Of a DNA stretch of 64,000 nt, positions 1 to 64,000 are shown in pieces. The stretch is taken from the NCBI GenBank assembly GCA_026005055.1, contig BPKI01000001.1:372001-436000 (forward strand). Reading direction: 5' to 3'. A program made the position numbers and the translations under genes. This DNA comes from Lysobacterales bacterium (GTDB lineage Bacteria; Pseudomonadota; Gammaproteobacteria; Xanthomonadales; BPKI01). The notes under the pieces are model-generated. The model saw nothing but the letters and a program-made list of their open reading frames with translations. It was not told the origin of the DNA and searched no databases. Each line of letters opens with the position of its first letter. Position 1 is the stretch's first letter.

Positions 1-80
1 ATGAGCAGGGCGGGCACGCACATGAGCGAGCTCATCGCCATGAGCAGCCCGAGCAGCCTCAACAGGGCGGCGGTGCGCAT
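1..80 (-). CDS. trkH: TrkH potassium uptake protein, N-terminal fragment
   Basis: Only the first 26 codons are in the window; the gene runs off the left edge. The reading starts at an ATG (78-80, complement) and gives a short Arg-containing N-terminus followed by a Leu-rich membrane segment (MRTAALLRLLGLLMAMSSL). It starts 7 bases after the trkA stop codon on the same strand. TrkH is the ion-conducting membrane subunit that pairs with the NAD-binding TrkA. The assignment rests on position after trkA and on the hydrophobic N-terminus, because the selectivity-filter repeats lie outside the window. Confidence 0.75.
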   Translation of the reverse strand, partial: MRTAALLRLLGLLMAMSSLMCVPALL

Positions 81-87
81 CAGGGGG

Positions 88-1464
88 CTAGAGGTAGGTC
101 GCCGCGGTGCGGAACAAGGCCTCGACCGCCGGCAGCTCGCGTTTGTCGGTGAGGAAGAGGATCACGTGATCCTCCGGCTCGATCACCACGTCGTGATGGG
201 CGATGAGCAGCCTTTCGCCGCGGACGATGCCGCCGATGGTGCTGCCCGGCGGCAGCTCGATCTCCTCGATCGCACGCCCCACCACCCGGCTGGTCCGGGC
301 ATCGCCCACCGCCCGCGCCTCGATCGCCTCCGCCGCTCCGCGCCTCAAGGTGTGTACCCTGACCATCGCCCCTTGGCGCACGTGCCCGAGCAGCGCCGAG
401 AGGGTCACGAGCTGCGGGCTGACCGCGATGTCGATCGAGGTGCCTTCGACCAGTTCGGCGTAGGCCGGGCGGTTGATCAGCGAGATCACCCGCTTGCAGC
501 CCATGCGTTTGGCGAGCATCGCCGAGAGGATGTTGGCCTCGTCGTCGTTGGTGAGGGCGCAATAGACGTCGGTCTGGTCGATGTTCTCCTCGCGCAGCAG
601 GTTCTCGTCGGCGCAGTCGCCGACGAGCACGATCGAGTTGACCAGGTCCTCGGCGAGCTGACGCGCCCGCTCCCGCGAGCGCTCGATGACCTTCACGTTG
701 TAATGCGCCTCGAGGCTGCGCGCGAGCGCCCGGCCGATGTTCCCGCCGCCGGCGAGCATCACCCGCCGCGCCGGTTTCTCCACCCGCCGCCATTCGGCCA
801 TCACGGTCATGATGTCGCGGCGGGCGGCGAGGAAGAACACCTCATCATCCTCCATGATCACCGTGTTCCCCTGCGGGATGATCGCCTTGCCGCCGCGAAA
901 GATCGCCGCCACCCGCGCGTCCACCCCGGGCGGCATGTGCTGGCGCAGATCCTTGAGCTCATGGCCGACCAGGGCCCCGCCGGCGAAGGCGCGCACCGCC
1001 ACGAGCTGCGCCCGGCCTTCGGCGAAGTCCACGACCTGAAGCGCGCCGGGATACTCGATCACCCGGCGCACGTGCTCGCACACGAGCTGCTCGGGGCTGA
1101 TCACCACATCCACCGCGGCCGCGCCTCGCCGCATCAGCTCCGGATATTGCACGTACTCGACGCGACGGATGCGGGCGATGCGGGTGGGCACGCGAAAGAG
1201 GGTGTCGGCGACCAGGCAGGCGAGCATGTTGACCTCGTCCTGGCTCGTCACCGCGACCAGGAGATCGCTGTCCTCCGCGCCCGCCTGCGCCAGCACCGAG
1301 GGCAGAGAGGCATGACCGGTGACGGTGCGCAGATCGTGACGCTCGCGCAACTCCGCCAAGCGCTCGGGGTTCTGATCGACGACGGTGATGTCGTTGTTCT
1401 CGGCCACCAGCGCGGTGGCGAGCGAGGAACCCACCTGGCCGGCACCGAGGATGAGGATCTTCAT
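88..1464 (-). CDS. trkA: Trk system potassium uptake regulatory protein TrkA
   Basis: A 458-residue cytoplasmic regulator of Trk potassium channels. It has the full-length duplicated layout: a Rossmann NAD-binding domain at the N-terminus (GAGQVG at residues 7-12, Asp30 ending the second strand), an RCK-C domain at about 140-225, then a second Rossmann domain opening with GGGNIGRALA near 239 and a second RCK-C domain to the end. This matches E. coli TrkA (458 residues). It lies 9 bases downstream of the NtrX-like gene and 7 bases upstream of trkH, so it is probably cotranscribed with both. The start is the ATG immediately preceding the nucleotide-binding strand. Confidence 0.97.
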   Translation of the reverse strand: MKILILGAGQVGSSLATALVAENNDITVVDQNPERLAELRERHDLRTVTGHASLPSVLAQAGAEDSDLLVAVTSQDEVNMLACLVADTLFRVPTRIARIRRVEYVQYPELMRRGAAAVDVVISPEQLVCEHVRRVIEYPGALQVVDFAEGRAQLVAVRAFAGGALVGHELKDLRQHMPPGVDARVAAIFRGGKAIIPQGNTVIMEDDEVFFLAARRDIMTVMAEWRRVEKPARRVMLAGGGNIGRALARSLEAHYNVKVIERSRERARQLAEDLVNSIVLVGDCADENLLREENIDQTDVYCALTNDDEANILSAMLAKRMGCKRVISLINRPAYAELVEGTSIDIAVSPQLVTLSALLGHVRQGAMVRVHTLRRGAAEAIEARAVGDARTSRVVGRAIEEIELPPGSTIGGIVRGERLLIAHHDVVIEPEDHVILFLTDKRELPAVEALFRTAATYL

Positions 1465-1473
1465 CCCTGGCCC

Positions 1474-2859
1474 CTACTCCTCCCGATCGCCGCGCAGCTC
1501 GATGCCGAGATCGCGGAGCTTGCGGTAGAGGTGGGTGCGCTCCATGCCCACCATTCTAGCCAGGCGGGCGACACTGCCGCCGGCGCGGGCGAGGTGATGC
1601 TCGAGGTAGAGGCGTTCGAAGTCCTCCCGCGCCTCGCGCAGCGGCTTGGCGAGCATCGGGCGGGTGATCGCTGCCTCGCGAACGCTCGCGACCCGCTCGC
1701 TCGCCGCACTCGGCCCGATCGCCCGTTCCAGGGCCGCGACATCCACCGTACCCGAGCCGGAGAGCAGCAATCGCTGCACCACCAGCCGCAGCTCGCGCAG
1801 GTTGCCCGGGAAGGGATGACGCTTCAGCCGCTCGGCCGCCTCCGGACTGAGCTCGCGCATGGGCAGAGCGTCGCGGCGGGCGAAGAACGCGGCGAAGTGG
1901 CGGTAGAGCGCCGGTAGATCCTCGCTGCGCTCCCTCAAGGGCGGCACCAGCAACGAGACCACGTTGATCTGGTAGTAAAGCTCCGGACGCAGCCGACCGC
2001 TGCGCAACAGGTCGTCGGGATCGTGCTCGGTGGCGACCACCAAGCGCGCCTCAAGCCTGAGCGGCGTGACCCCGCCGAGCCGAAGCACGCTGCCCCGCTC
2101 GAGCGCGCCGGCGAGGCGCAGCTGGACCTCCGGCTCGAGCCCCGCGAGCTCCTCGATGTAGAGCATCCCGCCCGCCGCCTGTTCGATGAGCCCGAAGTGC
2201 ACGCTTCCGTCCTCGCTCTCCCGGCCGAACAGGGGCGCGAGCTGCTCCCGACCCGCCGCCGCCGGATCGAAGGTGACGAAAGGACCCTCGGCGCGCGCGC
2301 TGCGCTCGTGCAGGTAGCGCGCCAAAGTCTCCTTGCCGGTGCCCGCCTCGCCGCGCAGCAGCAGCGGGGTGTTGAGAGCGGAAAGACGCTCGAGCTGACC
2401 GCGGAGGCCGATCATCGCCGGCGAGTGACCGATCGGCTGCAGATCGGGCAGCCCACGGCGCAGCTCCGCCACCGTGCGCTTCAGACGGTGCGCCTCGAGG
2501 CCGCGCTCCACGGCGAGCAGCAGCTTGGCCAGGGAAACCGGCTTCTCGATGAAATCCCAAGCGCCGAAGCGGGTCGCCTCGACCGCGGTCTCGATGGTGC
2601 CATGCCCGCTCATCATCACCACCGCGAAAGGCAGGCCCTCGGAGCCAGTGCTCCACTCGCGAAGGAGCGAGAGCCCGTCCTCGCCGGGCAGCCAGACGTC
2701 GAGCAGCACCAAATCCGGCCGCTGACGCCGCACCGCCTCGCGCGCCGAGGGCGCATCCTCGGCCAAGGCGACCTGATAGCCCTCATCGCGCAGGATCTCC
2801 CCGACCCACTCGCGAATGCCGGGCTCGTCGTCGACGATGAGGATGTGCGCGGAAGGCAT
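1474..2859 (-). CDS. ntrX: NtrX-like response regulator with AAA domain lacking GAFTGA
   Basis: A 461-residue response regulator: receiver domain (acidic pair D10/D11, phosphoacceptor Asp54, conserved Lys in IEKP), central AAA+ domain with Walker A GEAGTGKE, and a C-terminal Fis-type helix-turn-helix ending near RTHLYRKLRDLGIE. It is 90 bases downstream of an NtrY-type kinase, which is its expected partner. The sigma-54 contact loop GAFTGA, normally between ELFG and FEQA, is absent: the text reads LFGRESEDGSVHFGLIEQA. The Walker B segment reads LYIEE where most family members have an Asp before the Glu. Sigma-54 activation is therefore doubtful; it may act with sigma-70 or as a DNA-binding regulator only. 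The NtrX name follows context and domain order. Confidence 0.9.
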   Translation of the reverse strand: MPSAHILIVDDEPGIREWVGEILRDEGYQVALAEDAPSAREAVRRQRPDLVLLDVWLPGEDGLSLLREWSTGSEGLPFAVVMMSGHGTIETAVEATRFGAWDFIEKPVSLAKLLLAVERGLEAHRLKRTVAELRRGLPDLQPIGHSPAMIGLRGQLERLSALNTPLLLRGEAGTGKETLARYLHERSARAEGPFVTFDPAAAGREQLAPLFGRESEDGSVHFGLIEQAAGGMLYIEELAGLEPEVQLRLAGALERGSVLRLGGVTPLRLEARLVVATEHDPDDLLRSGRLRPELYYQINVVSLLVPPLRERSEDLPALYRHFAAFFARRDALPMRELSPEAAERLKRHPFPGNLRELRLVVQRLLLSGSGTVDVAALERAIGPSAASERVASVREAAITRPMLAKPLREAREDFERLYLEHHLARAGGSVARLARMVGMERTHLYRKLRDLGIELRGDREE

Positions 2860-2949
2860 CGGCTCAGACCGCCCCTTTTCGCCGCCAACTGTCGCGTCGC
2901 CGCAACAAGAATGCCCCAGTTTGCGCCGGAATGGGCGACCGCAAGGCGG

Positions 2950-5070
2950 CTAGAGCGGGAGGAACAGGCTGAACACCGCGCCGCCTCCGGGGCGCTGAGC
3001 CGCCTCGAGGAAACCGCCGTGCTCCTCGGCGATGCGTTTGCTGATCGCGAGTCCGAGGCCGGCGCCGCGCGGCTTGGCGCTTCGGTAAGGCTCGAACCAG
3101 GAGGCATCGAAGCCCGGCGGCAGGCCGGCGCCGCGATCGGCCACGTCCAGCCGCAGGAAGGGGCGACCCTCGCGCTCCACCCTGGCCACGGCCAGGCGCA
3201 GCGACTTGCTGGCGCTGTTCTCCTGCGCCTCGATGGCGTTCTTGATCAGGTTGTGCAGCACCTGCCGCAGCCGGACCGGATCGGCCGACACCGGCGGGAG
3301 CGACGCCGGGAGCTCGCGCTCGATCGCGAGCGATGCATCGTGCTCGTAAAGCGCCAGCACCTCATCGACCAGCGCCGCCAGCGACACGGGCTGGCGGCGC
3401 GGCGGCTGCGCGCGGGCGTATTCGGCGAAGCCCTCGACCATGCTGCGCATGGCCTCGACCTGGCTCACGATGGTGCGGGCGGCGCGCTCGAGCAGCTCGC
3501 GATCGGCGGCCTCGAGCCGGGGCGCGAGCTTGAGCTGCACCCGCTCCGCCGCGAGCTGGATCGGCATCAGCGGATTCTTGATCTCGTGCGCCAGGCGACG
3601 CGCCACCTCGGCCCAGGCCGCATCGCGCTGCGCCCGCTCGAGCACCGTGCGATCATCCACGATCACGACCATGCCCTCGCGCTCGCCGCGCAGGCGGGCA
3701 CCGCGCACCATCAGGATCTGCCGCTCCTCGCCGCGCGCGATCTGGACCTCCTCCTGCCAACGCAAGGCGCCCTCGCGGAAGCGGGAAAGCAAGGTGCGAA
3801 GCAAGGGTTCGAGCTCGCTGCCGAGCTCGGCCAGCGCCGCGAGCGGGCGACCGAGGAAAGGCTCGAGGGAGTGGCGAAGCACACTCGCGGCCGCGGGATT
3901 GGCCGACATGAGCCGCTCCTCGCCGTCGATGCCGAGCACCCCGGTCTCGAGGCTCGCGAGCAGGGCATCGAGCTCGTCGCGGCGCGCCGCCGCCGCGCGC
4001 TCGCTCGCCGCGAGCCGAGCGGTGAGGGCTCCGAGCTCCTCCGCCATCCGGTTGAAGGAGCGAGCGAGGAAGGCGAGCTCGTCCTGCCCCTCGACGGGCA
4101 AAGATACGTCGAATCGCCCTTCCGCCACCCGCTCCGTGGCCTCGGCGAGACGACCGATCGGCGAGGTGATCCGACCGGTCAGCGCGATCGCGGCGAAGAG
4201 AGCGACGAGCAACGCAAAAAGCAGTACCAGACTGAGCACCAGCCCGAAGGTGAGCTTGAGCGAGTCGCGCATGAAGCTCAGGCGCTGGTAGCCGACCGAG
4301 GCCCGCTCGAGCCCGGCGAGCGGGGCGGCGAGCGATTCGGGCAGCAAGCGCACGAGCTGAAGGACCGGCTGACCGCTGCCGCCGAGCCGTCGCGCCAGGC
4401 GCAAGGCGAGGGTGCCGGCCAATGGCTCGGCCAGGCTCAGGCGACCCGTCGCGGAGAGCAGGAGGTTGTGAGCCTCGTCGGGAAAGAGCGGGGCCACCAA
4501 CCTCGGATCACTGCTCTCCAGGGCGAGAATCGCAGCGGGCGGCTGGTAGAGGAGCCACTGGCTCGCACCGCCGCGGTCGGCGAATTCGGCCAGCACCCCG
4601 CGCGCGACACTCGTGGGCAAGCCCTGAAGCCGCGCCGCGGCGTCTTCGAGTTCGGCTTCGGCCTGGAGCAGTCGCTCTTCGATCAGCGCGCGGCCCAGGA
4701 CGAGGCCGTCGCCGAGAGCCGCCTCGATCGAGACGTCGAACCAACGGTCGATGCTTCCATGGATCGCGCGCAGCGCGAAGGCGTAGCTCAAGGCGAGCGG
4801 CGGCAGCACGAGCAGGAGCAGCACGCCGAGGAGACGCCGCGCCAATCGCGCTCCCGGAACGCCCCGGCGAGCCGCGCGCCAGAGCGCGAGCAGGCGTCCG
4901 AGGATGAGGACGGCGAGCACCGCCACCGCCAGCGCGGCGGCGAGCGCCACCGGTCCGAACCAGCCTTCCCCGCTCGCCCTGCCCTCGGTGGTGGTCAGCG
5001 CGAGCCACAGCAGCGCTGCGAACAGCCCCGTGAAGGCGACGGCGGCGAGTGGGCCGCGCCAGCTTCTCAC
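2950..5070 (-). CDS. ntrY: NtrY-type membrane sensor histidine kinase
   Basis: A 706-residue sensor kinase. It has three N-terminal hydrophobic segments (about 8-25, 38-60, 80-100), a periplasmic stretch, another membrane segment (about 275-298), HAMP (about 299-350), a PAS-like region (365-480), a dimerisation/phosphoacceptor domain with His495 in RRLAHEIKNP, and a GHKL ATPase domain (N-box around N607-N611, DRGAGL near 645, GAGLGL near 669). The start is a GTG at 5070 whose last two bases overlap the TGA of the upstream DUF4390 gene (GTGA), preceded by GGAG at a 6-base spacing. A much longer open frame exists upstream but would overlap that gene and has no family support. It probably phosphorylates the downstream NtrX-like regulator. 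Confidence 0.92.
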   Translation of the reverse strand: MRSWRGPLAAVAFTGLFAALLWLALTTTEGRASGEGWFGPVALAAALAVAVLAVLILGRLLALWRAARRGVPGARLARRLLGVLLLLVLPPLALSYAFALRAIHGSIDRWFDVSIEAALGDGLVLGRALIEERLLQAEAELEDAAARLQGLPTSVARGVLAEFADRGGASQWLLYQPPAAILALESSDPRLVAPLFPDEAHNLLLSATGRLSLAEPLAGTLALRLARRLGGSGQPVLQLVRLLPESLAAPLAGLERASVGYQRLSFMRDSLKLTFGLVLSLVLLFALLVALFAAIALTGRITSPIGRLAEATERVAEGRFDVSLPVEGQDELAFLARSFNRMAEELGALTARLAASERAAAARRDELDALLASLETGVLGIDGEERLMSANPAAASVLRHSLEPFLGRPLAALAELGSELEPLLRTLLSRFREGALRWQEEVQIARGEERQILMVRGARLRGEREGMVVIVDDRTVLERAQRDAAWAEVARRLAHEIKNPLMPIQLAAERVQLKLAPRLEAADRELLERAARTIVSQVEAMRSMVEGFAEYARAQPPRRQPVSLAALVDEVLALYEHDASLAIERELPASLPPVSADPVRLRQVLHNLIKNAIEAQENSASKSLRLAVARVEREGRPFLRLDVADRGAGLPPGFDASWFEPYRSAKPRGAGLGLAISKRIAEEHGGFLEAAQRPGGGAVFSLFLPL

Positions 5071-5585
5071 CGGGAACTCCGTGCGCCTGGAAGGAGGAAT
5101 CGCGCTGCCAGTCGCCACTCGGGATCGAGAAGCGCCGGCAACTGAAGCGGCGGCGGCAGCGCCTCTCGCACCAGCCGGACCCGAAGTCCGAGCGGCGACT
5201 CCTCTGCCGGCCCGAGCACAAACTCCTGCTGCTCGACCGCGGCGAGCAGAGCGTTGAGATGCTGGAAGCTGCGCCCGCCGCTTTGGCCCTCTTCCTCGAG
5301 AACGTAGCGCCGAAGCAGCGGTGAGCGCTGCAGCCGTAGCCGGCGCACCAGCCGCTGCCCGCGCGCCGGCTCGAGCGACCATTCGATGGTGAGCGGAATG
5401 CCATGCTCGAGGGCGGCCCGGATCGGTGGTGAGGGTTCGAGTCCGAGCCGCACCCTGAGGATCGGTGGCTCCCCTGGGACTCGAGCGAACTCGCGCAGGA
5501 CGATGCGAGACGTGGCCTCCGGCTCAGGGGCGCAGGCCGCCAGGGCGAGCAGCATCGCGCTCGAGCAGAGCCATGAAGAAACCAT
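5067..5585 (-). CDS. DUF4390 family lipoprotein
   Basis: A 172-residue protein of the DUF4390 family, which often sits between rsmB and ntrY in Gamma- and Betaproteobacteria; its biochemical role is unknown. The chosen ATG (5585) gives a signal peptide ending in a lipobox (LALAAC), so it is probably a lipoprotein. The ATG lies inside the 3' end of rsmB (62-base overlap), and the stop overlaps the GTG of ntrY, so translation of all three is probably coupled. The open frame continues upstream of 5585 but that part is antifamilial sequence read inside rsmB. A second ATG at 5555 would start just before the lipobox and is less likely. Confidence 0.82.
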   Translation of the reverse strand: MVSSWLCSSAMLLALAACAPEPEATSRIVLREFARVPGEPPILRVRLGLEPSPPIRAALEHGIPLTIEWSLEPARGQRLVRRLRLQRSPLLRRYVLEEEGQSGGRSFQHLNALLAAVEQQEFVLGPAEESPLGLRVRLVREALPPPLQLPALLDPEWRLAARFLLPGARSSR

Positions 5586-6876
5586 CCATCGCCCCTTCGC
5601 CAGGGAGGATTTGCCAGCCCGGCCCCAGCGGCCGGCCCACGGGCAGGCGAAGCGGCAGCGCGCGGGCGTCGGGATGCCGATCCAGGAACGCGCCGACGAG
5701 CCGATCGTTTTCATCGCGCAGCACCGAACAAGTGGCATAGAGTAGCCTGCCGCCCGGCGCGAGCAGCGGCCAGAGGGCCTCGAGCAGCGCGCTCTGGCGG
5801 CCCATGAGCGCGGCGAGGTCCCCGGGCTGTCGGTGGAGCAAAACGTCCGGCTGACGGCGGACCACGCCCGTGGCCGAGCAAGGTGCGTCGATCAGGATCC
5901 GGTCGTAAGGCTCTCCGTCCCAGAAGGATTCCGCACGGGTGGCATCTGCTTGCAGGACCCGCGCCTCAAGCCCCAATCGCGCGAGGTTCTCGCGCAGGCG
6001 AGCAAGCCGCGCCGGATCGGATTCGACCGCGGTGAGCTTGAGCTCGGTGGCAGCCAGCAGGGCGGCGGCCTTGCCTCCGGGGGCAGCGCAAGCATCGAGC
6101 ACTCTCGCCCCGGGGAAAGGCGAGAGCAGCTCGGCCGCCCACTGACCGGCTCCATCCTGGACCGCGAACCAGCCCTCGTCATAGCCGGGCAAGGTGCGCG
6201 GATCGAGACTCTCCGGCAGGCGAAGCGCATCCGCGAGATGGGCATCGGCCTCAGCCTCGATGCCGCGCGCGGCGAGGGCGGAAAGCAGCGTCTCGCGCTG
6301 GCTCCGGCGGCGATTGACCCGCAGCCACAGCGGCGCGGGCTTGCGGTTCTCTTCCATGATCGCCGCCGCGGTCGCCTCGCCCCAGTCTGCGGCGAGCCGT
6401 TCGCTCAGCCAGCGCGGATGGCCGAGGCGGGCTTCCGGATCCTTTGCGATCGCGGCGAGGAGGGTCTCTCGTTCGCGCAGGAAGCGGCGCAGAACGGCGT
6501 TGACGAGGGCCACGAGCCGAGGCCGTCCGAGGACCCGGGCCGCCTCGGCGGTCGCCGCCACCGCGGCGTGAGGGGGCAGCGCAAGTTCCTCCAACTGCGC
6601 AAGACCCAGGTGGAGCAAGGCGAGGACGGGATCCGCGCGGCCCGAGTGCGGGCGCCGGAGCAGCGTTCGGAGCAGGGCCCGGTGGCGGAAGTGGGCGCGC
6701 AGCGAGGCGAAGAGCAGCGCCGAGAGGAAGGCTCGATCCCGCGCCTCGGACAGAGGCTCGCGCGCCTGCGCCAAGGCATCGCGCAGCGAGGCGCCGCGGT
6801 GGACGCGCATGAGCGCCTCGGCGGCGAGCGCGCGCAGCGAGGCGCCCCGCTCAGCGTCGGAGCCTCGGTCGGCCAT
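5524..6876 (-). CDS. rsmB: 16S rRNA (cytosine(967)-C(5))-methyltransferase RsmB
   Basis: A 450-residue m5C methyltransferase acting on 16S rRNA C967 with S-adenosylmethionine. The first ~140 residues form a NusB-like RNA-binding domain (Ala/Leu/Arg helices); the C-terminal part is the Rossmann methyltransferase with the SAM loop [10 protein letters not shown], the DAPCSATG motif and the second catalytic-cysteine motif ATCSV. The start is the ATG at 6876, which overlaps the end of fmt by 26 bases; the frame stays open upstream within fmt but that part has no family resemblance. It sits in the usual def-fmt-rsmB order. Confidence 0.96.
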
Positions 6877-7783
6877 TGAGGTAATCCGCTGCGCTGAGCA
6901 CGCGCCCACCGGGGCGTTGCAAGGCAAGGATGCGCAGCACCCCGCTGCCACAGGCAAGGTCGATGCCCTCGCCGGAAGCCGCCAGAATCGTCCCGGGCTC
7001 GCCGAGCCCGGGCTCGGCCGGCAGCGCGACGGCTTCGAGCACCCGCACCCGCTCCCCGCCAAGCTCAATCTCGGCGACCGGCCAAGGCTGGAAGGCGCGC
7101 ACCCGGCGCGCCAGAAGCGCCGCGGGCTCGCGGGGATCGAGGAGCGCTTCCTCCTTGGACAGCTTGCGCGCGTAACGGACCCCTTCTTGCGGTTGCGGTT
7201 GCGAAGCAGGCACGGCACCCGCTGCCAGCTTTTCCACGTGCTCGGCGAGGAGCTCGGCTCCGATCTCGGCGAGCCGGGCCTCGAGGGTGGCCGTGGTGTC
7301 GGTGGGCAGGATCGGCTCGCGCCGACACGCGATGACCGGGCCCGTATCGAGACCGCGCTCCATCTGCATCAGGCAAACGCCCGTCTCGGCATCACCCGCC
7401 TCGATCGCCCGGGCCACCGGCGCCGCCCCGCGCCAGCGCGGGAGCAGCGAGGCGTGCAGGTTCCAGCAGCCGAAGCGGGGCACCGCGAGGATCGGAGAAG
7501 GCAGGATCAGACCATAGGCCACCACCACCATCAGATCGGGCGCGAGGGCGGAGAGCGCGGCGACTTCCGCCTCGCCGAGGCGCTCGGGCTCGCGCACCTC
7601 GATCCCGGCGGCGAGCGCCGCTTCCTTGACCGGGCTCGCCCGGAGACGCCGTCCGCGGCCGGCAGGACGATCCGGCTGGGTGTAGACCGCGAGCACCCGG
7701 TTCGGCCCGGCCAGGAGGCGGCGCAGGGATGGCACCGCGAAGGCCGGGGTGCCGGCGAAGACCAGACGCAGGCTTTCGGCCAA
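6851..7783 (-). CDS. fmt: methionyl-tRNA formyltransferase Fmt
   Basis: A 310-residue enzyme that formylates the initiator Met-tRNA with 10-formyl-tetrahydrofolate. The N-terminal formyltransferase domain has the catalytic Asn108, His110 and Asp146 with the signature [11 protein letters not shown] at 112-122; the C-terminal OB-fold domain begins near residue 210. Length is typical. It lies 8 bases after def, the enzyme that later removes the formyl group, and overlaps rsmB by 26 bases. Confidence 0.98.
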
Positions 7784-7791
7784 GGTCGGAC

Positions 7792-8316
7792 TCAGCGGGT
7801 CTGGGCCGCGTCCCGCTCTTCGAGACGGCGCTGCTTGGCCAGGCGCTTGCGCAGCATCTCACGCTTGAGCGGCGAGAGGTAATCCACGAAGAGCCGGCCC
7901 TCCAAGTGATCCATCTCGTGCTGGATGCACACCGCGAGCAGGCCCTCGGCCTCCATCTCGAAGGTCTCGCCTTCCGCGTCCTGGGCCCTCAGGCGGATGC
8001 GCTCGGCGCGCTCGACCTCGGCGCGAATCTCGGGCACCGAGAGACAGCCTTCCTCGCAACGCTGGCGGCCCTCGCGGGCGAGGATCACCGGGTTCACCAG
8101 CACCAGCCGCCCCGAGCCATCCTCCGAGAGATCGGCGACGATCACCCGCCGGTGGACGTCGATCTGGGTGGCCGCCAAGCCGATGCCGCGCGCGGCGTAC
8201 ATGGTGTCGAACATGTCCTCGACCAATTCGCCGAGCTCGCGGTCGAAGCGCTCCACCGGCTGCGCCCGAATGCGCAGCCTAGGGTCGGGAAATTCGAGGA
8301 TGGTTCGCAGAGCCAT
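7792..8316 (-). CDS. def: peptide deformylase
   Basis: A 174-residue metallohydrolase removing the N-formyl group from nascent proteins. All three motifs are present: GIGLAATQ (44-51), EEGCLS with metal ligand Cys91, and QHEMDHLEG with metal ligands His133 and His137 and catalytic Glu134. The ATG at 8316 gives the usual N-terminus ([15 protein letters not shown]); an open extension of 16 codons upstream is unlike the family. It is the first gene of the minus-strand run and is divergent from the lysM gene. A TACAAT box at 8323-8328 (complement) ends only 7 bases before the ATG, with no clear -35 or Shine-Dalgarno, so a leaderless transcript is possible. Confidence 0.98.
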
Positions 8317-8357
8317 GCCCGAATTGTATCCGCTCTCCCTCCTCCGAGGCACACCTC

Positions 8358-8388
8358 GTGACACTTGCGCATGGTTTTCCGTTACACT
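8358..8388 (+). promoter_or_regulatory. candidate promoter of the lysM-dprA operon
   Basis: GTGACA at 8358-8363 (one mismatch to the -35 consensus) and TACACT at 8383-8388 as -10, separated by 19 bases, lie about 35 bases before the lysM start in the divergent def/lysM spacer. The spacing is longer than ideal, so this is tentative. Confidence 0.3.
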
Positions 8389-8421
8389 CGGAAATCGCGG
8401 GGATTCAGGGAATTGCCAGCC

Positions 8422-9600
8422 ATGTTGAAGTCATCGCTTGCATTTCTTTCGGGGGCCTTGCTCACGCTTGCGCTCGCGCTTCCAGCCACCGAGCTCAAGC
8501 CGGGGCATCCGGAAACCTACGTCGTCCAGAAAGGCGACACCCTCTGGGACATCGCCGGGCGATTCCTGAGCAAGCCTTGGCTGTGGCCGGAGATCTGGCA
8601 AGCCAATCCCCAGATCGAGAATCCGCATCTCATTTATCCGGGCGATGTGCTCACTCTGGTCTATGACGCCGAGGGCCGCGCCCGCCTGGTGCACGGCACC
8701 CGCAAGCTCTCGCCGCAAATCCGCTCCGAGCCGCTCGAATCGGCGATCAAGCCGGTGCCGCTTGGGGATATCGAGGGCTTCCTCAAGCGTTTCCGCGTCC
8801 TCGGGGAAGACTGGTCGAAACTGCCCTACGTCGTCGCCCTCGAGGAGAATCGCCTTCGCTCGGCGAACGGTCAGCTGGTGCACGTCCGGCAGATGTATGC
8901 CGACGCGCAGGTGGGGCAGGACTACGCCATCGTCCGCCCCACCGCCGTTTATCGCGACGTGCCGACCAACTACCCCTGGAGCATCCCCAAGCGCCGGATG
9001 AAGCGCGAGCGTTGGGACGGCAAGGAGTCCTTCACCCTGTCCGACGGGCTCTACTGGGTGTTCAAGAACCGCGAGTGGTGGGACAACGTGACCACGCTCG
9101 GCTATGAAGCGGTCGAAGTGGGCACCGCACGGGTGGCGAGCGTCGGCGAGGTGAGCTCTTTGCTCGTGCTCTCGTCGTGGGACGGGATCAAGGCGGGCGA
9201 TCTGATCGTTCCGATCGAGCGCCAGCCCTTCGACTTCACCTACTACCCGCACGCGCCCGAAAGGGTTCCCGAGAACATGCGCGTGCTCGCGCTCACCGAG
9301 GCCGTCCGTTTCGTCGGCCACAAGCAGGTCGTCGCGATCAACAAGGGTGCGCGCGACGGTGTGGCCAATGGGCAGGTGTATTTCGCCCACACCGACGGAC
9401 AGGTGATCAACGATCGCGTCCGCTACGCCAGCAACGATCTGCGCACCGTCTTCCGGCCGAGCAAGGACGATGTGAAGCTGCCGGACACCTACAACGGCAC
9501 GGTGATGATCTTCAAGACCTTCGATCACGTGAGTTACGGCATCGTCATGGACGGCATCCGACCGGTGAAGCTGCTCGACCGGCTCGCCGCCCCGCTCTGA
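8422..9600 (+). CDS. secreted LysM peptidoglycan-binding domain protein
   Basis: A 392-residue exported protein. The ATG at 8422 begins a signal peptide ([20 protein letters not shown]). A LysM domain follows at about residues 32-78 ([17 protein letters not shown] ... [13 protein letters not shown]), which binds N-acetylglucosamine in peptidoglycan. The remaining 300 residues are the long C-terminal region seen in LysM proteins found next to dprA in Gammaproteobacteria; its function is unknown. It is the first gene of a plus-strand run with dprA 16 bases downstream. It is likely a periplasmic cell-wall-associated protein. Confidence 0.93.
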
Positions 9601-9616
9601 GCCGCGCCAGAGCGCG

Positions 9617-10747
9617 GTGCCCGAAGACCGCGAGGAACTTGAGGCTTGGCTCGTCCTGCTGCGCGCCCCTTCGCTCGGGGCGCGCCGCATCAGGGCCCTG
9701 CTCGAGCGCTTCGGCAGCGCCGCAGAAGTGCTCAGGCAGGCGCCGAGCGCGCTGCGTGAGCTCGGGCTACCGGAGCAAGCCTTGCGGGCGCTGCTCGCCC
9801 CCGACGAAAGGCACCTGCGCGAGGATCTGAAGTGGCTCGAATCCCCCGGACGGCGCCTCCTCTGCTTCACCGAGCCCGACTACCCGCCGCAGCTCGCCTC
9901 GGTGAGCAACGCCCCGGCGGCGCTCTTCCTCGAAGGTGATCCGGCACTGCTCCTCCATCCTCAGGTCGCGGTGGTGGGCAGCCGCAACGCCTCCGCCGCA
10001 GGCCGCGCGATCGCCCGCGATTTCGCGCGCGCCCTCGCCCGCGCAGGCTTCACCGTGACCTCGGGGCTCGCCGAAGGGATCGACGCCGCCGCGCATCGCG
10101 GCGCCCTCGAGGTCGGAGGCAAGACCATCGCGGTGACCGGCTGCGGCCCGGACCGGATCTATCCGCCGAGACATGCGGAACTTCAGGCGACGATCGCGAG
10201 AGAAGGCCTCGTGGCGAGCGAGTTTCCGCCCGGCACGCCGCCGCGACGAGCGCATTTCCCGATGCGCAACCGGATCATCGCCGGACTCTCCCTGGGCGTG
10301 CTGGTGGTCGAAGCCGGGCTGCTCTCCGGCTCGCTGATCACCGCGCGTCTGGCCGCCGAGGCGGGTCGGGAGGTCTTCGCCGTGCCCGGCTCGATCCGCA
10401 ATCCGCTCGCCCGCGGCTGTCATCGGCTGCTTCGCGAAGGCGCCCTGCTGGTCGAGGATCCCGCCGAGATCATCGAGGCGCTGGCCCCTGCCGCACTGGC
10501 GCTCGGTCGCGCAGTCGTGCCGCTCATCGAATCCACGCCCGCCGCGATGCCGAACTCAGAGGGAGAGGGGCTCGACCCCGAATACGCGCGATTGCTCGAT
10601 GCGCTCGGCCATGGCCCGGAGAGCGTGGATGCGCTCGTGGAGCGCACCGGTTTGACCATCGAGGCGGTTTCCTCCATGCTGCTGCTGTTGGAACTGAACG
10701 GCCTGGTCGCTTCCGCGGGCAGCGGTCGCTACCAGCGCATCGCCTGA
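9617..10747 (+). CDS. dprA: DNA-processing protein DprA/Smf
   Basis: A 376-residue DprA, which binds incoming single-stranded DNA and loads RecA during natural transformation. It has an N-terminal SAM-like helical region, the Rossmann fold core (VAVVGSRNASAAG, SGLAEGIDAAAH, MRNRIIAGLS) and a C-terminal winged-helix domain from about residue 310. The frame begins with GTG at 9617, 16 bases after the lysM stop; no better start is seen before the first conserved segment. Position between lysM and smg is typical. Presence does not by itself show natural competence. Confidence 0.96.
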   Translation: MPEDREELEAWLVLLRAPSLGARRIRALLERFGSAAEVLRQAPSALRELGLPEQALRALLAPDERHLREDLKWLESPGRRLLCFTEPDYPPQLASVSNAPAALFLEGDPALLLHPQVAVVGSRNASAAGRAIARDFARALARAGFTVTSGLAEGIDAAAHRGALEVGGKTIAVTGCGPDRIYPPRHAELQATIAREGLVASEFPPGTPPRRAHFPMRNRIIAGLSLGVLVVEAGLLSGSLITARLAAEAGREVFAVPGSIRNPLARGCHRLLREGALLVEDPAEIIEALAPAALALGRAVVPLIESTPAAMPNSEGEGLDPEYARLLDALGHGPESVDALVERTGLTIEAVSSMLLLLELNGLVASAGSGRYQRIA

Positions 10748-10782
10748 GCCGACCGACACCCGCCAGAGCCACGGCCAACGAA

Positions 10783-11253
10783 ATGAAAGAATCGGTGCTC
10801 GACGTTCTTCGTTACCTGTTCGAAAACGTCATCGTCGCAGACTCGGAGGAAGAGCGCGATCGCGACGAGCTGCGTGCCGAGCTTGCGGAAGCGGGTTTCT
10901 CCGAGGCCGAGATCGGCCGCGCCTTCGAATGGCTCGATGCGCTGATCGAGGACCGACCGGCGGTCGAGGGCGCCCCGGCGAGCGCGGCCCAGCGCGTGCT
11001 CTCCGCTCAGGAACGCGCTCGTCTGAGCACCGAGGCCTGGGGCAGCCTACTCAAGCTCGAGCAGGTCGGCGTGCTCGATGCGCCGCGGCGCGAAATGGTC
11101 CTCGACCGGGTGGCGGCGCTCGACGGCGAGGCGCTAGAGGCCCGCGACCTCAAATGGGTGGTGCTGCTCGTGCTCTTCGCTCAGCCTGATCAGGAAGCGG
11201 CCTGCTCCTACCTCGAGAACCAGGTCTTCGAGGCACCCCCCGTGCTGCACTAA
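10783..11253 (+). CDS. smg: Smg family protein (DUF494)
   Basis: A 156-residue acidic, helical cytoplasmic protein of the Smg/DUF494 family, normally encoded between dprA and topA as here. The molecular role is not established. Recognised by the N-terminus MKESVLDVLRYLFENVI, by the acidic EEERDRDEL segment, and by the conserved C-terminal part (DLKWVVLLVLF). It lies 35 bases after dprA and 81 bases before topA. Confidence 0.93.
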   Translation: MKESVLDVLRYLFENVIVADSEEERDRDELRAELAEAGFSEAEIGRAFEWLDALIEDRPAVEGAPASAAQRVLSAQERARLSTEAWGSLLKLEQVGVLDAPRREMVLDRVAALDGEALEARDLKWVVLLVLFAQPDQEAACSYLENQVFEAPPVLH

Positions 11254-11334
11254 GAGTGCCGCGCCTTGACAGCGGCGCGCCCGGTCGCGAAGTCTTGAAA
11301 AGGACCCGCGCGCATTCAGCGCCTCAAGGAACCC

Positions 11335-13704
11335 ATGGCGAAGAACCTGATGATCGTGGAATCGCCTGCGAAGGCGAAGACGCTCAACAAGTACCTCGGC
11401 AAGGACTTCCAGGTCCTCGCCTCGTACGGCCATGTCCGCGACCTGGTGCCGAAGGAGGGCGCGGTCGATCCCGAGCGCGATTTCGCGATGCGCTACGAGC
11501 TGATCGACAAGAACGAGAAGCACGTCGAGGCGATCGCCAAGGCGGCGCGCAAGGCCGAGGCGCTTTATCTCGCCACCGACCTCGACCGTGAGGGCGAGGC
11601 GATCTCCTGGCACATCGCCGAAATCCTGAGGGAGCGCGGGCTGCTCGAGGGCAAGAAGGTGCATCGGGTGGTGTTCTCCGAGATCACCCCGCGTGCCGTG
11701 CGCGAGGCGATCGCCCACCCGCGCGCGCTTTCCTCGGAACTGGTGGACGCCCAGCAGGCACGGCGAGCGCTCGATTACCTGGTCGGCTTCAACCTCTCGC
11801 CGCTCCTTTGGCGCAAGGTCAGAACCGGGCTTTCCGCCGGCCGCGTGCAAAGCCCCGCGCTGCGCCTGATCGTGGAGCGCGAGGAAGAGATCGAGGCCTT
11901 CAAGAGCCGCGAGTATTGGAGCGCCACCGCCCGACTCGCCCATCCCGCCGGCGTCTTCCGGGCGCGACTGATCCGGCTCGACGGACGCAAGTTCGAGCAG
12001 TTCGACCTGCCGGATGAGGCCAGCGCCCGAGCCGCACGCGAACGACTGCTGGCCTCCGCCGGAGGGGTCCTCGCGGTCGGAGCGATCGCCCGCCGCGAGC
12101 GTCAGCGCCGTCCGGCGGCGCCCTTCACCACCTCCACCCTGCAACAGGAAGCGGCCCGTAAGCTCGGCATGAGCACGAGCCGCACCATGCGCATCGCCCA
12201 AATGCTCTACGAGGGCGTGGCGCTCGGGGACCAGGGCGTGCAGGGCCTGATCACCTACATGCGCACCGACTCGGTCAATCTCGCGCCCGAGGCGATCAGC
12301 GAGATCCGCGCGCATATCGCTCGGGTCTACGGCGAGGAGCGCTTGCCCGATGAGCCCAACCGCTTCCAGAACCGCACCAAGAACGCCCAGGAAGCGCACG
12401 AGGCGATCCGCCCGACCTCGATCGAGCGCACCCCGGAATCGGTCGCGCCCTTCCTCAGCGCCGAGCAGCTCAGGCTTTATGAGCTCATCTGGAAGCGCAC
12501 CCTCGCCTCGCAGATGAAGCCTGCCCTGCTCAGTACCGTGTCGGTGGACTTGCTCTGCGGCGAGGAGCATGCCTTCCGGGCAAGCGGCACGACCGTCCTC
12601 GACCCCGGCTTCCTCGTGCTTTACGAAGAGGGGCGTGATCAGAAGAGCGAGGAGGACGAGGAAGGCGAGCAGGTGCCGGTGCTCGCCGAGGGCGAACGCA
12701 TCCCGCTCGCCGAAATCGAGCTCGCCCAGCACTTCACCGAGCCCCCGCCGCGTTACAGCGAGGCGAGCCTGGTCAAGGCGCTTGAGGAATACGGCATCGG
12801 CCGGCCCTCGACCTACGCGACCATCATCGAGACCCTGCTCAAGCGCCAGTACGTCGAGCTCGTGAACAAGCGCTTCCGGCCCACCGACGTCGGCCGAGCA
12901 GTCGCCAAGTTCCTCACCGCCCACTTCGCTCCCTACGTGGACTACGAGTTCACCGCCCGCCTCGAAGATGAGCTCGACGCGGTCGCGCGCGGGGAGGAGT
13001 CCTGGAAGCCGCTGCTGCGGCGATTCTGGGGTCCGTTCCGATCCCGAGTCGAAGAAAAGCTGGAGAACGTGGACAAAGCCGAGGCCACCGGCTCGCGCGA
13101 GCTCGGCATCGATCCCGTCAGCGGCCGCAAGGTCTCGGTTCGACTCGGACCTTACGGACCCTATGTGCAGCTCGGAAGCCGCGAGGACGGCGACAAGCCG
13201 CGCTTCGCCCCGCTCCGGCGCGATCAGAGCATGCACACGATCACGCTCGAGGAGGCGCTCGAGCTGTTCAAGCTACCCCGCGTGCTCGGTCGGGACGAGG
13301 AAGGGCAGACGGTCGAGGTGGGCATCGGCCGCTTCGGGCCTTATGTACGCGCCGGCAAGCTTTACGCCTCGCTCGCGGCCGAGGACGATCCCCACACCAT
13401 CGGGCTCGAGCGCGCGCTCGCCTTGCTCAAAGCCAAGCGCGCGGCGGCGAACGGCAAGGAGCTCGCCAGTTTCGCCGGAGGGACGATCCGCATCGTCCGC
13501 GGCCGCTTCGGCCCCTTCGTGACTGACGGCGAACGCGCCGCCAGCCTGCCCAAAGACGCCGATCCCGCCGCCTACGACGAGGCCGCCTGCCGCGCCCTGC
13601 TCGCCGAGAAGGGCAAGCCGCTCAAGCGCAGCGCGAAAGCGGCGCGTGCCACGGGCACCGGCACCAGGAACGCCAAGCCGCGCGCGACGCGCAAGCGCGC
13701 CTGA
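11335..13704 (+). CDS. topA: DNA topoisomerase I
   Basis: A 789-residue type IA topoisomerase that relaxes negative supercoils. TOPRIM domain at the N-terminus (MIVESPAKAKTLNKYLG; ATDLDREGEAISWH), active-site Tyr308 in TYMRTDS, and the GIGRPSTYATIIETL motif. The C-terminal ~220 residues consist of repeated GRFGPYV-type units instead of the Cys4 zinc ribbons of E. coli TopA, a layout known from Xanthomonas-type enzymes, and end in a Lys/Arg-rich tail. AAGGA four bases before the ATG supports the start. It is the last gene of the plus-strand run. Confidence 0.98.
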   Translation: MAKNLMIVESPAKAKTLNKYLGKDFQVLASYGHVRDLVPKEGAVDPERDFAMRYELIDKNEKHVEAIAKAARKAEALYLATDLDREGEAISWHIAEILRERGLLEGKKVHRVVFSEITPRAVREAIAHPRALSSELVDAQQARRALDYLVGFNLSPLLWRKVRTGLSAGRVQSPALRLIVEREEEIEAFKSREYWSATARLAHPAGVFRARLIRLDGRKFEQFDLPDEASARAARERLLASAGGVLAVGAIARRERQRRPAAPFTTSTLQQEAARKLGMSTSRTMRIAQMLYEGVALGDQGVQGLITYMRTDSVNLAPEAISEIRAHIARVYGEERLPDEPNRFQNRTKNAQEAHEAIRPTSIERTPESVAPFLSAEQLRLYELIWKRTLASQMKPALLSTVSVDLLCGEEHAFRASGTTVLDPGFLVLYEEGRDQKSEEDEEGEQVPVLAEGERIPLAEIELAQHFTEPPPRYSEASLVKALEEYGIGRPSTYATIIETLLKRQYVELVNKRFRPTDVGRAVAKFLTAHFAPYVDYEFTARLEDELDAVARGEESWKPLLRRFWGPFRSRVEEKLENVDKAEATGSRELGIDPVSGRKVSVRLGPYGPYVQLGSREDGDKPRFAPLRRDQSMHTITLEEALELFKLPRVLGRDEEGQTVEVGIGRFGPYVRAGKLYASLAAEDDPHTIGLERALALLKAKRAAANGKELASFAGGTIRIVRGRFGPFVTDGERAASLPKDADPAAYDEAACRALLAEKGKPLKRSAKAARATGTGTRNAKPRATRKRA

Positions 13705-13735
13705 AAAAAACGGCGCACCGCGAGGCGGTGCGCCG
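13704..13735 (-). terminator. rho-independent terminator of the TonB-dependent receptor gene
   Basis: A perfect 11-bp GC stem (13711-13721 with 13725-13735, 3-base loop). Read on the minus strand it is followed directly by seven T residues (A-run at 13704-13710 on the plus strand), so it is a canonical terminator for the receptor gene ending at 13780. It overlaps the topA stop codon; for plus-strand topA transcripts the T-tract is on the wrong side. Confidence 0.85.
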
Positions 13736-13745
13736 CAAGCGCTTA

Positions 13746-13765
13746 CCGGGAGCATGAGCTCCCGG
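13746..13765. terminator. second hairpin between convergent topA and receptor genes
   Basis: CCGGGAGC (13746-13753) pairs perfectly with GCTCCCGG (13758-13765) around a 4-base loop. It has no T-tract on either side. With the neighbouring terminator it forms a two-hairpin barrier between convergent genes and may help stop or stabilise the topA transcript. Confidence 0.45.
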
Positions 13766-13779
13766 CGCGTCCCCGAAGC

Positions 13780-16608
13780 TCAGAGCCTGAACTGCGCCCG
13801 CAGGTACCAGAAGCGGCTGCCCGGCGGGTCGTAGGTCGAGGCGTCGTAGCCGTTGAGCGAGCAGGACAAGCAGATCGGCGGCTCCTTGTCGAAGAGGTTG
13901 TTCACGCCGACGGTGAAACGCGTGCCCTTGAGCCAGTCGAGATCGTAGGACAACTGCAGGTCGTGGTAGGTCGTGCTGCCCAAACGGTTGCGGCGATTGG
14001 CCTGGTCGCGGCACACAGGGAAGCTCGCCGCGTTCCCGCAGGACTCCTCGAGATCGCTGATGTGGCGAAGCCCATACACCGCGCTCCAGGCCTCCATCCG
14101 CCAGGACAGCTCGAGGTTCGAGCTCCACTCCGGGATCGCGCTGTCGTTGACCTCGATCCCCACCCCTTGCGGCTGGCGCGCGCCGAGCACGTCGGTGGCC
14201 TTGTAGTCGTTGACCCAGGTGTTGCGCCAGCCGAGCGCCAACTCCCCGAAGTCGAAATCAGGCAGCGCCCAGTTGAGACTGAAATCGAAACCATCGGTCT
14301 CGACCCGGCCAAGGTTCTGGAGGCGGTTGTTGAACTCCTGGATGGCGCCGGTGGGATTGCGGACGATGCCCTGGCAGAAGGGCGATCCCGGCCCTTGGGC
14401 CACGCAGAGATTGAGCTGGGTTTGGGCATCCACCGGACCGATCGCGTCCTTGAGCTTGTGCCGGTAGTAGCTCAGGCCCAGGTCGAAGCGCTTGGCCCAG
14501 TCGCCGAGATCGGGGCTGAACACCAGGCCTGCGCTCCAGGAATCGGCTTTTTCCGGCTCGAGCAGGGGATTGCCGCCGGTGGTGATGCCGATCTGCGGGT
14601 TGGGCTGGACGTAGCCGGCCGGTACGCCGAGCGCCCGGCAGTTGGCGGTCACGTTGCCCGAGCAGGGGTCGTTGATCACCGCATCGAAGCCAGCGGCGCC
14701 GCCGAAGAGCTCGCCGATCGAGGGGGCACGGAAGCCCTGCGCGTAGGTCGCACGCAGCAGGAAGCTCTCCGAGAGCTGCCAGCGGAAGCCCGCCTTGCCC
14801 GTGGTCTCCCCGCCGAAGGTCGAATAGTCCGAGTAGCGCCCCGCGAGGCTCAGGTCCAGCCGCTGCGGATCGCTGGCGAACAGCGGGGCGTTGAGCTCGA
14901 GGAAGAACTCATCGACCTCGTAGCGCCCCCAGGTGGGACGCGAAACCACGCCGTTGTATTCGCCGGCCACGGTGAGGGCATCGGGTTGGTAGGAGCCCGA
15001 GAGCCGGCGATGTTCGAGGCCGGTGGCGAAGGCAAGGGGGCCTGCGGGCAGATCGAAGAGATCGCCGGTGAGGTTCGCGGAGAGGATGGTGATCGCGTTG
15101 CGGCTGCGATCCTGCACCACCGGCTGGATGTAGGCGAGCATCTCGCGGGTGATGGTGCCCTCGCCGAAGATGTTGAGCGGCACGCAGCCAGGCTCGGCGC
15201 GGCAGCGATCCACCGGACCGAGCGCCACCGCGATGCGGCGCGCATTGTAGCTGCCGTAGTTGAGCTGATGCGCGCGGCTTTCGCTGCGCACGAAGTTGAG
15301 ATCCCACAGCAGCGAGCGGCCGGCGAAATCGAACTCACCCTCCAGCCCGGTGGCCGCATACCAGGTGTCCACGTCCTGGAAGAAGCGGCGCGGCCCGCCC
15401 TCGAGCGGCCGTCGCCCGATCAAGAGCAGGTTTTGCCCCGAGATGAGGTCGATCCCGAAGGGATTGTGCGGGTGGTTGGCGGGGATCACCACGTTGTCCA
15501 CCCAGAAGTTCACCGCCACCAGCGGACCGAGGAAGAAAGGCTCGGGAGCGGCCTGGTTGAGCGACTCGCGCTTGTTGTAAAGGCCCTTGAAGAACCAGCG
15601 CACGCCTTCGGCGACCTCATAGCTCGCCTGGCCGAACAGGCTGTTGCGCTTGGAGGGCGTCACCAGCAGGTTGAAGGGTGCGTAGTTGAAGCGGTCGTCG
15701 TTGGTGAAACAGTGGAAATCGTCGGTGCGGTTGCAGCCCGGCTGGCCGTTGTAGCGCGGGTTGCGCACGCCGCGATTGGGCACCAGGTTCATGGTCGCAC
15801 CGGTGCGCGGATCCACGAAGACGAAGCGGCCTGCCGGAATGGCCGAGCTGCCGAGCGCCACCCCCGTGCCGGGCACGGGCAAGCGCGACTGCTCGCGATC
15901 GCCCGAAGACACCCGCTTCTGCTCGACGAAGCTCGCGCTCAGGAAGAAGCTGTAGCGTTCGCTCGACCCGCCCCAGGAGAACTCGGCGTTGCTGGTCTCG
16001 CCGTCGCCCTCGCCGAAACGGCCGTAGTAGCTCGTCGCCTGAGCCGCGTCGAAGTCGCGGCGGGTGATGATGTTGACCACGCCCGCGATCGCATCCGAAC
16101 CATAGATCGAGGAGGCGCCGTCCTCGAGGATCTCGATGCGATCGATCGCAGCGAGCGGGATGGTGTTGAGGTCCACCGCCGCGCCCACGCCCGAGGCCGA
16201 GGACTCATTCACCCAGCGCAGCCCATCCACCAGCACCAACACCCGCTTGCTGCCGAGGTGGCGCAGGTTCACCTGCGTGGAGCCCGCGCCCACGCCGCCG
16301 CCGTCGGGCGGGAAACCGAAGTTGCCGCTCGAGTTGAAGCGGGTGTTGAGCGCCGAACCCGAGTAGGTCAGGCGCTGGAGGATGTCGCCGACCGAAGTGA
16401 TGCCGGTCTTTTCGAGCTCCTCGCGGCTGAGGACGGTCACCGGCACCTGACCCTCGACCTCGGCCTTTTTGATGCGGGTACCGGTGACCTGAATGCGTTC
16501 GAGCTCCTCGCTGCCCTGATCACGTGGCTGCTGGGCCAGGGTCTGCGAAGCGAATTGACTGAGAGCGCCGGCGACCGCCAGCGCCAGAACGTCGCGTCGG
16601 ATCTTCAT
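13780..16608 (-). CDS. TonB-dependent outer membrane receptor
   Basis: A TonB-dependent receptor of about 942 residues. It has a signal peptide ([20 protein letters not shown]...LAQ), a TonB-box-like segment (IQVTGTRI), a plug domain ([14 protein letters not shown] to [12 protein letters not shown]) and a long beta-barrel ending in Leu after an aromatic-rich last strand ([10 protein letters not shown]). This is the Xanthomonadales type that often imports siderophores, oligosaccharides or other large nutrients; the substrate cannot be told. Three in-frame ATGs (16620, 16611, 16608) are possible; 16608 has GGGGG at a 5-base spacing. No adjacent transporter or regulator hints at a ligand. It is convergent with topA. 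Confidence 0.95.
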
Positions 16609-16677
16609 CATTGCCCCCATCGGAATGCGATTCGCTCTTCGCCCGCTGCTGTCCCCTGCCCCGGCACGGGCAACGGC

Positions 16678-16706
16678 TTTTTAACGATTTCCTCATCAAA
16701 AATCAA
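16678..16706 (-). promoter_or_regulatory. candidate promoter of the TonB-dependent receptor
   Basis: An AT-rich patch stands out in the GC-rich spacer. On the minus strand TTGATT (16706-16701) and TAAAAA (16683-16678) are 17 bases apart, each matching four of six consensus bases, about 70 bases before the receptor start. Confidence 0.35.
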
Positions 16707-16765
16707 CGCTCGTGAAGACGATGGCCGGCCCCATGGCGGCCGCACCGACCCGCATCAGGTCGCGA

Positions 16766-18244
16766 TCAGTCCGCAGGCACGGTGCGCTCTGCGGCCCAGG
16801 CGCGCAGCGCGGTGATCTTCTCCGCCATCAGCACCGAAAGGGGTCTCGTGGCGGCGAGCTCGTCGAGGAGCAGCGCCTGGTCGGGACGGCGACGCTCGGC
16901 ATGCGCGGCGTAGAGCGCCGAGACCACCGCCTGCTCGATCTCCGCCCCGGAAAAGCCCGCGCTCGCCTCGGCCAGCGCTGCGAGGTCGAAAGCCGCCGGA
17001 TCGAGGCCGCGCCGCGCCAAATGAATACGGAAGATCTCCGCCCGCGCCTCGGCATCCGGCAGATCGACGAAGAAAATCTCGTCGAAGCGGCCCTTGCGCA
17101 AGAGCTCCGGCGGCAGCTCGTGCACCGCATTGGCGGTAGCGAACAGGAACACCGGCTTCTTGCGTTCGGCCATCCAGGTGAGCAGCAGCCCGAGCACGCG
17201 GCGCGAGACGCCGCCGTCCGCATCGCTCGTGGCCAGCGCCTTCTCGATCTCGTCGATCCACAGCACACAAGGCGCCATTTGCTCGGCCTGGGCCAGGGCT
17301 TCGCGCAGCCGGCGCTCGCTCTCGCCGTGATACTTGTCGTAGAGCGCAGCGATGTCCATGCGCAGCAGCGGGACGCGAAACATCGCCGCCGCGAGGCGGG
17401 CCGCGCTGCTCTTGCCCGCCCCCTGGACCCCGAGCAGGAGCACGCCGCGCGGCGGGTCGAGCCGCTCGCTGCCCGGCTCGCGCATAAACGCGGCTCGGCG
17501 GAGGGCGAGCCAGCGCTTCAGCCGCCGCATCCCCGCCAGACCGTCCGGATCGAGCGGCTCCATCTCGAAATGGAGCAGCCGCTCCCCGGCGAGCAGACGA
17601 TACTTCGCCTGGGCGAGCGCGGGCAGATCCTCCTCGCCGATGATCCCATCGGCGAGGAGCTGACGGATGAGCCTGCGCGCATCGCCCTCGCTCAGGCCCA
17701 GGAGCTGCTTGATCAGCGCCTTGACGACCTTGGCATCGATCTCCACCCGCCGCCCGCCCTGCGCCTTGGACCAGGCGAAAGCCTCCTCGCGCAGGATCGC
17801 GCCCAAGCGCTCCTCGCCGGGCAGCGCCGGCGCGAGGGCGAGGGCGTGGGGCTTGAGTTCCTCCGGCAGCTCGATCTTGGGCGCGATCAGCACGAGGGTG
17901 TGCGCCGCCGTACCCTTGCGCATGACGATCTCGCGCATCAGCCGCACGTTCATGGCGTAGCGCAGGTAGGGGTGGAAGTCGAGGAGCAGGTAGATGCCGG
18001 GTTCCGGCGCGGCGTGGATGGCGCGCAGCGCCTGGGTCGAATCGGCACCTTCTGCCGCAGGCTGGTCGAGGTCCAGATCGAGGCGCTCGAGACCGCGGGT
18101 GAGGCTCCACTTCCACAGCGGCCGCAGCAGCATCTGCAGCATCCGGCGGAAACTCTCCACCACCAAATCCTCTTCCTTGCTCTCGATGAGGAGCAGGCCG
18201 TGGTCGGCGCGGATGAGGGCGGCCAGGTCGTGATGGTCGAACAT
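16766..18244 (-). CDS. Ycf46-like AAA+ ATPase
   Basis: A 492-residue AAA+ ATPase. The N-terminal ~250 residues (GLLLIESKEEDLVVESF; PGIYLLLDFHPYLRYA) resemble the non-AAA N-domain of Ycf46, a conserved protein of plastids and cyanobacteria linked there to inorganic carbon use, also present in many proteobacteria with unknown role. The ATPase domain has Walker A GVQGAGKS (272-279), Walker B VLWIDEIEKA with Asp331/Glu332, a sensor ATAN and an arginine-finger region near KGRFDEIFF. It is divergent from a degenerate beta-lactamase-fold gene with only 24 bases between starts. No signal peptide or membrane segment. Confidence 0.88.
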   Translation of the reverse strand: MFDHHDLAALIRADHGLLLIESKEEDLVVESFRRMLQMLLRPLWKWSLTRGLERLDLDLDQPAAEGADSTQALRAIHAAPEPGIYLLLDFHPYLRYAMNVRLMREIVMRKGTAAHTLVLIAPKIELPEELKPHALALAPALPGEERLGAILREEAFAWSKAQGGRRVEIDAKVVKALIKQLLGLSEGDARRLIRQLLADGIIGEEDLPALAQAKYRLLAGERLLHFEMEPLDPDGLAGMRRLKRWLALRRAAFMREPGSERLDPPRGVLLLGVQGAGKSSAARLAAAMFRVPLLRMDIAALYDKYHGESERRLREALAQAEQMAPCVLWIDEIEKALATSDADGGVSRRVLGLLLTWMAERKKPVFLFATANAVHELPPELLRKGRFDEIFFVDLPDAEARAEIFRIHLARRGLDPAAFDLAALAEASAGFSGAEIEQAVVSALYAAHAERRRPDQALLLDELAATRPLSVLMAEKITALRAWAAERTVPAD

Positions 18245-18268
18245 CGCCGGTGCCGGAGCGAGATCGCG

Positions 18269-20002
18269 ATGATACCTTCACCGCGCCTTGCGCTCGATTT
18301 CTCGAACATCCGCCCCGTGTTCCGCAACGCGCTGCTGGTTCTGTTTCCCTTCCTCGCCGCGGTGGCTTCGGCCACCGATCTCCGGCGCGAGGTCGAGCGC
18401 GCCGCGGGCGGACGCGACGCCCCTGGGATCGTCCTCATCCTCGCCCGCAACGGCCACGTCGAGACCCTGGCGGTGGCCGGCTTCGCCGACCGCAGCCGAC
18501 GCCTGCCGCTCAGCGCCGAGCAACGATGGCCGCTCGGGGAGGCCAGCCGGCTCATCACCGGCCTCCTCGCCGCCGAGCTCGCCGAGGCGGGCATCGTGGA
18601 CCTCGATCGGCCGCTGAGCGATGCGATCCACCCGGCGGAAGTCGATTTCGAGCCCGGTCTCCTCACCCTGCGCGACCTCCTCGCGCATCGATCCGGTCTT
18701 CCCCCTGCGCGCCTCGCCGGCGCCTATCGCCGAGCCGACGATCCGCCGGTCCCCCTCGCGCCCGAGGACTTCTATCTGGCCCAGCCGCCACGGCTGCTGA
18801 TCCAACCCTCCGCGCTCGCCTATGCGCTGGCCGGTCGGGCGCTCGAGCGCAGCGCGGGCCGGCCTCTTTCCGAACTCATCCGGATCCACCTCGCCGAGCC
18901 GCTCGGCCTCGGCGATCTCAGCCCCATCGAGGCGCCGCTGCTCATCGCCGGGCACCGCCGCGGCCGCGCGCAAGAAGCGCTCCTACCGCGGGATCAGGCG
19001 GCGAACGGCCTGGCGGCCAGCGCTCGCGACCTGGCGGGCTTGCTCGCCGCCCTCACGGCAGCGCAGCCGCCCTACGCCGGTGCGCACCGCCTGTTCGAGC
19101 CCCATCAGGCGCGGCTCGGCTTCGGCGCGAAGACTGGCCTTGGCCCCTCCCTGATCGACAGCATCGTGCCGGGAACGGGCCGGTTGGCGAGCTTCGAGTC
19201 CGCATATCCAGGCATCCGCGGGCGCATCCTCTTCGCCCTCGACCACGGCGTGGCGGTGGCAGTGTTGGTCAATGCCGCCGAGGGATTCCGCACGGTGGAG
19301 CGGCTGAGCGACCTCGCCCTCGACCATGCCCTGGGGCGCGACCCCGCGGCCCGCGCGGAAGCCAGACGTCTGCGCGAGCGCGCGCCGGCGACGATGCCCT
19401 GGCCCGAGGGGGCGGAGCGGACCGCTCCGGCCGTCCGCTACGTCACGCCCTTCGGGCTCCTCAGCGTCGAGCCCGCAGGCAACGGCTTTCGCGCCGAAGT
19501 CTTCGGTTTCCGTTTTTCCGCCGAAGCGCGCGAGGACGGCTGGTATCGGGTGCGCTACCGCTTGCTCGGCGTCGTCCCCATCGGCTTCGAGATCCTCGAT
19601 CGGGTGCTGCTCGCCCCCGCCGTGCTCGAAGGGCAGCACTATCTCCTCGCCGCCCTGGGACAGCGCGTGTTCCTCCTCGGCAGCGCGCTCGAGGCGCCCT
19701 CGGCGCCGGCCACGGCGAGGGCGCTGCTCGGCCGCTGGAGAGTGGTGAGCGAAGACCCCCTGCTGCGAGACTTCGAGATCCGGCAAGCCGAGGTGATCGA
19801 AGAGGAGGGCCTGTTGAGCCTGCGTTACGAGCTTCCCTTCTTCTTCTTCACGCTCAAGCCGCGTATGCCCATCGTTTCGGAGAACGGTCATTGGAAAGTC
19901 GCCGGAACCGGCCCCGGCCTGGGGGAACGCCTGCGCTTCGGGCGGGACGAGGAAGGGGATTTCTTTGAGTATTCCGGCTTCAAACTGCGGCGCGTACCCT
20001 AA
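18269..20002 (+). CDS. serine hydrolase (beta-lactamase) fold protein with lost catalytic residues
   Basis: A 577-residue protein with an N-terminal hydrophobic segment (about 19-35, probable signal peptide) and a class C beta-lactamase/penicillin-binding-like domain to about residue 370, followed by a ~200-residue beta-rich C-terminal domain. The scaffold is clear (LTLRDLLAHRSGLP; ALAYALAGRALERSAGRPL; HGVAVAVLVNAA), but the SxxK tetrad aligns with E91-A92-S93-R94, the YxN motif with P180-S181-A182, and the HxG/KTG position with GTG. It is therefore probably not a working serine hydrolase but a binding or scaffold protein. The ATG at 18269 is the first start downstream of the divergent AAA gene. 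Confidence 0.8.
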   Translation: MIPSPRLALDFSNIRPVFRNALLVLFPFLAAVASATDLRREVERAAGGRDAPGIVLILARNGHVETLAVAGFADRSRRLPLSAEQRWPLGEASRLITGLLAAELAEAGIVDLDRPLSDAIHPAEVDFEPGLLTLRDLLAHRSGLPPARLAGAYRRADDPPVPLAPEDFYLAQPPRLLIQPSALAYALAGRALERSAGRPLSELIRIHLAEPLGLGDLSPIEAPLLIAGHRRGRAQEALLPRDQAANGLAASARDLAGLLAALTAAQPPYAGAHRLFEPHQARLGFGAKTGLGPSLIDSIVPGTGRLASFESAYPGIRGRILFALDHGVAVAVLVNAAEGFRTVERLSDLALDHALGRDPAARAEARRLRERAPATMPWPEGAERTAPAVRYVTPFGLLSVEPAGNGFRAEVFGFRFSAEAREDGWYRVRYRLLGVVPIGFEILDRVLLAPAVLEGQHYLLAALGQRVFLLGSALEAPSAPATARALLGRWRVVSEDPLLRDFEIRQAEVIEEEGLLSLRYELPFFFFTLKPRMPIVSENGHWKVAGTGPGLGERLRFGRDEEGDFFEYSGFKLRRVP

Positions 20003-20029
20003 AGGGCATCTGTAAAGCTCGATGCGACG

Positions 20030-20296
20030 ATGGCGCCCTGGATCCTCGCCGCCCTCACCGTCCTGGTCTTCTGGCTCGGAAGCAAGGCCAGCCCCGGCTG
20101 GATGCTGCTCGCCTTCCTCACCGGCATCGTCCTCGCCTTCGCCACCGCCATCGCCTTCGCCGGCCGGCGTATCGAGGGGCGAAGCCGTCCGCCGATCCAT
20201 GTTCCGAACGAGGAGGAAATCGCCCTGCTCGAGGCCAAACGCGCCCGCGAGCAAGCCAAGGGGCTGATCCCGCCCAAGCGCCGCGGCGGGCGCTGA
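20030..20296 (+). CDS. small membrane protein of unknown function
   Basis: An 88-residue protein with two predicted membrane helices (about 4-18 and 24-44) joined by a short KASPGW turn, followed by a charged cytoplasmic tail rich in Glu, Arg and Lys. It begins 28 bases after the pseudo-beta-lactamase gene on the same strand and could be cotranscribed with it. No family is recognised. An alternative ATG eight bases earlier is in another frame that reads as low-complexity Ser/Pro and is not credible. Confidence 0.6.
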
Positions 20297-20441
20297 AGCA
20301 AAGCCCGCTCGCCGATCCCTGCGGGCGCGCGTTCAACGGGCTCTGGGGCGGCATGGTCTCGCCGCGAAGCGGCCTCCCGCGCTTGCCGCCGTCATCGAAA
20401 GCCGGGAACCTAATAGCTCCGCCCCCCTCGAACCCGATGCC

Positions 20442-22385
<1,944 letters not shown>

Positions 22386-22410
22386 AGCGCGATCGGCGTC
22401 GGCAGCGCGC

Positions 22411-22641
22411 CTAGCGCCTGCCCACGCGCATGATCAAGCTGATGAGAATCGCCGCGGCCGCGAGCAGCCCGACGAGCGCCGCGCCCTGGCCGAAGGCTTT
22501 GCCGGCCGCGCCGAAGTCCAGTACGCCCGTCACCAGGAGCCCGCCGAGCACGATCAGGATCGCCACCAGCAGAAAGGCGAAAAAGCGAAGCGCACCGCCG
22601 AGCGACCCCGGCGCCTCTTCCGGACGTTCTTCGGGCTTCAT
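22411..22641 (-). CDS. small two-helix membrane protein of unknown function
   Basis: A 76-residue protein with an acidic start (MKPEERPEEAPG), two membrane helices (about 19-43 and 50-71) and a basic end (RVGRR). It lies 62 bases downstream of the potassium/proton antiporter gene on the same strand and may be in its operon; it converges on acs. No family is recognised. Confidence 0.6.
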   Translation of the reverse strand: MKPEERPEEAPGSLGGALRFFAFLLVAILIVLGGLLVTGVLDFGAAGKAFGQGAALVGLLAAAAILISLIMRVGRR

Positions 22642-22703
22642 CCCCGCTAGTCTCGAATCGAGCGTCGCTCAAGCTTGGCACCGCAGGGCGCCGGCGGCAA
22701 CTC

Positions 22704-24425
22704 TCAGAGCGAGGTCGGCTGAAATTTCAAGCCCACCTTGGTCACTTTGTCTTCATCGGCCTCGCGCACCGTGAGCAGGGCGCCGGGAAGCTCGATCGCA
22801 TCGCCCACCTGCACCTGCTCCTCGAAGCGCTCGGCGAAGAGCTGACCCGCCGTCTTCGCCGCGAGCTCGGCGGGCAAGGGCATTCCGTAATAGGAGGCGA
22901 TCTCGCCGAGCGGCAGATTCGCATCGAACACGAAGCTGCCGAAAAGCTCGCGCTCGGCGATCGCCGCCTCCGCCGGCGGGGCGAAAAGCCAATCCAGCCG
23001 CGCCACCCGCCCCCGCGGGGCGAGAAAGTACACCCGGTCGCCGGCGCGGATCTCGCCCGCTTCATCGGGCATGAGCACCTGGCCTTCGCGCACCAAGAGC
23101 GCAAGCCGCGCCGAGCGCGGCAGCTTTGCCCCGCGGAGGATGGCGGCATCGGGCGCCACCGGATAGCTCACGAGCTCGAGCCCGAGCTGCCCCGGCAGAT
23201 CGAGCTCCACCCGATCGAGCTGCGGATCGAGCCGCGGCAAAGCGACCTTGAGCGCCCGCGCCACCGGCTTGAGCGTCCAGCCCTGGACCACGAGCGAAGC
23301 GAGCACGACCACGAAGGCCACGTCGAAGAACAAAGTCCCCTGCGGCAAGCCCACGAGCAACGGTATCGAGGCGAGGAAGATGCCCACCGCCCCGCGCAGC
23401 CCCACCCAGCCGATGAACAGCCGCTCGTGCCAGGCATAGCGGAAAGGCCACAGGCAAAGCAGCACCGCGAGCGGCCGAGCGATGAGCATCAGGAACACCG
23501 CCACCCCGAGCGCCGGCGCGAGGTGCTCGAGGAGCTTCGAGGGCGAGGCGAGCAGCCCGAGCACCAAAAACATCACGATCTGGGCGAGCCAGGTGGCCGC
23601 ATCCTGAAGATTGAGCACGCTCGCGAAATCGCGCACCGGCCGGTTGCCCACCACCAGCCCGGCCACGTAGGCCGCGAGGAAACCGCTGCCGGAGAGCGCG
23701 TTGGTGAGCGCGAAGATCATCACCGCCAGGGCCACCGCGAACACCGGATGCAAGCCGCCGGGCAGGGGCAGGCGATTGAGCGCGAGCACCGCGAGCAGTC
23801 CGCCCAACAGCCCGCAGGCCACTCCGATCAGCAGCTGGGCGAGGAAGAAGCCGAGCGCCGAGGGCAGATTCATCGCCTCGGGCGCGAGCAGGATTTCGAT
23901 CAGGAACAAGGTGAGGAACACCGCCATCGGATCGTTGCTGCCCGACTCGACCTCGAGGGTGGAAGCCACCTTGCGGCCGAGATGCAAACCGCCGGCGCGC
24001 AGCAGAAAGAACACCGCCGCCGCATCGGTGGAGGCCACCACCGAGCCGACGAGCAGGCTCTCCACCCAACTGAGCCCGAGCAAGGCGCGCGCGGCAAAGG
24101 CCGTGAGCAGGGCGGTGATGAGCACCCCGAGGGTCGAGAGGAGGAAAGCCGGTGCCAGTACCTCGCGCAGGGCATGGAGCCGGGTGCGAAGCCCGCCGTC
24201 GAAGAGGATCACCGCGAGTGCCAGCGAGCCCACGGTGTAGGCCGCTCCCAGATCACGGAAGGCAATGCCAAGCGGCCCCTCTTCCCCCGCGAGCATCCCG
24301 ATCACCAGGAACACGAGCAGCAGCGGCGCGCCGAAACGACTCGCAAGCACGCTCGAGAGGATCCCGGCGAGAACCAGAAGACCGCCGATGAACAGCGCGG
24401 TATTGGAGGAGGCGATCGTTTCCAC
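22704..24425 (-). CDS. nhaP2: potassium/proton antiporter, CPA1 family (NhaP2/CvrA type)
   Basis: A 573-residue membrane antiporter with about 12 helices in the first ~385 residues. The region around SNDPMAVFLTLF contains the conserved Asp of CPA1 exchangers. It is followed by a cytoplasmic TrkA-C (RCK-C) domain (about 400-480) and a CorC/HlyC-type domain (about 490-570), the layout of NhaP2/CvrA, which expels K+ in exchange for H+. The ATG at 24425 begins a membrane-compatible N-terminus. It is divergent from the NRDE gene with 62 bases between starts. The ion specificity is inferred from the family. Confidence 0.93.
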   Translation of the reverse strand: METIASSNTALFIGGLLVLAGILSSVLASRFGAPLLLVFLVIGMLAGEEGPLGIAFRDLGAAYTVGSLALAVILFDGGLRTRLHALREVLAPAFLLSTLGVLITALLTAFAARALLGLSWVESLLVGSVVASTDAAAVFFLLRAGGLHLGRKVASTLEVESGSNDPMAVFLTLFLIEILLAPEAMNLPSALGFFLAQLLIGVACGLLGGLLAVLALNRLPLPGGLHPVFAVALAVMIFALTNALSGSGFLAAYVAGLVVGNRPVRDFASVLNLQDAATWLAQIVMFLVLGLLASPSKLLEHLAPALGVAVFLMLIARPLAVLLCLWPFRYAWHERLFIGWVGLRGAVGIFLASIPLLVGLPQGTLFFDVAFVVVLASLVVQGWTLKPVARALKVALPRLDPQLDRVELDLPGQLGLELVSYPVAPDAAILRGAKLPRSARLALLVREGQVLMPDEAGEIRAGDRVYFLAPRGRVARLDWLFAPPAEAAIAERELFGSFVFDANLPLGEIASYYGMPLPAELAAKTAGQLFAERFEEQVQVGDAIELPGALLTVREADEDKVTKVGLKFQPTSL

Positions 24426-24487
24426 CGCGGCGAGTGTAGCCGCCGCACCGCGCTCCGCTGCGCCCGATTCGCAGCGATGATGTCGGC

Positions 24488-25306
24488 ATGTGCCTGATCG
24501 CCTTGGCCCTCGGGGTCGATCCCCACTACCCGCTGCTGCTCCTTGCCAACCGCGACGAGCGCTATGAGCGCCCCAGCCTGCCTTCCGCGCCCTGGCCCGA
24601 GGACCGGCGCGTCCTCGGCGGACGGGATCTCATTGCCGGGGGGACCTGGCTCGCGGTGCGCAGCGATGGCCGCTTCGCTGCGGTGACCAATCGTTACCGG
24701 CCCGAGGCGCGTCCCGGCCGGCGCTCGCGCGGGGAGCTCCCCGCCGCCTTCATCCTCGGCGATGCGTCGGCCGCTGAATACCTCGCCGCGCTGCGGCAGC
24801 GAAGAGACGACTACGCCCCCTTCAACCTGCTCCTCGGCGACCTCAGAGAGGCAGTGTGGTTCGAGAGCGAGAGCGGCGAGAGTGGCCGTCTCGCGCGCGG
24901 GCTTTTCACCATCGGCAACGGTCCGGTGAGAACGCCTTGGCCGAAGGCCGAGCGGCTACTCGAGCGCCTCGCCGCGCAGCTGGGTCGCCATCCGCTCGCG
25001 CCAGCGGCGCTGCTCGCCATGCTCGCCGATGACAAGCCCACGCCCGCGCACCCCGCCGGCACGGCGGGTGAGCCGCCGGTCATGGAACAGTCGCCAATCT
25101 TCCTCGTCGGCGAGCGCTTCGGCACCCGCGCCTCAACCGTGGTGATCGCCGCCGCCGACGGCAGCGTGCGGTACGTCGAACAGTGCTTCGGTCCCGGTGG
25201 CAGACCGCTCGGACCGCCCACGGCATGGCGGGCACATGCCCGCGCTGAGCGCGCGCTGCCCGAGGCGGCGGCGCTCGGCCTGGTTCGGCCTGAGCGGAGA
25301 GGCTGA
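24488..25306 (+). CDS. NRDE/TANGO2 family protein
   Basis: A 272-residue cytoplasmic protein starting MCLIALAL and carrying the NRDE signature (LLLANRDERYERP), followed by GTWLAV and NRYR motifs of the NRDE/TANGO2 family, an Ntn-hydrolase-like fold with Cys2 as a possible nucleophile. Eukaryotic relatives have been linked to lipid and heme handling; the bacterial role is not settled. Divergent from the antiporter. Confidence 0.93.
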   Translation: MCLIALALGVDPHYPLLLLANRDERYERPSLPSAPWPEDRRVLGGRDLIAGGTWLAVRSDGRFAAVTNRYRPEARPGRRSRGELPAAFILGDASAAEYLAALRQRRDDYAPFNLLLGDLREAVWFESESGESGRLARGLFTIGNGPVRTPWPKAERLLERLAAQLGRHPLAPAALLAMLADDKPTPAHPAGTAGEPPVMEQSPIFLVGERFGTRASTVVIAAADGSVRYVEQCFGPGGRPLGPPTAWRAHARAERALPEAAALGLVRPERRG

Positions 25307-26242
25307 ACGGCGAAACCGCCAGCCACCGGCAATCGTTCGGGCAGCGCCTGGCTCCGGAGCGCACTCCGATCGACCCGCGGGTCCCGGTCGGTCTCCATCG
25401 CCACCGCTTGCCCGTGCTCCCCGCCCTCAGCCGCTGGGCGCCGACGGCGCCGCGACGCGCCCCTGCGCGGCGCGACCCGCTGCCGCCCACCGTGCCGGGC
25501 GGCTCCCGCCGCGCGCACCGTCCCCCGCTCGGCTCGGCCGGCTGGGGCCGCGGCCGGATTCCGCCAGCACCAGCTCAATCCACCGGGGACGACGCCGCGC
25601 CGGAACAGGCAGCCGCAATCCGCGATCCACGGTATCAGCGGCTGCCGCCTTCGCTGGCACAACCTGCTACCTGCCGACGATCCATGGATTCCCCCAATTG
25701 CGAAAAAAATGCGTCCACCGACCCCGTTCGACGGGCTCTCGTCGGCACGCCGCTGGCCGCCTTGGGTCGCCCGTCAGCCTCGCCATGCCGGCGCTGCTAC
25801 CGGTCTTCGGGAGTGTGGAGTGCGGCGGTCGTCCTGAGCACGGGCGCCGATGGGCGCCTGGAGACAGGCACGGCGAAATGCCCTGCGTTTCGGCTGCCTG
25901 TCCGCTGCGCGGGCAGTCCCCTGCGCGGCCGCGAGACGACGCGGAGCCCGAAGGATCCGGCAAGGCCCTTCCCGCCGCCCGCCAAGGGCGAGGACCCCTT
26001 CGCAACTGCGGCCGCCGGCCCCGGCTGTGCCGCAGTCGGCACCGCGGGCATCGCCGACGGGCACTGGCCGACCGGGCCTTCTCCCCACCGCCCGGGATCG
26101 TCGTCGGGTGCTTGGTCGCGTGCGGCAGGGGCGGGGGGCCGAAGACCGGCCCGGCGGAGGCACCGCGCCGGGGGACGCTTGACGCCTGCGTCGCACACAA
26201 CCAGAATGCGTCGATCGATCCGGGGAGCCCAGGAGTACGAGC
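25307..26242 (+). other. 0.9-kb stretch with no recognisable gene
   Basis: Several long open frames exist on both strands but all read as Arg/Pro/Ala/Ser low-complexity products typical of noncoding GC-rich DNA, and none has a family motif or a good ribosome site. An AT-rich island (around 25694-25715, with seven A residues) and an imperfect dyad (around 25966-25995) are the only visible structure. The end of the region holds the promoter and leader of the first P-domain gene. Confidence 0.55.
26179..26207 (+). promoter_or_regulatory. candidate promoter of the first P-domain gene
   Basis: TTGACG (26179-26184) and CAGAAT (26202-26207) are exactly 17 bases apart, 36 bases before the ATG. AGGAG at 26231-26235 is a good ribosome site 7 bases before the start. 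The paralogous gene downstream has a similar TTGACG box. Confidence 0.55.
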
Positions 26243-27637
26243 ATGAACGCCCTTTGTGCCTGCATGGGTTGGGTTTTGGCGTTGCTGCTGCCCAGCCTTG
26301 CTCTAGCCCAGACCTTCACCAACCCCGCCGTGATCACCATCCCGGGCAGCGGCACCGCTCCGGGGGCGGCGTCGCCCTATCCGTCGACGATCAACGTCAC
26401 CGGGCTGCCAGTGGGGACGATCGCCAACATTCGCGCCAGGGTGCGCGGCTTCCAGCATACCTGGCCTTTGGACGTCGACGTGCTTCTGGTCGCTCCGGGC
26501 GGCCAGACGCTGGTTCTCTTCGGCGACCGTTGCGGAACCTCCCCATTCCCTGCTCCCGTCGATCTCACCTTCGAAGATGGTGCTCCCGCGCTTCCTACCG
26601 CGACCTGCGCGAGCGGAACCTATGCCCCCGGCGGCATCTCGTCCGCCGCGTTCCCAGGACCGGCGCCTGCTGGGCCTTACGGTTCCACCTTCGCCTCCCT
26701 GGGATTGATTGGTGGTCCGTCGGCGGCGGCAAATGGTAACTGGCAGCTCTTCGTCTATGACGATGCGGGCGGTGACACAGGGCAGTTCGGCAGCGGCTGG
26801 GAGTTGATTTTCACCGTGGACGTCCCGCCGCAGTTCAGCTACACACCGACCCCGCCGGTGCCGGTCATTGGTGTGCACACCACCGGCACCATCGGCTCCA
26901 CCGCCAATCTCACCATCAACGTGGCCATCGGCACCGCCGGCAGCGGCACCGGCGCGGCGGCGACCACCACCACCACCTGCTCGGCACCGCCTGCGCCCTT
27001 CGCCGGCTTCACCCAGACGCCGACGGCGGTGGGCAGTGGGCCGGTGTCGCCGACTTCGATCACCGGCACCTGCACCGTCGCCGCCACCGCCCAGACGGCC
27101 ACCCTCAACTGCGTGGAGAACCGCGGCGGCACCAACGTGCCGATCACCTTCGACCTGGTCTGCCCGGCGGCGACCAACGTACCGCCGAACCTCACCCTCA
27201 CGCCGCCGCCCGGTTCCACCATCACCGGCAGCGGCGGCGGGCTTCGTCGGCTCGACCGCGAACTTCTCGATCGCGGGCACGGTCACCAATCCGGCGGCAC
27301 GCGGCACCGGTGCCGGCGCCACGACCACCTTCAGCTGCACCCCGCCGGGTCGCGCCCTTCAGCCGGCTTCACCGGCACCATGCAGGCGGTGGGCAATGGC
27401 CCGCTCACCGGCAGCCCGATCACGGGCACCTGCACGGTGGGGCCGGCCCCGGTCACGGTCACCATGACCTGCCAGCTCAACCAGGGCGGTAACATCAGCG
27501 ATGTGACTTACCAGCTGGTCTGCCCGCTCGGTCTTCCTGAGCCGCGTCCGGTGGACACGCTCGACCGCTTCGGCCTTGCGCTGCTCGCGTTGTTCCTCCT
27601 CGCCCTGGGCGCGGTGGCCTACCGGCGGCTGAGCTGA
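26243..27637 (+). CDS. secreted P-domain protein with CTERM-like tail, paralog 1 (frame-scrambled segment)
   Basis: A 464-residue exported protein: signal peptide (LALLLPSLALAQ), a proprotein-convertase P-domain-like beta sandwich (about 30-195; DLTFEDGA, ANGNWQLFVYDDAGGDTG), two ~110-residue Thr/Gly-rich modules sharing GSTANLTI, ATTTTTCS, GFTQTPTAVG and TGTCTV, and a C-terminal Pro motif, hydrophobic helix and Arg (PEPRPVDTL ... AYRRLS) like IPTL/PEP-CTERM sorting tails. In module 2, bases ~27240-27350 read sensibly only in the +1 frame (FVGSTANFSIAGTVTN...), while flanks fit the main frame; the annotated protein therefore has ~40 nonsense residues. This is either a compensated frameshift or a sequence error. 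No protease domain is present. Confidence 0.85.
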   Translation: MNALCACMGWVLALLLPSLALAQTFTNPAVITIPGSGTAPGAASPYPSTINVTGLPVGTIANIRARVRGFQHTWPLDVDVLLVAPGGQTLVLFGDRCGTSPFPAPVDLTFEDGAPALPTATCASGTYAPGGISSAAFPGPAPAGPYGSTFASLGLIGGPSAAANGNWQLFVYDDAGGDTGQFGSGWELIFTVDVPPQFSYTPTPPVPVIGVHTTGTIGSTANLTINVAIGTAGSGTGAAATTTTTCSAPPAPFAGFTQTPTAVGSGPVSPTSITGTCTVAATAQTATLNCVENRGGTNVPITFDLVCPAATNVPPNLTLTPPPGSTITGSGGGLRRLDRELLDRGHGHQSGGTRHRCRRHDHLQLHPAGSRPSAGFTGTMQAVGNGPLTGSPITGTCTVGPAPVTVTMTCQLNQGGNISDVTYQLVCPLGLPEPRPVDTLDRFGLALLALFLLALGAVAYRRLS

Positions 27638-27687
27638 CGGCGGGAGCCTGTCCCGCACCATGCGAAGGGGCGCCTCGGCGCCCCTTC
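27608..27687 (+). repeat. 80-bp direct repeat, copy 1
   Basis: Exactly identical by eye to 28971-29050. It covers the last codons (GAVAYRRLS), the stop, a 25-bp spacer and the stem of the terminator, and marks duplication or gene conversion between the two P-domain genes. Confidence 0.95.
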
Positions 27688-27694
27688 GTTTTTT
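27663..27694 (+). terminator. rho-independent terminator of P-domain gene 1
   Basis: CGAAGGGGCGCC (27663-27674) pairs with GGCGCCCCTTCG (27677-27688) and is followed by six T residues (27689-27694). Confidence 0.92.
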
Positions 27695-27870
27695 CCCAGC
27701 TCCTCGCTGCGGCGGCTGCGAAGCCTGCGGAATCTTCCGCGCCAGCCCAAACTCGACGTCGGCGCGCGCCTTCCGTTGGACCGATCGCCGAGCGCCTCGG
27801 CGTCGAGATCGGCCCCAAGGCCTCTCTCTTCGGAGAGCACTCGCGGCGCGGCGGACATCGAGGCTAAGAC

Positions 27871-27898
27871 TTGACGGACCGCGCCCGTCTGTCAAAAT
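27871..27898 (+). promoter_or_regulatory. candidate promoter of the second P-domain gene
   Basis: TTGACG (27871-27876) and CAAAAT (27893-27898) are 16 bases apart, about 37 bases before the ATG, an arrangement very like that of the first paralog. The rest of the 27695-27935 spacer shows no gene. Confidence 0.5.
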
Positions 27899-27935
27899 CG
27901 CGTGAACGCCGTCGCAAAAAAGGGGGTTGCTCGCC

Positions 27936-29000
27936 ATGAAGGCGCACCGCCTGCTTCTGGCCGCCGCGATCGCGCTGCCCGGCCTCGCCTTTGCGCAGAC
28001 CTTCACCTTCTCGAACTCGACGCCGATCGCGGTACCGTCTCCGCCCGCGACCGGGGGCATCGCCAGCCCCTACCCCTCGCCGATCCTAGTCGCGCTGACC
28101 TCCTGTCCGAACGCGACCATCAGCGCGATGCGCGCCCGCGTCCTCGGATTCGAGGCATCCGTCCCGCAGGACGTGGACGTGCTCCTGTCGGGGCCTCTTG
28201 GGCAGACGCTCGTGCTCTTCGGCGACCGCTGTTACACCTCCCCCCTCCCGCCCCCGGGCATCGACCTCACCTTCGAGGACGGGGCGGCGACCTTGCCCGT
28301 GGCCAGCAGCTGCAGCTCCGGGACCTACGCCCCGGGCCAGTTCGGATCGGTCAGTTTTCCTCTGCCCGCCCCCCAGCCGCCGCCCCCCTACGGCACCACC
28401 TTCGCTTCGCTGGGCCTCATCGGCGGACCGGCGGCGGCGGCGAATGGCACCTGGGCGCTCTGGGTCGTGGATGAAGGTTCGTTCGCCACCGACCCTGGCC
28501 AATTCGCACGCGGCTGGCAGATCGAGTTCGACATCACGGGCGCTTGCCCGCCGATCTTCAGCTATACCCCCACCCCGCCCGGTCCCGTGACGGGCAGCCA
28601 CACCACCGGCCTGGTCGGTTCCACGGCCAACCTCGCCATCGGCGTCACGGTCGCCACCCCCGGCTTCGGGACCGGGGCTCCCGCCACCACCACCCTCATC
28701 TGCTCGCCGCCGCCTACCCCCTTCACCGGCTTCACTCAGACGCCGACCGCCGTCGGCGATGGGCCGGTTTCCCCGACCTCGCTGACCGGCACCTGCACGG
28801 TGGCCGCCACGACCCAGACCGCCACCCTGAACTGCATCGAGGATCGAGGCGGTTTTGAGGTGCCGATCAGCTTCCAGCTCGTCTGCCCGGCGGGGATCCC
28901 GGTCGCTCGGCCGGCCCACACCCTGAGTGGGCAGGCCTTGCTCCTGCTAGCGCTGGCTCTGCTCGCCCTCGGCGCGGTGGCCTACCGGCGGCTGAGCTGA
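27936..29000 (+). CDS. secreted P-domain protein with CTERM-like tail, paralog 2
   Basis: A 354-residue exported paralog of the preceding gene with an intact frame. Signal peptide ([16 protein letters not shown]), P-domain-like region (GPLGQTLVLFGDRC; IDLTFEDGAATLP; AANGTWALWVVDEG), one Thr/Gly-rich module (GSTANLAIGVTVATPG ... GFTQTPTAVGDGPVSPT), and the same tail (GIPVARPAHTL, hydrophobic helix, AYRRLS). It has one module where paralog 1 has two. The ATG at 27936 has AGGGGG at a 9-base spacing; a TTG nine bases upstream is less likely. Probably surface-associated or outer-membrane-sorted; function unknown. Confidence 0.88.
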   Translation: MKAHRLLLAAAIALPGLAFAQTFTFSNSTPIAVPSPPATGGIASPYPSPILVALTSCPNATISAMRARVLGFEASVPQDVDVLLSGPLGQTLVLFGDRCYTSPLPPPGIDLTFEDGAATLPVASSCSSGTYAPGQFGSVSFPLPAPQPPPPYGTTFASLGLIGGPAAAANGTWALWVVDEGSFATDPGQFARGWQIEFDITGACPPIFSYTPTPPGPVTGSHTTGLVGSTANLAIGVTVATPGFGTGAPATTTLICSPPPTPFTGFTQTPTAVGDGPVSPTSLTGTCTVAATTQTATLNCIEDRGGFEVPISFQLVCPAGIPVARPAHTLSGQALLLLALALLALGAVAYRRLS

Positions 29001-29050
29001 CGGCGGGAGCCTGTCCCGCACCATGCGAAGGGGCGCCTCGGCGCCCCTTC
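28971..29050 (+). repeat. 80-bp direct repeat, copy 2
   Basis: Second exact copy of the 80-bp block at 27608-27687, again spanning the 3' coding end, stop and terminator stem. Confidence 0.95.
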
Positions 29051-29058
29051 TTCTTTTT
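29027..29058 (+). terminator. rho-independent terminator of P-domain gene 2
   Basis: An 11-bp perfect GC stem (29027-29037 with 29040-29050) followed by TTCTTTTT. It lies between this gene and the convergent bioC. Confidence 0.9.
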
Positions 29059-29138
29059 CGGCTCGGCTTGCGCATCTCGAGCGGAGAGGTCACGGGCGGT
29101 AAGGAGCGCCCTGCCCGGGGTCATCGGCATCCTTTCAG

Positions 29139-30014
29139 TCAGGGCTTGCGCCGGACCGGAATGCGATCGGCGGGCACAAGGACCTCCCCCGGCCCGGACA
29201 TGCGCTTGGAGCGCCCCACAGTCGGCGCGAAGGCCAACCCCGAAATCGCCTCCCACCGAACCGGGATCGAGCCGCTCGCCTCGCGCCCGGCCTCGAAGCG
29301 CTCGCGCAGCGCTCGAAGCCAGCGCTTGCCTGGAATCAGCCGCGGCCGATCGCTGAGCGCGTTGCCGGCGCCGAGCGCCTTGAGCTCCCCGCGCAGCGCG
29401 TCGAAACTCGCGTATCGGCGGATGATGAGCTCGCGCTCGAGCACCGGATGGTCATAGCCCAGTTCCAGGAGCTTGCCACCCAGCCACTCGAGCGAAGGGA
29501 AAGGACTCACCCGCCGCGCCGCCTCCTCGGGTCCAAGCGCCTCGCGCAGCTCGGCGAGCGTCTCGGGTCCGAAGGTCGAGAACAGGAACAGGCCCTCTGG
29601 CGCGAGCACGCGCGACACCTCGGCGAACAGCCGCTCGGGCTCATCGCTCCACTGAAGAAGCAGGTTCGAGAAGACCACATCGAAGGCCCGGTCGGCAAAG
29701 GGCAGACGGCCGGCATCGCCTTGCACCAGGCGGAAGGGACGAAGCCAGCCCTGGCGTCGGCGAGCGGCGGCGAGCATCCCCTCGGCGAGATCGAGGCCCA
29801 CCACCAGCGCCTTCGGGAAACGCCGCTTGAGGGCGCGGGTGAAATGGCCCGTACCGCAGCCGAGGTCGAGGATCCGGCGCGGTGGGACCTTGGCATAGAC
29901 CAGGCTCTCGAGCAGGACTTCGCCGATCCTGCGCTGCAACTCGGCGGCCTGATCGTAGCTCGCGGCGGCGCGCGAGAAGGCGCGGCGAATGCGGGCGCGG
30001 TCGAACAGGCTCAT
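29139..30014 (-). CDS. bioC: malonyl-ACP O-methyltransferase BioC
   Basis: A 291-residue SAM-dependent methyltransferase that methylates malonyl-ACP to begin pimeloyl synthesis for biotin. Typical BioC features: N-terminal FSRAAASYDQAAELQRRIG, SAM loop ILDLGCGTGHFT, and FSNLLLQWSDEP. The ATG at 30014 overlaps the bioH stop (ATGA); an upstream in-frame ATG at 30026 would lie inside bioH and lacks family support. Last gene of the minus-strand operon. It is at the long end for the family because of a C-terminal extension of about 25 residues. Confidence 0.95.
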   Translation of the reverse strand: MSLFDRARIRRAFSRAAASYDQAAELQRRIGEVLLESLVYAKVPPRRILDLGCGTGHFTRALKRRFPKALVVGLDLAEGMLAAARRRQGWLRPFRLVQGDAGRLPFADRAFDVVFSNLLLQWSDEPERLFAEVSRVLAPEGLFLFSTFGPETLAELREALGPEEAARRVSPFPSLEWLGGKLLELGYDHPVLERELIIRRYASFDALRGELKALGAGNALSDRPRLIPGKRWLRALRERFEAGREASGSIPVRWEAISGLAFAPTVGRSKRMSGPGEVLVPADRIPVRRKP

Positions 30015-30751
30015 GGCCTCGCCCACGCCAGGATCGCCGCCGCCACCTCCTCCGAGCGGGTCAGAAAAGGAGCGTGGCCAGCGCGGAGAAAGCGAACGAA
30101 GGAGCCGCCAGCGAGCCGCGCCCCGGCTTCGACCCCAGCCGGCGGGACGATGCGGTCATTGGCCCCGGCAAGCCATAGGCTCGGCTTCGCCAGCGCCGGC
30201 AGCGCCGGGCGCAGATCGGCGCTTTGCAGCAACTCAAGACCCCGCGCCAAGGCGGACGGTGCGGGCAGGCCCCGCTCCCCGGCATGGGCGCGAAGAAAAC
30301 GAAGCGCCTCGGCAGGACGCCCGCTGCCGAGCACCTCGAGCGCCAGGAACCGTTCCAGCGTGCCGGTGAGATCCGCGGCCAAGCCCGCGGCAAAGCCTTG
30401 AAGCAGCGCGGGATCGGCCCCCGGCCAGTCCTCCGCGCGAACGAGCCGCGGGCTGCTCGCGATCAGCACCAGCCCTTCCACCCGCTCCGGCGCGAGCCGC
30501 GCCGCCTCGAGCGCGACCAAGCCGCCGAGCGACCAGCCCAGCCACCAGGCGCGCTCTGGCGCCTCGGCGAGCAGCGCCTCGGCCCAGCCCGAGAGCGTCG
30601 CCGGCACGAAAGCCTGGGCCTTCAGGCCGTGACCGGGTAAGTCGGGGGCATGGATGCGGAAATGGCTCGAAAGCGCTTGCGCGAGCGGGGCGAAGATGCC
30701 CCCGTGCATCGCCCAGCCATGCACCAGCACGAGTTCGCTTCCGCCGCTCAT
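30011..30751 (-). CDS. bioH: pimeloyl-ACP methyl ester carboxylesterase BioH
   Basis: A 246-residue alpha/beta hydrolase that removes the methyl group from pimeloyl-ACP methyl ester. Catalytic triad visible: Ser74 in GWSLGG, Asp199 in GANDR and His226 in AGHAPF; oxyanion HGW near residue 11. It overlaps bioF and bioC by ATGA at both ends. Confidence 0.95.
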   Translation of the reverse strand: MSGGSELVLVHGWAMHGGIFAPLAQALSSHFRIHAPDLPGHGLKAQAFVPATLSGWAEALLAEAPERAWWLGWSLGGLVALEAARLAPERVEGLVLIASSPRLVRAEDWPGADPALLQGFAAGLAADLTGTLERFLALEVLGSGRPAEALRFLRAHAGERGLPAPSALARGLELLQSADLRPALPALAKPSLWLAGANDRIVPPAGVEAGARLAGGSFVRFLRAGHAPFLTRSEEVAAAILAWARP

Positions 30752-31935
30752 GCGGGCTTTGTTCCTTCGGCGAGGACCTCGGCGAGCGCCGTCGCCAACG
30801 CCTCCACCTCGGCCTCCTCGTGCGCGGCGCTCAAGCTGACCCGAAGCCGCGCCGTGCCCGCGGGCACTGTCGGCGGGCGGATCGCCGGCACGAGAAAGCC
30901 CATGGCCTGAAGCCGCGAAGAGACGGCGAGGGCGCGCTCGGCATCGCCGAGGAGCACCGGCTGAATCGGCGTGCGCGAGGGCAGCAGCGGAATGGACCAG
31001 GCCGCGGCCAGCGCCCGGAAGCGCTCGATCAGGCCGCGGAGCTTCTGCCGCCGCGCCTCGCCCTCCCGCACCAGCGCCAGCGCCACGCGCAGCGCCTCCG
31101 CGTGCGCCGGCGGAGGCGCCGTCGAGTAGATCAGCCCGCGCGCCTCGGAAAGCAGCGCCTCGATGAGCTCGGCCGGCCCGGCGAGGAAGGCACCGGCCAG
31201 TCCGAAGGATTTGCCGAAAGTGTCCATCAGCAGCGGCACCGCGTGCGGCGCGAGCCCGGCCTCGGCCACGCTGCCGCGGCCCTCCGGTCCGAGCACGCCG
31301 AGGCCGTGGGCATCGTCCACGAGCAAAAGCGCCCTTTCCCGTGCCGCCAGCGCGGCCAGCTCGGCCAAGGGCGCCTCATCGCCATCCATGCTGAACACGG
31401 CATCGCTCACGATCAGCGCGGGCTGCTGTGGTCGTCCGGCAAGCAGCGTCTCGGCATGGCCGAGATCGAGGTGGCGATAGCGCAAGAGCTTCGCCCCGGA
31501 AAGCCGTGCGCCGTCGATGAGACAGGCATGGCACAGCCGATCCATCAGACACAGCGCGCCCCGCCCGATCAGCGCCGGGATCACCGCGAGCGCGCATTGG
31601 TAGCCGCTCGAAAAGAGCAGGACCCGTTCGTAGCCGAGCCACGTCGCGAGCTCGCCGGCCAACGCCTCGTGCGCCTTCGTGTATCCGCAGATCAGCGGCG
31701 AGGCCCCGCTGCCGCCTCGGCGTGCGGCGGCGGCGGCGAAGGCCGCGCCGAGCTCGGGATCGGCAGCGAGACCGAGATAGTCGTTGCTCGCGAAATTGAT
31801 GAGCTCGCGCCCATCCACGCGCACCCGAGTCGCATCCAGCCATTCGATCGGATGCAGGGCACGGGCTAGTCTCAGCTCCTGACGCCGCTGTTGCCGCTTC
31901 AGGAGCGCCGCGAGCGGATTCGGGCGCTCGCTCAT
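30748..31935 (-). CDS. bioF: 8-amino-7-oxononanoate synthase BioF
   Basis: A 395-residue PLP enzyme condensing pimeloyl-ACP with alanine in biotin synthesis. Family signatures: NFASNDYLGLA, GSGASPLICGYTKAHEALE-type segment, VDDAHGLGVLG, and PLP-binding Lys242 in TFGKSFGLAG. The chosen ATG (31935) overlaps the stop of the upstream nuclease-fold gene (ATGA) and gives the standard N-terminus MSERPNPLAALL; the longer frame upstream is a shadow of that gene. Confidence 0.97.
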   Translation of the reverse strand: MSERPNPLAALLKRQQRRQELRLARALHPIEWLDATRVRVDGRELINFASNDYLGLAADPELGAAFAAAAARRGGSGASPLICGYTKAHEALAGELATWLGYERVLLFSSGYQCALAVIPALIGRGALCLMDRLCHACLIDGARLSGAKLLRYRHLDLGHAETLLAGRPQQPALIVSDAVFSMDGDEAPLAELAALAARERALLLVDDAHGLGVLGPEGRGSVAEAGLAPHAVPLLMDTFGKSFGLAGAFLAGPAELIEALLSEARGLIYSTAPPPAHAEALRVALALVREGEARRQKLRGLIERFRALAAAWSIPLLPSRTPIQPVLLGDAERALAVSSRLQAMGFLVPAIRPPTVPAGTARLRVSLSAAHEEAEVEALATALAEVLAEGTKPA

Positions 31936-32714
31936 CCCGGCTCGAAGGCACCGGCGAGGGCCGGTGGCAGGCCGACCTCCACGGCCACGGGCAGATGATC
32001 GGACAGCGCGAGCGGCAAGGTCTCGATCGCCCGGATCGAGAGCGAGCGGCTGACGAGCACGTGATCGATCGGCCGGCGCGGCCGCCAGCTCGGGAAGCTC
32101 GAGGGCGCAGCCGGCGGCGGCTCGAGCCGCGTCCTGCGGTAGAGGCGCTCGAGCTCTCGCCCGTCGACATGCGTATTGAAATCGCCCATCAGCACCACGT
32201 GCTCGCGTTCGCCGATGAGCTCGCAAAGAAAATCGAGCTGGCGCCGCCGCGCCTGGGGGCCGAGGGAAAGATGCACGTTGACCACGCACAGGCGCTGCCC
32301 GTCGCAGCCATACTCGGCAACCAGCGCCCCGCGCCCGGGAAGGCGCCCCGGCAGGGTGAGATCGAGCACGGCGAGCGGCTCGAAACGGCTGATGAGGGCG
32401 TTGCCGGAGCGCACGATCCGCGCCAGGTTACGGTTGACCTGCTGCGTCCAGAACGGGAAGCCGGCGTTCGCGGCGAGGAACTCGGCCTGGTTGACGAAGC
32501 CCGAGCGCAGGCTTCCCGGATCGGCCTCCTGCAGCCCGACGATGTCGAACTCCGCGATGACCCGCGCCACCCGCTCCAGATTGGCCAGTTTCTCCCGATG
32601 CGGAAGGATCTGCTTCCAGCCTTGGGTGATGTAATGCGACAGGCGAGCGACCCGAGCGCCGGCTTGGATGTTGTAGGTGAGCAGCCTCAGTCGCCGAACG
32701 CCGCGCCGGGCCAT
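31932..32714 (-). CDS. endonuclease/exonuclease/phosphatase family protein
   Basis: A 260-residue EEP-fold hydrolase with no signal peptide. Metal-site motifs are present: TYNIQ (Asn), VGLQEAD (Glu), VHLSLG, MGDFNTH (Asp/Asn), and the C-terminal SDHLPV (Asp-His). Relatives cleave DNA, RNA or phospho-lipids; the substrate is unknown. Its place between dsbA and bioF is common in Xanthomonadales. Coupled to bioF by an ATGA overlap. Confidence 0.9.
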   Translation of the reverse strand: MARRGVRRLRLLTYNIQAGARVARLSHYITQGWKQILPHREKLANLERVARVIAEFDIVGLQEADPGSLRSGFVNQAEFLAANAGFPFWTQQVNRNLARIVRSGNALISRFEPLAVLDLTLPGRLPGRGALVAEYGCDGQRLCVVNVHLSLGPQARRRQLDFLCELIGEREHVVLMGDFNTHVDGRELERLYRRTRLEPPPAAPSSFPSWRPRRPIDHVLVSRSLSIRAIETLPLALSDHLPVAVEVGLPPALAGAFEPG

Positions 32715-32730
32715 CGCTCCCGTCCGCGCT

Positions 32731-33366
32731 TCAGCCGGTCTTTTCCTTGGCTTCGCGGGCGATGAGCTCGTCGATCAGCTCGAAGAAGGCCTCGACACCG
32801 CCGGCGCTTCCCACCGTCACCCGCCACTTGCCGTTGACCACGAAGGTCGGGGTGCCATCGATACCGTAACGGATCCCCATCTCCCGTGCGCGGCGAAGCT
32901 TGGTCTCGACGGCGAAGGAGCGGGCGGCATCGAGGAACTGCTGTTCGCTCACGCCGAACTGCGCGTAGAAGGCGGCGAGTTCCTCGAGGCTGCGGAACTG
33001 ACGGCGCTCGCGGTGCAAGGCATCGAACAGGGCCTGATGCGAGGCCTCGAGGATGCCGAGCGCCTCGGCGGCGTAGAAGGCGCGGCCGTACATCGCGAGC
33101 GTGTCGTTGAAGATCGCCGGCATGTGGGAAAAGGCGGCATGCTCCGGCAGGCGCTGCTTCCAGTCTTTCACCGCCGGCTCGAGGTTGGCGCAGTGGATGC
33201 AGAGGTAACTGAACAACTCCACCACTTCCACCTTGTTGCCGCTCGCAGTCGGTTGCGGCGGGTTGATCCGGAAATAGTGCTGCCCCTCCACGAACCGGGC
33301 GTTCTCGGCGCCGGCACAAGCGGAGAGCAAGAGGCCGAGGACCAAAACCGGGAGACGACGGCTCAT
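32731..33366 (-). CDS. dsbA: thiol:disulfide interchange protein DsbA, lipoprotein-type
   Basis: A 211-residue thioredoxin-fold periplasmic oxidase. Active site is C56-I-H-C59 instead of the enterobacterial CPHC; the cis-Pro loop reads GIDGTPTFVVNG. The N-terminal signal ends LLLSAC with Cys17 as a likely lipobox, so it may be membrane-anchored rather than soluble. It is second in the minus-strand operon after cytochrome c4, consistent with a role in folding disulfide-containing exported proteins. Confidence 0.92.
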   Translation of the reverse strand: MSRRLPVLVLGLLLSACAGAENARFVEGQHYFRINPPQPTASGNKVEVVELFSYLCIHCANLEPAVKDWKQRLPEHAAFSHMPAIFNDTLAMYGRAFYAAEALGILEASHQALFDALHRERRQFRSLEELAAFYAQFGVSEQQFLDAARSFAVETKLRRAREMGIRYGIDGTPTFVVNGKWRVTVGSAGGVEAFFELIDELIAREAKEKTG

Positions 33367-33439
33367 CAGCGTTTCACCTCAGGAGCATGCGAAGCAGCGA
33401 AAGCGTGCCATAAAGGCGATGAACGAAGGATGCACGCGC

Positions 33440-34171
33440 TCACGGCCAGGTCGCGTGCAAGCCCTCGATGTACGAGGCCAAGGCCTCGATCTCCTCGTCG
33501 GTGAGCAGACGCGCGACCTGCGCCATGATCGGATTGGCCTCCGCGCCCTTACCGAGCACCAGGCCATCGCGGAAGGCCCTCAGCATCATCGCGGTGTAAT
33601 CGGCATGCTGGCCTGCGAGGGCGGGGTAGCCCGAGAAGGGGTTGCCGCGCCCGCTGGGCCCGTGGCAGGCGATGCAGGCAGGAATCTCCCGCTCGAGATC
33701 GCCGCCCCGCCACAGGCGCTCGCCCCGCGCGAGGAGCTTCTCGTCGGCCACCCCCGGCGTCACCTGCTGGCGAGCGAAGTAAGCCCCGAGATCGCGCATG
33801 TCTTGGGCGCTCAAGGTGGCGGCGAAGCCGAGCATCACCGCGTTCTCCCGACCGCCGTTCTTGTAGAGTGCGAGCTGGCGCGCGATGTAGCGTTCGTGCT
33901 GCCCGGCGAGCTTGGGCCACTCCGGATTGCTCGAATTCCCATCCACCCCGTGGCAAGCGGCGCAGACGGCCGCCTTCGCTTCTCCGCGCGCCGGATCCCC
34001 GGGGCCGGCCTCGCCATCCAAAGCGAGGGCGATCGGCAGCGGCTCGACGGCCGCCGCCTCGGGCTCGGGAAGCGCCTCGACTTCCGCGCCCCAAGCCAGG
34101 AAGGGGAGCACTGAACCCAACAGGGCGGCGGCGAGAAAGCCCGCGAGCTTCGGGGAAGGACTACACTTCAT
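33440..34171 (-). CDS. diheme cytochrome c4
   Basis: A 243-residue periplasmic diheme cytochrome c: signal peptide (residues 1-29), an Ala/Pro/Glu-rich linker (30-60), heme site C70-AA-C73-H74 and heme site C166-IA-C169-H170, each with a conserved downstream Met. Cytochrome c4 passes electrons from the bc1 complex to terminal oxidases. First gene of the operon; divergent from engB. Confidence 0.95.
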   Translation of the reverse strand: MKCSPSPKLAGFLAAALLGSVLPFLAWGAEVEALPEPEAAAVEPLPIALALDGEAGPGDPARGEAKAAVCAACHGVDGNSSNPEWPKLAGQHERYIARQLALYKNGGRENAVMLGFAATLSAQDMRDLGAYFARQQVTPGVADEKLLARGERLWRGGDLEREIPACIACHGPSGRGNPFSGYPALAGQHADYTAMMLRAFRDGLVLGKGAEANPIMAQVARLLTDEEIEALASYIEGLHATWP

Positions 34172-34259
34172 GACCGTCTCGACAGCAAATCACCCATCAT
34201 GGCCCGCGGCGACCCACATGAGAGCCGCGGAAAATCGCCGACTTATACCAGCAGCGACG

Positions 34260-34901
34260 ATGCAGGGTCAATCGAAAGCCCGAAGCCTCGACCGCGCCGG
34301 CGGCCTGCGACTGCCCCTGCGAGAAAGACCAGTGCTCCTCACCGCCGTCGTCGAGTCCTCGGCGCTTCCTCCGGACCATGGTCGGGAGGTCGCTTTCGCC
34401 GGCCGCTCGAACGCCGGCAAATCGAGCGCGATCAATGCCATCACCGGCTGCGCGGGGCTGGCGCGCACCAGCAAGACCCCGGGCCGCACGCGCGCGCTGC
34501 TCTTCTTCGGGATCGCTCCCGAGCGGCGGATCGTCGATCTACCGGGCTATGGCCATGCCGCGGTTCCGGAACCCGTTCGCGTCGGCTGGAGGGCGCTGCT
34601 CACGCGTTATCTCGCCCGCCGCCACAGCCTCGTGGGGATCTTCCTGATCAGCGACGCGCGGCATCCGATCACCGACCTCGACCTCGAGTTTCTCTCCGAA
34701 GCGTTGGCTTGCGGTCGGCCCTGTCACGTCCTCCTGAGCAAGGCCGACAAGCTCTCGCGCTCCGGCTGGCTCCGCGCGGCGGAGCAGGCCCGCGCGCGCC
34801 TGAGCGGGCTGCCGGTGGAGGTCGGGGTGAGCCCTTTCTCGGCCCATGCCGGTCTCGGCCTGAGCGAAGCACGCGGGCGCCTGCTCGCCTGGCTCTCCTG
34901 A
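34260..34901 (+). CDS. engB: ribosome biogenesis GTPase EngB/YihA
   Basis: A 213-residue TRAFAC GTPase needed for 50S subunit assembly. GTPase motifs in order: G1 GRSNAGKS, G2 SKTPGRT, G3 DLPGYG, G4 LSKADK and G5 SPFSA. The start is uncertain: ATG 34260 gives the family length, while GTG 34332 would give 189 residues beginning closer to the conserved core. A TATACC box lies at 34244-34249. Divergent from cytochrome c4, the usual arrangement. Confidence 0.93.
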   Translation: MQGQSKARSLDRAGGLRLPLRERPVLLTAVVESSALPPDHGREVAFAGRSNAGKSSAINAITGCAGLARTSKTPGRTRALLFFGIAPERRIVDLPGYGHAAVPEPVRVGWRALLTRYLARRHSLVGIFLISDARHPITDLDLEFLSEALACGRPCHVLLSKADKLSRSGWLRAAEQARARLSGLPVEVGVSPFSAHAGLGLSEARGRLLAWLS

Positions 34902-34908
34902 GGACGCG

Positions 34909-36099
34909 ATGCCGGCATTTCAGTTCGAGGCGCTGGATACGGGAGGCCAGGTTCACCGCGGCGTGCTCCAGGCCGATACCGCACGCGGCGCGCGCGCGGC
35001 GCTACGCGAGCGCGGGCTTTTCCCGGTCGCGGTGGAGGCGGTGGATGCGCGTCAGCAGCGCATTTCTCTCGGGCCCGCCCGACTCGCCCTCCTCTTGCGC
35101 CAGCTCGCGGTCCTGGTGCGGGCCGGCCTGCCGCTCGAGGAGGCGCTCGCGGCGCTCGCCGAGCAGGATCGTCGAGCCCAGGAACGCGGGCTGCTCCTCG
35201 CGATGCGCGCTCGGCTCATGGAAGGACGAGGCCTCGCCCAGGCGATGGGCGAGTTTCCGAGAGCATTCCCCGAGCTGATCCGCGCGGCGGTGGCCGCCGC
35301 CGAAGAGGCGGGGCGGCTTCCTGAGGTTCTGGAGAGACTCGCCGAGCTCAGCGAGCGTCGCAGCCGGCTGCTTCGGCGCATCGCGGCCGCCCTGTCCTAT
35401 CCGATCTTGCTCGTGCTCGTGGCCTTCGCTGTGGTGATCGGACTGCTCACGCAGGTCGTGCCCGAGGTGACGCAGGTCTTCGCGGGGCTCGGCGGCGAGC
35501 TGCCGGCGCCCACGCGCGCCCTGCTCGCGCTGAGCTCCGCTCTCGAGCGGCACGGCCCGACGCTGCTCCTCTCGCTGCTGGCGATCGCCGCCCTGCTCCT
35601 CGCCCTCGTCCGTCAACCCCGCCTCAAGCCCGTCATGGAGCGCGCGCTGCTCGCTTTTCCCGGCGTGGGCGTTTTGCGGCGGAGGATGGCGGCCGCCCGC
35701 CTCACCCGCACGCTGGCGGTGCTCACCGAAGCCAAAGTCCCCCTGCTCGAGGCGATGCAGCTCGCCCGAGGCACTCTGCCCGCCGGCCTGCTGCGCGAGC
35801 GCTTCGATCTCGCCATTCAGAGGGTGCGGGAGGGCGGCAGTCTCTCGCGGGCTCTCGCCGCCACCGACCTCTTACCTCTCGTCGCGATGCGGCTGATCGC
35901 GGGCGGCGAACGCTCGGGCCGCCTGTCCGAGATGCTCGACCGCGCCGCCCTGGAGCAGGAAAACGACCTCGACATCCTCTTCGAGAGCGCCGCGGCGCTG
36001 GTGGGCCCCCTCGCCATCCTCGCCATCGGCGCCTTGGTGTTGTTCATCGTGCTCGCGATCTTGATGCCGATCTTCGAGCTCAACCAGATGCTGCGCTAG
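34909..36099 (+). CDS. type II secretion / type IV pilus inner membrane protein GspF/PilC-like
   Basis: A 396-residue T2SF-family membrane protein. Two T2SF domains (about 62-185 and 265-385) each followed by hydrophobic helices (about 165-190, 210-235, 360-385). The N-terminal ~50 residues match the GspF/PilC leader domain (FQFEALDTGGQVHRGVLQAD). It stands alone here: no ATPase, pseudopilin or secretin gene is adjacent. It lies 7 bases after engB and 2 bases before ftsE. It may serve a secretion or pilus system encoded elsewhere. Confidence 0.9.
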   Translation: MPAFQFEALDTGGQVHRGVLQADTARGARAALRERGLFPVAVEAVDARQQRISLGPARLALLLRQLAVLVRAGLPLEEALAALAEQDRRAQERGLLLAMRARLMEGRGLAQAMGEFPRAFPELIRAAVAAAEEAGRLPEVLERLAELSERRSRLLRRIAAALSYPILLVLVAFAVVIGLLTQVVPEVTQVFAGLGGELPAPTRALLALSSALERHGPTLLLSLLAIAALLLALVRQPRLKPVMERALLAFPGVGVLRRRMAAARLTRTLAVLTEAKVPLLEAMQLARGTLPAGLLRERFDLAIQRVREGGSLSRALAATDLLPLVAMRLIAGGERSGRLSEMLDRAALEQENDLDILFESAAALVGPLAILAIGALVLFIVLAILMPIFELNQMLR

Positions 36100-36101
36100 G
36101 T

Positions 36102-36779
36102 ATGCTGCGGTTCGAGGAGGTGAGCAAGAGCTACCCGGGCGGCGGCGAGGCGCTGCGCGGCGTAAGTTTTTCCGTCGCCGAGGGCGAGCTGGTCTTCCTC
36201 ACCGGCCACTCCGGAGCCGGAAAGTCCACGGTCTTTCGGTTGATCTCGATGCAGGAGCGGGCGACCCGAGGTCGGGTGCTCTTCGGCGGCATCGATCTCG
36301 CCCGCGCGAAACGGCGCGAGCGGGCCGCGCTTCGCCGCGAGCTCGGCCTGGTGTTCCAGGATCACCGCCTGCTGCCGGAGCAGAGCGCGCTCGCCAACGT
36401 CGAGCTGCCTCTGCTCATCGCCGGCCTACCGGCCGCCGAACGCCGTCGTCGAGCGCGGGCGGCCCTCGAGCTGGTGGGGCTCGGCGAACGCCTCGACGCA
36501 TCCCCGCAACGCCTCTCGGCCGGCGAGCAGCAGCGGGTGGGGATCGCCCGCGCCATCGTGCGCGCTCCCTCGCTGCTGATCGCCGACGAGCCGACCGGGA
36601 ATCTCGATCCTCAGCTTTCCTTCGAGATCATGCGCCTCTTCGCCTCCCTGGCCCGGCATGGCATGGCGGTGCTCATCGCCACCCACGACCTCGGCATCGT
36701 CGAGCGGATCGGTGCGCGCACCCTGACCCTGGAGCACGGCCGCCTGGTCAGCGACCGTCCGGCGGAGGCCTCCTCGTGA
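36102..36779 (+). CDS. ftsE: cell division ATP-binding protein FtsE
   Basis: A 225-residue ABC ATPase that with FtsX controls periplasmic amidase activators at the septum. Walker A GHSGAGKST, Q-loop VFQDHRLL, signature LSAGEQQRVGIARA, Walker B LLIADEPTGNLD and switch His in ATHD. Its stop overlaps the GTG of ftsX. Confidence 0.97.
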   Translation: MLRFEEVSKSYPGGGEALRGVSFSVAEGELVFLTGHSGAGKSTVFRLISMQERATRGRVLFGGIDLARAKRRERAALRRELGLVFQDHRLLPEQSALANVELPLLIAGLPAAERRRRARAALELVGLGERLDASPQRLSAGEQQRVGIARAIVRAPSLLIADEPTGNLDPQLSFEIMRLFASLARHGMAVLIATHDLGIVERIGARTLTLEHGRLVSDRPAEASS

Positions 36780-37729
36780 GCGGGCAGGCGCGCCGCAAGG
36801 GCATCCTCCGGCTCGGGTGGGAAAGGCTCTCGACTTGGGCCGAGGCGCATCGCCATGCACTGCATCAGAGCCTGCGCAGCCTCCGCGCCCGCCCCCTTTC
36901 GAGCCTCGCCACCGCGCTCGTCCTCGGCCTCGTCCTGGCCCTGCCCGCGCTGGCGCGAGGCGTGATGGAAGGCCTCGCGGCGTTGGAAAGCCGGCTCGAG
37001 GCGGAGGCGGAGTGGATCCTGTTCCCCGAGAGCAAGGCGATGCCCGATCTCCGGGCACTCGCCGATGCCCTGGCTCGCGATCCTCGCATCGCTTCGCTGC
37101 GCATCCGCGACGCGGAGGAGAACCTGGCCACGCTCCTCGCCCAGCCCGGATTCGGCGATCTCGTCGATCTGCTGGGGGAAAATCCCCTGCCGCCGATCCT
37201 GATCCTCCATCCCTCGGCTTCGCTCGCGCCCGAGGCGCGCGAAGCGCTGCTGCGAGAGCTCCGCGAGCGCCCCGGCATCGCCCTGGCGCTTCCCTCCGAG
37301 GATTGGCGCGGTGAGCTCCGCCGCTGGCTCGATCGTGGCCGCGCCGTCCTGATGCCGATCGGCCTCCTGCTCGCCCTCGCCACGCTCGCGGTCTTGTTCA
37401 ATACGCTGAGGCTCGATCTCCTGGAACGCGCGGAGGAGATCGAAGTGGTCAGGCTCCTCGGCGCAAGCGATGGTTTCGTGCAGCGCCCCTTCCTTTACGT
37501 TGGGCTCTGGCTCGGCTCGGCTGCGGGGGCCGTTGCCGCGCTCCTCTCCCGAGGCGTCCTGCTTCTCCTCGAAGGCTCGCTCGCCGCCTACGCGCTCGAC
37601 GGGGAACTCGGCGCTATGCTATTGGCGCCCTCGTTGCGGGGGAGCATGGCCGTGGTGGCGTTCGGGGCGGCTCTTGGTCTTTCCGGCGCGTGGCTTGCCG
37701 TTCGCGTTCACCTCGCACGCCTTCCTTGA
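36776..37729 (+). CDS. ftsX: cell division protein FtsX
   Basis: A 317-residue membrane protein with four helices (about 40-60, 190-215, 235-265, 285-310) and a periplasmic loop between the first two. GTG start at 36776 inside the ftsE stop (GTGA). Recognised by HQSLRSLRARPLSSLAT and EEIEVVRLLGASDGFVQRPF. In many Gammaproteobacteria rpoH follows; here a dual-receiver response regulator does. Confidence 0.96.
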   Translation: MSGQARRKGILRLGWERLSTWAEAHRHALHQSLRSLRARPLSSLATALVLGLVLALPALARGVMEGLAALESRLEAEAEWILFPESKAMPDLRALADALARDPRIASLRIRDAEENLATLLAQPGFGDLVDLLGENPLPPILILHPSASLAPEAREALLRELRERPGIALALPSEDWRGELRRWLDRGRAVLMPIGLLLALATLAVLFNTLRLDLLERAEEIEVVRLLGASDGFVQRPFLYVGLWLGSAAGAVAALLSRGVLLLLEGSLAAYALDGELGAMLLAPSLRGSMAVVAFGAALGLSGAWLAVRVHLARLP

Positions 37730-37744
37730 GAGGAGCTGGGAACG

Positions 37745-38602
37745 ATGTCCGCTCAGATCACCCGCCACATCACCAGCGACGCCCCGCACGTGATGGTCGT
37801 GGACGGCTCGAAGGTCGTCCGCCGGCTGATGGAGCAGCTCCTCAAACGCGAGGTGCCCGCGGTCACCGTGATCCCGTGCGAGTCCGGTCGGGAGGCCAAG
37901 GAGCGGCTGAATGAAAGCGTCGTGGATTTCGTCACCACCGCCTTGCAGCTCCCCGACATGGATGGGCTCGAGCTCGCGCGCTACATCCGCGAGCACGCCC
38001 CACAAGCCTACATCCCGATCGTGGTGGTCTCCGGCGAGGTCAACGAGCGGCTGCTCGCTCGCGGCTTCACCGAGGACATCACCGACTACTTCGACAAGTC
38101 GCTCGGCATGGAGGCGCTCGCCGCCTTCATCCGCGGCTACGTCCACCCCGAGGACAGCGTCACGGGGACCGTGCTCTACGTCGAGGACAGCCGGGTGGTG
38201 GCGCTGGCTACGCGCCGCATGCTGGAAAAGCACGGTCTGACCGTCCACCACGTGGTATCCGCCGAGGATGCCATCGCCTACGTGCGCAAAAACCTCGAAG
38301 AGTCCAAGGCACCCGGTGCCGACGTGGTGCTCACCGACGTCTATCTCAAAGGCGGCCTCACGGGCAAAGAGCTGCTCAAGACCTTCCGCGAAGAGCTGGG
38401 CTTGAGCCGTGGCCAGCTCCCGGTCTTGGTGATGACCGCCGATGACAATCCCGCCAACCAAGCGGCCTTGATCCAGGCCGGGGCCAATGACCTGGTGCAA
38501 AAGCCCATCGAGGAGCGGCTCCTGGTCACCAAGCTGAGCTTTCAGCTTCGCGTCGGCCAGCTCAGACGGCGCGGCAAGCTGCCCCGCACTGCCGAGACGT
38601 GA
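37745..38602 (+). CDS. dual-receiver response regulator; first receiver without phosphoacceptor
   Basis: A 285-residue protein made only of two receiver domains, with no output domain. In the first (about 14-135) the phosphoacceptor position is Ala66 ([11 protein letters not shown]) and the second acidic-pocket residue is Gly21, so it cannot be phosphorylated in the usual way, although Lys118 and the fold are kept. The second (about 142-270) has E147/D148, phosphoacceptor Asp198 (VVLTDVY), T in MTADD and Lys in VQKPI, and looks functional. Encoded 15 bases after ftsX; its stop overlaps the GTG of ung. Partner kinase and target are unknown. Confidence 0.9.
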
Positions 38603-39327
38603 GCGAGATCCGCCTCGAGGCCAGCTGGAAGGCTCGGCTGGAACCGCTCTTTTCCACCCCGGCGATGCAAGCCCTCAAGCAGTTCCTGCTCGCCGAAAAG
38701 GCGGCGGGGAAGACGATCTATCCGCCGAGCCGGGAGATTTTCGCCGCGCTCGACGCCACGCCCTTCGAGCAAGTGCGGGTGGTCATCCTCGGTCAGGACC
38801 CTTATCACGGCCCCGGTCAGGCGCATGGGCTCTGTTTCTCGGTACGCCCGGGCGTTCCTCCCCCGCCTTCGCTACAGAACATTTTCGCCGAGCTTCAGCG
38901 CGATCTCGGCATCGCCCCGCCGGACCACGGCTGTCTTTTGCCCTGGGCTTGGCGCGGAGTGCTCTTGCTCAACGCCGTGCTCACCGTCGAGCGCGGCCGC
39001 CCCGCCTCGCACCGCGGCAAGGGCTGGGAGACGTTCACCGACGCGGTGATCGAGCGCCTCGACCGCGAGCGAGAGGGGCTTGTGTTCATGCTCTGGGGCA
39101 GCGATGCCCAGGCCAAGGGCCGGCACGTCGACCGAAGACGCCATCTCGTGCTTCAGGCGCCGCATCCTTCGCCGCTCTCGGCCAATCGCGGTTTCCTCGG
39201 CTGCGGCCATTTCGGCAAGGCCAACCGCTGGTTCGAAGCGCGCGGGGAACCGCCGCTCGACTGGTCGCTGCCGCCACGCGACGAGCTCGAGCGGCTGATC
39301 GCGAAGCGCAGCCTGAACGGCGGTTGA
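38599..39327 (+). CDS. ung: uracil-DNA glycosylase
   Basis: A 242-residue family 1 UDG removing uracil from DNA. Catalytic Asp67 in GQDPYHG, and His189 in the [11 protein letters not shown] loop. GTG start at 38599 overlaps the TGA of the response regulator gene. Last gene before a two-hairpin spacer. Confidence 0.97.
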
Positions 39328-39349
39328 AGAAACGGCTGGCCATCCGGCC

Positions 39350-39390
39350 CCGTCTCGGCCCCTGAGACGGTCATACGCCATCAACGTATG
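39350..39390 (+). terminator. tandem hairpins after ung
   Basis: CCGTCTC (39350-39356) pairs with GAGACGG (39364-39370); immediately after, CATACG (39372-39377) pairs with CGTATG (39385-39390). There is no clean T-run, though CTTTT follows at 39397. Possibly a terminator of the ftsE-ung run, or a leader structure of the following gene whose ATG is 26 bases downstream. Confidence 0.4.
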
Positions 39391-39415
39391 GTGTAGCTTT
39401 TGCGGAGGCTGGGCC

Positions 39416-42139
39416 ATGTCGCTTTCCTTGCCCTCACACGAGCCGAGCGCGGCGCAGCCCTCATCGACGATCATCCTCTGCGCCAACCGCCGCCTCGTCG
39501 AGCACCTCGAGGCCGCGGCCCTCGAGGAGGCCAAGGGCGGGCCGATCGAGCGTCCCTCAGTCCACACGGTGGGGGAATGGCTCAGTCGCCTTTGGCTCAG
39601 CGAGCGCGACCGGCTCAGTCTCAGCGGCGAAGCGACGCTTCCCTATCCCATCGCCGAGGAGCTCAGGCTCCTCCTCTGGGAAAAGGCGATTTCCGAGGCG
39701 CTTGCGCAAGCCGATCACCGGAGGGAGCCGACCGATGCGCTGAGACTCGCAGACCTCTCGCGGTTGGCCGAGGGCATGGCGCAAGCCTTCACGCTCGCCA
39801 TGGCCCATGGCTTGACCGCCGATGAGCTCGAAGGCGCTGTCCACGATGGCGCGCCCCTCGAGCAGCGGCTTTTCGCTCGGGCGCTTCGGTTTTACCGCGA
39901 AGCTCTCGCCGAACGCCATTGGATGGATCCGAGCGAACTCGCGAGGGAGGTCGCTCAGCGCATCGGCGAAGGCCAGTTCCCCGCCCCCGCAACGCTCCGC
40001 TTCGTCGGATTTCGCGAGCACACGCCCGTCCTCGAGGAGCTCGCGCAGGCCTGTCGGAAGCGTGGAACCACGATCGAAGATCGCCCGCCGAACAAGGGCG
40101 AGAGCTTCAGCCTCCTCGAGCGCTGGCCCGATCCGCGCGCCGAGCTTCGTGCCGCCGCAGAGTGGGCCAAGAGGCAGCTCGAAAAAAAACCAGAGGCGCG
40201 CATCGCGATCGTGGTCTGCGATCTTCACGCCCGGCGCAGCGAAGTCCTCACCGTGCTCGATCAAGTGCTCTGTCCGAAGCGAAAGCCGGGGCAGGCGCGC
40301 CCTTATGCGCTTTCCCTGGGCGCTCCGCTCGCCCAATGGTTCCCCGTGCGCGACGCCCTCGCTTGGCTGCGATGGCTGCTCGCCGAAGACGGCTTGCCGC
40401 TTGCCCAGGCCAGGGCCTGCCTGCTCTCGCCGGCGTGGACATCGCAAGATCACGCCCCGCTCTCCCGCGAGTGGAAGGAAAGAGAGGCGCTGCCCCTGCG
40501 GGTACGGCCTGAGGACTTTGGGATCGCGCTTCCCGAAGACCCGCGAGACGACCCTGGGGCTCGGCAGGATGCGCGGATCTGGGCCGAGCGCTTCCGCGTG
40601 CTTCTCGATGCGATCGGTTTTCCTGGCATCGAGCCCCTGGATCGCGCCGCTTTTCAGGCCCTCGATCGCTTCGAGGAGACGCTGGGCCGCTTCGCCGCGC
40701 TCTCTCCCTTCCTCGGAGCGCTCAGCGCGAACGAGGCCCTCGCCCGCCTCGAGCGGCTTTGCCATCGCCGCCTGTTCCAGCCGCAAGGCCCCATCGCCTG
40801 CCTTCAGGTGCTCGGGCCGCTCGAAGCGGTGGGGCTTTCCTTCGACGCCGCCTGGATCGTCGGCCTCAACGAAGGCCGCTTCCCGCCAGCGCGCGAGCCC
40901 GATCCCTTTATGCCGTTCGAGCTTCAAAAGAAAAAAGGCATGCCGGGGACCGATGCGAAGGCCGATGCCGAGCACGATCGTGGCTGGTGGCGAAGCCTCC
41001 TCGGAATTGCACCCGAGGTGAGGGTGAGCTATGCCGAGCGCGAAGAGGATGATCGCCCCCTCTTGCCTTCGTGGCTCATCGCTGGAGCCGAGCTGATGGC
41101 TGGAGACGAGGCCAAGGGTGGGGCCGCACGCGCGCTTCCTTCGCTTTGGCTGGAACAACAGCGATCGCGCCGAGAGGCCATGGCCGAGGATGGGCGACGC
41201 CAGCCCTTACCGAAAGGGGGAGAGCTTCGAGGCGGCGCGCAGCGCCTGCGCGATCACTTCGACTGCCCCTTCCGCGGCTTCGCCTTGCACGAGCTCGCGG
41301 CGCGGCGTCCGCGCGATCCTCGGCCGCCGCCCGATGCCCGCGAGTTCGGGATCATCCTCCACAAGGCCCTCGCCCGTCTGGCCGAAGAGGCGGCCACGAA
41401 CGGGCAGCCGCCTGACTCGCTCGCGCACCTGTCGCGCGATGCGATCGCGCCCGTGCTCGAAAAAGCCCTCGATTCGCAGCTTCGCGAAGGACGTCGGCTG
41501 CCGCCGAAATGGGAGGCGGCCGTCCTCGACGAGCTCAAGCGTCGGATCGAAAGGCTGCTCGAAGCCGAAAAGGCTCGTCCCGCGGATGGCGCCATCATCG
41601 CCGTGGAGGGCAGAAGCCTCGATGGCAGCGACCCGCCGCCGGACGCGCTAGCCCTCGAAGGCTACACGATCCGTTTGCGCTGCGACCGCATCGACCGCTT
41701 ACCGAACGGTGCGCTTGCGGTCATCGACTACAAAACGGGACAAGCCCGCGGCCCGGGCCGGGGCGAGAAGCTCACCGATCCGCAGCTTGCGCTCTATGCG
41801 CTGCTCGATGAGCGCATCCAAGCCGTGGTCTACGCGCGTCTCGACGACCGCGACGAAGGGCCGGTGTTTTCGGGATACGCCGCCGACAGGACATGGTTCC
41901 CCAACCCACGCATCGAGCCGCCTGGAGATGCCGACGGAAACGGGTACGAGGGTCTGCGAAAAGGCTGGCGAGAGTCCCTGAGCAAGGCCGTCGCCGCGAT
42001 CGGCGAGGGTGCGTTCCCCGCCGAACCGAGTCCTGGTGTCTGCCAGCGCTGCGAGCTCGCCGCCTCGTGCCGTATCCGCGAGCGCCGTGGACCATGCGAC
42101 TTCACCGACGCCGTGGAGGAGGACGCCGATGAATCCTGA
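39416..42139 (+). CDS. AddB-like PD-(D/E)XK nuclease of a helicase-nuclease pair
   Basis: A 907-residue DNA repair protein. The N-terminal ~500 residues resemble an inactivated helicase (AddB/RecC type). A C-terminal PD-(D/E)XK nuclease has DRIDRLPNGALAVIDYKTG. Cysteines at 876, 879, 885 and 894, with an earlier Cys in DHFDCPFRGF, match an AddB-type iron-sulfur staple. The downstream AddA-like gene starts inside its 3' end (ATG at 42129), so the two are coupled. This pair replaces RecBCD in many Beta- and Gammaproteobacteria (Xanthomonadales) for processing double-strand breaks; that role is inferred from the family. Confidence 0.88.
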   Translation: MSLSLPSHEPSAAQPSSTIILCANRRLVEHLEAAALEEAKGGPIERPSVHTVGEWLSRLWLSERDRLSLSGEATLPYPIAEELRLLLWEKAISEALAQADHRREPTDALRLADLSRLAEGMAQAFTLAMAHGLTADELEGAVHDGAPLEQRLFARALRFYREALAERHWMDPSELAREVAQRIGEGQFPAPATLRFVGFREHTPVLEELAQACRKRGTTIEDRPPNKGESFSLLERWPDPRAELRAAAEWAKRQLEKKPEARIAIVVCDLHARRSEVLTVLDQVLCPKRKPGQARPYALSLGAPLAQWFPVRDALAWLRWLLAEDGLPLAQARACLLSPAWTSQDHAPLSREWKEREALPLRVRPEDFGIALPEDPRDDPGARQDARIWAERFRVLLDAIGFPGIEPLDRAAFQALDRFEETLGRFAALSPFLGALSANEALARLERLCHRRLFQPQGPIACLQVLGPLEAVGLSFDAAWIVGLNEGRFPPAREPDPFMPFELQKKKGMPGTDAKADAEHDRGWWRSLLGIAPEVRVSYAEREEDDRPLLPSWLIAGAELMAGDEAKGGAARALPSLWLEQQRSRREAMAEDGRRQPLPKGGELRGGAQRLRDHFDCPFRGFALHELAARRPRDPRPPPDAREFGIILHKALARLAEEAATNGQPPDSLAHLSRDAIAPVLEKALDSQLREGRRLPPKWEAAVLDELKRRIERLLEAEKARPADGAIIAVEGRSLDGSDPPPDALALEGYTIRLRCDRIDRLPNGALAVIDYKTGQARGPGRGEKLTDPQLALYALLDERIQAVVYARLDDRDEGPVFSGYAADRTWFPNPRIEPPGDADGNGYEGLRKGWRESLSKAVAAIGEGAFPAEPSPGVCQRCELAASCRIRERRGPCDFTDAVEEDADES

Positions 42140-45100
42140 AAAGACGCAGGAAGCCACCATCCGCGAGGACGATACCGAGGCCCGCGCGGCCGCACTCGAT
42201 CCGGCTCAAAGCTTCCTCGTCGAGGCGCCTGCCGGCTCGGGCAAGACCGGTCTTTTGGTGCAGCGCTTTCTCAGGCTTCTTGCCACCGTGGACCGCCCGG
42301 AGCGCATCCTCGCGATCACTTTCACCCGCAAGGCGGCGGCCGAGATGCGCGAACGCATCCTCGACGCCCTCGCGCGTGCAGAGTCCTCGGCCTCTCCACC
42401 CGCGGATCCCTACGCGCAAAAGACCTTCGAGCTCGCCAAGGCGGCGCGGTCGCAGGCCGAGGCGATGGGCTGGGACCTCGCTTCGCTCGCCGGACGCCTG
42501 CGCATCCAGACCATCGACAGCTTCTGCGCCTGGCTTGCCCGGCGCGCCCCCCTCGCGGCCGGTGCCGCCGCCTCCGCGTGCATCCTCGAGGAAGAAGAGG
42601 CCATGGCCCTTTACCTCGAGGCCGCCGAGCGGGCGCTCGTCGCCTGTCAGGAGACGGCGGCGCTCCTTGCCCGCTACGGGGGGGACGCCGAGAAGCTGCG
42701 CAGCGATCTCGCCGATCTCCTCGCCCGCCGCGAGCGCCTGCGCGGCCTTCTCGGCGGCGAGAACAGCCAAGGCGTGCAAGCGGCGCTTCAGGCTTACCTC
42801 GAAGAGCAGCTCGCCTTCCTTCACGATCGTCTCGCAGACCTGCGCGAGCCGCTCGAGCGCGCCGTGGCGTACGCGCAGCAAAATCTCCAAAAAGACCACC
42901 CCATTCACTCGGTGAATCAGTGGCCCGAGCCCCGTCTTGAGCAGCTTTCAGCCTGGCGGGCACTCGCGGACTTTTGCCTGACCAAGGACGGCACGGTGCG
43001 CAAGAAGCTCGACAAAAACGACGGCTTTCCTCCCGCGAGCGACTTCTCCACCGTTCCGCTCGCGAAAACGCTGGCGAAGCAGCACAAGGAGGAAGCACTC
43101 TCAACGCTCCGGGAACTGGCCAACGACCACGAGGCGGTGGCGGCGCTTCATCGCATCAGGCTTCTGCCCGAAGCCTCCAGCGCGGCCGGATGGCAAGGGC
43201 TGAACGCGCTTCAGGCGCTGCTCCGCCGCGCCTTGGCCGAGCTCAAGCTGCTTTTCGCGGAGCGGGCCGCGGTCGATTTCAGCGAAGTGGGCTTCGCCGC
43301 GCTCGAGGTGCTCGGGACCCCCGAGGCGCCCTCGAATCTGCTGCTTTCGCTCGACCAAGCGATCCATCACATTCTGGTGGATGAGTTCCAAGACACCTCG
43401 GCCTTGCAAATCGAGCTGCTTCGGCGCCTCACCGCCGGCTGGCAGGAGGGCGATGGACGAAGCCTGTTTCTCGTGGGCGATCCGATGCAAAGCATCTACC
43501 GCTTCCGTCAGGCCGAGCTCGGGCTCTTCTTCGAGGTGCGCGAACGAAAAGCGCTGGGCGCGCTGCCGCTTCAGTGCATCGCGCTCAGCCGGAACTTCCG
43601 CAGCCGCCGCGAGCTGGTCGAAGAGGTGAATCGCCGCTTCGCCAAGCTGCTGCCCGAGCGCGACCAGCCCCAGGAGGAGCGGGCGGCAAGGCGCATGGCC
43701 ACGCCCACCCGCGAGGGGGGTTCGGCCGTCGAATACCGCTGGCTCCATTGCCCGCAAGAGCGAGCGCTTGCCGAGCGGGCGCGGAATGCGTTCGCATCCC
43801 AAGTCGCCGATTGGATCGCCGAGAAGATGCCGAGCGGTCAGGTGGCGGTCTTGGTGCGAAGCCGCGAGCACGCACTGCCGCTCCTCAAAGTCTTCGGCGA
43901 GCGGCGGCTGCCGGTGCATGCCCCCGACTTCGATCGGCTCGAGGAGCGTGCGCTGATCACCGACCTCGCCGCCTTGGCCCTCGCCCTTTCCCATCCCTGC
44001 GATCGGCCGGCCTGGCTCGGGGTGCTGCGCGCGCCCTGGTGCGGCTTGAGCCAAGCGGATCTCGCCGCGCTGTGCCAGGACTTGGCGCCTTCCGAGCCTC
44101 TTTGGCCCAAGCTTCTTGCGATCGCCGATGCCGAGCGCGAGGGAACCCTCGGCGATGGCGGCCTATCGGCCGAAGGCGGAAAGCGCATTTTGAGCCTCGT
44201 CGAGCGGCTTTCTCCGTTCATGGCCCGCGGTGGGCGCGAGCCTTTGCGCGAGCGCCTCGAAGCGGCTTGGCTCGCCTTGGGTGGGCCTGCCTGCGCCCGC
44301 GACGAGGCCGAGCTTGCCGATGCCGAGCGCTTTTTCGCTTGGTTGGAAAAGCAGGGCGATCAGCCCCTGATCCATGATCAGGAGCGCTTCCTCGCGGGGC
44401 TTTCCAGGCTTCGCGCTGCGGCCCTCGCGCCCCCCGACGCGCAGATCGTCTTGCTCACCATCCACCAGGCCAAGGGCCTCGAGTTTCCGCACGTGGTGCT
44501 CTTCGGCCTGGGCGCGCCCGTGCGCCACAGCGATCAACCGATGCTGGTGGCCAGCAGCCTCATCGCCAAAGGCCAAGGATGGCCGATCATCGCGGTCAAG
44601 CCGGCGCCGGGAGAGGACAAGCGGCTTTACGAGTTCGCGTGGGCGATGCTCGAGAAGCCGCGCGAGGAAGCCGAGCGCGAACGGTTGCTTTACGTGGCCA
44701 TGACCCGCGCCCGCGAATCGCTGCTTCTTGCGTGCGAGCTCAAGGCGGTCGCCGAGACATCGTCGAGACAAGGGGCGCGCACCTGGCGTCCGAGCAAGGG
44801 CAGCCTCGGCGAGGTGCTTTGGCGCAGCCTCGAAAACGGCGAGCTTCCGCAAGCGGCGGAACAGACCACCCTCGCCCCCGCCGCGCCGCCGACCGCTGCT
44901 TTCGAGTCCATCTCGGGAAGCGAAGGGAGGAGCGAAGGGGCAGCGGCGCAAGCCCCCCAGCCGAGGCTCCGGCGGATCGAACTGCCGCGCGTCGAGGCCG
45001 AGACCACTGCCCCGATCAGCGAGGCCGGGGATGCCACCCAGCCCGGCCGTCCGCGCTTCGTGTGGGCGGGCGAGCCGGCGCGTTTGGCCGGCGTGTTGTT

Positions 45101-45644
45101 CCATCGTTTCGCCGAACGCTTCAGCGAGCACCCCGAGCTTCTCGGAAGCGCTCTGCCGCCTGCGCTTCGCTCCTCGTGCGAGGCCGAGTTGGCCGCGGCA
45201 GGTCTGGCTAAGAGCGAGCGCGAGGATGCCATCACCAGGATCGAGGCGGCGCTCGCCGCCGTCGCCAGCGATCAGCGCGCAAAGTGGCTCTTCTCCGACC
45301 ACCAGGGCAGCGCCCGAAGCGAATGCGAACTCTTGTCTCGCGAGCCCGATGGCCGAATTCGCCGACATCGCATCGACCGCACTTTCATCGACGAGCAGGG
45401 CACGCGCTGGATCGTGGACTTCAAGCTCGGCCGCCACGAAGGCGGCGATCTTCAAGGCTTCATCGCCGAGGAGAAGGCGCGCTATCGGGAGCAGCTCCTT
45501 CGCTACGCCGAGCTTTTCGCCCACGAGGGCCGGTCGATCCGCCTGGCGCTTTACTATCCCCTGTTGCCCGAAGAGTATCGGCTGATCGAGATCGAGGCCA
45601 GCGACGAGCCGGTCCTTGCTGATGAACCGACGGCCACGGCCTGA
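42129..45644 (+). CDS. AddA-like UvrD-family helicase-nuclease
   Basis: A 1171-residue SF1 helicase: Walker A EAPAGSGKT (Lys39), motif Ia TFTRKAAAEMRERI, motif II LVDEFQDTS, motif III GDPMQSIYRFRQAE, motif V TIHQAKGLEFPHVV, motif VI YVAMTRARESL. The C-terminal ~200 residues form a second PD-(D/E)XK nuclease (RIDRTFIDEQGTRWIVDFKLG). The start ATG (42129) overlaps the AddB-like gene by 11 bases; the open frame upstream is a shadow. With its partner it probably unwinds and trims broken DNA ends for RecA. No recD or recC gene is in the window. Confidence 0.92.
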   Translation: MNPEKTQEATIREDDTEARAAALDPAQSFLVEAPAGSGKTGLLVQRFLRLLATVDRPERILAITFTRKAAAEMRERILDALARAESSASPPADPYAQKTFELAKAARSQAEAMGWDLASLAGRLRIQTIDSFCAWLARRAPLAAGAAASACILEEEEAMALYLEAAERALVACQETAALLARYGGDAEKLRSDLADLLARRERLRGLLGGENSQGVQAALQAYLEEQLAFLHDRLADLREPLERAVAYAQQNLQKDHPIHSVNQWPEPRLEQLSAWRALADFCLTKDGTVRKKLDKNDGFPPASDFSTVPLAKTLAKQHKEEALSTLRELANDHEAVAALHRIRLLPEASSAAGWQGLNALQALLRRALAELKLLFAERAAVDFSEVGFAALEVLGTPEAPSNLLLSLDQAIHHILVDEFQDTSALQIELLRRLTAGWQEGDGRSLFLVGDPMQSIYRFRQAELGLFFEVRERKALGALPLQCIALSRNFRSRRELVEEVNRRFAKLLPERDQPQEERAARRMATPTREGGSAVEYRWLHCPQERALAERARNAFASQVADWIAEKMPSGQVAVLVRSREHALPLLKVFGERRLPVHAPDFDRLEERALITDLAALALALSHPCDRPAWLGVLRAPWCGLSQADLAALCQDLAPSEPLWPKLLAIADAEREGTLGDGGLSAEGGKRILSLVERLSPFMARGGREPLRERLEAAWLALGGPACARDEAELADAERFFAWLEKQGDQPLIHDQERFLAGLSRLRAAALAPPDAQIVLLTIHQAKGLEFPHVVLFGLGAPVRHSDQPMLVASSLIAKGQGWPIIAVKPAPGEDKRLYEFAWAMLEKPREEAERERLLYVAMTRARESLLLACELKAVAETSSRQGARTWRPSKGSLGEVLWRSLENGELPQAAEQTTLAPAAPPTAAFESISGSEGRSEGAAAQAPQPRLRRIELPRVEAETTAPISEAGDATQPGRPRFVWAGEPARLAGVLFHRFAERFSEHPELLGSALPPALRSSCEAELAAAGLAKSEREDAITRIEAALAAVASDQRAKWLFSDHQGSARSECELLSREPDGRIRRHRIDRTFIDEQGTRWIVDFKLGRHEGGDLQGFIAEEKARYREQLLRYAELFAHEGRSIRLALYYPLLPEEYRLIEIEASDEPVLADEPTATA

Positions 45645-45739
45645 TCCCGCCGCTTTCGCGATGGAGGTTTTGCCGGCGGGGAGCTTGCGCTCGCCGCGGG
45701 CCGCGTTTGCGCTCGCGCTGCGCTAAAATGTCGGTCTTC

Positions 45740-45816
45740 GCGCCCGTAGCTCAGTTGGACAGAGTGTTGCCCTCCGAAGGCAAAGGTCGCAGGTTCGAAT
45801 CCTGCCGGGCGCGCCA
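45740..45816 (+). tRNA. tRNA-Arg (anticodon CCG)
   Basis: A 77-nt cloverleaf: acceptor GCGCCCG pairs with CGGGCGC, T-arm GCAGG/CCTGC with loop TTCGAAT, anticodon loop CTCCGAA giving anticodon CCG, discriminator G and encoded CCA (45814-45816). It reads CGG codons, frequent in such GC-rich genomes. A TAAAAT -10 box lies at 45724-45729; no clear -35. Confidence 0.97.
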
Positions 45817-45867
45817 TCGACATCGACCCTGACCTTTACGCCTCGCGAGCCGCTCGCGCCTGCCGCC

Positions 45868-46383
45868 GTGAAGAACTACGACATCGAATTTCTCAAGCGT
45901 TTTTCCGCGCTGATCGCCGGCCTCGTCGCCTTCACCATCGTGCTGATCGTGTTCGCGATCATCCTGCACGACCGCAAGCCCCGGGAGCCGAGTCCGGAGC
46001 AGCTCGCCCGCATCGAGGCGCGCATCCGGCCGGTGATGGGCGTCTATGCCGGCGAGACCGGACGGGCGGCGATGCTCGCTGCGCTCGAAGCGCAGCGTGC
46101 AGCGCAAACCGCGCAGGCGGCCTTCGGCGGCACCCTCGATGGCGGGGAGATCTACCAGAAACTCTGCTCGGCTTGTCATGCAACCGGCGCGGGCGGAGCG
46201 CCCAAGCTCGTGCGCGCGGCCTGGGAGAAGCGCATCGCGCAGGGCTTCGATGTTTTGCTCCGCCACTCGATCGAGGGCTACCAGGGTGAGTACGGCCTGA
46301 TGCCCGCCCGGGGCGGTAACCCTGCGCTCACCGACGAGCAGGTCGAAGTGGCGGTGCGCTGGATGCTCGATCACCTCGAGTGA
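45868..46383 (+). CDS. membrane-anchored cytochrome c5-like monoheme cytochrome
   Basis: A 171-residue monoheme cytochrome c. GTG start at 45868. N-terminal anchor helix (about 12-33) without obvious cleavage site, a charged/Ala-rich linker, and a heme domain with CSACH (about 104-108) and a Met ligand in the GLMPARGG segment. It resembles the c5 family of periplasmic electron carriers. Its stop overlaps the next gene's GTG. Confidence 0.9.
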   Translation: MKNYDIEFLKRFSALIAGLVAFTIVLIVFAIILHDRKPREPSPEQLARIEARIRPVMGVYAGETGRAAMLAALEAQRAAQTAQAAFGGTLDGGEIYQKLCSACHATGAGGAPKLVRAAWEKRIAQGFDVLLRHSIEGYQGEYGLMPARGGNPALTDEQVEVAVRWMLDHLE

Positions 46384-48143
46384 AAACCATGCGCGCCCCG
46401 CAAGCCGCCCTCCTGCTCGCCGCCGCCATCGCCGGCTGCGGGCGGGAGGGTGTACTGGAATGCGGTGCTCCCGCTCTTCCTCTCGCCGAGATTCGGCAGC
46501 GCGTATTGAGCGCTTCCGCCGAGCCGGTGGAGGTCGAGGGCATCGTAAGCGGCGATTTCACCAGCGGTCTCGGCGGCTTCTTCATCGAGCCGGAGTCCGC
46601 CGAGGGCCCGGGCCTATTCGTGCTCGGCGATCCCGCAGCCAAGCCGCTCGCGCCGGGCGAGAAGGTGCGCGTACGCGGCCGGCCCGCGAGGCTGCCGCCG
46701 GAGATGTTCGAGCGCTTCGCCCTGGTCGAGGTCGAGGCAATCGTGCGTTGCGGAACCACCAAGGCCGCGCCGCTCACCCTTTCGGCCCCGCCCGCCGATC
46801 CCGAGGCGCTGCTGGGGCGGCGAGTTCGCATCCCCGGGCCCTTGTTCCTCGCCGGCCAGGCGCGGATCGCCTCGCACGGTGAGCTCGTCGTGGCCTTTGG
46901 CGAGGAGCGGCCGTTCCAGCCCACCGAGCTTTTTCCGCCGGGGGATGCCGCCCGCGCCTTCGCCGAGCGCCAGCAGCGGCGGATGCTCGTGCTCGACGAC
47001 GGGCGCATGGGCCCGCCGGAGGGGGGGCTTCCCTGGTACTGGACCGCTGAGCCCAAAGCCCTGCGCACGGGCGGGCTGCTCTTCGGGCTCGAGGGCGTGA
47101 TCGATCGCGGCGAGGAGGGTTTCACCCTGCGCCTGAGCGCCTCGCCCGAGCGCATCGAGGCAGCCGCCCGGCCGGGCCCGCCGGCGCGCGAGCCGGAGGC
47201 GCTGCGGGTCATCGCGTTCAACCTCGAGAACTTCTTCAACGGCGATGGTCGCGGCGGCGGCTTTCCTACCCCCCGCGGAGCCGCCGACTCGCCCGGCTTC
47301 GAGCGGCAGGCGGCCAAGCTCCTCGCCGCGCTGAAAGCCCTCGACGGAGATCTCCTCATCCTCTCTGAGCTCGAGAACGACGGCTACGAGGAGAACAGCG
47401 CGATCGCCGAGCTCACCCGCCGCCTGAACGCGGGTGTGGAGGATGCGAAGCGGTACCAGTTCGTGCGCATCTCTGGCGCTCGCCTCGGCGAAGACGAAAT
47501 CGCCGTCGGCATCCTCTACCGGCCGGCGCGATTGGAAGCGATCGGTCAGCCCGCCTTCCTCGAGCGCGCCGAGTTCGCCCGCGGCCTCAGCCGCGTCCCG
47601 CTCGCGGCGAGCTTCCGCAGCCGGGCGGGCGAGCTCAGCTTTACCGCGGTGGCGGTGCACCTCAAGTCCAAGGGTTCTTGCCCGCAAAGCCCGGGGCCGG
47701 ATGCCGATCAGGGCGACGGGCAGGGCTGCTGGAACGCCGCGCGCAGCGCCGCCATGCGCGCGCTCCTCGACTGGGTGCGCGGCGATCCCACCGGCAGCGG
47801 CGTCACCGCCTGGTTGATCGCCGGCGATTTCAACGCCCACGGCGAGGAGGAGCCGCTTGCCATCGCCCGCCAGGCCGGCGCCTTGGATGCGCTCCGCGCG
47901 ACCGCCGGCTCGATGCAGCTTTATAGCTATGTCTTCCGCGGGCTGTCGGGCCGGCTCGACCACATTGTCCTCAGCCCGGAGCTGGCGCCGGCGCTTCGCG
48001 GAGCCGGGGTGTGGCACATCAACGCCGATGAGCCCGCGCTCCTCGGCCATGCAGGCGCTTTCGCGGAAGAGGAAACCGCCTACCGCAGCTCGGATCACGA
48101 TCCGGTCTGGATCGAGCTCGGGGACAGCCCACGTCCGCCTTGA
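46380..48143 (+). CDS. exported lipoprotein nuclease, ExeM/NucH-like EEP fold
   Basis: A 587-residue protein with a signal peptide and lipobox (LAAAIAGC). Residues ~40-170 form an OB-fold-like domain ([28 protein letters not shown]); residues ~255-580 are an EEP nuclease domain with [33 protein letters not shown] and the terminal SSDHDPV. This layout is that of extracellular DNases such as ExeM/NucH used for nutrient DNA or biofilm remodelling. GTG 46380 overlaps the cytochrome stop (GTGA); ATG 46389 is an alternative. Its 3' end overlaps convergent rhlB by 49 bases. Confidence 0.88.
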
Positions 48144-49381
48144 GGGCTTCGCCGCCGGCGAGCGTTCCGGCGCGGCTCTCCCGCGGGCGCAGCGGGCGGG
48201 AGCACAGGCGCGAGGAGCTCCTCGCTGACCGCGGCACGCGGAATGCTCGTCCCGATGTAACGCTCGATGTCGGGCAGACTCGTCGCGTAGAGATCGCAGG
48301 CGAAGCTGATCGCGTCCCCCTCGGCGCCGAGCCTCGCCGTGCGGCCGATGCGGTGCACGTAGTCCTCGGGATCCTGCGGCAGGTCGTAGTTGAAGACGTG
48401 GCTCACCGCGGGGATGTGGAGCCCGCGGGCGGCGACGTCGGTGGCCACGAGCACCGCGAGCTCGCCGCGGGCGAAGCGCGCGAGCATGCTTTGCCGCTTC
48501 TGCTGCGGGACATCGCCGGAAAGCATGCCCACCGCATATCCCGCGCGCGCCAGCGCCGCGCTCACCTTCTCGGCGGCGGCCCGGGTGTTGACGAAGACGA
48601 TGCTGCGCTCGGCACCCAGCCGCGAGAGCAGCCCGAGCAGCAACGCGGTCTTCTCCTCGGCCGCCGGGAAATACACTTGCTGGCGAATGCGTTCGGTCGG
48701 CACCCGCTCGGCGTGGACGCTCACCGTCACCGGATCGTTCATGTGCTCGTAGGCGAGCTCGAGGACGCGGTGCCCGAGGGTGGCGGAGAAGAGCAGGCAT
48801 TGCCGCCGTTCGCGCGGAGGCAGCTTGCGCAGCAGATAACGCAGATCGCGGATGAAGCCGAGATCGAACATGCGGTCGGCTTCGTCGATCACCGCGATCT
48901 CGACCGCGGCGAGCGAGACCGCCTTCTGACGGACGTAGTCGATCAGCCGTCCCGGAGTCGCGATGACGAGGTCGCTTCCCGCCCGCAGCGTCTCGCGTTG
49001 CTTTTCGTAGTCCACGCCGCCGTAGCAGAGTGCGAGGCGGAAGCCGAGGGCGCGATTGAGCTGCTCGGCGTCGCGGTGGATTTGGATCGCGAGCTCGCGG
49101 GTCGGGGCGAGGATCAAGGCACGCGGCTGCTCGGGCACCCGCTCGGCGAGGGCCGGGCGCGAGGCCAGGCGCTCGAAGACGGCAGTGAGGAAGGCGAGCG
49201 TTTTTCCGGTGCCGGTCTGCGCTTCACCGGCCACGTCGCGGCCGGCGAGCGCAGGGGGCAGCGCCGCGGCCTGGATCGGCGTGAGGCGAAGAAAGCCGGC
49301 TTGCGCCAGCGCTTTCGATACCGCCTCGGAAAGAGGCAGCGACTCGAAGTACTGATCGGTGAGAGGCGCTCGATCCATCAC
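48095..49381 (-). CDS. rhlB: DEAD-box ATP-dependent RNA helicase RhlB
   Basis: A 428-residue DEAD-box helicase: Q-motif [18 protein letters not shown], Walker [21 protein letters not shown] variant [15 protein letters not shown], and HRIGRTAR. The basic C-terminal tail ([11 protein letters not shown]) is typical of RhlB, which in E. coli works with RNase E. Divergent from trxA-rho, the normal gammaproteobacterial order. Confidence 0.94.
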
Positions 49382-49434
49382 GTCCGGCCAAGGCCGTCGC
49401 TTGCAAAGATGGGCATCTTAGGCTGAAATGGAAG

Positions 49435-49551
49435 GGCTCGTACGCGAGCCTCTGCCCGACGGCCCCGGACCTACGGCCGTCATCTCGTCCCGAGCCTTCC
49501 GCCTTTGCAACCGCCGCATTCCTGTGCGGCGCTTTCCTGCTGGAGTTTCCC
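49435..49551 (+). promoter_or_regulatory. structured trxA leader with three hairpins
   Basis: Three successive stems precede trxA: GGCTCG/CGAGCC with a TACG tetraloop (49435-49450), GACGGCC/GGCCGTC with a 10-base loop (49458-49481), and GCCGCA/TGCGGC (49513-49530). A GGAG ribosome site follows at 49542-49545, six bases before a TTG start. The set may control expression of trxA-rho; no promoter was identified with confidence. Confidence 0.5.
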
Positions 49552-49881
49552 TTGAACGCTCACATCATCGAAGTGAATGACGGCGACTTCGCCGAGAAGG
49601 TCCTCAAGGCCGATGGGCCGGTTCTGGTCGATTTCTGGGCCGAATGGTGCGGCCCATGCCGGATGCTCGCGCCTCTCCTCGATGAGATCGCCGAAAAGTA
49701 CCAGGGCCGGATCACGGTCGCCAAACTCAACGTCGATCACAACCCGCATACGGCCCGGCAATACGGGATCCGCGGCATCCCCACCCTGATCGTCTTCCGC
49801 AACGGACAGCCGCAGGCGACCCAAATCGGCCTGCTCAGCAAGGGGCAGCTCGAGCAGCTCGTCGAACGGCAGATCGCCTGA
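49552..49881 (+). CDS. trxA: thioredoxin
   Basis: A 109-residue thioredoxin, the general cytoplasmic disulfide reductant. Active site W-C33-G-P-C36, cis-Pro77 ([10 protein letters not shown]), and standard length. The only plausible start is a TTG at 49552 with GGAG at a 6-base spacing; no upstream ATG or GTG fits. It lies 15 bases before rho and is probably cotranscribed with it. Confidence 0.97.
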
Positions 49882-49896
49882 ACCCACGACACGCCG

Positions 49897-51264
49897 ATGG
49901 CCAGACGACGCAGAGAACACGGGCCGGCCCAGGCGCTCCCCGACATCAGTGACGCGGAGCTTGAGGAGGCGCTCCAGCAGCCGGAGGATCCCAATCGTAA
50001 GACGCTGCATCTCTCCGAGCTCAAGCGGATGCCGGCGCACGAGCTCCTGCGCATGGCCGAAGAGCTCGGGGTCACGGAGGGCGTTGCGCGCTCGCGCCGC
50101 CAGGACGTGGTGTTCCTCATCCTCAAGGCACATGCCAAGGCGGGCGGCGCGATCTATGGTGAAGGCGTGCTCGAGCTGATGCAGGACGGCTATGGCTTCC
50201 TGCGCGGGGCGGAAGCCTCCTATCTCGCCGGACCCGACGACGTCTATGTGAGTCCGAGCCAGGTGCGCCGTTTCAACCTGCGCACCGGCGATTATCTGAG
50301 GGGCACGGTGCGCCCGCCCAAGGACGGCGAACGCTACTTCGCGCTGGTGCGAGTGGACAGCATCAACGACGAGCCGCCCGAAGCCTCGCGCCACAAGGTC
50401 CTGTTCGAGAACCTGACCCCCTTGTTCCCGCGCGAGCGCTTCGTACTCGAACGCGGCAACGGCTCGACCGAAGACATCACCGGCCGCATCCTCGACCTCA
50501 TCGCGCCGATCGGTAAGGGCCAGCGCGGCCTCATCGTCTCGCCGCCGAAGGCGGGCAAGACGATGATGATGCAGAACATCGCCCAGGCGATCCTCGCCAA
50601 CCATCCGGAAGTGCACATGATCGTGCTGCTCATCGACGAGCGGCCCGAGGAAGTGACCGAGATGCGCCGCACGGTGCGCGCCGAGGTCATCTCCTCGACC
50701 TTCGACGAACCGGCAGCGCGGCACGTGCAAGTGGCCGAGATGGTCATCGAGCGCGCCAAGCGCCTGGTCGAGCACAAGCGCGACGTGGTCATCCTCCTCG
50801 ATTCGATCACGCGCCTGAGCCGCGCCTACAACACCGTGGTGCCAAGCTCGGGCAAAGTGCTCACCGGCGGCGTGGATGCCAACGCCTTGCAGCGCCCCAA
50901 GCGCTTCTTCGGGGCGGCGCGCAATCTCGAGGAAGGGGGTTCGCTCACCATCATTGCCACCGCCCTGATCGACACCGGCTCGAAGATGGACGAGGTGATC
51001 TACGAGGAGTTCAAGGGCACCGGCAACATGGAGGTGCACCTCGAGCGACGCATCGCCGAGAAGCGCGTCTATCCCGCGATCAACATCAACCGCTCGGGCA
51101 CCCGCCGCGAGGAGCTGCTCATCGACCCCGATCGGCTCCAGAAAATCTGGATTCTGCGCAAGCTGCTCCATCCGATGGACGAGCTCGCGGCGATGGAATT
51201 CCTCCTCGACAAGATGAAGAACACCAAGACCAACGACGAGTTCTTCACCGCGATGAAGCGTTGA
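49897..51264 (+). CDS. rho: transcription termination factor Rho
   Basis: A 455-residue RNA-dependent ATPase hexamer. After an ~36-residue N-terminal extension comes the Rho N-domain ([22 protein letters not shown]), cold-shock RNA-binding domain ([23 protein letters not shown]), P-loop PPKAGKT, Walker [12 protein letters not shown]-loop and R-loop (SGKVLTGG). E. coli Rho starts about where the LSEL segment begins, so the extension (mostly charged) is extra. It follows trxA, as in E. coli. Confidence 0.98.
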
Positions 51265-51280
51265 TCCCGCCGCCGCGAGT

Positions 51281-51835
51281 TCAGGTGCACAAAGCGGTCA
51301 TCGCCCGCCTGTCGTACCTCCCCGCTAGCCGGATGTGGGTCAGCAACCCAAAGGGCGCCGGCCGGGGCTCATCGATCAGGATGAGAAAGTTCTGAACGTC
51401 CATGATCTCCGCGAGCCGCTGCCGCACCCTGCGAATCGCCCCAAGCTGCATCGTCCACGGCACGCTCGAGGACACGCAAAAACAAAGCCCACAGAGCAAG
51501 CTCTTGAAATCTTTGCTGAGAAAGGCCGGGACACCGTCGGCGACGCAATAGGGATCCTCGGCCGCGTCGAAGATGAAGCTTCGGATCACGCAGTCCTCTT
51601 CAGGACCGCCCACCAGGTCGATTGCGGCCGTATGCCGTTCCCACCACAGATAGATATTCTTCGGCGATCTCGCGAGGCGCCATCGAATCGCCTTGCTCTC
51701 CCGCAACGCGACCTGGAAATCACAAGGCCAGATGAGCGCGACGTCGCCGTCGTGGAAATCGGCCTCAGGATCGAAAAGTGAACTCGTAACGAACAACACT
51801 TTGCCCCGCCCGTCGGCCGGCATGAAAAAGTCCAT
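51281..51835 (-). CDS. orphan protein of unknown function
   Basis: A 184-residue protein without recognised domain. It looks coding: mixed residue use with Trp, Phe and Cys (IYLWWERH; LLCGLCFCVSSS; NFLILIDEPRPAPF), lower GC than neighbours, and a strong ribosome site GGAGGTGGGG directly before the ATG at 51835. No signal peptide. An upstream ATG at 51895 is less supported. It is convergent with rho and downstream of the DUF11 gene. Local base composition suggests recent acquisition; possible accessory function unknown. Confidence 0.7.
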   Translation of the reverse strand: MDFFMPADGRGKVLFVTSSLFDPEADFHDGDVALIWPCDFQVALRESKAIRWRLARSPKNIYLWWERHTAAIDLVGGPEEDCVIRSFIFDAAEDPYCVADGVPAFLSKDFKSLLCGLCFCVSSSVPWTMQLGAIRRVRQRLAEIMDVQNFLILIDEPRPAPFGLLTHIRLAGRYDRRAMTALCT

Positions 51836-51960
51836 CCCCACCTCCTGCTCGAGAACGACCGGACAGAGATAGGGGCGAGCCGGCGATCCTTTCAACGGGC
51901 CATGGACGTGATGGGCTGAGGCCGTTCAGCGGCTGTTGCCGACTCGACCGACGTCCCACC

Positions 51961-52031
51961 GGGGGCGAAGGCCCCCTGCGCAAGCGACGACAAGCAGACC
52001 ACGGACGCGGCCGCCGCTCGGGGCGGCCGCG
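51961..52031 (-). terminator. two GC hairpins downstream of the DUF11 gene
   Basis: CGCGGCCGCC (52006-52015) pairs with GGCGGCCGCG (52022-52031) around a 6-base loop, and GGGGGC (51961-51966) pairs with GCCCCC (51971-51976). They follow the DUF11 stop on the minus strand. No T-tract, so they may only stabilise the 3' end. Confidence 0.45.
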
Positions 52032-52043
52032 CCGTTCGTTCCA

Positions 52044-55000
52044 TCACCCAGTGCGACGACGCGCTTCGGCCACGCCCAAGCCGAGCAGCATCAGCCCCAG
52101 CCCGACGAGCGCGATCATGCCCAGGGCAGGAACCGAGCGCGGCTGCGGGATACCGAGCAGGGTGACGGTCACCGTCGAGCTGGAGCTCACCACCACATTG
52201 CCCGGAGCCGGACCCACACCCTGCGCCGTCGCCGTATTGGTGAGCGTCTGGTTGAACACGTCGGCCGAGGTAAGCACGTAGCTTCCGGTGCATACCATCT
52301 GCTGCGCAGGCGCGAGCACGGAAGGCTGCGGCGGCGCACAGACCAGAACCGGCAGCAGCGGATCGCTCACGGTCACGTTGCTCAGGGTCACCGGGCCGAT
52401 GTTGGTCACGGTGAGGGTGTAGTTGATCGTCTCACCGGCATCGCCCACGCCGTTGCCGTTGGTATCCGCGAGCGAGGCGGTCTTCACCAGCCTGATGGCC
52501 GGCCCTCCGGCGTTCGAGGTCGCCGTCGCCGAAGCCGGCGGCGCGTTCACCGATCCGCCGCCCGGCCGTGTGCCCGAGGCGTTCGCCGTGTTGGTCACGC
52601 TTCCGGCATCGACGTTCGCCTGGGTCACCGTGTAGCTGCCGGTGCAGGTGAGGGTCTGACCCGGCGCCAGGGTCGCCGGCTGCACCGGCGTGCAGGAAAG
52701 CGTCCCGAGCAGCGGGTCGGTGATCGTGACGCCGCTCAAGGTCACGTTGCCCGTGTTCGTCGCCACGATCTGGTAGTTGATCACGTTGCCCGCGGCGTTG
52801 TAGGGATTGCCCGAGGTGATCGTCTTGCTGAGCGAAAGCCCCGGGTTTTGGTTCGCCGTCGCCGTCGCCGAGGCCGGCGGGGCATTGACGGCGCCTCCTC
52901 CCGGACGGGTACCCGCGGCGTTGGCGGTATTGGTCACCACGCCGGCATCGACGTTCGCTTGCGTCACCGTGTAGCTGCCGGTGCAGGTGAGCGTCTGCCC
53001 GGGCGCCAGGGTCGCCGGCTGCACCGGCGAGCAGGAGAGCGTCCCGAGCAGCGGGTCGGTGATCGTCACGTTCGTCAACGTCACGTTGCCGGTATTGGTC
53101 GCGACGAGCTGATAGCTGATCACGTTACCCGGCGCGCTGTAGGGATTGCCCGAGGTGATGGTCTTGCTGAGCGAGAGCCCGGGATTCTGGGTAGCGGTCG
53201 CACTCGCCTGCGCCTGCGCGCTCACCGTACCGCCGCCCGGCCGCGTACCGGAGGCGGTGGCGGTGTTGTTGACGCTGCCCGCATCCACGTTCGCTTGGGT
53301 CACCGTATAGCTGCCGCTGCAGGTGAGGGTCTGGCTCGGGGCAAGTGTGGCCGGCTGCACCGGCGTGCAGCTGAGCGCGCCGAGCAGCGGGTCGGTGATC
53401 GTCACGTTCGTCAACGTCACGTTGCCGGTGTTGGTCGCCACGAGCTGGTAACTGATGACGTTACCCGGCGCGTTGTAGGGGCTGCCGGAGGTGATCGTCT
53501 TGACCAGATTCAGCGCGGCGTTTTGATTGGCGACCGCCGTCGCGGAGGCGGGCGGCGCGTTCACCGGACCGTTGGGACCGGTGCCCGAGGCATTGGCCGT
53601 GTTCGTGACGCTGCCGGCATCGACGTCCGCTTGCGTCACCGTGTAGCTACCGGTGCAGGTCAGGGTCTGGCTCGGCGCAAGGGTGGCCGGCTGCACCGGC
53701 GTGCAGGAGAGCGCGCCGAGCAGCGGGTCGGTGATCGTCACGTTCGTCAACGTCACGTTGCCGGTGTTGGTCGCCACGAGCTGGTAACTGATGACGTTAC
53801 CCGGCGCGTTGTAGGGGCTGCCGGAGGTGATCGTCTTGACCAGCGAAAGCGAAGGATTCTGCGTCGCCGTCGCCGTCGCCGAGGCGGGCGGGGCATTCAC
53901 CGGCGCACCGCCTGGGGCCGTCCCCGCGGCATTCGCGGTGTTCGTGACCGAGCCGGCATTGACGTCGGCCAGCGTCACCGTGTAGCTGCCGGTGCAGGTG
54001 AGCGTCTGCGAGGGCGCGAGCGTGGCCGGCTGCGTCGGCGAGCAGCTGAGCGCGCCGAGCAGCGGGTCGGTGATCGTCACACCGCTCAGGGTCACGTTAC
54101 CCGTGTTGGTGGCGACGAGCTGGTAGCTGATCACATCACCCGGATTCACGTAGGGATTGCCGCCGGTGATGGTCTTGGTGAGCGCGAGGCTGGGGTTCTG
54201 GTTGGCGTTCGCGGTGGCCGAGGCCGGCGGCGCGTTCACCGGACCGCCCGGACCCGTGCCCGAGGCATTGGCGGTATTCACGACGCTGCCGGCATCCACA
54301 TCCGCCTGGGTCACTGTGTAGCTACCGATGCAGGTGAGCGTCTGCGCAGGCGCAAGCGTGGCCGGCTGCGCCGGCGTGCAGGAGAGCGTCCCGAGCAGCG
54401 GGTCGGTGATCGTGACGCCGCTCAAGGTCACGTTGCCCGTGTTGGTCGCCACGATCTGGTAGTTGATGACGTTGCCCGCGGCGTTGTAGGGATTGCCCGA
54501 GGTGATGGTCTTGGCCAAGGAAAGCGCCGGGTTCTGGTTGGCCGTCGCCGTCGCCGAGGCCGGCGGAGCATTGATCGTGCCACCGCCCGGCGCCGTCCCC
54601 GAGGCATTCGCCGTATTCGTGACGCTGCCCGCATCGACGTTCGCTTGCGTCACCGTGTAGCTCCCGGTGCAGGTCAGGGTCTGGCTCGGCGCGAGGGTGG
54701 CCGGCTGCGCCGGCGAGCAGCTGAGCGTCCCGAGCAGCGGGTCGGTGATCGTCACACCGGTCAAAGTCACGTTGCCGGTGTTGGTCGCCACGATCTGGTA
54801 GTTGATCACGTTGCCCGCGGCGTTGTAGGGATTGCCCGAGGTGATGGTCTTGGCCAAGGAAAGCGCCGGGTTCTGGTTGGCCGTCGCCGTCGCCGAGGCC
54901 GGCGGAGCATTGATCGTGCCACCGCCCGGCGCCGTCCCCGAGGCATTCGCCGTATTCGTGACGCTGCCCGCATCGACGTTCGCTTGGGTCACCGTGTAAC

Positions 55001-57197
55001 TGCCGGTGCAGGTCAGCGTCTGCGCAGGCGCGAGCGTGGCCGGCTGCGCCGGCGTGCAGCTGAGCGTCCCGAGCAGCGGATCGGTGATCGTGACGCCGCT
55101 CAAGGTCACGTTGCCCGTGTTCGTCGCCACGATCTGGTAGTTGATGACGTTGCCCGCGGCGTTGTAGGGGTTGCCCGAGGTGATGGTCTTGGCCAAGGAA
55201 AGCGCCGGGTTCTGGTTGGCCGTCGCCGTCGCCGAGGCGGGCGGGGCATTCACCGGACCACCCGGACCCGTGCCCGATGCATTGGCGGTATTCACGACGC
55301 TGCCGGCATCCACATCCGCCTGCGTCACCGTGTAGCTGCCGGTGCAGGTCAGGGTCTGGCTCGGCGTGAGGGTGGCCGGCTGCGCCGGCGAGCAGCTGAG
55401 CGTCCCGAGCAGCGGGTCGGTGATCGTCACACCGGTCAAAGTCACGTTGCCGGTGTTGGTCGCCACGATCTGATAGTTGATCACGTTGCCCGCAGCGTTG
55501 TAGGGGCTGCCGGAGGTGATCGTCTTCGCGAGCGAGAGCGAGGGGCAGCCGGTGAACAGGTTGAAGCTCTGGGTGGTGGTCACCCCGGGGTGACCATCGG
55601 TCGCACCGTTGCGGGGAAACTCGGTGAGCGCAGCGGAGCTCGTCGTTCCGCCAGCCCCGCCCAGCGACTGAAGCGTCGCCGAAGCGAGTCCAGAGACCGC
55701 GACCAAGCCGCCACCACCACCGCCGCCAGGGCCCTCGGCTTCGTTGTTGGTGATGAGCTGATTGCCGCCGTTGCCGCCGTTGGCGCGAATGGTGCCGCTG
55801 AAGTTGCCCCCTCCGGCCTGGATCAGGATGGAGCCGCCCGCGCCGCCTCCGCCCGGAGCGTCGTTGTGATTCGGGACGGTGTTCGCGCCATTGGCACCGT
55901 TCGCGGAGACGGTGCCGCTGCCCACCACCGTTCCCGCCCGGATCAGGATCAGGCCGCCACCCCTACCGCCATCCCCACCCGCATTGTTGTTCATGGCACC
56001 CGCGCCACCCCCGCCGCCGAAGAAGACCCGATCGGCGAGGTTGTAGGCGAGCGGCCGACCACCCCAGCCGCCTTTCGCGCGCCGTCGGTCGCCGCCCCAA
56101 GCCGCCTGACCGGGTGCGAGCGTCGTGGCATCCTGATCGCTATTGGAAAAGGTGTAGCCGCCACGACCGCCGCCGACGTGGTTGGTATGGGTGTTCCCGT
56201 TGGCGATGTATCCCGGATCGAGAGTCCATGCGGCAGGACCGGAGACCGCGGTCGGCATGATCCCCTGTCCGCACCAGGTGATCGCCGGATTGGTGCCGTC
56301 GTAGGTCGCGGTGCCTGCGGTGCAATAAGGTGTCAGGCTCGGCGCGACGTTTCCGCCGCCGCCGCCACCCGCGTTGTGGCTGCCGCCACCGCCGCCGCCG
56401 TTGGCCGCGGCCGCCTCATCGAAACTCCCGCCCGGATTGGAAAAGGGCAGAAGCGGATAGTTGGTCGGCGGGCTGTTGTCGCTCGCAATCCCCTCGCCTT
56501 TGTGGCCGCCCGCGAGCGTGGCATTCGACGCGAAGGCGAATGCTGAAGTGCCCCCCGATGAACGGTCGTTGTTCTCCCTCACCCCTCCACGAAAGCCTCG
56601 CCCATCGGCATGGATCACCCCGTTGATGGTGAGCGTCTGATCGACGAACAGGGCGACGATGCCACCTCGCGTGCCATCCCAAGGCTGCGCCACCACCGAG
56701 CCGCCCGCCTGCACGTCGAGGTTTTGGTACTGGGGAATGCGCACGACCTGGGTGCGACCGGCGGCGAAGGCAAACTTCAAGCCGACGCAAGACGCTCCAT
56801 TACTCACCGGCAAGATCTGGATGGTGTTGCCCGAGACCCCGGCCACCGAGCGAATCTCGTAACGGCCCGCGCTGCCGTAATCGGTGACCGCACCGAAGGT
56901 GTGATCCAAGGTGGTGCTGATCGAAGCACCCGTCGCCTGGTAGATGAGGATCAGATCACCTGGGGCGAGCGGCCCGCCGCCGACGGTTTCAGGACTGTTG
57001 AGGTCGGCGATGTTGATCACCGTGATCGAAAGGTCCCCGACGCTGGCACTCGTCGCCAGCTCCGCGTACTGGTTGAGCACCGTATTGGCCGCCGTCACCG
57101 TGCGGTTGCCGTTCTTGCCCGGCTGGTAGGCCAAGCCCTCGGAAAAGGGCAATGAAGCGAGCAGAGCGAGAAAAATGAGATGAGCGATGAAGCGCAT
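52044..57197 (-). CDS. large secreted glycine-rich protein with ten DUF11 repeats and CTERM-like tail
   Basis: A 1717-residue exported protein. Signal peptide (1-24); a ~560-residue N-terminal module with VLNQYAELATSASVGDLSI, many GGGGGG loops and GGWGG, shared with the paralog at 58405-60867; then nine near-identical ~113-residue DUF11-type (Ig-like) repeats (KTITSGNPYNAAGN ... LTCTGSYTVTQ.DVDAGSV) and a tenth divergent one; finally a Pro motif, hydrophobic helix and Arg end (RSVPALG ... ARRRTG) like IPTL/PEP-CTERM tails. It is probably a long surface or extracellular adhesin/matrix protein. A perfect TTGACA at 57288-57283 (minus) lies about 90 bases upstream. Confidence 0.9.
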   Translation of the reverse strand: MRFIAHLIFLALLASLPFSEGLAYQPGKNGNRTVTAANTVLNQYAELATSASVGDLSITVINIADLNSPETVGGGPLAPGDLILIYQATGASISTTLDHTFGAVTDYGSAGRYEIRSVAGVSGNTIQILPVSNGASCVGLKFAFAAGRTQVVRIPQYQNLDVQAGGSVVAQPWDGTRGGIVALFVDQTLTINGVIHADGRGFRGGVRENNDRSSGGTSAFAFASNATLAGGHKGEGIASDNSPPTNYPLLPFSNPGGSFDEAAAANGGGGGGSHNAGGGGGGNVAPSLTPYCTAGTATYDGTNPAITWCGQGIMPTAVSGPAAWTLDPGYIANGNTHTNHVGGGRGGYTFSNSDQDATTLAPGQAAWGGDRRRAKGGWGGRPLAYNLADRVFFGGGGGAGAMNNNAGGDGGRGGGLILIRAGTVVGSGTVSANGANGANTVPNHNDAPGGGGAGGSILIQAGGGNFSGTIRANGGNGGNQLITNNEAEGPGGGGGGGLVAVSGLASATLQSLGGAGGTTSSAALTEFPRNGATDGHPGVTTTQSFNLFTGCPSLSLAKTITSGSPYNAAGNVINYQIVATNTGNVTLTGVTITDPLLGTLSCSPAQPATLTPSQTLTCTGSYTVTQADVDAGSVVNTANASGTGPGGPVNAPPASATATANQNPALSLAKTITSGNPYNAAGNVINYQIVATNTGNVTLSGVTITDPLLGTLSCTPAQPATLAPAQTLTCTGSYTVTQANVDAGSVTNTANASGTAPGGGTINAPPASATATANQNPALSLAKTITSGNPYNAAGNVINYQIVATNTGNVTLTGVTITDPLLGTLSCSPAQPATLAPSQTLTCTGSYTVTQANVDAGSVTNTANASGTAPGGGTINAPPASATATANQNPALSLAKTITSGNPYNAAGNVINYQIVATNTGNVTLSGVTITDPLLGTLSCTPAQPATLAPAQTLTCIGSYTVTQADVDAGSVVNTANASGTGPGGPVNAPPASATANANQNPSLALTKTITGGNPYVNPGDVISYQLVATNTGNVTLSGVTITDPLLGALSCSPTQPATLAPSQTLTCTGSYTVTLADVNAGSVTNTANAAGTAPGGAPVNAPPASATATATQNPSLSLVKTITSGSPYNAPGNVISYQLVATNTGNVTLTNVTITDPLLGALSCTPVQPATLAPSQTLTCTGSYTVTQADVDAGSVTNTANASGTGPNGPVNAPPASATAVANQNAALNLVKTITSGSPYNAPGNVISYQLVATNTGNVTLTNVTITDPLLGALSCTPVQPATLAPSQTLTCSGSYTVTQANVDAGSVNNTATASGTRPGGGTVSAQAQASATATQNPGLSLSKTITSGNPYSAPGNVISYQLVATNTGNVTLTNVTITDPLLGTLSCSPVQPATLAPGQTLTCTGSYTVTQANVDAGVVTNTANAAGTRPGGGAVNAPPASATATANQNPGLSLSKTITSGNPYNAAGNVINYQIVATNTGNVTLSGVTITDPLLGTLSCTPVQPATLAPGQTLTCTGSYTVTQANVDAGSVTNTANASGTRPGGGSVNAPPASATATSNAGGPAIRLVKTASLADTNGNGVGDAGETINYTLTVTNIGPVTLSNVTVSDPLLPVLVCAPPQPSVLAPAQQMVCTGSYVLTSADVFNQTLTNTATAQGVGPAPGNVVVSSSSTVTVTLLGIPQPRSVPALGMIALVGLGLMLLGLGVAEARRRTG
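52525..55547 (-). repeat. nine tandem DUF11 coding repeats (~336-340 bp)
   Basis: Nine in-frame repeats of about 112-113 codons. By eye, blocks are exactly shared between units, for example 54469-54647 with 54808-54986 (179 bp), and about 136 bp around 53380-53515 with 53715-53850. Different pairs share different blocks, a mosaic that suggests recent recombination among units. Confidence 0.92.
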
Positions 57198-57256
57198 GGA
57201 GATTCCCCGGATGTCCTTGCACCGGCCTCGTTCGGCGAGGGCCGATCAAGCCTGCG

Positions 57257-57299
57257 ATGATACAGGATGAAAGTTGGATGATTGTCAAAGTTTGTGACA
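57257..57299 (-). promoter_or_regulatory. candidate promoter/dyad upstream of the DUF11 gene
   Basis: On the minus strand a perfect TTGACA (57288-57283) is followed by TATCAT (57262-57257) 20 bases on, a poor spacing. It overlaps an inverted repeat TGTCA-N7-TGACA (57283-57299), a possible operator, also shared with the divergent radical SAM gene at 57365. Confidence 0.35.
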
Positions 57300-57364
57300 G
57301 GAACCATGAAAGCTTTCCTGCGGGCGATGTCTCAACTGATCCGGCAACGGGGTGCGGCACCCTC

Positions 57365-58393
57365 ATGAAGGGGCGAGGCGCCATCGGTAATCCCCCGGGG
57401 CGATTCGAATCGTCGTGGCGCGAGCGCGACGACGCGGAAGCGGAAAACACGCGACGCACCGAGCTCCGCCACGAACAGGCGCGCGAGGTGCTCTCGGCGA
57501 ACGACTCCCCCGACCTCCCCTTCGAGCGGGCGCTCAACCCCTACCGCGGTTGCGAGCACGGCTGCATCTATTGCTACGCCCGACCCTCGCACGCCTACCT
57601 CGGCCTTTCCCCTGGGCTCGATTTCGAGACCAAGATCAGCGCCAAGATCAACGCGCCCGAGCGACTCCGCGCGGCTTTATGCCAAGAAGGCTACGTGGTC
57701 AAACCGATCAATCTCGGTTCCAACACCGACCCCTACCAACCCGCCGAACGCCGGCTCGGGCTCACCCGCGCCATCCTCGAGGTGCTGCTTGAGTACCGGC
57801 ATCCGGTGAGCATCGTCACCAAGAGCGCCTTGGTGCTCCGCGACCTCGATCTGCTCGCCGCCTTGGCCAGGGAGAACCTCGTCCTCGTCGGCGTCTCGAT
57901 CACCACCCTCGACAACCGCCTGGCCGCACGCATGGAGCCGCGCGCCACCGCCCCGCACCGACGCCTTCAGACCATCGCCGAGCTCGCTGCCGCCGGGGTG
58001 CCGGTCGGCGTCTTCGCTGCCCCGATCATTCCCGCCATCAACGACCATGAGCTCGAGCGCATCCTAGCGGCCGCCGCCGAACGCGGGGCGCGCTTTGCGG
58101 GTTACACCCTGATCCGCCTGCCGCACGAGCTCAAAGCGCTTTTCCGCGAATGGCTCGAGGCGCATTGTCCCGATCGCGCCGAGCATGTTCTCTCCCTCAT
58201 CCGCCAGATGCGCGGCGGGCGCGAGAACGACTCCCGCTTTTTCCACCGCCTGCGCGGCGAAGGGCCTTACGCCGAACTCCTCGGCCAGCGCTTCCGCCTC
58301 GCCTGCAAGCGCCTCGGCCTGCAAGGCCGCCAGGCCATCCGCCTCGACACCACCCTATTCCGCCGACCCGGCGAGCAGCTTCCCCTCTTCTGA
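57365..58393 (+). CDS. PA0069 family radical SAM protein
   Basis: A 342-residue radical SAM protein related to spore photoproduct lyase-like PA0069. The 4Fe-4S cluster motif is C-E-H-G-C-I-Y-C (CxxxCxxC). N-terminus MKGRGAIGNPPGRFE is typical; a longer open frame upstream is not. The reaction is unknown; DNA repair has been suggested for the wider SplB group, without proof here. It lies between the two glycine-rich genes. Confidence 0.92.
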   Translation: MKGRGAIGNPPGRFESSWRERDDAEAENTRRTELRHEQAREVLSANDSPDLPFERALNPYRGCEHGCIYCYARPSHAYLGLSPGLDFETKISAKINAPERLRAALCQEGYVVKPINLGSNTDPYQPAERRLGLTRAILEVLLEYRHPVSIVTKSALVLRDLDLLAALARENLVLVGVSITTLDNRLAARMEPRATAPHRRLQTIAELAAAGVPVGVFAAPIIPAINDHELERILAAAAERGARFAGYTLIRLPHELKALFREWLEAHCPDRAEHVLSLIRQMRGGRENDSRFFHRLRGEGPYAELLGQRFRLACKRLGLQGRQAIRLDTTLFRRPGEQLPLF

Positions 58394-58404
58394 CGCGACG
58401 CGCT

Positions 58405-60867
58405 TCAGCGTCGAGCCATCGCAACGAGGGAGGCCAGGCCGCTCAGCCCGAGCAGCAGCACGAGCAGAACCAAGAGCTGCGGCGACACCGCCGGTACGGT
58501 GACCGGAAGCGGAAGACCCAGCGGGACCACCGCATTCGCCGTGACTTCGAGATCCTGTGCGCCGGCCCGCGCCAAGGCACGAGCCTGGTTGATGAGCTCC
58601 ATCGCAGGATTGAGATCCCCAGGCCGCACCGTGTACTCGGCTTCGCAGAGCGCACTCTCGCCGGGCAAGAGGGTAGCCGGCAAAAGCGGCGTGCAGCTGA
58701 GCAGCCCATCGAGCATGGGATCATCGATCAGCACCTGGCTCAAGGGGACCGTTCCCGTATTCTGGACGCGCAGGCGATAACGGATGCGCTCGCCCGGCTC
58801 GGCCCGCCCGCTGCCATTTCCATCCTGAAGCAGCGCTTCCTTGCTCAGCGCCAAAGCCGGTGCCCCCGCTGGGACTGCCACGGCGAGCGCCTGAGCGCGA
58901 AGCGGGCCGTAACCCCCACCGCTTTGGCGCTGGGCGGAGAGGGTGGCTTCGTTGAGGATCGAGCCATTGGCGACATCCGCAGCGGTCGTGAAATAGCTAC
59001 CCTCACAGCTCATGCTCGCCCCAGGGGCGAGAGATTGCGGTAGGCCGGGCGAGCACACGAGCCCAGGCAGCAGCGGATCGGAGATCGAGGTGATCTGAAT
59101 CGGCCGCTCGCCTGAGTTCAGCACGTTCAGGCGATAGCGGATCTCCTGGCCGGGTCCGGTATAGGGCGCGCCAGAGAGAACCTCCTTCACGAAGGAAAGT
59201 CGATCGCAGTCGGGAGAAAGCAGGCTTTGAAACCGCCTGCCTTGGCCGGCCCCGAGGAATCCGGCGGTCGCTCCATTCTCGGGAAACTCCGCGAGACTTG
59301 ATGAGCGCGTTTCGCCCGGCGGACCACCCTCCACTTCGATCTGAAGGCCTGGAGGATAGGAGCCCGTGTCGCTCGCGATCTCATAGACCCCGCCACCACC
59401 ACCCCCGCCGGGCCCGGCGCTCAGAGCGCCCGCATGAACGTGGTCGCCGCCCCGACCGCCGCGGAGGATGATCTGCCCGGCGAAGGCTGAAAGATCCCGC
59501 GCGTGGAGCTTCACCGAGCCGCCGCCTCCGCCACCACCGCCACCGCCGTCGCCTACCAGCGCCCCGCCGTAGCCGCCGCGGCCACCTTCGGCGCTGAAGC
59601 GACCGGTACCGGAGAGTCGAAGCGTCTCGACCAGGACGAAGCCTCCACCCGGACCACCGTTGCCGGCATCGGTACCCCCTCCCGCGCCCCCGCCGCCCCC
59701 GAAAAAGGCCTGACCGAAATAGTTGCCGCCGACCCAGTAAACCCCGTGGCCACCCCAGCCGCCTTTGGGGCGACGCCAATCCCCTCCCCAAGACGGGTCA
59801 CCCGGAGGCACCGAAAGGGCATCCCGATCGACGGTGGCGAGGCTATAACCGCCTCGCCCTCCCCCGGGGTGAGCTGGCCAAAGTGGGTCACCATACGCTG
59901 GATCGAGCGCCCAAGCGGGCGAAGAGCTCGCGGGAATACCCTGCCGTGCCAAACGGACGGGGGGCAGGCGTGAGTCGTACAAAATAGGCAAGGCCGTGTA
60001 TGTGGGAATGTCGATGTCGACGTGCGCCCCGCCGCCACCGCCACCGCCGCGGCTTCCACCCCCGCCGCCGCCATTGGCGGCCGGCCCTTCATCGAAATTC
60101 CCGGCCGGATTGGAAAAGGGGTAGCTACGGCCGGCATGGACGTGGGGGGGACCGCTCGCGATTCCCTCGCCCTTGTGTCCACCCGCAGGTACTGCATTGG
60201 TGCCGTAGGCGATCGGGGTCGGGTCGCCGGCGTTGCGGTCATCGGGATCGGCGAGACCTCCCCGGAAACCGCGCTCGGAAGCGCTGATTTCGCCCTCGAG
60301 AATCAGTTCCTCCGCGAGTAGGGCGATGACCCCACCGCGCTCCCCATCCCACGGCCGAGCGAGCAGCCGGGCGGCTGCGCTCACCTCCAGGCGTCGATAA
60401 GCAGGGACGCGGATCACCTGCGAATGCGCCGCCCGGAACGGTTGTCGCAAGCCCAGGCAGCTTACACCGTCGAACACCGGCTCGAGTTCGATGCGGTTGC
60501 CGTCCACCCGCGCCACCGTCCGAAGCTCGTAGTTGCCGGCGCCACCGTAGTCGCTCACCTCGCCGTACAACTCGTTGAAGTCGGAGCGAATCTGCGCCCC
60601 CCGCGCTTGGTAAAGCAAGATGAGATCACCTGCCCGGAGCGGACCGCCACCGACCGGTTCCGCGCTCACCAGCTGAGCAATGTCATCGACTTCGACGACG
60701 AGATCGCCCACGGCTGCATCGGTTGCAAGCCGCGCGTACTGATTCACGACGAAATCGCCGGAGCTGAAGCTGCGGTCGCCGTTCCGTACGGGGAAGGCCT
60801 GCGTCGCCAACGTCGGGAGGATGCAGAAGAGCGCCGTAAGGAACGAGCGAAGGAGCGGTCGCATCAT
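58405..60867 (-). CDS. secreted glycine-rich protein with two DUF11 domains and CTERM-like tail
   Basis: An 820-residue exported paralog of the 1717-residue protein. Signal peptide (LLRSFLTALFCILPTLATQA); N-terminal module with VVNQYARLATDAAVGDLV, AGDLILLYQARGA, GGHKGEGIAS and GGG loops; only two DUF11-like domains (KEVLSGAPYTGPGQE; ALLQDGNGSGRAEPGERI); tail VTVPAVSPQLL, hydrophobic helix, MARR. The N-module matches the larger protein along most of its length, while the repeat region is short and divergent. ATG 60867 has GAGG at a 7-base spacing. Surface function inferred. Confidence 0.88.
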   Translation of the reverse strand: MMRPLLRSFLTALFCILPTLATQAFPVRNGDRSFSSGDFVVNQYARLATDAAVGDLVVEVDDIAQLVSAEPVGGGPLRAGDLILLYQARGAQIRSDFNELYGEVSDYGGAGNYELRTVARVDGNRIELEPVFDGVSCLGLRQPFRAAHSQVIRVPAYRRLEVSAAARLLARPWDGERGGVIALLAEELILEGEISASERGFRGGLADPDDRNAGDPTPIAYGTNAVPAGGHKGEGIASGPPHVHAGRSYPFSNPAGNFDEGPAANGGGGGGSRGGGGGGGAHVDIDIPTYTALPILYDSRLPPVRLARQGIPASSSPAWALDPAYGDPLWPAHPGGGRGGYSLATVDRDALSVPPGDPSWGGDWRRPKGGWGGHGVYWVGGNYFGQAFFGGGGGAGGGTDAGNGGPGGGFVLVETLRLSGTGRFSAEGGRGGYGGALVGDGGGGGGGGGGSVKLHARDLSAFAGQIILRGGRGGDHVHAGALSAGPGGGGGGGVYEIASDTGSYPPGLQIEVEGGPPGETRSSSLAEFPENGATAGFLGAGQGRRFQSLLSPDCDRLSFVKEVLSGAPYTGPGQEIRYRLNVLNSGERPIQITSISDPLLPGLVCSPGLPQSLAPGASMSCEGSYFTTAADVANGSILNEATLSAQRQSGGGYGPLRAQALAVAVPAGAPALALSKEALLQDGNGSGRAEPGERIRYRLRVQNTGTVPLSQVLIDDPMLDGLLSCTPLLPATLLPGESALCEAEYTVRPGDLNPAMELINQARALARAGAQDLEVTANAVVPLGLPLPVTVPAVSPQLLVLLVLLLGLSGLASLVAMARR

Positions 60868-60935
60868 CGAGCACCTCGTGTCGGAGTCTAGTTCCTGCAC
60901 CGCAGCGGAAGGCCGCGATCCGATAGCTTCAATTC

Positions 60936-60951
60936 CGTGATGACTGTCACA
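60936..60951. promoter_or_regulatory. CRP/Clp-like dyad between the glycine-rich gene and rluE
   Basis: CGTGA-N6-TCACA matches nine of ten bases of the CRP consensus half-sites TGTGA-N6-TCACA. It lies 69 bases from the glycine-rich start and 97 bases before rluE. It may bind a CRP/Clp-type regulator, a known controller of surface traits in Xanthomonadales. Confidence 0.4.
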
Positions 60952-61047
60952 AAGTATAGGCCAGTGGTCCATGTGAACCCAAGACCGCCTCCGATCGAAG
61001 CCTGATGGCGCAATCTGCGCTTGCGCACGAGAAGGGATCACCCGCCG

Positions 61048-61656
61048 ATGTTGATCGCGTTCAACAAGCCCTACGGCGTGCTCTGCCAGTTCACCGACCG
61101 GCGCGAACCGCCGCGGCGTACCCTCGCCGAGTTCGGTTTCCCGCCGGGGGTGTACCCCGTCGGCAGGCTCGATCTCGACAGCGAGGGGCTGTTGCTGCTC
61201 AGCGACGAGGGTCCCTTGATCGCGAGGATCATCCACCCGCGCCATCCCTGGCCCAAGCGCTATCTGGTCGAGGTCGAAGGCGACATCGGCGAGGAGGCTC
61301 TACACCGGCTTCGATCCGGGGTGCTGCTTCGCGATGGGCTCACGAGGCCCGCTCGCGCTCGTCGCTTGCAGGCGCCGCCTTCTTGGCTCTGGCCGCGCGA
61401 TCCTCCCATCCGCTTCCGCAAGCGGGTGCCGACCAGTTTCATCGAGCTCACCCTGCGCGAAGGCCGCAACCGCCAGGTACGGCGGATGACGGCGGCGGTG
61501 GGTTTCCCGACCCTGCGCCTCGTGCGCACCGCCATCGGCCCCTATCGCGTCGAGGAACTGGCGCCAGGAGAATGGACGGTGCTCAGTCCGCCATCGGCTG
61601 CGCCCGTGCTTGCCAGCGCTCCTCGATCCGCGGCCGACCATCGGGACCGACGCTGA
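61048..61656 (+). CDS. rluE: 23S rRNA pseudouridine synthase RluE
   Basis: A 202-residue RsuA/RluE-type pseudouridine synthase with catalytic Asp in VGRLDLDSEGLLLL and the RNRQVRRM motif; no S4 domain, as in RluE, which modifies 23S U2457. ATG 61048 begins MLIAFNKPYGVLCQF. The last ~28 residues extend past the usual end and overlap the convergent hmuV gene by 74 bases. Confidence 0.93.
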   Translation: MLIAFNKPYGVLCQFTDRREPPRRTLAEFGFPPGVYPVGRLDLDSEGLLLLSDEGPLIARIIHPRHPWPKRYLVEVEGDIGEEALHRLRSGVLLRDGLTRPARARRLQAPPSWLWPRDPPIRFRKRVPTSFIELTLREGRNRQVRRMTAAVGFPTLRLVRTAIGPYRVEELAPGEWTVLSPPSAAPVLASAPRSAADHRDRR

Positions 61657-62401
61657 GCATGAGCGAGGTGCGGAAAGCCTGCTCGAAACACGCGCCGTCG
61701 CGGACCGCGTCCGGTCGCAGATCGGCAAGAAGCCGACCGTCGGCGAGGAGCAATACTCGGTCGGCGGCACGCAAGGCGAGATTGAGATCGTGCAGGCTCA
61801 CGATGCAGAGCGCGCCCTGCCCCGTCAGCCGGCGAAGCAGCGTGAGCACCTCGATCCGCGCCCCGAGATCAAGGCTCGCCGTGGGCTCGTCGAGCAGGAG
61901 CACCGGCGGCCCTGCCGGCCAATCCTCAGGGGATAGCCCCACCTGCGCGAGCACCCGAGCGAGCTGGACTTTCTGCTGCTGACCCCCGGACAGGCGGGTG
62001 TAAAGCCGGTCGCGGCTCTCCTCGAGCCCTACGGCCGCGAGCGCCTGCGCGATGATGCGCGCATCCACCGCCCGCGAGCTGCGATGCGGATAACGGCCAA
62101 GCCCCACCAACTCCTCGACCTGAAAGGCCGCCGCCTCCGGCACACGCTGAGGCAGAAAGCCAAGCCGCCGTGCCCGCTCTCGCCCCCGCCAGCGCAAAAG
62201 CTCCCGACCTGCCAGACGAAGCGAGCCGCGATAAGGGAGCAATCCCGCCAAGGCGAGCAGCAGCGTGGATTTGCCCGCCCCATTCGGGCCGAGCAGGGCC
62301 ACCACTTCGCCGGGCATGAAGGAAAGCGGCCCCGCGATGGCCAACACCTCGCGGCCGCCGCGCCGCACGCGCAGGCCACTGAGCTCCATGATCGCGCTCA
62401 T
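61583..62401 (-). CDS. hmuV: heme-type ABC transporter ATP-binding protein HmuV
   Basis: A 272-residue ABC ATPase: Walker A GPNGAGKST, signature LSGGQQQKVQLARVLAQ, Walker B PVLLLDEPTASLDL, switch His SLHDLNLA. FecE/BtuD/HmuV class; the neighbouring binding protein favours heme. ATG 62401 overlaps the permease stop (ATGA). Confidence 0.9.
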   Translation of the reverse strand: MSAIMELSGLRVRRGGREVLAIAGPLSFMPGEVVALLGPNGAGKSTLLLALAGLLPYRGSLRLAGRELLRWRGRERARRLGFLPQRVPEAAAFQVEELVGLGRYPHRSSRAVDARIIAQALAAVGLEESRDRLYTRLSGGQQQKVQLARVLAQVGLSPEDWPAGPPVLLLDEPTASLDLGARIEVLTLLRRLTGQGALCIVSLHDLNLALRAADRVLLLADGRLLADLRPDAVRDGACFEQAFRTSLMLSVGPDGRPRIEERWQARAQPMAD

Positions 62402-63420
62402 GCCGATCGTCGCCTGAGCAGCGCGAGGAAGAAGGGAGCGCCGAGCAGCGCCGTGAGAATGCCAAGCGGCAGCTCGAGCGGCCGCGCCAGAACCCTTGCG
62501 AGGAGATCGGCCAAGGCCAGCAAGCTCGCGCCGAGCAAAGCCGAGGCCGGAAGGAGCCCCCCATGGCGCGGGCCGAGCAGCATCCGCACCAGGTTGGGCA
62601 CGATCAAGCCGATGAAGCCGATGATCCCGGCAAAAGCGACCACGCTGCCCACCACCAAAGCCGCGCCCGCCAAGGCCAAGCGCTTGATCCACTCCACCGG
62701 CACTCCGAGCGAAGCGGCCTCCCCCTCGCCGAGCAAAAGCGCATCGAGCGCCCGCCGCTGCCAGAAGGCCAAGGCGAAAGCGAGGAGCAAAGCGAGGGCA
62801 ACCGCCGCCACCGCTTCGGGCTTCGCCGCCGCGAGCGAACCGAGCGTCCACAAGGTGAAGGCGCGCAGCTGATCATCCGCCGCGAGATAGACAAGAAGCC
62901 CGATCGCCGAGGAGCACAGCGCATTGATCGCGATCCCCGCGAGCAGGAGGTCGGCCACCGCATAGCGCCCGTCGCGGCTTGCGAGCGCAAGCGCCGCGAG
63001 CATCGCCAGAAGCGCGCCGACGAAGGCCGAAAGCGGCAGAACCCAGCTTGCCAGGGCAAGCCACTCAGGCAGAGCGATCAGCACGATCGCCGCCGCCAGC
63101 GCCGCCCCCGCGGAGCTGCCGATCAGGCCCGGGTCGGCGAGGGGATTGCGGAACAAGGTCTGCATCAAGGCGCCGGCCACGGCCAAGGCTGCGCCCGAGA
63201 CCAGGGCGAGAAGCACCCGCGGCAGGCGGATCTCCCAAAGGATCGCGCGCTCGACCGCGCGCGCCGGATCGCCGTCCCAAAGCAGGCGCAGGAGATCGCC
63301 CAAGGGCATCTCCACCGCGCCGAGACTCAGGGCGAAAAGCGGCACGATCAGCACCGCCAAGAGCAGCGCGGCGAAGATGAGCGCTTCGCTGAACGGATGC
63401 GCGCGGCGATCGAGCAGCAT
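62398..63420 (-). CDS. hmuU: heme-type ABC transporter permease HmuU
   Basis: A 340-residue FecCD/BtuC-family permease with about 8-10 membrane helices; conserved [23 protein letters not shown] (split here) and NPLADPGLIGSSAGAA, and GFIGLIVPNLVRML. Starts with ATGA overlap to hmuT. Works with hmuV and hmuT to move the ligand across the inner membrane. Confidence 0.9.
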   Translation of the reverse strand: MLLDRRAHPFSEALIFAALLLAVLIVPLFALSLGAVEMPLGDLLRLLWDGDPARAVERAILWEIRLPRVLLALVSGAALAVAGALMQTLFRNPLADPGLIGSSAGAALAAAIVLIALPEWLALASWVLPLSAFVGALLAMLAALALASRDGRYAVADLLLAGIAINALCSSAIGLLVYLAADDQLRAFTLWTLGSLAAAKPEAVAAVALALLLAFALAFWQRRALDALLLGEGEAASLGVPVEWIKRLALAGAALVVGSVVAFAGIIGFIGLIVPNLVRMLLGPRHGGLLPASALLGASLLALADLLARVLARPLELPLGILTALLGAPFFLALLRRRSA

Positions 63421-64000
63421 CAGCCTTGGCCCAAAAGAGCCGCGCGCACCGCGCGCACGCAGGCCGGCCAGGACAACCCCACATGGCCGAGGCAGTGCCC
63501 GCCGATGATCCCGAAGCGCCGCGCCCGGCCCGCCGGCGTTTGGCCCATCCCGGGCAGCGAAAAGACGATCGGCAAGCCATCGGGGCCGATCGCCTCGCCA
63601 ATGACGAAGATGATCTCCGGCGCGAGCTTGATCAGCGCCTCGGGCGAGAGCAGCTTGTAGCCCTCGTGCTCGGCCGGATGGAGGCCACCGGCCATTTCGA
63701 TCAGGGCGGTGAACAGGCTGTCGCGCCCGGCGATGAGCTGAGGCCGATTCCCGCCCGCGAGCACGAAGAGCGCGCGCGGCGGCGGTTCGAGCCGCGGCAA
63801 ACGCCGGATCGCTTCCATCTCGGCGCGAAATTGCGCAGCCACCGCTTCGGCCTCCTCGCGCTTGCCGAACTCGGCACCGAGCTCGGCCACCGTCGCCAAA
63901 AGCGCATCCTCGTCGAAGCGCTCGGGAAAGGCGCGCAGCGCCAAGCCCACCGCGCGAAGCTGCGCCAGCACCTCCGGCTGCACCTGGCCTTCGCTGTACC
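63420..64000 (-). CDS. hmuT: heme ABC transporter substrate-binding protein HmuT, C-terminal part
   Basis: The C-terminal ~192 residues of a periplasmic class III binding protein; the N-terminus is beyond the right edge. FVLAGGNRPQLIAGRDS, EGYKLLSPEALIKLAPEII and PAGRARR match HmuT-type heme-binding proteins more than BtuF or FepB. Its stop overlaps the permease start. Confidence 0.85.
   Translation of the reverse strand, partial: YSEGQVQPEVLAQLRAVGLALRAFPERFDEDALLATVAELGAEFGKREEAEAVAAQFRAEMEAIRRLPRLEPPPRALFVLAGGNRPQLIAGRDSLFTALIEMAGGLHPAEHEGYKLLSPEALIKLAPEIIFVIGEAIGPDGLPIVFSLPGMGQTPAGRARRFGIIGGHCLGHVGLSWPACVRAVRAALLGQG

Follow-up and report, generated by a model that had tools for sequence, protein, structure and literature searches.

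GP1 is likely to be a fibrillar adhesin of the cell surface that exosortase H (XrtH) sorts, with GP2 as a short-stalked paralogue and with the radical SAM gene that lies between the two outside the system. By the window we mean the whole stretch of DNA that was analysed, 64,000 nucleotides corresponding to bases 372001-436000 of a single-contig genome of 2.44 Mb. GP1 has the layout of a fibrillar adhesin, with a signal peptide (judged by eye), a head, a repeat stalk and a sorting tail. An earlier note on this DNA had described two exported giants on either side of a radical SAM gene; both open reading frames were confirmed (Table 1), the N-termini of both translations resemble signal peptides by eye, and the gene between them is real. 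Two other frames lie close by. One (51936-56546, plus strand, 1536 aa) runs antisense to GP1 and is most likely spurious, owing to the GC-rich repeats; the other, between rho and GP1 (51281-51895, minus strand, 204 aa), is without a Pfam or NCBIfam match and may be a real orphan gene. A promoter scan gave nothing useful.

Table 1. Features of the locus and predicted XrtH substrates in the window (positions are those of the window).
Feature	Position	Strand	Description	Basis
GP1	52044..57197	-	Exported, 1717 aa: signal peptide, AgmC_N-like head, ten DUF7507 (CLIPPER_2) repeats, IPTL-CTERM-like tail	
GP1 head module	55518..57134	-	Residues about 22-560	NF047640 match, GP2 homology, AlphaFold2 model
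GP1 stalk	52173..55541	-	Ten DUF7507 repeats, residues about 553-1675	
GP1 sorting tail	52047..52154	-	GIPQPRSVPALGMIALVGLGLMLLGLGVAEARRRTG	Tail comparison within the genome
Radical SAM gene, PA0069 family	57257..58393	+	Likely true start 57365	NF033668, CxxxCxxC motif
GP2	58405..60867	-	Exported paralogue, 820 aa: signal peptide, AgmC_N-like head, two DUF7507 repeats, divergent tripartite tail GLPLPVTVPAVSPQLLVLLVLLLGLSGLASLVAMARR	
Predicted XrtH substrate	26243..27637	+	Exported, 464 aa, P-domain match (PF01483)	
Predicted XrtH substrate	27927..29000	+	Exported, 357 aa, paralogue of the adjoining 26243..27637 gene	

The N-module of about 560 residues that the two proteins had been said to share proved to be a homologous head of about 500 residues (48% identity over 514 residues, E = 6e-120), and a search of the genome found copies of it in GP1 and GP2 only. 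The NCBIfam model of the AgmC N-terminal domain (NF047640, AgmC_N) matched the heads with 180 (GP1) and 150 (GP2) bits, and the homology is clear over profile positions of about 29-265 and a second stretch. The heads differ from AgmC, however, in scoring under the equivalog cut-off of 275. Because of this, the head is not AgmC, and the gliding role, which we considered and rejected, is not transferable to GP1 or GP2. An AlphaFold2 model of the GP1 head, based on an alignment of seven sequences, had a pLDDT of 66 and a pTM of 0.75, with 163 of 539 residues below pLDDT 50. The best Foldseek matches of the model were beta-helix phage tailspikes (E = 1e-5, TM 0.15). VIA-align returned a small barrel or beta-helix of phage tail proteins and a polysaccharide lyase at Z 9.4-11, the typical best Z being 7-8; the first-ranked structure was 9n71 (Z 11.0, rmsd 1.6, 78 aligned). 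The model, of middling quality, thus bears a partial resemblance to the beta-helix and small barrel of phage tailspikes and polysaccharide lyases. It is no more than suggestive of a sugar-facing head, in that it would fit carbohydrate binding without showing it. We take the AgmC_N-like head to be probably the outward, putatively binding, part of GP1.

The stalk repeats had been described as DUF11, ten in one protein and two in the other. The counts stand, but the family assignment does not: PF24346 (DUF7507) fits far better than DUF11, with 987.5 bits for GP1 and 112.7 bits for GP2 against a cut-off of 27. In the DNA, a 339-bp unit is repeated in tandem along the GP1 stalk (8.9 copies, 83% match). 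DUF7507 has been renamed CLIPPER_2; an intramolecular Lys-Asn isopeptide bond with a catalytic Asp is predicted for it, the domains are frequent in the stalks of fibrillar adhesins, and the isopeptide bond of the related DUF11 has been solved by crystallography (PMC12617251). Upon alignment, with the reference triad taken from the same study, the Lys/Asp/Asn triad and a Cys pair were found to be kept in 12/12 repeats of GP1 and GP2. Nine GP1 repeats are near-copies of each other and carry little weight as evidence for the triad; the last GP1 repeat and both GP2 repeats are divergent, and still have the triad intact. Judging from these residues, the repeats of both proteins probably self-cross-link through a spontaneous Lys-Asn isopeptide bond. 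The suggestion that the locus could involve modified protein is, in this form, plausible by way of predicted autocatalytic bonds, but a role for the radical SAM enzyme is not supported; with the triad intact in every repeat, the protein could be modified in the absence of such an enzyme.

A CTERM-like tail had been attributed to both proteins. We searched the genome with four tails, assessed the 15 leading matches and then modelled twelve tails. Thirteen of the 15 leading matches were true protein C-termini, several of them on proteins with visible signal peptides, and at least 11 other proteins in the genome end in a tail that resembles that of GP1, which makes a family of at least 12. A leave-one-out model, which is partly circular because it was grown from four chosen tails, recovered each of the twelve with 20.9-51.6 bits (GP1, 44.6 bits; the 26243..27637 and 27927..29000 products, 46.6 and 29.3 bits). 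An independent model, for which the only input was six tails from other genomes, all on proteins with the head, placed the same three proteins at ranks 1-3 among 317 ORF ends of the window, with 28.8 bits for the product ending at 27637, 19.0 bits for the product ending at 29000 and 11.7 bits for GP1, the third. These two genes are adjoining exported paralogues, both with an XrtH-type tail. In two profile searches, the GP1 tail scored 12.8 and 18.7 bits, under the TIGR04174 cut-off of 20.5, and for this reason we call it IPTL-CTERM-like and not a member of TIGR04174. Only one tail in the genome passes that cut-off, so that the local motif, roughly [GL]-[LIV]-P-x-x-R-x-[IV]-P-x-L-G in place of the canonical IPTL, is a divergent version. 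By its sequence, then, the GP1 tail is an unusual local version of IPTL-CTERM. The attribution thus holds for GP1 but is suggestive at most for GP2, the tail of which has a tripartite look, cannot be told statistically from background (5.0-5.7 bits vs 4.1-4.3 bits for the next background tail) and appears too divergent to assign. Elsewhere in the genome, several large repeat proteins (L086, L088, L089 and L090) end in near-identical tails, LLPPPRSIPMLG or close to it; they fall in two distant clusters, G000:C1 about 1312070-1315471 and 2434717-2437483, and are apparently recent duplicates.

The genome has one exosortase-family gene, and it is xrtH (C1:26541-27002; TIGR04177, 180.9 bits against a cut-off of 86), 0.4 Mb distant from GP1. 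XrtH was found in 46/61 genomes of the order. It was present in all 11 head-positive genomes that are at least 90% complete, as compared with 32/45 head-negative genomes (one-sided p = 0.04, kinship ignored); over all 61 genomes, the association between head and XrtH is weak (one-sided p = 0.21, kinship ignored). GspD-type secretin genes are also encoded in the genome, and nothing links them to GP1. A literature search on exosortase H returned almost nothing, and no XrtH experiment was among the papers found. Sortase-like systems have tripartite tails and surface display in common with the exosortase type (PMC11980579).

Four head proteins of genus g25 (L103, L138, L139 and L140) keep the head with a DUF7507/DUF11 stalk despite the absence of PA0069, and IPTL-CTERM was above the cut-off in two of the four scanned (27.6 and 27.2 vs 20.5). 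Among six head proteins scanned from relatives in the order, Peptidase_C25 follows the head in five and DUF7507 repeats in one. In L104, L106, L108, L110 and L114, the AgmC_N-like head is fused to a C25 (PorU-like) peptidase without a CTERM tail; in L105 (G054), a relative's protein of 3265 aa, this head is accompanied by over 20 DUF11-type repeats, and several of them match an isopeptide-forming fimbrial domain. A Bacteroidetes contig combines the head with a T9SS type B sorting domain. Since the head is found on C25 peptidases, on stalks and with T9SS type B, it is portable, and its natural partners are various surface or secreted bodies and not one enzyme. A contig scan with glycine-rich head patterns gave at least five loci, which sets a minimum for the breadth beyond the order. 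A class-wide search of 321 genomes with a head alignment, in which at most four candidates were scored per genome and absence is therefore soft, found the present genome only. A MYXO-CTERM tail suspected by eye in L076, from a Myxococcales relative, was not confirmed. Tentatively, and as a possibility that we hold to be somewhat doubtful, the AgmC_N-like head may be a surface-binding module that lineages exchange between modes of display, namely XrtH/IPTL-CTERM stalks in this genome, C25 peptidases among relatives and T9SS type B in Bacteroidetes; the present genome would then use a variant XrtH code, PxxR-x-[IV]P-x-LG, with at least 12 clients missed by current models.

The earlier note had proposed that GP1, GP2 and the radical SAM enzyme could make up a single surface-layer or matrix system, possibly with modified protein; in such a system, the glycine-rich head or the repeats would be the target of the enzyme. 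The three genes are physically adjacent in this genome, and glycine-rich sequence could suit a peptide-modifying radical SAM enzyme. The encoded protein matches NF033668 (PA0069) with 482.9 bits against a cut-off of 360, its translation has the cluster motif as CEHGCIYC, and its start is likely to be 57365 and not 57257, given that residue 38 is the first to align with the family profile. However, neither the Pfam nor the NCBIfam search gave it a SPASM-type or peptide-modifying domain, and the gene is on the opposite strand, divergent from GP1 and convergent with GP2, and hence in no operon with either. Among 61 relatives in the order, the head was found in 15 and PA0069 in 40, and the two are independently distributed: PA0069 was present in 10/15 head-positive and 30/46 head-negative genomes (odds ratio 1.07, Fisher p = 1, kinship ignored). 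In an enlarged set, 13/27 head-positive genomes had PA0069. Where a genome has both, they lie on different contigs, except in G003, where the distance is 545 kb; many of the assemblies are fragmented, which makes a different contig weak evidence and the flanks the stronger reading. In tblastn searches, PA0069 was found in the flanks of 0/25 other head loci and the head near 0/29 PA0069 loci (1.5 kb flanks), and the search is sound in that it recovered PA0069 in its own loci. Moreover, PA0069 was absent from all five head-positive genomes sampled in g25, a genus that keeps the head-stalk architecture. Such independence is the outcome that the earlier note itself had named as making the adjacency a matter of chance. 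With co-occurrence at chance level and no shared loci, we rejected the enzyme as a partner of GP1 and GP2, consider the three-part system highly improbable and judge the radical SAM gene to be an unrelated neighbour. G012, G014 and G039 have further copies of PA0069, full or partial, no more than about 20 kb away from the main gene, a pattern that points to duplication in place or to mobility.

It is also conceivable that the two proteins serve as structural components of an S-layer or matrix and not as adhesins, with the XrtH route unchanged. An S-layer protein of Methylomirabilis lanthanidiphila bears IPTL-CTERM (PMC8671808), and proposed archaeal S-layer proteins are reported to have DUF11 repeats (PMC12617251). 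We find this unlikely, as a distinct head on a long repeat stalk looks adhesin-like, the repeat count differs between the paralogues (ten vs two) in a manner unlike that of a lattice protein, and the same head also serves C25 peptidases. That the GP1 tail is under the curated cut-off and the GP2 tail is background-like could instead mean that the proteins are secreted or outer-membrane proteins, the tail being a mere membrane anchor and XrtH serving other substrates. Yet at least 12 tails at true C-termini make up a coherent family that includes the one of GP1, and relatives have a canonical IPTL-CTERM at the same place; a mere anchor is, in our judgement, quite improbable.

For GP1 as an adhesin sorted by XrtH, we infer the following order of steps and their chemistry. 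The signal peptide would export GP1, and the DUF7507 repeats would fold into the stalk, each stiffened by a self-formed Lys-Asn isopeptide bond with Asp as the catalyst, to which a disulphide probably adds. The C-terminal tail, with its motif, membrane helix and arginines, would retain GP1 in the inner membrane; XrtH, the gene for which lies elsewhere in the genome, would then cut the tail and hand the protein on for surface display. Possibly, GP1 crosses the outer membrane through a type II secretion system, and it would then be displayed head outward, poised for adhesion. GP2 would present the same head on a short stalk, perhaps by the same sorting route.

This reading removes a tempting but false enzyme-substrate pairing of the radical SAM protein with GP1 and GP2, and provides a genome-wide list of candidate exosortase H clients. 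It also brings forward natural stalks, probably self-cross-linking, with up to ten repeats under one head, and the long- and short-stalk paralogues, side by side, could be used to test the effect of stalk length.

Like the CLIPPER_2 stalks of fibrillar adhesins (PMC12617251), GP1 and GP2 have tandem repeats that score far over the cut-off and conserve the triad, the isopeptide bond being here a prediction from sequence. With the C25 (PorU-like) proteins of relatives in the order, GP1 and GP2 share the AgmC_N-like head, but those proteins have a peptidase where GP1 and GP2 have a stalk, and lack a CTERM tail. The closest likeness in sorting is to the IPTL-CTERM/exosortase H system (TIGR04174, PF18203/TIGR04177): XrtH is present, the GP1 tail is tripartite and head-stalk relatives have canonical tails, whereas the local tails of this genome differ by a motif of the PxxR-x-[IV]P-x-LG type and, with one exception, fall below the TIGR04174 cut-off.

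What the first reader, a model, noticed from the sequence alone, without database searches (positions are those of the whole stretch)
52525..55547. DUF11 array homogenised at DNA level
Units 3 and 4 share 179 exact bases (54469-54647, 54808-54986), and other pairs share different long blocks, a mosaic pattern. Copy number probably changes by recombination, giving a length-variable surface stalk.
Basis: seen in the sequence. Interest (0 to 1): 0.5.

Follow-up and report, generated by a model that had tools for sequence, protein, structure and literature searches.

The report
Mosaic repeat stalk of surface protein
A bacterial gene for a predicted long surface protein carries nine near-identical stalk repeats that have swapped pieces of DNA with one another, an ordinary and already described way for such proteins to lengthen or shorten, although it could not be tested here whether this one actually varies between strains.

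Summary
The array lies in a minus-strand gene (52044-57197, 1717 aa); the 179-base match is exact. The nine units are 73-94% identical in DNA, and different pairs are closest in different thirds. The mosaic survives a triplet test and a simulated tree-like null; a plain runs test was discarded as unspecific. "Homogenised" is only partly right: mean silent divergence between units is 0.53, so exchange is patchy and mostly not recent.

The units are DUF7507 (CLIPPER_2, a stalk domain predicted to form intramolecular isopeptide bonds), not DUF11 proper; the inferred Lys/Asp/Asn triad is present in all. The protein also has an AgmC_N-like N-terminal module and a tail resembling an IPTL-CTERM sorting signal, just under its cut-off; the genome encodes a clear XrtH exosortase. 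A neighbouring paralogue has two units only.

Best reading: a fibrillar, Periscope-type surface protein whose array grew by tandem duplication and was patched by intragenic recombination. Current length variation is untested: no other genome of the family is held. Known kind; modest interest.

The parts
52044..57197 (-). whole gene, 1717 aa: hydrophobic leader, AgmC_N-like module, nine DUF7507 units, tenth divergent unit, IPTL-CTERM-like tail
   Evidence: open reading frame; Pfam and NCBIfam
55550..57197 (-). leader (by eye) and N-terminal AgmC_N-like, glycine-rich module (predicted beta-helix with inserted barrel)
   Evidence: NF047640 E 7.4e-53, 180 bits, below its cut-off of 275; model pLDDT 86.8; fold matches
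52503..55541 (-). nine tandem DUF7507 units, gene order u1 (starts 55541) to u9 (ends 52503)
54808..54986 (-). one copy of the 179-bp exact block: last 120 bases of u2 and first 59 of u3
54469..54647 (-). other copy of the 179-bp exact block: last 120 bases of u3 and first 59 of u4
52158..52499 (-). tenth, divergent DUF7507 unit (84 bits with the own-unit profile, against 197 or more for u1-u9)
52053..52133 (-). C-terminal IPTL-CTERM-like sorting tail (short motif, hydrophobic stretch, basic end)
   Evidence: TIGR04174 18.7 bits and 16.0 bits, cut-off 20.5
58405..61245 (-). neighbouring paralogue: same N module, two divergent DUF7507 units only; likely real start near 60864

Best explanation
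The gene encodes a long, exported fibrillar surface protein. An N-terminal AgmC_N-like module sits on a stalk of ten Ig-like DUF7507 (CLIPPER_2) domains, each probably locked by an intramolecular isopeptide bond, and the C-terminal tail is probably recognised by the genome's XrtH exosortase. The stalk grew by tandem duplication of a 339-bp unit within this lineage. Since then, exchange between units (unequal crossing-over and/or gene conversion) has copied blocks of about 60-180 bp from unit to unit and made chimeric units. Such exchange can add or remove units and so set stalk length. Shown: units, monophyly among sampled units, mosaicism, families, presence of XrtH. Inferred: surface location, isopeptide bonds, function of the N module as a tip, any present-day length change.
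For: Exact 179-bp block one unit apart. The nearest neighbour of a unit changes along its length: u3 is closest to u4 in its first third, u1 in its second, u2 in its last. Triplet test: 12 of 250 triplets at the 2,000-permutation floor of 0.0005; all 12 were retested with 60,000 permutations and 6 stayed at the floor, 1.7e-5, Bonferroni 0.004. Tree null with site-specific rates: triplets at p<=0.01, 24 observed against a mean of 1.6 and a maximum of 10 in 60 simulations; clustering of compatible sites beyond all 300 simulations. Shifting the unit phase (12 phases tried) does not remove it. Silent-only runs test p 0.004. u1-u9 form one clade in a tree of 146 units, while the neighbour paralogue's two units fall outside. 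K6, D42 and N84 are present in all 12 units of this genome; among 134 other units K in 129, D or E in 134, N in 134. XrtH 180.5 bits against a cut-off of 86. The published exemplar of DUF7507 has a Lys/Asp/Asn triad (PMC12617251, passages read).
Against: Mean dS 0.525 between units: recombination is neither recent everywhere nor complete. Similarity does not fall steadily with distance in the array (lag means 0.79-0.83), so simple neighbour-to-neighbour crossing-over is not the whole story. The tail scores below the IPTL-CTERM cut-off in both searches. The model of the units is weak (pLDDT 65.4), its best PDB matches are only generic beta-sandwiches, and neither sequence search with the units found a solved structure. 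No strain comparison was possible. The simulated null has slightly lower mean identity than the data (0.792 against 0.818) and more variable sites (174 against 146), so the longest-run and run-length comparisons are less strict than they look. The triplet test is also positive in some other, more divergent arrays.
Confidence: 0.72

Rival explanations
1. Old tandem duplication followed by tree-like divergence; the apparent mosaic comes only from uneven constraint along the domain.
For: A plain runs test is significant (p<=0.05) in 20 of 22 DUF7507-type arrays, even where mean identity is about 0.52-0.54, so clustering of shared sites is partly a property of the fold.
Against: Triplet test and tree null with site-specific rates both reject it for this array; different thirds of the same unit have different closest partners; silent-only test p 0.004.
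Confidence: 0.12
2. Only block duplications at various phases (unequal crossing-over), without gene conversion; chimeric units are junctions of duplications.
For: The 179-bp block runs across a unit boundary, and 5 of the 7 exact runs of 60 bases or more link units one or two apart.
Against: u2 and u3 agree exactly over their last 120 bases, where other pairs differ most, yet differ in the first 219, and the middle of u3 matches u1 over 105 exact bases; blocks also link distant units (u2/u9, u3/u9); none of 12 phases removes the conflict.
Confidence: 0.3
3. Selection for identical protein surfaces keeps units alike (convergence), with no exchange of DNA.
For: dN (mean 0.113) is well below dS (0.525), so the protein is under constraint.
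Against: Exact blocks include silent sites; 45 of 70 invariant-residue codons vary silently somewhere, yet u2 and u3 agree over 73 consecutive variable sites.
Confidence: 0.04
4. Assembly artefact: a collapsed or chimeric array.
For: Other arrays of this kind in the order run into contig ends (4 of 12 fetched).
Against: The genome is one 2.44-Mb contig at 99.96% completeness, the frame is open through all units, and units differ enough from each other to be told apart.
Confidence: 0.04

Closest known systems
Periscope Proteins (SasG, Rib, Sgo_0707, CdrA; PMC8201768, passages and section 7 read)
   Same: tandem stalk units longer than 50 residues and mostly at or above 80% identity, an N-terminal module, intragenic recombination expected to vary copy number
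   Different: length variation between strains, the defining feature, is not shown here; exosortase-type tail, whereas the Gram-positive examples carry LPXTG tails (recalled)
CLIPPER_2 / DUF7507 (PF24346) stalks of fibrillar adhesins (PMC12617251, passages read)
   Same: same Pfam family, ten units over the cut-off, inferred Lys/Asp/Asn triad kept
   Different: two extra cysteines per unit here, common but not universal in the other units compared; no solved structure found by sequence
AgmC N-terminal domain (NF047640)
   Same: recognisable homology over about 235 profile positions in the best stretch
   Different: 180 bits against a cut-off of 275; most other carriers found lack DUF7507 units (2 of 80 carrier frames have them) and three of six scanned end in Peptidase_C25
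IPTL-CTERM / XrtH sorting (TIGR04174, TIGR04177)
   Same: XrtH present; tail of the same layout
   Different: tail below the curated cut-off; only one other protein in the genome is above it

Membership tests
DUF7507 / CLIPPER_2 (PF24346) | profile score over the gathering cut-off | tested here: met
   987.5 bits, 10 stretches, cut-off 27
DUF7507 / CLIPPER_2 (PF24346) | Lys/Asp/Asn isopeptide triad | tested here: met
   K6, D42, N84 in all 12 units of this genome; assignment to the published triad is by position, inferred; the bond itself not tested
DUF11 / CLIPPER (PF01345) | best-matching family of the nine units | tested here: not met
   DUF7507 scores 987.5 bits, DUF11 124 bits
Periscope Proteins | tandem repeats over 50 residues at 80% identity or more | tested here: met
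   112-113 aa units; adjacent pairs 79.5-97.3% aa identity, 7 of 8 at 80% or more; the T-REKS program itself not run
Periscope Proteins | repeat number differs between strains | not testable with these tools
   no other genome of the family held
Periscope Proteins | cell-surface location with functional N-terminal domain | tested here: inconclusive
   sorting-like tail and XrtH; no location or binding data
IPTL-CTERM protein (TIGR04174) | tail over curated cut-off 20.5 bits | tested here: not met
   18.7 bits, 16.0 bits; second best in the genome
IPTL-CTERM protein (TIGR04174) | partner exosortase XrtH in genome | tested here: met
   TIGR04177 180.5 bits, cut-off 86; the pairing of the two families is recalled
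AgmC (NF047640) | N-terminal domain over curated cut-off 275 bits | tested here: not met
   180 bits

The most novel reading that the evidence does not exclude
A Gram-negative, exosortase-H-anchored Periscope-type adhesin whose stalk is a chain of isopeptide-locked CLIPPER_2 domains, kept tunable in length by patchwork exchange between units, with an uncharacterised beta-helical, glycine-rich tip resembling phage tailspikes that binds polysaccharide.
Probability: 0.15. Interest if true: 0.45.

Novelty: new member of a known kind. Interest (0 to 1): 0.25.

Why it matters
It extends the variable-length stalk idea to CLIPPER_2 arrays in a Gram-negative with an exosortase, and gives a concrete test case with chimeric units and a short, unexpanded paralogue close by. 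It also warns that clustering of shared sites alone does not prove gene conversion in such arrays: a plain runs test is positive in nearly every one (20 of 22).

Tried and rejected
A plain runs (Sawyer-type) test was at first p<0.0005, but the same kind of test was p<=0.05 in 20 of 22 arrays, including very divergent ones, so I do not rest the case on it. The triplet test is also not unique to this array: with 4,000 permutations the Bonferroni-corrected minimum was at or below 0.05 in 8 of the 21 other arrays (one of these 21, L147, had no testable triplet), including the divergent L127; this array stood at 0.062, the floor that 4,000 permutations allow for 250 triplets, and was resolved with 60,000.

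A search for the same gene in named genomes with the whole protein found nothing; with the N-module alignment it gave 79 loci, and 2 of 80 carrier frames also hold DUF7507-like units. Plasmid records: no match. Arrays from elsewhere in the order were fetched to look for copy-number change between orthologues; no clear orthologous pair was found among 12 arrays, so this remains untested.

Fold searches of the two-unit model gave no match at E<=0.001 and only middling Z values; the two sequence searches of the units against the PDB found nothing. A profile of the N module against the PDB gave nothing convincing, and Pfam gave no family above its cut-off for it.

Literature: 'AgmC' with 'gliding motility' and 'Myxococcus', and 'IPTL-CTERM' with 'exosortase', gave 0 papers; DUF7507 appears in 1 paper; a broad search on DUF11 and recombination terms gave nothing on the subject among the 12 listed of 4,661. 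PMC9210967 was read in passages only.

Full report
What is there. The array belongs to a minus-strand gene, 52044-57197, 1717 aa. From the N-terminus: a hydrophobic leader (by eye); a glycine-rich module of about 520 aa related to the N-terminal domain of AgmC (NF047640, E 7.4e-53, 180 bits, below that model's cut-off of 275); nine units of 112-113 aa; a tenth divergent unit; and a tail of the IPTL-CTERM type (TIGR04174, 18.7 and 16.0 bits, cut-off 20.5). The units belong to DUF7507, which outscores DUF11 by 987.5 to 124 bits. The whole genome has 12 DUF7507 matches, ten here and two in the paralogue at 58405-61245. That paralogue shares the N module at about 44-47% identity but has only two divergent units.

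The two 179-base stretches are identical. In gene order they equate the end of unit 2 plus the start of unit 3 with the end of unit 3 plus the start of unit 4. Pairwise DNA identity is 73.2-94.4%, protein identity 76.8-97.3%. Mean dN is 0.113 and mean dS 0.525; the closest pair, u2/u3, has dS 0.18. So most divergence is silent and old, with exact patches on top: the array is homogenised in patches only.

Is the mosaic real? A runs test over variable sites was highly significant, but it was p<=0.05 in 20 of 22 arrays of this type (this one and 21 from other genomes), including arrays at 52-54% identity. Uneven constraint along the domain is enough to give that, so I replaced it. A triplet test, which asks only about the order of sites at which a unit sides with one or the other of two candidate parents, found 12 of 250 triplets at the 2,000-permutation floor; all 12 were retested with 60,000 permutations and 6 stayed at the floor of 1.7e-5. 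Simulations on the units' own tree, with each site's estimated rate kept in place, gave on average 1.6 triplets at p<=0.01 (maximum 10 in 60 simulations) against 24 observed, and none of 300 reached the observed clustering of compatible sites. The simulated sets were slightly more diverged than the data (mean identity 0.792 against 0.818), which weakens the longest-run comparison (2 of 300) more than the two order-based ones. Rotating the unit boundary in 30-base steps did not remove the conflict. The clearest chimera is u3: like u4 or u2 in its first third, like u1 in its middle (105 exact bases), identical to u2 in its last third. The same triplet test is positive in 8 of 21 other arrays, so exchange between units looks common in this kind of gene, or the test is somewhat liberal.

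How it arose. Among 146 units (12 from this genome, 134 from other loci) u1-u9 form one clade in a FastTree tree with few columns and many unresolved forks. The paralogue has two units. The simplest history is growth from a short stalk by tandem duplication in this lineage, then exchange between units. Whether exchange is by unequal crossing-over, conversion or both cannot be told from one genome; blocks linking distant units (u2/u9, u3/u9) and internal patches favour some conversion.

What it probably does. DUF7507 was renamed CLIPPER_2 in a survey of intramolecular isopeptide bonds (PMC12617251, passages read), which gives a Lys/Asp/Asn triad for its exemplar. By position the counterparts here are K6, D42 and N84 of the unit. 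They are present in all 12 units of this genome and in 129, 134 (D or E) and 134 of 134 others. The assignment is inferred. Two cysteines per unit are also constant in this genome and common elsewhere (118 and 105 of 134). The genome encodes an XrtH exosortase (180.5 bits, cut-off 86). That XrtH handles IPTL-CTERM tails is recalled. Together these point to an exported, anchored fibrillar protein. The two-unit model shows repeated beta-strands but is of low confidence (pLDDT 65.4, pTM 0.47).

The N module. It was modelled well (pLDDT 86.8, pTM 0.89, 27 sequences). Its best matches are phage tailspikes and a capsule lyase: residues 42-156 match part of 7w1c (Z 10.4, rmsd 4.1, 87 aligned), and a longer alignment to 4ru4 (Z 9.8, rmsd 5.3, 176 aligned) suggests a beta-helix; a polyproline-II antifreeze protein is among the weaker matches (7jjv, Z 6.1, rmsd 4.4, 124 aligned). 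TM-scores of the five matches at E<=0.001 are low (0.14-0.15 of the query), so this is a lead and no more. In relatives the module is joined to different partners: Peptidase_C25 in three of six frames scanned, Ig-like Big_13 repeats in one, one DUF11 in one, DUF11 and DUF7507 with a type IX secretion tail in one. That suits an interchangeable exported module.

Setting. The order appears to be Lysobacterales: contig G010:C10 (127,949 bases) has the same length as the contig of a record titled as Lysobacterales bacterium that the N-module scan found; this is an inference. DUF7507 is found in 200 of 398 genomes searched in the order. Among 22 arrays of four or more units this one ranks third in identity between neighbours (0.836); the loci behind that comparison were mostly best-scoring matches cut to about 3.3 kb, so the rank is rough. 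Of 12 arrays fetched with longer flanks, 4 touch a contig end.

What is not known. No other genome of the window's family is held and the scan of named genomes with the whole protein found no relative, so copy number in related strains could not be compared. The defining feature of Periscope Proteins (PMC8201768; passages and section 7 read) is therefore untested, although the repeat criteria are met.

Verdict.

Noticed in passing
window 51936-56546 (+): A 1536-aa open frame lies antisense to the array gene; probably a by-product of high G+C codon usage repeated in every unit.
   Followed up: no
window 57257-58393 (+): A radical SAM gene on the opposite strand separates the two paralogues.
   Followed up: partly
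window 55550-57197 and 59227-60864: AgmC_N-like module: confidently predicted fold with tailspike-like matches and glycine-rich segments; no Pfam family above cut-off.
   Followed up: partly
L025, L026, L027: In order-level relatives the same module is followed by a Peptidase_C25 domain.
   Followed up: partly
L137 and L160: An array in another genome of the order repeats as a three-unit block of about 984 bases, with equal scores for every third unit.
   Followed up: no
window 52158-55541: Two cysteines per unit, constant in all 12 units of this genome and frequent in the other units compared (118 and 105 of 134), possibly a disulphide beside the isopeptide bond.
   Followed up: partly
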